A DNA stretch of 25,482 bases, taken from the IMG/VR virus record IMGVR_UViG_3300025127_000244, positions 1 to 25,482 of that record. One strand, written 5' to 3'. The stretch comes from a virus. The position numbers and the translations under genes are program-made. Within the stretch, counting starts at the first letter, position 1; every line of letters starts with the position of its first letter. Under the pieces are notes generated by a model, which saw only the letters and a program-made list of their open reading frames with translations, did no database searches and was not told the DNA's origin. Shown one piece after another: positions 1-25,482 of the stretch.

Positions 1-1
1 G

Positions 2-262
2 GAGTTAGGAATAATCAAAGATTGTGATGTTTGCGAAAATAAGACCGTTGTTGCCGAATTGAAATTGCCGTATAATGTTGGTAGCGTATTGATGTGTAAA
101 AAATGCTGGAAAGATGAAATGAATTGGAGATTGAGGCATCAAAGGGAGGAAAATATGCCTGACGACCTTGATGTTATTAATTTGGGTCATTGGCCTCCGC
201 ACAAGGTCCCTCTTATGCCTTGGCCTTATGATAACAGCGATGAATTGGAGGGTTATGAATGA
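2..262 (+). CDS. Small zinc-ribbon protein, 5' end cut by the window edge
   Basis: The frame is open from the first bases and stops at 260-262, so the start codon lies outside the window. A TTG at 59 exists, but starting there would lose the first of two CxxC pairs, so the gene very likely begins further left. Visible Cys codons are at 23 and 32 (CDVC) and at 95 and 104 (CKKC), with 20 residues between the pairs, which is a zinc-ribbon pattern. The C-terminal part is rich in Trp, Pro and acidic residues. The stop codon shares an ATGA with the next gene's start, so the two are translationally coupled. The role is unknown; a nucleic-acid or protein contact role is only a guess from the fold. 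Confidence 0.6.
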   Translation, partial: ELGIIKDCDVCENKTVVAELKLPYNVGSVLMCKKCWKDEMNWRLRHQREENMPDDLDVINLGHWPPHKVPLMPWPYDNSDELEGYE

Positions 263-534
263 CAGCATTTGAACAAACATGGGCATTACTCAAAAAAGAC
301 AATCCTCTTTTTCCTGAAAGAAATGATGAGATAAGAGAAGTTGTTGATGCAAACATGGCTGAAAAAAAGAAACCAAAAATAGATGCTGAAACAGGAGGGC
401 CACAAAATGCCTCCATTCGGGCTTTATTGAATAGGGCAAGGGGAGTTCCTAGAAAAGAAACTAAACCAAAACAAGATCCCAAATTAAAAACTCAAACACT
501 AAGAAATTTGCATTCCAAGGTTAAGCGAGATTAG
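259..534 (+). CDS. Small basic protein with N-terminal FEQTW motif
   Basis: 91 residues, not recognised as a named family. The start overlaps the previous stop (ATGA at 259-262), so it is coupled to the zinc-ribbon gene. It begins M-T-A-F-E-Q-T-W-A-L-L-K; a very similar FEQSW occurs inside the 5950-7425 protein. The rest is Lys/Arg-rich with no membrane segment and is probably largely disordered. Its TAG stop overlaps the stop of the convergent minus-strand gene (TTAG at 531-534). No function can be assigned. Confidence 0.65.
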   Translation: MTAFEQTWALLKKDNPLFPERNDEIREVVDANMAEKKKPKIDAETGGPQNASIRALLNRARGVPRKETKPKQDPKLKTQTLRNLHSKVKRD

Positions 535-1040
535 GCTACTGGCGGTTGAAACATAGCAGGGTCTTTTTCTATATGAGTTATTGAACCTGCATTAGAATTG
601 CCATGACAAGTGCGTAAATCATCAATAATCATGTTGATGTAGTATTCAAACGGCACTTGAGATGGTACGCCTTTGTGAGCCATGTATTGATGAATCCAAT
701 TCATATCATCTGTAAATAATCTAGTGAACGTGGTTTCATTTGCTCTAATTCCTTCTTCATTCTGCCAAAAGGCTTCCTCAGCAATCAATTGTTCTGCTTG
801 ATTGTACTGTCCGGCCCATGCAGTTTGCTCAGGTGTAAGATTAGCAGAATATATTGGATTGTTCATGTATGCTAATAATCCAACGGCTGCATCACGGCAA
901 AAATCCTTTAGGTTGCTATCCGCTTCAGCATATCTCGCAATCCATGACTGAATGCTATTTGGGTCATTGGATTGACCGTTTAATGCACGATTATATGAGC
1001 GCAATGTTCTAACGGCTTCTATGATGTTGGCTTGTGCCAT
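531..1040 (-). CDS. Unrecognised 169-residue protein on the minus strand
   Basis: This is the only convincing minus-strand gene. No + strand frame competes with it over 531-1040, and it starts from a clean intergenic region (ATG complement at 1038-1040). The predicted protein is mostly helical, soluble and mildly acidic, with no signal peptide, membrane span or metal motif. Aromatic residues and Asn are common (for example NWIHQYMAHKG and PFEYYINMI). No ribosome binding site precedes the start, but a TATA-like TAAAAATAAG lies about 25 bases upstream on the minus strand (1061-1070), which suits a leaderless transcript. It is divergent from the ribbon-helix-helix gene at 1108 and may share its control. 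Function is unknown. Confidence 0.65.
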   Translation of the reverse strand: MAQANIIEAVRTLRSYNRALNGQSNDPNSIQSWIARYAEADSNLKDFCRDAAVGLLAYMNNPIYSANLTPEQTAWAGQYNQAEQLIAEEAFWQNEEGIRANETTFTRLFTDDMNWIHQYMAHKGVPSQVPFEYYINMIIDDLRTCHGNSNAGSITHIEKDPAMFQPPVA

Positions 1041-1107
1041 GTGCAGACCACAGTAGTTTTCTTATTTTTAGTTGTTTATAGTGTTATAGTTCATATACTT
1101 GTTAGTC
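1041..1107. promoter_or_regulatory. Divergent promoter region with a TTATAGT direct repeat
   Basis: These 67 bases separate the minus-strand gene (start 1040) from the + strand gene at 1108. TTTATAGTG (1075-1083), centred 29 bases before the ATG at 1108, looks like an archaeal TATA box. TAAAAATAAG on the other strand (1061-1070) is placed similarly for the minus gene. TTATAGT occurs twice, at 1076-1082 and 1084-1090, an 8-base period that overlaps the + strand TATA element. A tandem repeat of this size is a plausible operator for the ribbon-helix-helix protein encoded just downstream. No ribosome binding site is seen for either gene. Confidence 0.5.
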
Positions 1108-1123
1108 ATGGCAGGGCTGATGG
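1099..1123 (+). repeat. Copy 1 of a 25-base repeat spanning a start codon
   Basis: Positions 1099-1123 and 2706-2730 agree at 23 of 25 bases. Both copies span the start codon of their gene and share ATGGCAGGGCTRATGG, so the two otherwise unrelated proteins both begin M-A-G-L-M. A shorter version (TTAGT, then ATGGCAGG) lies at the start codon at 4798. The similarity stops sharply on both sides. Confidence 0.7.
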
Positions 1124-1266
1124 GCAAGCATGTTTCCGTTGTCATGAAGGACAGTTTATTTGCTAAAATGGAGAGTGAAAGAGGCCGTGAGTCTAAATCT
1201 TCATTTGTGAATCATGCAGTAGCGTTCTATTTTAAGAACAAAGATAAGGTGAACAAGAATGACTAA
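1108..1266 (+). CDS. Short ribbon-helix-helix (CopG/Arc-type) DNA-binding protein
   Basis: A 52-residue gene read directly from the sequence. The pattern fits a ribbon-helix-helix regulator: a short beta strand with alternating hydrophobic residues (K7-HVSVVM-13), a first helix (about 14-25), a Gly/Arg turn (G26-R27), then S31-S-F-V-N-H-A-V-A-F-Y-F-42 as the second helix. Family members bind DNA as dimers, with the strands in the major groove, and often repress their own operon. It begins at ATG 1108 without a ribosome binding site, behind a TATA-like box at the leaderless distance. It overlaps the next gene by 8 bases and is the first gene of the membrane/GTPase cassette, so it probably controls that cassette and perhaps the divergent gene. 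Confidence 0.7.
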   Translation: MAGLMGKHVSVVMKDSLFAKMESERGRESKSSFVNHAVAFYFKNKDKVNKND

Positions 1267-1711
1267 AGATGAAGAACAAGGTATGCGGAATGGCTATTAC
1301 CCCCCTCCATACATTGCACAAGATACGAATAGAATAGATATAAACCTAATAGCAATGCTATTATGGCAAGCGTTATTGACTGGCGTTTCAGTTGCAGTTT
1401 CTCACATGGGTTGGTATTTACCAGACGCTGGCCCTGCCGAGATGGGGCTTCAATATGGTTTGATTACATTTGGATTCTTATGTACCTCTATGGTTTTATT
1501 CCATGTAGGCGGTGTAAGAGATTCACTAGCAATGCGAGCCGAGTTTGCTAAAGAAAATCAAATCGATAGGTGGCATCGCTCTCAATCCCGTTTGGCTCAA
1601 AGAAGGGCTAACAAAGCGAGATATTGGGAATCACAAGCAAACAACCCATATAATCAAGGCGACCCAAGAAAACAAACCTTCGGAATACCTAATGAAGAAG
1701 ATAAGTCTTAG
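1259..1711 (+). CDS. Two-span membrane protein with basic tail
   Basis: 150 residues. The start is ATG 1259 with a good ribosome binding site (AAGGTGA) inside the end of the preceding gene. Two hydrophobic segments are visible at roughly residues 24-46 (INLIAMLLWQALLTGV onward) and 58-82 (MGLQYGLITFGFLCTSMVLF), joined by a short loop with Gly, Pro and Trp. The C-terminal third (about 95-150) is strongly charged and rich in Arg, Gln and Asn, probably cytoplasmic. There is no recognised family. It is followed nine bases later by another small membrane protein and then by the GTPase, so it could help form a membrane platform for the latter; that is inference. Confidence 0.7.
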   Translation: MTKDEEQGMRNGYYPPPYIAQDTNRIDINLIAMLLWQALLTGVSVAVSHMGWYLPDAGPAEMGLQYGLITFGFLCTSMVLFHVGGVRDSLAMRAEFAKENQIDRWHRSQSRLAQRRANKARYWESQANNPYNQGDPRKQTFGIPNEEDKS

Positions 1712-1719
1712 GTGGTAAT

Positions 1720-1944
1720 ATGTGGCCTTTCACTACCCGCCAAGAGCGACAAACAGAAGCAATGTCGCAGATACTTGCTGAGAACTCTTATGAAAGAAAA
1801 ATGGAACGGGTAGCCGGATGGGTCAGAACAGTTTTTGCATTGATGGGTGGCATATTCGCCACATTCGGATTATTAATTGGTTTGGAGTTGCTAGGTTATC
1901 CTCCGAGCGATGTATGGGATTATATCAAAGGATTATTCGGTTAG
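1720..1944 (+). CDS. Single-span small membrane protein
   Basis: 74 residues starting at ATG 1720 after AGGTGGTAAT, the same leader that precedes the GTPase start at 1955. An N-terminal charged, probably amphipathic stretch (about 1-30, with R-Q-E-R-Q and E-R-K-M-E-R) precedes one long hydrophobic span (about 33-56, VRTVFALMGGIFATFGLLIG). A short aromatic tail follows. It is not recognised as a family. The tight spacing (8 bp before it, 10 bp after it) puts it in one transcript with the GTPase and the two-span protein. A holin-like size and topology is possible, but no lysis gene is nearby to support it. Confidence 0.65.
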   Translation: MWPFTTRQERQTEAMSQILAENSYERKMERVAGWVRTVFALMGGIFATFGLLIGLELLGYPPSDVWDYIKGLFG

Positions 1945-1954
1945 GTGGTAATTT

Positions 1955-2686
1955 GTGTCTGCGCTGATTGCCGGACACATGGTAATGGCTTCAGCATCAG
2001 CCATTTACGGTTTTTATCGAATATTAAGGCCATTTAGGATAGGGATTTATGGCCCATCAATGGTAGGTAAAACCACTTTAGACCAATATTTAACAGTACC
2101 AGGGGATATAGATCCAATTCCGTTAAGTCTTAGAACCGCACACCCAAAAGCAAAAACTCAAACGGGTTATCGTAAAATAAAAGAAACAAGAAAACAACTA
2201 AGATTAATCAAAGTAAAAAAACCCGTTACAACAACTGATATTGGCGGTGATTCAATATTCCGCAATCTTTGGGTAGATGATATGTTCTCCAGAAATGTAG
2301 AGTTAGTAATCTATATGATAGACCATAGAGCATTAACATCTCCACAATTTGTTAGTGATGCAGTTGCAGGTTTGACATATCTAGTGGATAATATAGTCAA
2401 AAAAGACGTATCAAAGAATATATCTCGTAAAGCAAAAAGACGGGTCAAAAATTATCGGCCTAAATTATTTTGTTTGATGATTAACAAAATGGATATATGG
2501 TGGGATGAAAGAGCCGCTTACCTTTGGAAAATGGGAATACAAAAAGAACACCCAATAGTTAGGCCATTTAGAGAATCATTGAAAAGATTGCGAAAAGCAG
2601 GGTATAGAGCCGAGATTATGGCTATGTCATCTCAGCATGGTATTAATGTAGAAAAGGGATTAATTGAGTTATTAGACTCTCTTTAA
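1955..2686 (+). CDS. Ras-like small GTPase, possibly membrane-anchored
   Basis: 243 residues from a GTG start (1955) after AGGTGGTAAT. The G motifs are present in order: G1/Walker A GPSMVGKTT (33-41), G3 DIGG (95-98), G4 NKMD (177-180) and a G5-like SSQHG (225-229). The gap between G1 and G3 is Lys/Thr-rich and would hold switch I. This set is diagnostic of the TRAFAC Ras/Arf-type GTPase fold, which cycles between GTP and GDP forms to switch partners. Residues 2-27 are hydrophobic/aromatic (about IAGHMVMASASAIYGFYRIL) and could anchor it in the membrane. The two preceding genes encode membrane proteins, so membrane work is likely. Small GTPases are uncommon in tailed-virus genomes, and the substrate is unknown. 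The fold is secure; the role is not. Confidence 0.85.
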   Translation: MSALIAGHMVMASASAIYGFYRILRPFRIGIYGPSMVGKTTLDQYLTVPGDIDPIPLSLRTAHPKAKTQTGYRKIKETRKQLRLIKVKKPVTTTDIGGDSIFRNLWVDDMFSRNVELVIYMIDHRALTSPQFVSDAVAGLTYLVDNIVKKDVSKNISRKAKRRVKNYRPKLFCLMINKMDIWWDERAAYLWKMGIQKEHPIVRPFRESLKRLRKAGYRAEIMAMSSQHGINVEKGLIELLDSL

Positions 2687-2714
2687 TTAAAAAACCTTTA
2701 TCATGTTGTCAGTC
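2682..2714 (+). promoter_or_regulatory. TATA-like promoter for the gene at 2715
   Basis: TTTAATTAA (2682-2690), followed by AAAA, overlaps the end of the GTPase gene and is centred 29 bases before ATG 2715. No ribosome binding site lies before that ATG. The distance fits a leaderless archaeal transcript starting at or near the start codon. The bases just before and after the ATG repeat those at 1099-1123. Confidence 0.45.
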
Positions 2715-2730
2715 ATGGCAGGGCTAATGG
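2706..2730 (+). repeat. Copy 2 of the 25-base start-codon repeat
   Basis: Matches 1099-1123 at 23 of 25 bases, in register with the ATG at 2715. The shared part includes the first five codons of the gene (M-A-G-L-M) and about nine bases upstream. Confidence 0.7.
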
Positions 2731-3683
2731 CGTATAATTTAAGCGGGTTCAATCCCCTCAACGCTTTCACCAGTTCTGGTATTACTTTAAGGGGTTTAGA
2801 CGATGAACAATTACGCCTTATGTCTGCCCAAACTGGTATAAGTTATGAGTTGTTAAAATCGCAACAAAGGGCTGAAATGGCTAGTGCTGGCTCAACCGGA
2901 GATATAGGAGAGGAACAATTAATACCGACAGTAGAGGTTCAATTGAAGTCTAATCCTAAAAAACCACATAAAGCACGAAAGCAAAATATCAAGATGTTAA
3001 GAAAAGCATTGAGGCCACCTAATTACAACTTAGGTTTCTTCAAAGTTTATCGTTACAATGCAGCGCATGAATGTGCTTGTTGTGGTGTAGATATTAGACG
3101 TTTTTTAGAAGGCGACAATGCCTATGCCCACATTGTAGATGAAAAAACTGGTTTGTCATTAGCAGACATATATTGGTTTGATGAAGATACAGGAAATGCA
3201 AAAAAGCCGTTGGCGAGAACGCATGGCGATCATGGCGATGAGATGAACAGTTCATTATGCCCTGCTCATCTGCACATATTCCATACCTTGAAATCTTTGG
3301 TTCAAGAACATGAGATGGCTGAACAAGGCTTTAGAGCCACTTCTAAAGGAACAAAATTCACAAAAATACCTGGTGTCAAAACGCTAATGGGTGGCTCAGG
3401 CAAAGCAAAAAATAGAAGCACCCCTGAATCTTTATTAAAATATGAACAGTTTTTTTCAATGATACATCAAGATGCACAGTATAGTAAAGGCGTAACATTG
3501 AATCAATTACCTAATCCCGTATCTGGCGTAGTTGATATAGTGCAGGTTACATTTGATTTACGGGCTATTCAAGCCGAATCTATGATGGCTCAAAGAAATG
3601 CTATGGGAACTGGTGTTAATATGCAAAGTGTCATGAATAATGCTATAACAAGTACGGCAGTAGAACAACAAATAACGGAGTGA
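2715..3683 (+). CDS. Cys/His-rich protein with possible treble-clef/HNH-like zinc site
   Basis: 322 residues from ATG 2715. An in-frame ATG at 2703 exists, but 2715 sits correctly in the start-codon repeat and at the expected distance from the TATA-like element. After a disordered, basic N-terminal part (about 1-105) there is HECACCG (C120, C122, C123), and about 50 residues later a THGDHGDEMNSS stretch leads into LCPAHLHIFH (C182, H185, H187, H190). Paired Cys then Cys/His around a His/Asp/Asn-rich segment recalls treble-clef zinc folds including HNH nucleases, but the HNH signature is not clean. The C-terminal region (about 285-322) is Met/Gln/Asn-rich. It is followed seven bases later by the Met/Gln-rich protein. 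Role unknown. Confidence 0.6.
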   Translation: MAGLMAYNLSGFNPLNAFTSSGITLRGLDDEQLRLMSAQTGISYELLKSQQRAEMASAGSTGDIGEEQLIPTVEVQLKSNPKKPHKARKQNIKMLRKALRPPNYNLGFFKVYRYNAAHECACCGVDIRRFLEGDNAYAHIVDEKTGLSLADIYWFDEDTGNAKKPLARTHGDHGDEMNSSLCPAHLHIFHTLKSLVQEHEMAEQGFRATSKGTKFTKIPGVKTLMGGSGKAKNRSTPESLLKYEQFFSMIHQDAQYSKGVTLNQLPNPVSGVVDIVQVTFDLRAIQAESMMAQRNAMGTGVNMQSVMNNAITSTAVEQQITE

Positions 3684-3689
3684 TGAAAC

Positions 3690-4286
3690 ATGGGTTGGTT
3701 TAGTAAAAATGAAACAACAACGAATACTTTTGGTGCTACAAATAATAATATGCAAAATCAAAATATGGGCGGAATGCAAAATATGGATATGTACGGAATG
3801 GCTGCTCAAAATCCAATGATGCAGCAACTGGCTAATGACCCTGTTACTGCTACTGCACGATTATTGGAGTTGAATGACCCTGTATCTCAATTTATAGTTG
3901 GTAGTAATTTGCCTCTACTTATGGACTTGATAAGCGAGATAGTTAGGTTATCTCTAAAAGATTTCTTTGCTAATGTAACATTTGTTCAAGGCGATGACAA
4001 TAAAATCACGTTAGATACAAGTTCTTTACCTTCTAATATGGTTACATTATCCCCTGAAAATCTTAGTTTAACATTATCTAAACTAACATCTGCGGCTCAA
4101 AACACAATATCTACAAATCAACAGCAAAGACAAATGTTCCTTCAAGCACATAAGATGGGGTATATGGCTCAACAAGATACTGGCGGTTTCTTTGGAAACC
4201 TACTTGGTGGACTTGTAGGCCAACAAGTTCAACAACAAGGCGGAATGGGAAACATGGCTAAAATGGGCGGGGCGGCATTATTATGA
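3690..4286 (+). CDS. Met/Gln/Asn-rich protein with Gly-rich C-terminus
   Basis: 198 residues; start ATG 3690 preceded by GGAGTGATGAAAC, a good ribosome binding site. Residues 1-48 are low complexity, dominated by Asn, Met, Gln and Gly. The middle (about 50-150) looks folded and mostly helical, with NDPVTATARLLELNDPVSQF and a hydrophobic helix NLPLLMDLISEIVRLSL. The last 35 residues are Gly/Gln/Met-rich and moderately hydrophobic (GGFFGNLLGGLVG). There is no known family. Its stop overlaps the next start (ATGA at 4283-4286), coupling it to a membrane protein. The Gly-rich tail could associate with membrane or self-assemble; this is speculative. Confidence 0.6.
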   Translation: MGWFSKNETTTNTFGATNNNMQNQNMGGMQNMDMYGMAAQNPMMQQLANDPVTATARLLELNDPVSQFIVGSNLPLLMDLISEIVRLSLKDFFANVTFVQGDDNKITLDTSSLPSNMVTLSPENLSLTLSKLTSAAQNTISTNQQQRQMFLQAHKMGYMAQQDTGGFFGNLLGGLVGQQVQQQGGMGNMAKMGGAALL

Positions 4287-4525
4287 GTAAAAAAGAAGAA
4301 AACTATCAACCAAACATATACGATACAACAGTACAATTTATGAGTCCTAACAAAATGTTAGTAGAAAGTGCAACAATGATATTTATTATATCATTCATGC
4401 TTGCTATGTTTGTTATGCTAATATGGAGAGGTTCTTCATTGAGTTCAACTCAAGTTATGTTTAGTGTGTTTGGTTTGTTCTTCACATTTGGCATAGCCGT
4501 TAGACAATTTGCTTCCTTTCGGTAG
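4283..4525 (+). CDS. Small two-span membrane protein
   Basis: 80 residues, start coupled to the previous stop by ATGA. Two hydrophobic spans are clear: about 29-49 (SATMIFIISFMLAMFVMLIW) and about 57-74 (TQVMFSVFGLFFTFGIAV), separated by a short R-G-S-S loop. The N-terminal 28 residues are charged. Its end overlaps the next frame, which encodes an EF-hand/zinc protein, by 17 bases when the TTG at 4509 is used. The two could be joined by a +1 frameshift, giving a membrane-anchored calcium-binding protein. No family is recognised. Confidence 0.65.
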   Translation: MSKKEENYQPNIYDTTVQFMSPNKMLVESATMIFIISFMLAMFVMLIWRGSSLSSTQVMFSVFGLFFTFGIAVRQFASFR

Positions 4526-4775
4526 TGCCTCTTTTGAAGGGAGGCGTTTTAACCCTTTACCGTATAGTCCATTACTTACTCGGTTCGACCAAGACGGAGA
4601 TGGAGATTTTGACTTACAAGATGTAAAACTCTTATTCAAAAAAAAGATAAAAAAGAATGAAGAAAAAATAGTATGCGGGGTTATGACAAAAAAGGGAGAA
4701 CCTTGTACTCGCACAGGCAATCCAGAATACAATAACCGATGCTATCACCATAAGTCAAGTGAAAAAACAAATTAA
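4509..4775 (+). CDS. EF-hand plus CxxxTKKGxxC zinc-motif small protein
   Basis: Two motifs make this frame credible despite a weak start. The first is an EF-hand loop D27-Q-D-G-D-G-D-F-D-L-Q-D38, with acidic residues at positions 1, 3, 5, 9 and 12, Gly at 6 and Phe at 8, followed by a basic helix (LLFKKKIKKN). The second is VCGVMTKKGEPCTRTG, then RCYHH, a Cys-rich signature seen in many short phage and bacterial proteins (C, TKKG, C, C, H). EF-hands bind calcium; the second motif likely binds zinc. The only upstream in-frame start is TTG 4509, with no ribosome binding site, inside the previous gene. Programmed frameshifting from that gene is an alternative: this frame is open from 4497. Confidence 0.55.
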   Translation: MLPFGSASFEGRRFNPLPYSPLLTRFDQDGDGDFDLQDVKLLFKKKIKKNEEKIVCGVMTKKGEPCTRTGNPEYNNRCYHHKSSEKTN

Positions 4776-4797
4776 GGCTAAAGGCATGGGTTAGTTT
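4766..4797 (+). promoter_or_regulatory. Candidate TATA-like promoter for the gene at 4798
   Basis: ACAAATTAAGG lies at about 4767-4777, centred some 26-27 bases before ATG 4798. No clear ribosome binding site precedes that ATG. The start-codon region (TTAGTTTATGGCAGG) resembles the 25-base repeat at the starts at 1108 and 2715. The AT box itself is weaker than the other candidates. Confidence 0.35.
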
Positions 4798-5508
4798 ATG
4801 GCAGGTAGGCAAACCCGTAAAAATTGCCCTTTTTGCCAACACCCTGAAAGGGATATTATTGAACAAGAAATACTAACTGGAATGTTAGATGTTCAAGATT
4901 GCGATAAGCGTTATCAATGGCCGGAGGGTACATCTCATAGGCACATGAGGCGACATTCAGGTGAATATTATAATAACAGTAATAGTCAATGCCCTATATG
5001 CACAGATCCAAATCGTGCAGATATAGAAAAGGCAATATTAGAAGGAATAGCAGGTATTGATGATTTTGCAGTTGAATTAGGCATTGCTAGTAGCATGGTA
5101 TCTACTCACATGGAAAAGCATACAAAACCTATAATTCAACAACACGTTAGTATAGATGTATTACCAAACGCCATGAAAACAGTAACTGAATCATTAGGCA
5201 GGGTGGAGAAAAACATGAACCGATTAGATAGATTACTGGGCAGGGTGTTAGACCATGTTGAAAATCAATTTGATGATGAAGATGAAATGATTGAAATGCG
5301 AGATGTTGAAACTGCGTTAAAGGTTCATCGTGAAGTTAGAGATACATTAGTTGAATTGGCTAAATGGATGGAAAAGGCTGAAACAATTGAGGACAGGCAA
5401 AGTGTATCAATTATGACAGTAATGCAACAATACTTTGTAGAAAAATCTCCACAAGAATGGGTTGAACTGAAGAAAAGGTTAGTTGCAGCAGGGGTGATGG
5501 CCGAATGA
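4798..5508 (+). CDS. Tandem zinc/helix-turn-helix repeat protein; candidate small terminase
   Basis: 236 residues. Two copies of a 55-residue module are visible: C10-P-F-C13 with H49/H53, and C65-P-I-C68 with H104/H108. Spacing is identical in both (36 residues from the second Cys to the first His). Between the ligands each copy has a helix-turn-helix-like stretch, best seen in copy 2 (DFAVELGIASSMVSTHMEKH). A long helical region follows (about 115-165, ESLGRVEKNMNRLDRLLGRV), likely a coiled coil. Phage DNA-recognition proteins often combine CxxC, helix-turn-helix and a terminal HxxxH, and small terminases combine DNA-binding modules with an oligomerising helix, so it is a candidate for recognising viral DNA for packaging. 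The terminase itself is 6 kb downstream, which weakens the case. The stop overlaps the next start (ATGA at 5505). Confidence 0.6.
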   Translation: MAGRQTRKNCPFCQHPERDIIEQEILTGMLDVQDCDKRYQWPEGTSHRHMRRHSGEYYNNSNSQCPICTDPNRADIEKAILEGIAGIDDFAVELGIASSMVSTHMEKHTKPIIQQHVSIDVLPNAMKTVTESLGRVEKNMNRLDRLLGRVLDHVENQFDDEDEMIEMRDVETALKVHREVRDTLVELAKWMEKAETIEDRQSVSIMTVMQQYFVEKSPQEWVELKKRLVAAGVMAE

Positions 5509-5960
5509 AGAAAAATCACAAAACTGTTTATCATCTAATGTGTAGAGATGTAGAAGATTATACTAAGACTTTGACAAATGATTTATCAAAGCAAGATTGG
5601 ACTGTTGATATGCTCTTAGATTACACAAATGTAATTGATGTAGTAGTTGATAGATGGGCTACTGCAATACAAGAAAGTCTAGGCGAATATCCAGATGAGA
5701 TAGTTGCAGACATATATGGTGCTTTAGTTGTTGTTCGATTGCTAATAGATGACCTAAAAATCTTGAAGAAAAGTAAGAAAGCGGATTGTATTTCGCTACT
5801 TGACGGTACACAAATTATTACAAATCTCAAACAAAAGATGCTTCCAATGGCAAAGTCTTATGCTAGGGTCCCATCTCTAGCGCAATGGTACATGACCTTG
5901 CCTAATGAGGTTGATGTTGTTTATCGTAATATTAGAAGGAGGTTGAAAGATGGTAGTTAG
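5505..5960 (+). CDS. Unrecognised helical protein
   Basis: 151 residues, with a strong ribosome binding site (GGGGTGATGG) and an ATGA overlap with the previous stop. Composition and hydrophobic spacing suggest a compact all-helical protein. A central segment, EIVADIYGALVVVRLLIDDL (about 65-84), is hydrophobic but contains acidic residues, so it is probably a buried helix rather than a membrane span. No metal or catalytic motif was seen. It ends 11 bases inside the next gene. Its coupling to the zinc/helix-turn-helix protein suggests a shared task, but nothing identifies it. Confidence 0.65.
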   Translation: MKKNHKTVYHLMCRDVEDYTKTLTNDLSKQDWTVDMLLDYTNVIDVVVDRWATAIQESLGEYPDEIVADIYGALVVVRLLIDDLKILKKSKKADCISLLDGTQIITNLKQKMLPMAKSYARVPSLAQWYMTLPNEVDVVYRNIRRRLKDGS

Positions 5961-7425
5961 TAATCCAAGAGATTCTTTGTTTTGGACTCCTAGAACTCAA
6001 GAAATGACTCATGGTTTCAATCCACGTGAAGTTTTAGACCACGATATTAATCCTAATGAGGATCGTGATGGCTTATCCCATCATGGTAGAGAAACAAATG
6101 AAGATGCTCAAAGTAGAGAACAACAAGACCCACAAAAGAGGCGTGAAAGGGCATTAGCGGAATTACAAGCAAAGATACCCCATGTTAGTATTAGACCAAC
6201 TAAGATAGATGATGTATTGGGTCGTTCACCCCAGTTTGAACAAGAACAAACAATGCTAGAGGCAGGTGTCGGTATGAGTTTGGATAGAAACGGTGTCGGT
6301 TTATCATCTGGTATGAATGCAGGTTCAGTAAGAAGTGAAGGTCCAAATGTCAAGTATGGTATGAGCAATACATTGGTTCCAGGCATGTTAGGTAAAGCAA
6401 TCAAAGACGGTATATGTACTGGGTGTGGAACTCCCGTTATGGGAATCCCTGATTCGGATAAATCATGTATGCTTTGCATGGCCGGAATAAAGACGAAGAA
6501 AAAACCAAAAGCGATACGATTCAAACCTTTCGATGAAGTTGATATGAATAGTAAAAAAGACTATGATGAGGATTGGCAAGATAAGAATGCTAGTGAAAGT
6601 CCTTTTGAACAATCTTGGGATGATATATCAAAGGCTCGTAGAAAATACAAAGGCCGCAGATATAGTGAAGATGAGGAAGATGCCGAGGAAGAAAGAAAGG
6701 CCAAAGCAAAATCAAAGCGTAAAAAGAGGCGCAGTAAGAAAAGGGGCAAAACCGCAGTAGGTGGCCGTGATATAAAATCACGAACAAAGAGAAAATCTGC
6801 AAGCGACCAAATACAATTAGATAGAGGGGCTAAGGTTCAAGCATTTCACCCAAATAAATACAGTGATGCAATTAGAAGGGTTGGCTCATCAAGAAGTGAG
6901 CAAATCCCTCTTAGATTGCGTGACCCAATAGCATGGGAGAGGAAAAAGGCGTATGAGCGAATGCGTAGACAAGCAGGGCCTTTACCAAGAGGTTTAACAC
7001 ACCACGCTGATACTAGAGGGGTTGGTAAATTGGGAGGTACTATTGGAGGCACTAAAGGAACAAGTACAAAGATGCCAAAAATACCAAGAGCAGCACGTGG
7101 CACTTCTACTGCGAGATTCAAGCCATCAGGTAAAGGCATGGATCCATTAGGAGTTCATGACCCGTTGTTTGCTAAAGCAAAACCAAACATCACAAGAAGC
7201 GAATTAATGAACATGAAGCGTAAAATTGAATCTTTGCTTGCTAAAATAAATAAACTCACAAAATCAAATCCAGATTTAGGAATTGAGGGCAAAGTTGGTT
7301 CTGCTGTTAGCGGCCACGAATCTTCAGCCCCTACTGGTGCAACTAAAACAAACGAGGAAGATAAAGCATATCGTTTTGTAGATATGGCTTTGGCTAATGA
7401 GATGGGGCTTGTAGGCAAAAAGTGA
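5950..7425 (+). CDS. Large basic protein with zinc ribbon and FEQSW motif
   Basis: 491 residues; ATG 5950 follows GGAGGTTGAAAG, one of the strongest ribosome binding sites in the window. N-terminal region (1-150): charged and probably disordered. C156-x2-C159 and C173-x2-C176 form a zinc ribbon. S217-P-F-E-Q-S-W223 repeats the motif at the start of the 259-534 protein. Residues about 235-275 are extremely Lys/Arg-rich (for example KAKSKRKKRRSKKRGK), suggesting nucleic-acid binding. Later parts are Gly/Thr/Arg-rich, with a helical stretch at about 416-440 (RSELMNMKRKIESLLAKINK). It could be a DNA-condensing or packaged internal protein; that is inference from composition and its place in the packaging operon. 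Confidence 0.65.
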   Translation: MVVSNPRDSLFWTPRTQEMTHGFNPREVLDHDINPNEDRDGLSHHGRETNEDAQSREQQDPQKRRERALAELQAKIPHVSIRPTKIDDVLGRSPQFEQEQTMLEAGVGMSLDRNGVGLSSGMNAGSVRSEGPNVKYGMSNTLVPGMLGKAIKDGICTGCGTPVMGIPDSDKSCMLCMAGIKTKKKPKAIRFKPFDEVDMNSKKDYDEDWQDKNASESPFEQSWDDISKARRKYKGRRYSEDEEDAEEERKAKAKSKRKKRRSKKRGKTAVGGRDIKSRTKRKSASDQIQLDRGAKVQAFHPNKYSDAIRRVGSSRSEQIPLRLRDPIAWERKKAYERMRRQAGPLPRGLTHHADTRGVGKLGGTIGGTKGTSTKMPKIPRAARGTSTARFKPSGKGMDPLGVHDPLFAKAKPNITRSELMNMKRKIESLLAKINKLTKSNPDLGIEGKVGSAVSGHESSAPTGATKTNEEDKAYRFVDMALANEMGLVGKK

Positions 7426-9302
7426 TTGAAATGCCTCTATTAATGCTTGACGATTATTTAATCCGTAAAGGTTATGGAATCTTCAACATATTCGATTTTA
7501 TTAATGCAATGCTTGGGGCGGATAGTGTAGAACAAGGAATGGCTGCACTACAAGAAAGCCACCATGATTTGAATCATGATAATTATACAGGAGTAGAAGC
7601 AGACGCTGTAAAAATGGCTATACAGGCTCATGATGGAACTTTAACAGACCAAGAGATAGCAACAATACAGGCTGGTGAAGCGGCAAATCCCCAAGCATGG
7701 AGAGCCGCCTTTCAAAAAGCAATCAACACTCAAGCACCTGTAATAAATGAAGCAATCAAAAGAACTAATGAAATGACAGGAGATACTTTACCTCCGGCAT
7801 TTCAGTTAGATTTAGGGAATTATGTAGCAACTCAAGCATGGAGAACTCCTGTATTAGCACACAAACAAAAAGGCCAACAACCTACAAAGAATGCACAGGG
7901 CGCAGTTATTACACAATATGTTAGTAAATTGACAGGCAAACCGGAGGCTTATGCAAGGCCATACCATGTAGGATTAACAGCAATCCGTAAAGAAACGAAT
8001 CCATATTCAAAGGCAGTAGCAAGAGATACAGTATCTCCACGTATTCTTCATGCAAATACTATTAATTTGAAAGATGATAAACTAAAAAGCAAATTTGGTT
8101 TAGCGGTTCAATCTGTAAAACTTGAGAATCCTGGTGTACCTCCTGAACAATTAATGGAACTCGCTATGCAAAGGCTCAAGTCATTACCAGAATTTCAAAT
8201 GTTTGGAGGTATTGCACACGCCCCTATTGAGGCAGGTAAATTTTCTCCACAAAGCATTCAAGAAAATAGAGTAATGGCTGAAACTGAAGAAAACAATAGG
8301 CTCGCATTGTCTAATGATAATCTATTGCATTTGATTCACCCTGATATGAGAGATCATGCTACATTTACAACACAAGGAAATAAAGCATATCATAGCGAAG
8401 TTCCTAGCAATAAGATGATTAAATTATGGCAACAACATCATGGTTGGGATGAAGAAACTACAAGGAGAGTTTATGCAGATGCTTATTCGGGTAAGTATCA
8501 AGGTACTGCTAAAAATAAATTATTACAAGCGATTCAAACACAAGAAATGTTAGACGGGAAGCCTCCATCGTGGGCGGGTGAAGCGTATAGGTTGCCTAGT
8601 GGAGATGGTTATGATTATGGCGTAAAAGGCCCAGATACCCCCCCTCAAGCAGAATTGCCAACAGGACCTCAACCTCAACCTCAACCTCAAATCAATACTG
8701 AACAGCCACCAATTGATGTACCCCCTCCGGCCATACCGCCTCCACAACCAAATACTCCTGAACTTAAACCATACAATATACCACCGTTAGAAGAACTAGC
8801 AAGAAGGCCACCACCAATCCCAGTAAGACCTGACCCGCCTCCACCAAGACAAAATAACGCTATTGTGGGTGCGCCTCCAACTCCACAAAAACCCCCTTCA
8901 AACCCTCCCCCGATGCTAAACACTTATCCCCGACAGCCAACTCCGACTCAAAATAAGGAGAGAGGATTTTTGGATAATTTGCTCTATAATCTTGGTTATG
9001 GGTACGCTCAACTATTCCCATCATTCCGTAAATCCGAGGGCATGAACAATGTTGAAATGATACAAAAAATGTTAGAGAATGTTCAACTAGAAATAGCCAA
9101 GCAAGAAATAACTTATTTCAAGAAATCCAGTTATTCTATCAATTCAATCAATGATGTAAATGAAATTGGTAAAACTCTCAAAAGACCTAGTTCAGATATT
9201 GTAAGCATATATCATACAAGAGGGGATTGGGATAACATAGCAAAAACACATGGCTTGACAAAAAAAGAAGTTCAATTAGTGAAGGTGGCATTTAATGAAT
9301 GA
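7422..9302 (+). CDS. Large protein with Pro-rich linker, unrecognised
   Basis: 626 residues if the GTG at 7422 (overlapping the previous TGA) is used; ATG 7431 gives three fewer. A mildly hydrophobic N-terminus (MLDDYLIRKGYGIFNIFDFI) leads to a long, probably folded region (about 30-390) with no motif I recognise. Residues about 400-510 form a Pro/Gln-rich linker with many PPP runs and four repeats of Pro-Gln. The last 100 residues are helical, ending in GDWDNIAKTHGLTKKEVQLV, which resembles a helix-turn-helix. Next to the other basic and low-complexity proteins of this block it may be a virion internal or assembly protein. Confidence in the coding frame is high; in the role, low. Confidence 0.65.
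   Translation: MIEMPLLMLDDYLIRKGYGIFNIFDFINAMLGADSVEQGMAALQESHHDLNHDNYTGVEADAVKMAIQAHDGTLTDQEIATIQAGEAANPQAWRAAFQKAINTQAPVINEAIKRTNEMTGDTLPPAFQLDLGNYVATQAWRTPVLAHKQKGQQPTKNAQGAVITQYVSKLTGKPEAYARPYHVGLTAIRKETNPYSKAVARDTVSPRILHANTINLKDDKLKSKFGLAVQSVKLENPGVPPEQLMELAMQRLKSLPEFQMFGGIAHAPIEAGKFSPQSIQENRVMAETEENNRLALSNDNLLHLIHPDMRDHATFTTQGNKAYHSEVPSNKMIKLWQQHHGWDEETTRRVYADAYSGKYQGTAKNKLLQAIQTQEMLDGKPPSWAGEAYRLPSGDGYDYGVKGPDTPPQAELPTGPQPQPQPQINTEQPPIDVPPPAIPPPQPNTPELKPYNIPPLEELARRPPPIPVRPDPPPPRQNNAIVGAPPTPQKPPSNPPPMLNTYPRQPTPTQNKERGFLDNLLYNLGYGYAQLFPSFRKSEGMNNVEMIQKMLENVQLEIAKQEITYFKKSSYSINSINDVNEIGKTLKRPSSDIVSIYHTRGDWDNIAKTHGLTKKEVQLVKVAFNE
8667..8690 (+). repeat. Hexanucleotide microsatellite, four CCTCAA units
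   Basis: CCTCAA is repeated four times in frame, encoding Pro-Gln four times within the Pro-rich linker of the 7422-9302 protein. Length variation here would not disrupt the reading frame. Confidence 0.8.
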
Positions 9303-10227
9303 AGATTTAATATTGAGGGCAAGACTGATGCAAGCAGGGCATACAGATGAGGATATTGTGAAATTCTTGGGTGCAAGGAGGAAGAAGTATGGTGGGATGG
9401 GGGCTGGTAGGCTTCCTGTTGTTGGTAAATACTTTGACCAGCAACAAACAGGAACTAGCCCAAAGGCACAAAAACAAGAAATTGCAGATATAAAAAGGCA
9501 AAGACAAGAACAAAATAGAGAAAAACAAAGAATGAATTTAGCCGGTCAATCAGTGGTTACTCAAACATTAGGCCCTCAAAAACCAAAGGATGGTGCTGAT
9601 TTACGGGATAAATCTGCAATACAAGATACTCAAAAACTAATGGATTCTCAAGGAATGAATGAACAACAACCGTTGATGGATAATGTTCAACCTGCACCCA
9701 ATTTAGACCAAATGGCCGCTAATAATCAACAAACAACACCCGCAGCCAATAATCAACAACCAACCAGTAATGTAACTAATGTGGCCGGAGGTAATCAACA
9801 ATCCCCGCCACAACCACCACAACCACCAGCGCAAGGAGGTAATGTGGGTGTAAATCCTAATGTTCAAAACATGGCTCAACAGTTTCAAGCAGGTCAAGAT
9901 ATGCAAACAATACAACAAGGCAAAGGTGCTGAAAAGCAAACATACATGAAAAACCGTAGTGGTCTAGGTAAAGTTGCAGATTTCTTGACATTCGGTGCAA
10001 CATCACAATTCGGTAGCACTGGGGGTAGGGCAAGACGAAAGGCAAATCAACAGTCAGAACAACAAACTCAAAATTATCAAGCAGCGCAAGGCCGTATGAA
10101 TCAAAGAGCAATGGGAATGTCGCCTGTTATGACTTCATTTGACAACCAACTATCTGCTTATGATGATTTCATTTCACTTAGAAAAGGTATTCAAGAACGT
10201 AATACAACCACTAATCTAAGGAGATGA
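9295..10227 (+). CDS. Gln/Asn-rich protein with short N-terminal helical domain
   Basis: 310 residues; ATG 9295, preceded by GAAGGTGG seven bases away, overlaps the previous gene by eight bases. The N-terminus (1-32, LRARLMQAGHTDEDIVKFLG, then ARRKKYGG) is a compact helical motif. Residues about 45-230 are dominated by Gln, Asn and Pro (for example NNQQTTPAANNQQPTSN). A conserved-looking patch, GLGKVADFLTFGATSQFG (about 223-240), precedes a basic Gln-rich tail. No family is recognised. Low complexity of this kind fits virion-internal or scaffold-type proteins, but also fast-evolving linkers. Confidence 0.6.
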   Translation: MNEDLILRARLMQAGHTDEDIVKFLGARRKKYGGMGAGRLPVVGKYFDQQQTGTSPKAQKQEIADIKRQRQEQNREKQRMNLAGQSVVTQTLGPQKPKDGADLRDKSAIQDTQKLMDSQGMNEQQPLMDNVQPAPNLDQMAANNQQTTPAANNQQPTSNVTNVAGGNQQSPPQPPQPPAQGGNVGVNPNVQNMAQQFQAGQDMQTIQQGKGAEKQTYMKNRSGLGKVADFLTFGATSQFGSTGGRARRKANQQSEQQTQNYQAAQGRMNQRAMGMSPVMTSFDNQLSAYDDFISLRKGIQERNTTTNLRR

Positions 10228-10231
10228 ATAA

Positions 10232-11383
10232 ATGAGTCGTGAGAAAGCATTAGATATTATCTACAAAGGCATCTTTGATACAATTTCAGCAGGGTATAAT
10301 GCCGCAATGGATCGTAAGAGGCAAAAGGCATTCCGAGGGTTTCAAGATGCAAAAAGAAGGATGGCGTTGTATGATAATAATTACCCTGACACACCGGACT
10401 CTACACCTGAACCGGCTACTCAAGAGGTAGTATCTACTCCAAATATGCTACCAGTTCCAACTAGCCGCACATCTCCACCAAAACCACCTGCTCAACTGCC
10501 TTCATCTAATTTACAAGGAGATGAATACTTATATGCAGATCCTCCATATATTCAAGAGGGAGATTTTGAAGAGGTCAGTTCTAAACCCTCACCAATAACT
10601 GACGAAAGACGAATGCTAGATATGAAACCTCCATTAAAAGAAAAAGACCCTTTAGAAGATTTGAACAACTTAAAACCAGGTTCAAGTATGGATATGAAAG
10701 TTTTTGATAAACCGAAAGATGATGTGTATGAACAATCCACAGACGGATTTATTGAAGCAGATGAAATGAAAGAGATGGCTGAATCAAAAAAAGACCCCGC
10801 ACACGATAAAGCGTTTGATGACAGTTACAGTGCTATGATGCAAGCAATTGACAGGGGCATAAATGAGTCGTATGCAGCGTTCAATAGGGAAGGCAAAAAA
10901 GCAAACAAAGAAGAAAGATTAGAACGGTCAAAAGAAAGAAAAAAAGCAGTTCCATATTTTGATGAAGAGAAAAAGAAAAAACAAGAACCTCCAAAAAAGA
11001 AAACAGAACCCAAGATAAAACCTGCTGTTAAACCTGAAACTGCTAAAAAGGGTGCAAACAAAACCAGACCCGCACCAGTTGAAAAACCAAAAGCAGCATC
11101 TGAACAAGGTCAAAAAGCACTAGCAACTAGGGCGGATGAATTGACAAAGCCAAAAGCCGACGATGGTAAAATGAAATATGCCGAATATACAAAGAATATT
11201 CAAAACAAAAATACACGTGATGAATGGGTAGAAGAAAACATGGATAGAATCAAAGATGCTGGCTTCTACGATGTTTTACCAGATAAATACAAAACAGGTA
11301 ATGAAGAACCTAAAAAGGCCACTAAGAAAAAAGAAACAAAAAGAAATTCTGATAAAGATGCAAAAAGGGCAATGGGATTATAA
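10232..11383 (+). CDS. Highly charged Lys/Glu-rich protein
   Basis: 383 residues; ATG 10232 after GGAGATGAATAA, a good ribosome binding site four bases past the previous stop. The N-terminal 60 residues form a helical, basic domain (KALDIIYKGIFDTISAGYN, then RKRQKAFRGFQDAKRR). Residues about 60-140 are Pro/Ser-rich, and 140-383 are Lys/Glu/Asp-rich with long runs of alternating charge. Near the C-terminus a more ordered patch occurs at about 315-352 (AEYTKNIQNKNTRDEWVEEN). It has no catalytic motif. It directly precedes the terminase, so a packaging or internal head role is possible; composition alone cannot establish it. Confidence 0.6.
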   Translation: MSREKALDIIYKGIFDTISAGYNAAMDRKRQKAFRGFQDAKRRMALYDNNYPDTPDSTPEPATQEVVSTPNMLPVPTSRTSPPKPPAQLPSSNLQGDEYLYADPPYIQEGDFEEVSSKPSPITDERRMLDMKPPLKEKDPLEDLNNLKPGSSMDMKVFDKPKDDVYEQSTDGFIEADEMKEMAESKKDPAHDKAFDDSYSAMMQAIDRGINESYAAFNREGKKANKEERLERSKERKKAVPYFDEEKKKKQEPPKKKTEPKIKPAVKPETAKKGANKTRPAPVEKPKAASEQGQKALATRADELTKPKADDGKMKYAEYTKNIQNKNTRDEWVEENMDRIKDAGFYDVLPDKYKTGNEEPKKATKKKETKRNSDKDAKRAMGL

Positions 11384-11397
11384 TTTGAGTGATATAT

Positions 11398-12834
11398 ATG
11401 TCTAGTGGCCTAAATGAATTAACAGCATCTGTTGATTTTGAAATGGGTCGTAGAGATTTCAAGTTTTTCTTTGAAGAGATATGTGGCAAGATAGACCAAA
11501 AGCACCCTTGGATATTAACTGACTTTCACAAAGAATGGTTTGATATGTCCGAGAACAATAACAAAACTTGCATAATAGCCAGTCGCGATCATGGTAAATC
11601 TGTATTTTATAGAGTATATTTGCTATGGAAAATGGCGTACAATCCTGGTACTGAAGTATTGTTTTTCTCGCATAGCCAACACCAGTCAATAGACCACATG
11701 GCTAAAATGAATGAATTAATAGAAACAATCCCTGCTTTACAACACCTAAAACCAAAGAGAGGTTGGGCGAAGCAGAAGTTCAAGTTCACAAATAAATCAT
11801 CAATAACTGCTATGTCTGTTGGTAAAGCGGTGCGTGGGGCGCACCCTCAAATTGTGGTGCTAGACGATATATTGTCTAGTGAGGCTCAAACACAACTTAA
11901 GCATGTATCTCAATGGTTCTATACTGCGTTATTGCCTGTTCTTCACCATACTGCACAGTTATGTATAGTTGGTACTCCGTTTTCATATACAGATTTGTAT
12001 TCAGAATTGAAGGCTTTAAAATCGTACAAAGTAGGTGAATATCCCGCTATAAATGAGCAAACTGGCGAACCGTTATTTCCTGAACGTTGGTCTTTAGAGG
12101 CTTTGAATGCAAGACGAGATGATATGACTTCAATAGCATTTACAAGAGAGTATTTATGTAAGCCAATAGCAAGCGAGGCTAGTTTATTCCCCGAAGAAGT
12201 TTTGAATAAAGTCAAAGATGATGAATTATCATTATCCTATTATCCCCATGATGGAGAGGCATATAATTACTACATTGGTTGGGATCCTGCAATATCAGCC
12301 GATAGAAGGGCAGACTATACCTGTATGATGGTGCTTGCAGTTGATGAAAATAAGAATAAACACATCATACATACGCATCATGAAAAGGGAATGGATTTCT
12401 CATCTCAAATTGACAAGATAATAGAGTTAAATGCAAGATTCAATCCAGTCATCATAGAACTTGAAACAAATAACTTCGCAATGGCATTTAATCAAGTATT
12501 AAACGAGATTAGCGATTTGCCAATAAAACCCTTCAATATGAGTAGAATGAAGAAAGAGGCTTTAATTCATACCCTCCAACTGCAATTTGAACAGGGCAAG
12601 TTATCTATCCCATATAAAGATGAAGGAGGAACTAGAAGGTTGATGAATACTTTATTAACTGAATTATCCACCTTTACTATGCTTGATAACGGGCGTATGG
12701 AGAGTCTAGGCGGTCATGATGACATGGTTATGGCTCTTGCATTATCCGTTCAAGCAACAAAAGAGTATAGAGATAATATCGTTATTTTGGATGCTAGTGT
12801 TTGGCAAAGTAGGTTAGGGTGGGCAAATGTTTGA
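11398..12834 (+). CDS. terL: Terminase large subunit (packaging ATPase/nuclease)
   Basis: 478 residues from ATG 11398, with GAGTGAT as ribosome binding site; a GTG at 11389 would add three residues but lacks one. ATPase domain: Walker A S62-R-D-H-G-K-S68, Walker B I152-V-V-L-D-D157 and a coupling-motif region VGTPFS. The C-terminal RNase H-like nuclease shows D296 (YYIGWDPA), acidic E354/E356 (VIIELETNNF) and D441/D442 (GGHDDMVMALAL). This order and length are typical of phage large terminases, which cut concatemeric DNA and pump it into the prohead through the portal. The portal follows one gene later. The Walker A lacks the usual first Gly, as is common in terminases. The assignment is secure. 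Confidence 0.93.
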   Translation: MSSGLNELTASVDFEMGRRDFKFFFEEICGKIDQKHPWILTDFHKEWFDMSENNNKTCIIASRDHGKSVFYRVYLLWKMAYNPGTEVLFFSHSQHQSIDHMAKMNELIETIPALQHLKPKRGWAKQKFKFTNKSSITAMSVGKAVRGAHPQIVVLDDILSSEAQTQLKHVSQWFYTALLPVLHHTAQLCIVGTPFSYTDLYSELKALKSYKVGEYPAINEQTGEPLFPERWSLEALNARRDDMTSIAFTREYLCKPIASEASLFPEEVLNKVKDDELSLSYYPHDGEAYNYYIGWDPAISADRRADYTCMMVLAVDENKNKHIIHTHHEKGMDFSSQIDKIIELNARFNPVIIELETNNFAMAFNQVLNEISDLPIKPFNMSRMKKEALIHTLQLQFEQGKLSIPYKDEGGTRRLMNTLLTELSTFTMLDNGRMESLGGHDDMVMALALSVQATKEYRDNIVILDASVWQSRLGWANV

Positions 12835-14113
12835 TAATTTAGACATAACTATTACTGCTGAATATGGAATAGAATCAGTAGATGATGTTGTAAAAAAGTT
12901 GTTAGATGAAAAATTAATTCAACAAGAAATAAAGCAAAATCAAATGGAACAAAAGAATAATGCTCAAGAAAGAAAGTTGTTGGCTGATAAACAAAAAGCA
13001 GCAGCAGATTCTAAAAAAGACAAAGACGCAGCAGGTAGTCCTAGAGATGATGCAGGTTTAGAGGGCTTAGATTCACCAGAAAGTTCTACTGTTGAGAACC
13101 AACCAGGAACAAAAGTAGAAACTAGCACATCACCCTTGCCAGTTTCTAAAACATGGTTTATTGACAATTTTGGCATGTCTAGTGTAGATATATCCAACCT
13201 ACTTACCAAAGCAAATAAAGCAGATATGTTAGAATTGATAGAGCCATTAATAAAAGCCGAGAGGGTTTCTTTGCTAAAGTCATTTCCAAGTGTGCCGGTT
13301 GAAATAATTGATGAAATACCATTTACTGATTATGACTGGAATATGCTACAAAAGAATGTAAATACTCTTGAAATACCGTTTAGGAGATTTGTTAAAAATT
13401 GGGCTGATGCTCATGATGATGATGCAAAGGGGGGTGCTTACTCCACATGGTCTAGTCGCATTACTAAGGGTGAAAGATTAAGCGCACCAGAAATGCGTAT
13501 CTTAGAGAAAGCACATGAAACCTTAGATAAGTACGGTATAATGAATTCTCAATCACTACAAAGTCATGGGGTAAAAGCAAGCACAGCAAAAATATCAATG
13601 TTGATTAAATCTCATGGTTTTCTCTATGACATTATATCTACTGGTAGTGGCTCAAAGCAAGATGCAAAGGGTCTATTTTACGGACTAGATACGACTGACA
13701 TTTTCATAAAAGATGCAGGGGCTTTGATTAACAACCTGTATGATATGGGCGGGAATATAGAAATTAACCCACGTGGAATCCCCCGTCTAATTCTACCATT
13801 TGAGTCAAATGTAAAGAAAGAATATGCGAGAGCCTTGAATAATGAATTAGGCATCACAGGTGTTATGGCGGAGGGTAGAGGTCTAGTTATCGAGGGTGAA
13901 ATCTCGGTTTCAAAAGCGATAGAAAACGCTTTGCTGCATACTCCAAATAGTGAATTATCGATACTAAAAATGGCTATGGCTGATAACGATAACGCATTGA
14001 AATGTTTGACATACGATTTAGCCACGCCAAGAAAGCAAGTTCAATTGCTAAAATCATGGAATATGTCTGATGATGATATTCTTGAATTAAAGGGGGATTT
14101 AATGAATGGCTGA
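12827..14113 (+). CDS. Unrecognised protein between terminase and portal
   Basis: 428 residues; ATG 12827 lies in the last codons of the terminase, with GGGTGGG as ribosome binding site, and the C-terminus overlaps the portal start by eight bases. The N-terminal 60 residues form a charged coiled coil (VVKKLLDEKLIQQEIKQNQ onward), followed by an acidic Ser/Pro linker (about 64-105). Residues about 106-428 look folded, with segments such as MGGNIEINPRGIPRLILPF and GRGLVIEGEISVSKAIENAL. No family came to mind. Its fixed place suggests a DNA-packaging accessory or portal-assembly factor; this is inference. Confidence 0.65.
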   Translation: MFDNLDITITAEYGIESVDDVVKKLLDEKLIQQEIKQNQMEQKNNAQERKLLADKQKAAADSKKDKDAAGSPRDDAGLEGLDSPESSTVENQPGTKVETSTSPLPVSKTWFIDNFGMSSVDISNLLTKANKADMLELIEPLIKAERVSLLKSFPSVPVEIIDEIPFTDYDWNMLQKNVNTLEIPFRRFVKNWADAHDDDAKGGAYSTWSSRITKGERLSAPEMRILEKAHETLDKYGIMNSQSLQSHGVKASTAKISMLIKSHGFLYDIISTGSGSKQDAKGLFYGLDTTDIFIKDAGALINNLYDMGGNIEINPRGIPRLILPFESNVKKEYARALNNELGITGVMAEGRGLVIEGEISVSKAIENALLHTPNSELSILKMAMADNDNALKCLTYDLATPRKQVQLLKSWNMSDDDILELKGDLMNG

Positions 14114-15893
14114 TAAAGAAAGAATGGAACGCTTGTTCTCAGCCATCGGTATAGATTTGGAGAGGCATACCACGCCTATGCCTACAATGCCTTTATTTCA
14201 ATCTGGTATTCAAGAACCACCTTTACTTCAAGGAATTACAATACCTGCTTTGTATGCAGCGACATTTGAATGTTTAGTTCTTAGGTCTATACTAAATCAC
14301 TTATCTGTTGAAACATTTAGAAAGGGCTATGGTTGGAAGCCAAAGTTTGTAGTAAAGTGTAAATCATGCGATGAAGAATATCATCAAGAAGTTGAATCTT
14401 GTAAAAAATGTGGCGGTGAAGTCCGTAAAGCGGATAAAAGCCAACTTGAATATGCCGAGATGCTATTGAATGAAAAGAATGGTATGCTTCAATCATTTGT
14501 TGAAGTTATGCGTGAAATTGAAATGGATTTGAATATTGTTGATGATGCTTATTTGATACTTACAAAAGAATACTTTGTAGACCCTGATACAAAACAAATA
14601 ATGTTTTACAGGGTAAAAGAAATAACAAGAGCAGATCCTATTTTCATGAGAATACTTGCAGATAAAAGGGGTGTACGAGGCGGTAGCCAATATACAAGTT
14701 TGGTTGATAGAACATTTAGAACAAGCGACCCTAAAGATAAATGCCCAGTTACAGGAATGCCAGTAGTGCCTATCCATTACATGAATTTGGCCGGTGTTGG
14801 TAAAGGCCAAGTATATACTGAAGGCGAAGTCCTACACATAAGTAAATGGTCGCCATCTAAACTGTATGGCCGTTCACCAGTTGCTACAATGTGGAGGCAG
14901 GTCAATACACTTATTGCTATGGATAACTATGTTTATTCAGCATATCAAAAGAAGCGAATGCCAAGAGGCGTTATGGTAATCAAATCATCTAATATGGAAA
15001 CAGTAGAGCGTACTGCAAGAAATATCCAAGAGCATTTAGAGCGTGATCCGTCATACATACCAACTATTGGTGTTGAAACAGAATCTGGTAGAGGCGGTCT
15101 TGAATATGTGCGTATGATGGACACCTTAGAAGAATTACAGTATATCCCAATAAAAGATGATATTAGACAACGTATAGCAGCATTTTTTGGCGTATCAAAT
15201 GTATTCATGAATGATGTATCTGGTGGAGGTCTTAACAATGAAGGTATGCAGATAGTTGTTAGCAATAGAGCAGTAGCATACGCTCAATCAATTTACAATC
15301 GTATTTTATTCCCTCAAATCGTTTCAGCCTTTGAGATTAGTGAATGGGAGTTAATTCTCAACCCGCATGAAGAGGAAGATGAAATCATGCACTTAAGAAG
15401 AGATGAAATGGCTATTAGAAACATGATGCAGATGAAACAAGCGGGTTATGAAGCGAATTTAAGAGATGGCATTGATGACAAGATACTACACTTTGATTTT
15501 AAACAACCTAGTAAAGAGGAAATAGCACAGGCTCAACAACAAGAGGCTATGGCTCAACAACAGCAACAAGGTCAGCAAGTCCAAAAAGGAGATGATGTAT
15601 TTGATGACCCAAATATGATGTTCAAAAGAACCAACTTTGACTCAAGTAGAGGCTCTAAACCCCTTACTGATGCAGTAGCAACCACTACTGGTACTGATTT
15701 ACCACCTTTGAGAACTCAAAGTAAGAATACAAGGAATAGTGGAGGAAAAAGCCCAACTATGATTGACAGGGTAGAAGGAACTCCTACTGGTGCATCATCA
15801 AAAACAGATAAGCGAAGTACGAAGTCTGTTGAAGAAAAAATGGTGGATAGCCGAATCAAAGAACAAGAAAAACGCAAGGGATTAGACCAATAA
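14106..15893 (+). CDS. Portal protein with inserted zinc ribbon
   Basis: 595 residues; ATG 14106 is preceded by AGGGGGAT. The middle region reads as an HK97/SPP1-type portal: helical crown and stem regions around YIPIKDDIRQRIAAFFGVSN and SGGGLNNEGMQIVVSNRAVA, the pattern found near the tunnel loop/stem of phage portals. Portals form the twelve-subunit ring through which DNA enters and leaves the capsid and to which the terminase docks. An unusual feature is a zinc ribbon at C85-x2-C88 and C99-x2-C102 in the N-terminal wing. The last 100 residues are Gln-, Ser- and Lys-rich and probably disordered. Identification rests on motif recognition, size and position after the terminase. Confidence 0.85.
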   Translation: MADKERMERLFSAIGIDLERHTTPMPTMPLFQSGIQEPPLLQGITIPALYAATFECLVLRSILNHLSVETFRKGYGWKPKFVVKCKSCDEEYHQEVESCKKCGGEVRKADKSQLEYAEMLLNEKNGMLQSFVEVMREIEMDLNIVDDAYLILTKEYFVDPDTKQIMFYRVKEITRADPIFMRILADKRGVRGGSQYTSLVDRTFRTSDPKDKCPVTGMPVVPIHYMNLAGVGKGQVYTEGEVLHISKWSPSKLYGRSPVATMWRQVNTLIAMDNYVYSAYQKKRMPRGVMVIKSSNMETVERTARNIQEHLERDPSYIPTIGVETESGRGGLEYVRMMDTLEELQYIPIKDDIRQRIAAFFGVSNVFMNDVSGGGLNNEGMQIVVSNRAVAYAQSIYNRILFPQIVSAFEISEWELILNPHEEEDEIMHLRRDEMAIRNMMQMKQAGYEANLRDGIDDKILHFDFKQPSKEEIAQAQQQEAMAQQQQQGQQVQKGDDVFDDPNMMFKRTNFDSSRGSKPLTDAVATTTGTDLPPLRTQSKNTRNSGGKSPTMIDRVEGTPTGASSKTDKRSTKSVEEKMVDSRIKEQEKRKGLDQ

Positions 15894-15939
15894 TGGCGGA
15901 ATAGTAATAATAAAGAAAGGTATGCGAAAGGTGAGCGAG

Positions 15940-16278
15940 ATGTTTGAAATAATCGAAAAGATGGATCCAATGGCAAGAAAAGCGTTGGCTGCTATTGAGG
16001 CAATTCAAAAGGCAATAAAAGAAAATGATACTGAAAGTATAGCACATCAAATATTGAATGCTGAGAATGCACTTAGTATGCTAAAATCCGATTTACATTT
16101 ACACGACCAACTTCAAAAATCAATGAATAGAAGTCCAGTAGCAGACCGTTTTGCAGGTGTTATACCTCAGTATGATAATACTGCATCTGACTACAATGGA
16201 ACTGAAAATGCAGTTGCTTTAGGCGTTAGCCGACACGGTAGAAGTACAAATTTCTATACCCCTCATAGGGTGGTGTGA
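15940..16278 (+). CDS. Short helical protein after the portal
   Basis: 112 residues from ATG 15940, chosen because AAGGTGAGC lies at the right distance; ATG 15922 is also in frame but its ribosome binding site would be too close. The N-terminal half is helical (MARKALAAIEAIQKAIKEND, then NAENALSMLKSDLHLHDQLQ); the C-terminal half is polar and ends in an aromatic/basic patch. It may be an adaptor or head-completion protein given its place, but no family is recognised. Its stop is just before the next start. Confidence 0.55.
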   Translation: MFEIIEKMDPMARKALAAIEAIQKAIKENDTESIAHQILNAENALSMLKSDLHLHDQLQKSMNRSPVADRFAGVIPQYDNTASDYNGTENAVALGVSRHGRSTNFYTPHRVV

Positions 16279-16280
16279 AG

Positions 16281-16700
16281 ATGTATCAAAATGGATATAC
16301 CCAAAACAATGCAAGCGGTTGGCATATCCATGATATATTTCAAAAGCAAAACCCTGTAACATCTGTTTCTACTGCACCGGCAGCCCAACTGATTAATGAC
16401 ATTGATACGGGCATTTCTCAATTAGCGGCTCAATGCGGAGAAATGAATCAAATTATGTCGCAAGCAAGAAGCACTAATGTTGAATCTCAGGCTACTATTT
16501 CATTACAAAAGAATGTTGAAGCATTAAGGCAAAAGTTGTTATCACTTACTGAAGATATAGCAATGATTAGGGAGGCTCATGCTTCCGTAGCCCAAATGCA
16601 ACCATTAGGACCAGTTCAACCTAATGACCCTATGATGGCTTCAATGGAACAACAACCCCCGATGAATCCGATGGGCGGGGGAATGCAAGGAGGAATGTGA
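16281..16700 (+). CDS. Short helical protein with Met/Gly/Pro-rich tail
   Basis: 139 residues from ATG 16281, with GGTGGTGTGA upstream (GTG 16275 would add two residues and overlap the previous stop). Residues about 35-105 form a likely coiled coil (for example ALRQKLLSLTEDIAMIREAH). The last 35 residues are low complexity, with repeated Met, Pro, Gly and Gln, similar in style to the tail of the 3690-4286 protein. No family is recognised. It belongs to a run of three short helical proteins in the position where connector or head-completion proteins are often found. Confidence 0.55.
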   Translation: MYQNGYTQNNASGWHIHDIFQKQNPVTSVSTAPAAQLINDIDTGISQLAAQCGEMNQIMSQARSTNVESQATISLQKNVEALRQKLLSLTEDIAMIREAHASVAQMQPLGPVQPNDPMMASMEQQPPMNPMGGGMQGGM

Positions 16701-16701
16701 A

Positions 16702-17028
16702 GTGTCCGATGAAGAAAATACTCAAACCCAAATAGACATACTCAAAGAGTTGATTGGTGAAGTTAGGCAACTTGGAGAACGAATACAAGCCCTAGAAACT
16801 GAAAATCATTCATTGAAGAAAGCAATGACAGATCCAGAATTGCTTATGAAGAAAAACGGTTGGCATAAATTCACAACCCCTCATGCAGATGAAACTTTTG
16901 ACCCACTAAAAAGAGAAACGCCATCGGTAGGTACTGGCCCATTCTCAGGTAGTGGTGATTTATTCCTAAAATCGAGAGATGAAGTTCTTGAAGAATGGAA
17001 AGAAGCAGAACGGCAGGTGAAGGCATAA
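16702..17028 (+). CDS. Short coiled-coil protein (GTG start)
   Basis: 108 residues. The start is GTG 16702, one base after the previous stop, with AGGAGG upstream. Residues 8-43 form a clear coiled coil with Leu/Ile at heptad spacing (IDILKELIGEVRQLGERIQA then LETENHSLKKAM). The rest is polar, with aromatic patches and a charged C-terminal helix (DEVLEEWKEAERQVKA). Its TAA shares bases with the next ATG (TAATG). The function is unknown; oligomerisation through the coil is likely. Confidence 0.6.
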   Translation: MSDEENTQTQIDILKELIGEVRQLGERIQALETENHSLKKAMTDPELLMKKNGWHKFTTPHADETFDPLKRETPSVGTGPFSGSGDLFLKSRDEVLEEWKEAERQVKA

Positions 17029-17735
17029 TGGCACAGTGGTTTAACCCAAAAGAACAAACTCAAGAAGGACTATTGCTAAAAGAAGTTGAGGCTTTATTGA
17101 AAGAAGTCAAAAACAAGAAAAAGGCAGACTTAGACAAAGATGGAAAACTGTCAGGTTATGAAACTAAAAGAGCAAAAGCAATTGAAGCATCAATGAAAGG
17201 TAAAACTTACAAGTCCGATAGAGGAAATAGAACCCCTCCTGAATTGCCAACACCTAAAGGTGATAAAAATAAAATTGACAAGACTACTGAGATTCTACAA
17301 GAAATGGGGATTATCAAGGCTCAACAAGAGCCAAGTGTTAGCGATTCTTTCCCCGAATTTTACAATGTAGACGGTGGAGAAAGAGTTAGAGCAAGAGGAT
17401 ATACTACAAATGGAATGTTTCCTAATTGGAATGATGGTCCTAAAAAGTCTATTGTAAGTGAGAAAGGTGATATGTTTGCTTTTGCTAAAACTGGGTATGG
17501 CGCAGACGGCACAGGATTGCACATGCACTATAATGATAAAGGCGGTACGAGAGCAACGCCAAATATTGATTCAGTTGAGCAAAAGTTAAACGCATTAACA
17601 AAACAGTTTGGCAGTAATAATCAAGGCATTATTGGAGAAATAGAAGGTCTTTTGAAGCAAGTTAGAAAAGAACTTGAAAAAAATACAACTTGTAGCGATT
17701 GTAATTCCGAAGATGGTTGCCCTTCCTGTAAGTGA
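17028..17735 (+). CDS. EF-hand calcium-binding protein with C-terminal Cys cluster
   Basis: 235 residues from ATG 17028, with CAGGTGA as ribosome binding site (an in-frame ATG at 16995 is less likely). A canonical EF-hand loop is present: D34-L-D-K-D-G-K-L-S-G-Y-E45, with ligands at positions 1, 3, 5, 9 and 12, Gly at 6 and Leu at 8, preceded by an amphipathic helix (LLLKEVEALLKEVKNKKKA) and followed by another (TKRAKAIEASMKG). Residues about 95-180 are polar, with FPEFYNVDGGERVRARGY. The protein ends C222-x2-C225 and C231-x2-C234, probably zinc-binding. Calcium could stabilise it in the virion. The protein is otherwise unrecognised. Confidence 0.65.
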   Translation: MAQWFNPKEQTQEGLLLKEVEALLKEVKNKKKADLDKDGKLSGYETKRAKAIEASMKGKTYKSDRGNRTPPELPTPKGDKNKIDKTTEILQEMGIIKAQQEPSVSDSFPEFYNVDGGERVRARGYTTNGMFPNWNDGPKKSIVSEKGDMFAFAKTGYGADGTGLHMHYNDKGGTRATPNIDSVEQKLNALTKQFGSNNQGIIGEIEGLLKQVRKELEKNTTCSDCNSEDGCPSCK

Positions 17736-17746
17736 GGGGGAATCAA

Positions 17747-20700
17747 ATGACTACGGATTTAGACCGTCTTAGAACCGATGCAATAATAGCAATACACAAA
17801 GCATCGGATTATGATTATTCTAAGTTTGTAGAAGCAGTAGATAAAGAAAATCTCAGCAAAGAGGATATGGCTACTTTGATGGGAATGACCCCTCAAATGC
17901 CTGAATATCGAATGACTGATTTATCAGCCCCTATGTCAGTAGCATCTATGCAAATACCAGATTACAAAGATTTCATGGCGGGGCATACTAAAATATCTAA
18001 TAGCCCATTAAACGATTGGATGGTAGCAAGCCCTGATAATCAGTTTGGAGGGCATCACCCATTCGGTTTTGATAGCAACAGTTGTCCTTTACTTCATGGT
18101 GCATCTTGGGGAGATCCCGCTTATGCAAGTCATTTAGAACATGCAATGGATTTTTTAAAAGAAATGTCTGAGCGTGAAAGGACAATAAATTATGATAAAG
18201 ACGTGTATGGCGACCCAAAAGAGTCAATGTTTGATTTAATGACAAGAGATAGGAACAGATACAGACTCAAAAGTGATGAAGAATATCGGGCAGGTAAAAA
18301 ACAAGAGTGGGCTAAATCTCTTGGACTTTTACCCTATTTGTTTGGCTTAGAGTATCAAACACCAGACCAAAGGCAACATTTCTTAGAGATAATAAGAAAA
18401 ATGGCGGCAACTGAAAATATGCTATCTCCTGATTCAAGGGTATTACAAAACAAAATGCAAGAAAAAGCAGGTATCTCATGGGGCAGGGCTATGCGCTCAT
18501 TTAGAGCAAGAATGATACCAATATTACAATGGTGGCAAAGAGCAAGCGACAGGCATGGCCCTGTATCTCCACCAATGCCTATGTCCGATTTCATAAAAAG
18601 CGATTCTCCTGATGCGGATTTACATTATGTTAGTCCATACATAAACGATACAGCAGGGATAGTGCCAAGTCATACTTATCACTGGTGGGATTTGTTTCAA
18701 CCCTGGGGAGGCGTAGGCAGGGATTCTAATTCACTACATGATATGTTCAAGCAAAGTTATCCGAAAATATTTGGCGGCAGTTGGTTAGATGATGCTTTAT
18801 TCAATCAATCTAATTCATTGTTAATGCAATATCAAACAGATGGAGGGAGTCATTTTCCTCAGTTTATCAATCAAAATCAAGGACACCCATTAGCAACTAC
18901 ATTATCTTCATCTTTCAATGATGCTGATTTCTTTGAAAGGCGCAGGGCAAATTGGAGTCATTCTTCAAACCTACATTTCTTACACCCTAGCGAAGTAAAA
19001 GGCGCAGGTGGCAGAATGATTGTACCCTCAGACCAAATGATGCTTAGTAGTTTAGGCCGTTCTTTAGCAGGTCAAGCAGATATGGGTTCTCCAAGAATTG
19101 GAATGTTTAGAGAAAATCACCCATCTTCAACTCAGCCCTACTGGAACTCTCATAATGCACTATTCGCTGCAAACGATATGCACTTAGGCAAGGTCATGAA
19201 GAATATGGCTCAACAAGTAATGAAACAGTTTGGCCCCAATGTTCTAAATCCACAAGACCCTACAAATATGGAACAATCTACATTAGCACGTGGTAATCTA
19301 CAACAGTTGGCTGCTGCGGCTGATTTTGCTATGAAGAAAATGACTATGGGCGATGATTACAAAGCCTTAGTTCCTGTTATGGGTATGATGGGAATGCCAA
19401 CAGATGAAATTAGAAGTATTGGTGCAGTACACCCTAATTCTCACGCTACATCTCCCCCAGTGTATAATACGGGAAATACTCATCTTTGGGGTCATGAAAT
19501 GCCAGCAACATTAACTTGGAAGCATGACCCTAAAGGAGATGGACTTTCTTTTGGTCTTGCTGAAGAACCATTTACTGTTATGCAAAGAACCGTTCATGAG
19601 AATAAAATTAGGAACATATTACCTTCTTTGTTAGATACAAATGTTCAGCCAAAACAAAATGACATATTTGCATTAAGCGCATTGAATAATATGGGCTTAT
19701 CTCCTATTGCTACTGGTTCATTAACCAAATCTGCAAAAGATGATTATGAGCCTACTGGTGTTTTCAAAACAAAAATCATACCCGCTTATACTATCCACAA
19801 ACTAGAAGATATGAATAAATTGAGAGGATTTTCAGGCAATTGGATAGTGCAAAAGAAACCAATGGGTAAAAGAATGTTCATAGAAAAGAAAGGTAATAGT
19901 TTGAAAAACTCAAACCTACCATCTTCTATTAAGAAAGATTTACGAGAAATAAATGGCGATTTTGTATTTGATGCCTATTTAGATGGAGATAAGTTATCAG
20001 TAGTTGATTTATTAGTACACAAAGGAACTGATTTACATCAAGAACCATTAGAAGATAGAGTAAATGCCCTAAGAACATTATATGATTCTACTGAGAACAT
20101 TAATTTTCCAATGCCTAACAATTGTGTATCTGTCGATGCAGACGGGTTAGACAAAGCAATACAGAATTTTGATGATGATGAATTGTTTGTCCGTGATGCA
20201 CTTTCAACATTTATGAAAGAAAAAGAAGTTCACCCTAAATGGATAACCTATGCAAAAGAAAGCATAGCCAAGTCATTTTACCCCCCAATGCCGGAGTTAA
20301 TTGTAAAAACAGACCAAATCACATTATGCTATCCTTCAATATACGATCCGGTTATAGTAAAAGGTGATTTTGCAGATGGGCAATTCCAGTTATCAAAACT
20401 AGAAGGAAATGAAGCATTGTTTGAAAAAGCGATTAGAGATATACCACTTTGGGGTTCTATTGCTGTTAATCTCATGAAAGAAGCAGTTATGTCTGGTGAT
20501 GTATCTTCACCAATTCATTCAACTCCTAAGAGAAAGCGGCCAAGAAAACTAAAATTGGTTAAACAAACTACATTGAAAGCCCCATCTATAATAGGTGAAG
20601 ATGAGAAAGGCCATAATGTAGGAGATATAATGCAGCATGTTAGAAATGCAATACGTGAAGATGATACTGCTAAAACTACAAAACAATTATTGAGGGCTGT

Positions 20701-21133
20701 AAAAGGATTGAATACTAAGATGTTGGATATGTATCATGGCGAATATGGGATTGAAAAGACCCCCGATGGCAAAAGATGGACTGTAAATGAAGCGATAGAT
20801 GATGATGTGATTGAAAATATGTTTCCTCGTATGAATCGTATATCTCCCGATGGAGGCGCATATCCTGGTCTTGAGGGAGATATTACTGCGCCAAGAGGCC
20901 CTACTAAATTATTAGATGATTCTGCCACTACCTTTTATGACCCAAGAATCAATGAAACAACAGAAAAAATACCAATGATGCACTTACAGGTAAAAGATAC
21001 CGAGGAAGATGAGGTTACTCTTGATGTTGAAGATGGCCGAGCAACTTTGAGAATGCCACAAAAAACTAAGCAACAAATGGCTGACGAAGAGGAAGTTGAG
21101 GCTACTGATAGATCCGAGGCTGAAGAGTTTTAG
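17747..21133 (+). CDS. Very large protein with a degenerate DNA ligase-like domain
   Basis: 1128 residues from ATG 17747, chosen over GTG 17732 because GAGGGGG sits nine bases before it. Residues 1-640 are unrecognised and rich in His, Trp, Met and Asn (for example SHTYHWWDLFQPWGGVGRD). Residues about 665-780 resemble the nucleotidyltransferase domain of ATP-dependent DNA ligases: WIVQKKPMGKRMFIEKKG contains K704-P-M-G-K-R709 (consensus KxDGxR), GDFVFDAYLDGDKLSVVDLL (737-756) matches the motif III strand, and HKGTDLHQEPLEDRVNALR follows the family pattern. The motif I Asp is Met and the motif III Glu is absent (D742-A-Y), so ligation is doubtful. The C-terminus has a basic patch (about 925-935) and an acidic tail. 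It sits between connector-like genes and the protease, so it is probably a virion or assembly protein. Confidence 0.65.
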   Translation: MTTDLDRLRTDAIIAIHKASDYDYSKFVEAVDKENLSKEDMATLMGMTPQMPEYRMTDLSAPMSVASMQIPDYKDFMAGHTKISNSPLNDWMVASPDNQFGGHHPFGFDSNSCPLLHGASWGDPAYASHLEHAMDFLKEMSERERTINYDKDVYGDPKESMFDLMTRDRNRYRLKSDEEYRAGKKQEWAKSLGLLPYLFGLEYQTPDQRQHFLEIIRKMAATENMLSPDSRVLQNKMQEKAGISWGRAMRSFRARMIPILQWWQRASDRHGPVSPPMPMSDFIKSDSPDADLHYVSPYINDTAGIVPSHTYHWWDLFQPWGGVGRDSNSLHDMFKQSYPKIFGGSWLDDALFNQSNSLLMQYQTDGGSHFPQFINQNQGHPLATTLSSSFNDADFFERRRANWSHSSNLHFLHPSEVKGAGGRMIVPSDQMMLSSLGRSLAGQADMGSPRIGMFRENHPSSTQPYWNSHNALFAANDMHLGKVMKNMAQQVMKQFGPNVLNPQDPTNMEQSTLARGNLQQLAAAADFAMKKMTMGDDYKALVPVMGMMGMPTDEIRSIGAVHPNSHATSPPVYNTGNTHLWGHEMPATLTWKHDPKGDGLSFGLAEEPFTVMQRTVHENKIRNILPSLLDTNVQPKQNDIFALSALNNMGLSPIATGSLTKSAKDDYEPTGVFKTKIIPAYTIHKLEDMNKLRGFSGNWIVQKKPMGKRMFIEKKGNSLKNSNLPSSIKKDLREINGDFVFDAYLDGDKLSVVDLLVHKGTDLHQEPLEDRVNALRTLYDSTENINFPMPNNCVSVDADGLDKAIQNFDDDELFVRDALSTFMKEKEVHPKWITYAKESIAKSFYPPMPELIVKTDQITLCYPSIYDPVIVKGDFADGQFQLSKLEGNEALFEKAIRDIPLWGSIAVNLMKEAVMSGDVSSPIHSTPKRKRPRKLKLVKQTTLKAPSIIGEDEKGHNVGDIMQHVRNAIREDDTAKTTKQLLRAVKGLNTKMLDMYHGEYGIEKTPDGKRWTVNEAIDDDVIENMFPRMNRISPDGGAYPGLEGDITAPRGPTKLLDDSATTFYDPRINETTEKIPMMHLQVKDTEEDEVTLDVEDGRATLRMPQKTKQQMADEEEVEATDRSEAEEF

Positions 21134-21143
21134 ATACCAAACC

Positions 21144-21177
21144 CTTCATATAGGATTACATTTCATTGGTCGGTTTG
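21144..21177 (+). promoter_or_regulatory. TATA-like promoter for the protease/capsid genes
   Basis: TTCATATAGG (about 21145-21154) is centred 29 bases before ATG 21178, in one of the few real gaps of the right half (21134-21177). No ribosome binding site precedes the ATG. This matches the layout at 1108 and 2715 and suggests a separate leaderless transcript for protease, scaffold and capsid protein, which are needed in large amounts. Confidence 0.5.
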
Positions 21178-22536
21178 ATGGCAACTGTATTGGAATCACA
21201 AACGGCAACTTGGAGTGCCGAAGGTTCTGACTTTTTGTTGAAGTCGTCATCAAGTAATGGCGAACTCTATGTTGCTGGTTATGCCTCCGTAGATATGGTG
21301 GATAAGCAAGGAGATAGAATTCCCGTTGATGCTTTGAAAAAGGCATTCGGCCAGTTTATGGATAACAAGGCATTTAGAAATGTTCAGTTGGCTCATTCTG
21401 GTATTCAAGTTGGCGAAGTAGTAAATAGCCACACCGATTCACAAGGTAGGATTTGGAAATCCGAAGTAGACAATCACGGATTGTTTGTTGTATGTAAGAT
21501 TAGAAATGACATACAAAAAGCACGTGAAGTACAAAAGCAGATTCGCAATGGCGACCTGCGAGCATTCTCCATTGGCGGTCAAGCCTTATTTAGAGTAAGT
21601 AAAACTACTCCTGAACTTGGCAGCCATAGAGAGATAACTGATTTAGAGTTGCACGAAATTACATTGTGTAAAAAAGGAATCAACCCCGAATCAACCTATA
21701 CGATACTAAAAATGGAAGGTGAAACAGATATGACAAACAGCGAAATGTTAAAGGAAATAAAAGATGGCTTGAACAATGTTCTGAGTGAATTGACAAAAGG
21801 CGATGACAAAGAAGAAAAGGAAGAAAAGGCATACAAAAGCGAAATGAAGGAAATGAAAGAAGAGAAACAAGAAATGAAGAAAGGTGAAGAAGATGCACTT
21901 GCTTACATTGAAACTCTTGAAAAGTTTGCTCATGATGCTGGCGTAGACCTAAATGCTGTCCGTGACCACTTTGGATTAGAGAAAGCCTACATGCTAGAGC
22001 AAGGACAAGGCGGATATTCTCATAGAGGCCAAGGAGATGAAATCGGATCCGGTGAAGATGCAACTGAACCTGCATACCCATCTCTACCATCTCCAAGCGG
22101 AAATCAGCATGTCATTAAATCCCCAAGCGTACCAAGCATGGGAATGAATGCGCCTTCCGGCAATGGGAATGTAATCAAGCAACTAACTCCTGAAACTCTT
22201 GAAAAAGGTTACAGAACCTACGCTGCTCTCCGTGATGAAGAAGCACTAAAAGGTCTTGTTGAGAAAGAGTGGAAGCAAAGATATGATGCTGAAACACAAG
22301 AAGCACTTGAAGTTAGAAAAGCAAATGATGTTGGACTACAACTAAATGCACTAAGAACTGAGATTGAATCTCTAAAATCTGGTGCAGCCGAAATTAGCAA
22401 GAGCGACAACTCTCCATCAATGCCATCAACCCAAATTAGAGTACCAACTCACCAAGAGTTTGCTCAAATGGGTAGTGATTTAGAAGGTTGGAGAGCCGCA
22501 GAAGCATTGGCTCAAAGAGCATTGAGAGGCGAATAA
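21178..22536 (+). CDS. HK97-type prohead protease fused to a scaffold-like domain
   Basis: 452 residues from ATG 21178 (TTG 21166 is in frame but lacks support). Residues about 20-185 match the S78/U35 prohead protease fold: strand GELYVAGYASV, catalytic-type H73 (QLAHSG), DNHGLFVVCKIRND, S131 in LRAFSIGGQAL, then LELHEITLCKKGINPES. This serine protease cleaves scaffold and capsid protein during prohead maturation. Residues about 185-250 form a Lys/Glu coiled coil (for example EMKEMKEEKQEMKKGEED), followed by linker and more helices, typical of a scaffold. An internal start at 21730 with a strong ribosome binding site could make the scaffold part alone. Followed by the capsid gene, as expected. 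Confidence 0.85.
   Translation: MATVLESQTATWSAEGSDFLLKSSSSNGELYVAGYASVDMVDKQGDRIPVDALKKAFGQFMDNKAFRNVQLAHSGIQVGEVVNSHTDSQGRIWKSEVDNHGLFVVCKIRNDIQKAREVQKQIRNGDLRAFSIGGQALFRVSKTTPELGSHREITDLELHEITLCKKGINPESTYTILKMEGETDMTNSEMLKEIKDGLNNVLSELTKGDDKEEKEEKAYKSEMKEMKEEKQEMKKGEEDALAYIETLEKFAHDAGVDLNAVRDHFGLEKAYMLEQGQGGYSHRGQGDEIGSGEDATEPAYPSLPSPSGNQHVIKSPSVPSMGMNAPSGNGNVIKQLTPETLEKGYRTYAALRDEEALKGLVEKEWKQRYDAETQEALEVRKANDVGLQLNALRTEIESLKSGAAEISKSDNSPSMPSTQIRVPTHQEFAQMGSDLEGWRAAEALAQRALRGE
21714..21722 (+). promoter_or_regulatory. Internal ribosome binding site for the scaffold start
   Basis: GGAAGGTGA, seven bases before the in-frame ATG at 21730, is as good as any ribosome binding site in the window. 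It lies exactly at the border between the protease domain and the coiled-coil scaffold region. Confidence 0.55.
21730..22536 (+). CDS. Nested scaffold protein from internal start
   Basis: 268 residues in the same frame as the protease gene, beginning M-T-N-S-E-M-L-K-E-I. It would contain only the coiled coil and C-terminal helices. Lambda makes its scaffold Nu3 from an internal start in the protease gene C, so the layout has precedent. Support here is the GGAAGGTGA site and the domain border; expression is not shown by the sequence alone. Confidence 0.45.
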   Translation: MTNSEMLKEIKDGLNNVLSELTKGDDKEEKEEKAYKSEMKEMKEEKQEMKKGEEDALAYIETLEKFAHDAGVDLNAVRDHFGLEKAYMLEQGQGGYSHRGQGDEIGSGEDATEPAYPSLPSPSGNQHVIKSPSVPSMGMNAPSGNGNVIKQLTPETLEKGYRTYAALRDEEALKGLVEKEWKQRYDAETQEALEVRKANDVGLQLNALRTEIESLKSGAAEISKSDNSPSMPSTQIRVPTHQEFAQMGSDLEGWRAAEALAQRALRGE

Positions 22537-22567
22537 TTCAAACAAAAAGAAATAATGGTGATGAACA

Positions 22568-23710
22568 ATGACACAAGGATATATAAGAACAATTGAAGAT
22601 ATGGAACGCCTGTATTACGGTGCAGGTGCAGGGCAGAACGCATGGGCATACAGTGGTGCTGACTTACTAAAGTCGGACTCTCCGCTTATGAGCAGCACAA
22701 CAGGAACTTATCAAGCGATTTTTGGTAGAAAGGTATGGTCGCAGTTGAACCAAGAATTCAACGCATTCTCTATCTTGCCAAAGAAGCCTTGGGAAAAATC
22801 CGGTTGGCGTGTTGTAACTGGCAGACCCGATGAGGCTGTTGGTCTACCGGAGAATGGTGTTTTACCAGACTCCACCAAGCCTACATTTGAAGAAGTCAGT
22901 ACAAAACCAAAGACTGTTGCTAGTAAGTTTGACCTGAGCGAAACTGCAATGTTCCTTGCTGACAAAGATGACGGACTTGGCGATGCTAGAGCAGTTATCA
23001 AGATGGAAATGTCAAAATCTCACGCAGAATCAATTAACAAGATGTTGCTTAGAGATGTAGATACACCAGCACATAACAACTTTGAATCTCTTGACAGGGC
23101 AATGTCCTCTTCATTTGATGAAACTACGGGTATATCTGCTGTATCTGCTGCTGCCGACCACAACCAATATACAATTACAAGAAGCGCAGGTTCTACAAGA
23201 CAATGGTATGATGCTAACGTAGATGCGGCTGCCGCTAACCGTTCTTTAACTTTGAACATACTTGACGGAATGTTTAGACAAGTATGGGAACGTGGAGGTC
23301 AGCCAAAGATTATTCTAACTGGATATGACACTATCGAAAAGATACAACAACTTCTCCAGCCTCAACAAAGATTTACTGAAATGAAGAGAGTTACTCCTTC
23401 AGTAAATGGCGTACAAGGAATTCCTGGTATGGAAGGCGGATTTGTAGTAGCAACTTACAACGGTGTACCAATTATCCCTGCTAAAGATGTAGTAGAGGAC
23501 ACTGGCGGTATTTCAAGAATCTACATGATTGATACTGACTATACCTATTTCTGTACTGCTAAACCTACTCTCTATCACGAATCTGGTATTGAAACTGGCG
23601 ATCCATTCGGTATTAACAGGCTAGGTCAAGTTGGTCTATTTCACACAATGGGCGAACTATGGCAACTGTTCTATGGCGCACATGGTAAAGTAAGAGATTT
23701 GAGCGCATGA
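22568..23710 (+). CDS. HK97-fold major capsid protein
   Basis: 380 residues; ATG 22568 follows GGTGATGAAC. The position directly after the protease/scaffold gene, the size and the segment order fit an HK97-type capsid protein: a helical N-terminal arm, then GRKVWSQLNQEFNAFSILPK, an E-loop-like region (about 75-115: GWRVVTGRPDEAVGLPENGV), a spine helix region (AVIKMEMSKSHAESINKMLL), and a C-terminal A-domain (QPKIILTGYDTIEKIQQLL, then VVATYNGVPIIPAKDVVED). It builds the icosahedral shell. The N-terminal 25-45 residues could be the part removed by the protease. No decoration domain is obvious. Confidence 0.87.
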   Translation: MTQGYIRTIEDMERLYYGAGAGQNAWAYSGADLLKSDSPLMSSTTGTYQAIFGRKVWSQLNQEFNAFSILPKKPWEKSGWRVVTGRPDEAVGLPENGVLPDSTKPTFEEVSTKPKTVASKFDLSETAMFLADKDDGLGDARAVIKMEMSKSHAESINKMLLRDVDTPAHNNFESLDRAMSSSFDETTGISAVSAAADHNQYTITRSAGSTRQWYDANVDAAAANRSLTLNILDGMFRQVWERGGQPKIILTGYDTIEKIQQLLQPQQRFTEMKRVTPSVNGVQGIPGMEGGFVVATYNGVPIIPAKDVVEDTGGISRIYMIDTDYTYFCTAKPTLYHESGIETGDPFGINRLGQVGLFHTMGELWQLFYGAHGKVRDLSA

Positions 23711-23747
23711 GGAAAATAGAGGAAAATAAAATAAGGAAGTGAATATT

Positions 23748-24194
23748 ATGGCAAACGCAAATATAGACAGTGTAAGATTGATTTTAGATGTACCGCTTTG
23801 GGCGGGTCAAGGTGGAATAACCAAGTTGAATGATGCTGGCGTAGTTCTTAACGCTGGCGACACATCATGGCTTCAAGCACCAATTGGCTCAGGTAATCCT
23901 ACTACAACCGCTAATCTAGCGATTTTGGAGATTACTTGTACTGCAAGCAATCAAGCAACAAATTATGATTTAACAGTCGCAACAAACCCGCTAGTTTCTA
24001 ACAAACTTGCTGATGGAGTAACTGAGGACTTTGAACTTTTAGCGGTTCTAGGCCACTACAACTTCACCACAGCAGCAGGTAGAATGGCTGAGGGCGACCA
24101 CACCGCTACTATGATTAAATTTGCTGCTGACGGTAACATGGTAGCAGCAGACAAATATAGAGTTGTATTGATGTACCATCGAAGAGCCGAGTAA
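23748..24194 (+). CDS. Beta-rich small virion protein, candidate decoration protein
   Basis: 148 residues; ATG 23748 was chosen over ATG 23739 because GGAAGTGA lies five bases upstream. Alternating hydrophobic residues and many Thr, Ala, Gly and Asn indicate a beta-sandwich, with LAILEITCTASNQATNYDLT in the middle and YRVVLMYHRRAE at the end. It is not recognised as a named family. A place right behind the capsid gene and this composition are usual for capsid decoration or stabilising proteins, but this is inference. Confidence 0.6.
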   Translation: MANANIDSVRLILDVPLWAGQGGITKLNDAGVVLNAGDTSWLQAPIGSGNPTTTANLAILEITCTASNQATNYDLTVATNPLVSNKLADGVTEDFELLAVLGHYNFTTAAGRMAEGDHTATMIKFAADGNMVAADKYRVVLMYHRRAE

Positions 24195-24206
24195 GGGGGC
24201 TTTTGA

Positions 24207-24587
24207 TTGGGAGTCAAAGTCCGATATACTGGGGCTAGGTCTTACTGCGAAATAACCGTTGAAGGTGTTAGGCAGGGATTCTCCAGAGATATGGTTAAGG
24301 AATTACCTACTGATTATGTAGAAAGGCATATACGCCCACAAATTGAGATAGGCGGTTCTAAAGCATGGGTTATTGTTGATGATACTGAAACTAAATCAAA
24401 GGCTATGAAAGCCGTTGTTGAAGAAACAGTATCTAAGCCTGTTGCAGAAGATCCAGTTGAAGAAACAACAGATGTTGATTATTCCTCAATGACTAGATTT
24501 CAATTGATGGCTATTGCTAAAGAACGTGGTTTTACAGTAAAGAACACTACCAAGAAGGCAGAACTTGTTGAGATGCTAAGTGAGTAG
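24207..24587 (+). CDS. Small protein with C-terminal HeH/SAP-like domain (TTG start)
   Basis: 126 residues. The start is TTG 24207 after AAGGGGGC, giving M-G-V-K-V-R-Y; no ATG gives the same N-terminal strand. Residues 1-55 are a small beta domain (VRYTGARSYCEITVEGVRQG) and 60-90 an acidic linker. The end, SSMTRFQLMAIAKERGFTVK (about 92-111) plus TTKKAELVEMLSE, fits the helix-extended loop-helix (HeH/SAP/LEM-like) pattern, which occurs on several phage structural proteins and can bind DNA or protein. The position after capsid and decoration genes suggests a head-tail joining or head protein. Confidence 0.6.
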   Translation: MGVKVRYTGARSYCEITVEGVRQGFSRDMVKELPTDYVERHIRPQIEIGGSKAWVIVDDTETKSKAMKAVVEETVSKPVAEDPVEETTDVDYSSMTRFQLMAIAKERGFTVKNTTKKAELVEMLSE

Positions 24588-24598
24588 GGGATGATATA

Positions 24599-25156
24599 AT
24601 GTCATCAAAAAATAACATTCCGACTGATGTTAATGATGGCAATTTCTATTTAAGTAGAGCGAGATGCAATAGACGAACTCTTGTTTTAAATCCAGATAGT
24701 GCAACTAGCCATACTGCGGTCACAAACTTGAACGGCAAAATTACTCAAGTAGTAGTTGATTATAGTTCATTAATACCTTTACAATCGGGTTCAGGTGTGG
24801 GTCATTTTCAAATCTTTAGCGATGTTCAAAGAGTGCATAATACCAATTTGATACCTTATCACAAACCAATAGACGATATTGATTTAACTTTGACTCAAGA
24901 CCAATCAATTTTAGTGTTAGATGTAACGCCTGGTTCGGATCAACAAGATAGGGGCATTTTTCCAGTTTTTTTTAATATGGTTTCCGATGGGGCAGGGCAA
25001 CCTGTTCTTACAACTGAGGCGCAAAATACTGCGATTGGAAAAACATCTTGGAATGGGCTAGTTCATGGTGATGTAAAATTTAGTTTTACATTAACAGGTT
25101 CAACCCCATTACCTGCTGATGGTCAAGGTGTGAAGATAACAATCTATCTTGAATGA
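24599..25156 (+). CDS. Beta-rich putative virion protein
   Basis: 185 residues from ATG 24599, preceded by GGGGATGATATA. The predicted protein is beta-rich and soluble, with segments RRTLVLNPDSA, ITQVVVDYSSLIPLQSGSG, QSILVLDVTPG and a final VKFSFTLTGSTPLPADGQG. No family is recognised. It sits in the post-capsid block and is separated from the next gene by 49 bases without a gene. A structural role such as head-tail connector or tail component is inferred from context only. Confidence 0.6.
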   Translation: MSSKNNIPTDVNDGNFYLSRARCNRRTLVLNPDSATSHTAVTNLNGKITQVVVDYSSLIPLQSGSGVGHFQIFSDVQRVHNTNLIPYHKPIDDIDLTLTQDQSILVLDVTPGSDQQDRGIFPVFFNMVSDGAGQPVLTTEAQNTAIGKTSWNGLVHGDVKFSFTLTGSTPLPADGQGVKITIYLE

Positions 25157-25171
25157 GCATATACTTGGGCA

Positions 25172-25205
25172 AATAATAAATAAGAACACACGATGAGGAA
25201 TAAAC
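25172..25205 (+). promoter_or_regulatory. Possible TATA-like element before 25206
   Basis: AATAATAAATAAG (25172-25184) is centred about 28 bases before ATG 25206 in a 49-base gap. GATGAGGAA lies nearer the ATG and may serve as a weak ribosome binding site, so this start could be led by either mechanism. AT-rich gaps produce such boxes by chance. Confidence 0.3.
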
Positions 25206-25478
25206 ATGGTACTAGCAATAACTAACGATAGACCGAATGTATTTGGAACATTATATGTAATGAGTGGTAGATACACAGGCGCAGTAGCAGACTTTGATAT
25301 TCCTTTGGATAATCTAGGAACTGTTGTTTCTTTCAATGTTACCCCACTTAATGCAAGTTATCCAACAGCCGCAGCAGCATCAGCAGTAGACTCATCTGGC
25401 TCAAGCCCAGTTGGTAAAGTAGACTTCGCTACATCTGGTGCAGCCGGAACATGGATAGCAATCGGCACAAGGTCTTGA
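25206..25478 (+). CDS. Small Gly/Ser/Ala-rich beta protein
   Basis: 90 residues, complete, ending at TGA 25476-25478. The N-terminal half alternates hydrophobic and polar residues (RPNVFGTLYVMSGRYTGAV), followed by a small-residue linker (PTAAAASAVDSSGSSPVG), and it ends GAAGTWIAIGTRS. The all-beta, small-residue character fits a minor virion protein. It is not recognised as a named family. It may be the first gene of a further cluster beyond the window. Confidence 0.55.
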   Translation: MVLAITNDRPNVFGTLYVMSGRYTGAVADFDIPLDNLGTVVSFNVTPLNASYPTAAAASAVDSSGSSPVGKVDFATSGAAGTWIAIGTRS

Positions 25479-25482
25479 TAGG

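Follow-up and report, generated by a model that had tools for sequence, protein, structure and literature searches.

Membrane-shaping small GTPases are regarded as cellular tools, and the viral examples come from giant viruses of eukaryotes. What, then, is a small GTPase doing in the genome of a tailed virus? The question is raised by the stretch of DNA analysed here (the window), a 25-kb fragment of 25,482 nt corresponding to positions 1 to 25,482 of IMG/VR record IMGVR_UViG_3300025127_000244. A preliminary description had proposed that one of its genes encodes a complete Ras-like GTPase with a hydrophobic N-terminus and that this acts, with the products of the two membrane-protein genes upstream, as a membrane-bound switch. 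The gene lies within a block of five (Table 1), which is found in two settings, upstream of the terminase genes as in the window (window type) and, in a second group of viruses, following the capsid gene (second type).

Table 1. Genes of the conserved block and the gene that follows it in the window.
Product	Position	Strand	Remarks
2-TM membrane protein, 150 aa, charged C-terminal helix	1259..1711	+	First block gene
1-TM membrane protein, 74 aa	1720..1944	+	TM segment 37-55, Kyte-Doolittle mean 2.07
Small GTPase, N-terminal hydrophobic helix	1955..2686	+	GTG start, 243 aa
Zn-motif protein, 326 aa, CxxC...CPxH	2703..3683	+	True start may be ATG at 2715
Helical protein, 198 aa	3690..4286	+	Fifth block gene
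2-TM membrane protein, 80 aa	4283..4525	+	TM segments 29-47, 55-73

The GTPase motifs of the window protein are GPSMVGKTT (G1, residues 33-41), DIGG (G3, 95-98), NKMD (G4, 177-180) and a G5-like SSQHG (225-229). Their order is correct, as the preliminary description had it. The spacing, which had also been called correct, is expanded, with 56 residues from K39 to D95 and 82 from D95 to N177; the spacing in Arf and Ras is shorter. Across 46 homologues, with identities that reach down to 39-40%, residues G33, G38, K39, T40, T41, D95, G98, N177, K178, D180 and G229 are invariant, and most motif residues are still invariant in 32 diverse sequences after the addition of relatives of about 28-29% identity. 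The distant relatives (~29% identical) have the canonical SAK at G5. The consensus for G3 across the family is D-x-[GA]-G. The position after DIGG usually holds the catalytic Gln. Most window-type genomes outside the window clade have this Gln; the window clade has Asp there, and the second group has Glu at all 82 of its loci. The Trp after G3 is invariant across the family. The gene is under strong purifying selection, with dN/dS values among close pairs of 0.017-0.107, mostly 0.02-0.06. Given the conserved motifs and the dN/dS of 0.017 for the window/L014 pair, the motif match is not due to chance. One contig, G235 (the contig of L234), has a GTPase frame at 24365-25075 with a single in-frame TGA, reflecting either a sequencing error or a decayed copy.

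Residues 2-24 of the GTPase are predicted to form a helix, whose hydrophobicity in the window is only moderate and indeed borderline (best 19-residue Kyte-Doolittle mean of 1.31). The corresponding helix of the second-group proteins is TM-like, with a mean of 1.71.

Alone, the window GTPase scores 15.3 bits against the Pfam Arf family (PF00025), under the cut-off of 22.3. Since the single sequence falls below the Pfam cut-offs, homologues were gathered before the profile work. A search with the protein alone found 12 viral loci and one with a profile 56; a wider round gave 437 more distant candidates, 80 of which were retained. PF00025 is the most frequently matched Pfam family (28/46 members at E≤0.1, best 1.6e-4). 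For SRP receptor beta (PF09439), which like the viral protein combines an N-terminal membrane helix with a GTPase, no member scores over the cut-off and 8 of the 46 match at E≤0.1 (best 0.01). The GTPase profile matches PDB entry 8oun ('GTP-binding protein'), which we take to be an Asgard Arf-related GTPase, with an E-value of 1.2e-6 and an alignment that covers the N-terminal helix and continues through G3. Further profile matches are Arl8 and Rab33B. Arf and Arf-like proteins and 8oun/8oum have a G3 region of the DxGGQ...W type, which the viral GTPase follows in its Trp and, in most window-type genomes, in its Gln; they also have a membrane helix at the same N-terminal position and are collinear with the viral protein from this helix to G3. 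Unlike Arf, the viral protein has insertions before G3 and before G4 and often has Asp or Glu in place of the Gln. A structure model based on the 46-sequence alignment (pLDDT 81.8, pTM 0.81) superseded a poor one from 12 sequences (pLDDT 65). With this model Foldseek returned Rab, Rho and Ras structures with a probability of 1.00 and E-values of about 1e-6. The TM-scores of these matches, normalised by query length, lie at 0.39-0.49, a modest level that the inserts and the added helix would lead one to expect. Profile and structure searches both uphold the earlier Ras-like assignment, within the TRAFAC GTPases. Judged by its motifs and modelled fold the window protein is a TRAFAC extended Ras-like small GTPase, predicted to bind and hydrolyse GTP, and the profiles point toward the Arf-type GTPases.

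Such proteins had been described as rare in tailed viruses, and our searches agree with this. PHROGs, PADLOC and NCBIfam hold no informative family for the window GTPase, and a direct protein search with the GTPases of both virus groups against 50,697 phage records gave no match at E≤1. A search of a viral structure library at E≤0.001 returned named matches that are all proteins of eukaryotic giant viruses, nearly all annotated as GTPases, together with a few matches without names, which cannot be judged. These collections yielded no further tailed virus encoding a GTPase of this kind. The giant viruses likewise encode small GTPases of the Rab/Ras kind, and these are the top named structural matches, but they have eukaryotic-type domains with 8-18% identity to the GTPase described here; to our knowledge, they are not part of any conserved block of this kind in a structural region. 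The GTPase is unmentioned in two magrovirus papers (PMC10160649, PMC5332604) and in a survey of archaeal tailed viruses (PMC8651126), though it may have been annotated earlier in Philosof 2017 or Prabhu 2025.

The families of the terminase, portal, protease and capsid proteins, as matched in PHROGs, are those of archaeal tailed viruses, the capsid being of the HK97 type and the portal and large terminase being those of archaeal tailed viruses; the capsid protein is 32% identical over 99% to that of the Druskaviridae. Chaperonin genes, which have been reported from Poseidoniales viruses (PMC5332604), are present in 3/12 related records, the other records possibly being fragments. The host link comes from the Poseidoniales single-cell assembly AG-422-I20, in which a relative of the window virus is present as a 106,262-bp contig with the block, terminase, portal and capsid genes ordered as in the window. 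From its gene content and this relative, the window virus would seem to be a magrovirus-like tailed virus of an uncultured Poseidoniales host. The two other matches in the genome collections lie in MAGs labelled Maricaulis and Cytophagaceae (archaeal-virus contigs in such MAGs: L071, L072, L074 and L075) and are most likely misbinned viral contigs.

A recent origin of the gene from the host, which had been considered earlier, is not borne out. Searched at E≤0.001, only one of 194 Poseidoniales genomes matches the viral GTPase profile, and that match is the AG-422-I20 virus contig itself. OapB was found in 0/60 Poseidoniales genomes, Arf in 0/40 and Roc in 0/60, and the profile of ArvA, an archaeal GTPase discussed below, matches one of 146, over 35 residues of G1 only. 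The Pfam families were recovered from control genomes, which shows that the searches work. The Poseidoniales genomes searched, many of which are likely to be partial (their completeness is not given), are thus essentially without homologues of the viral GTPase, ArvA, OapB, Arf and Roc.

How general the gene is among these viruses was assessed on contigs of at least 41 kb chosen by their major capsid protein alone (n=48). The GTPase is present in 37 of them, the worst E-value being 3.7e-81. In the window-type contigs worked through, the capsid gene lies about 21-24 kb downstream of the GTPase, and by the ranges of the individual contigs all 11 that lack it have no more than 16 kb upstream of the capsid gene. 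The negatives are therefore not evaluable and the GTPase is found in 37/37 evaluable contigs. It appears to be a core gene in all Poseidoniales tailed viruses of this kind. The divergence of the GTPase is correlated with that of the capsid protein (Mantel r 0.88, 92 genomes), which indicates that it is inherited together with the virion genes. One record, G237 (IMGVR_UViG_3300021958_000021, 184,733 bp; L105), has two different GTPase copies, at 67,182 and 159,021. As these are ~92 kb, or one genome length, apart, the record is probably an assembly that fused two related viruses, or else a concatemer.

The preliminary description was also right that the two upstream membrane-protein genes belong with the GTPase. 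Over 142 loci the order of the block is fixed, namely 2-TM protein, 1-TM protein, GTPase, Zn-motif protein and helical protein; as these loci were found via the GTPase, the counts for its partners measure synteny and not prevalence. The 2-TM family is upstream of the GTPase at 135/135 evaluable loci (57/57 window-type and 78/78 second-type), and the window member has hydrophobic segments at residues 30-48 and 68-86. The 1-TM gene is present at 133 of 137 (54/58 and 79/79), with a median gap to the GTPase gene of 10 bases in the window type and 1 base in the second type. Within the window the gaps between the 2-TM, 1-TM and GTPase genes are 8-10 bases and GGTGGTAAT is found ahead of the starts of both the 1-TM and the GTPase genes, which fits a single transcript. 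Downstream, the Zn-motif gene follows at 135/135 evaluable loci (60/60 and 75/75). Residues C124, C186, P187 and H189 of its product are invariant and C127 is present in at least 90% of 20 sequences; compared with solved structures it gave chance-level matches only. The helical-protein gene is present at all 128 evaluable loci (60/60 and 68/68), and the gene for the 80-aa 2-TM protein is the usual next gene at most window-type loci and in that arrangement only. The window-type block directly precedes the terminase genes, while the second-group block lies a few small genes past the capsid gene. Comparison of the two virus groups with hhalign shows the GTPase (E 4e-33), Zn-motif (6e-9) and helical (1e-6) proteins to be homologous, and the TM proteins have a similar layout with weak homology (E 0.005 and 0.02).

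A 20-base sequence, AGTCATGGCAGGGCTRATGG, is present at both 1104-1123 and 2711-2730 of the window (2 copies against 0 expected), where it surrounds two start codons, those of a 52-aa ORF at 1108 and of the Zn-motif gene. Outside the window sequence it was found once only, in a 95%-identical relative. The 52-aa ORF (1108-1266) precedes the block on the same strand and has no Pfam match; by eye its product looks like a ribbon-helix-helix DNA-binding protein. Elsewhere, just before the gene for the head maturation protease, both the window (17732-21133) and L075 (2274-4811) encode a large protein. The L075 protein, from the second group, has an ATP-dependent DNA ligase domain (Pfam E 5e-29). Its window orthologue, alignable to it at 27% (E 8e-13), has no Pfam match and reads KPMG rather than KYDG at motif I, so that a ligase-like domain within the structural gene cluster has apparently become degenerate in the window.

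What the GTPase does can be suggested from its anchor, its partners and its position. We tentatively favour a virus-owned, membrane-anchored GTPase switch that acts on the host membrane in late assembly or egress, a reading that may well be correct but falls short of being probable. The N-terminal helix would tether the GTPase to the cell membrane of the Poseidoniales host, on whose inner face the TM proteins may recruit it. Binding of GTP would shift the switch regions and so bend the membrane or gather the TM proteins into clusters. The Zn-motif protein might regulate nucleotide turnover or couple the switch to virions under assembly. The membrane would thereby be deformed locally, aiding late assembly of the virions and their escape from a host without such GTPases. 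The position of the block adjoining the structural genes suggests that expression is late. Remodelling of the host membrane, one of the roles put forward at the outset, is the best reading of the locus and the one we infer; the limited likeness to ArvA lends it some support. Counting against it are the borderline helix in the window, the restriction of the likeness to ArvA to G1 and switch I, the weak homology of the TM proteins between the virus groups and the lack of relationship of the Zn-motif and helical proteins to OapC and OapB. A bolder version, that the viruses bring a complete GTPase membrane-remodelling system into a host without one and use GTP-driven deformation for assembly or release, as a counterpart of vesiculation by Arf or ArvA, is rather unlikely.

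The location of the second-group block inside the structural genes also fits a role in virion assembly, and this is the main rival. The GTPase and its partners would then form a GTP-driven switch for head-tail assembly or packaging that sits on the membrane and does not bend it for release. Such a morphogenesis factor would account for the close neighbourhood of the capsid gene in one group and the terminase genes in the other, for the co-evolution with the capsid protein and for the universal presence of the gene. Three adjacent small membrane proteins would, however, be unusual for head-tail assembly, and the Druskaviridae, with their related major capsid protein, show no GTPase. In HVTV-1 the product of a single-TM gene, gp124, follows the capsid region, but the 41-kb structural region has no homologue of the GTPase, Zn-motif or helical proteins, and a search for the GTPase module in the regions of HVTV-1, vir519 and vir335 gave nothing above noise. 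We consider the assembly role unlikely, though a serious competitor of the membrane switch.

The likeness to ArvA raises the further possibility that the viral protein is a captured and diverged host vesiculation GTPase, hijacked for making vesicles. Deletion of ArvA (also OapA), the archaeal vesiculating GTPase, abolishes vesicle formation in Haloferax volcanii, and one of the proteins encoded in its operon, a Zn-ribbon protein, has been proposed to be a GAP (PMC10927574). In other genomes of the wider phylum, 76/292 match the viral GTPase profile with E-values of 1e-6 to 1e-3, the matches spanning residues about 15-72. OapB- and OapC-like genes accompany the GTPase gene in 9 of 11 loci retrieved, confirmed with Pfam for OapB at one locus (E 3.8e-35) and for OapC at two (5e-24, 3e-23), and these neighbours identify the cellular GTPases as ArvA. 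No cellular protein in the phylum matches the viral profile better than ArvA; the match covers G1 and switch I only, with an E-value of 7e-9 in a single hhalign comparison. Both proteins have a G1 of the form GxYGPxxxGKTTL and a switch I motif of the GxxxxIPxExR or IPxETR-like kind, and both have an N-terminal membrane helix and a gene cluster with a Zn-binding partner. The alignable stretch is, however, confined to the N-terminal quarter, ~60 residues spanning G1 and switch I, and G3 is DTPG in ArvA as against the viral consensus. The viral Zn-motif and helical proteins were tried as OapC (PF09845) and OapB (PF09846) and rejected (E 0.07-0.85). The nearest solved relatives of ArvA are Der/EngA, whereas those of the viral GTPase are of the Arf/Rab type, and the host genomes searched are essentially without ArvA. 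With a similarity that is only local, a different G3, no OapB or OapC in the block and different nearest structures, we did not assign the viral protein to ArvA. ArvA would work like it and is possibly distant kin, not the same family, and capture of a cellular ArvA is improbable.

Membrane association and restriction of the family to one lineage would also suit a membrane-bound switch that blocks competing viruses or host defence, as superinfection exclusion and counter-defence had been suggested. Genes for exclusion and anti-defence tend to be accessory and to vary between relatives. The GTPase gene is in every evaluable capsid-selected contig, is strongly constrained and syntenic beside structural genes, and has no PADLOC match, so that we have set this role aside as highly improbable. 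Least probable of all is a nucleotide-binding P-loop scaffold that hydrolyses GTP poorly, catalysis having been lost with the acidic residue that the window clade and the second group have at the Gln position. The remaining motifs are invariant and strongly constrained, the Gln is dispensable for hydrolysis in several GTPases, and Ras Q61E reportedly hydrolyses faster.

If the membrane-switch reading is true, it would mean that tailed viruses of abundant marine archaea deal with membranes in a new way, and would offer a testable entry to the question of how viruses exit uncultured marine archaea. It would bear on the spread of Arf-like switches beyond eukaryotes, and the GTPase may serve as a marker gene for these Poseidoniales viruses.
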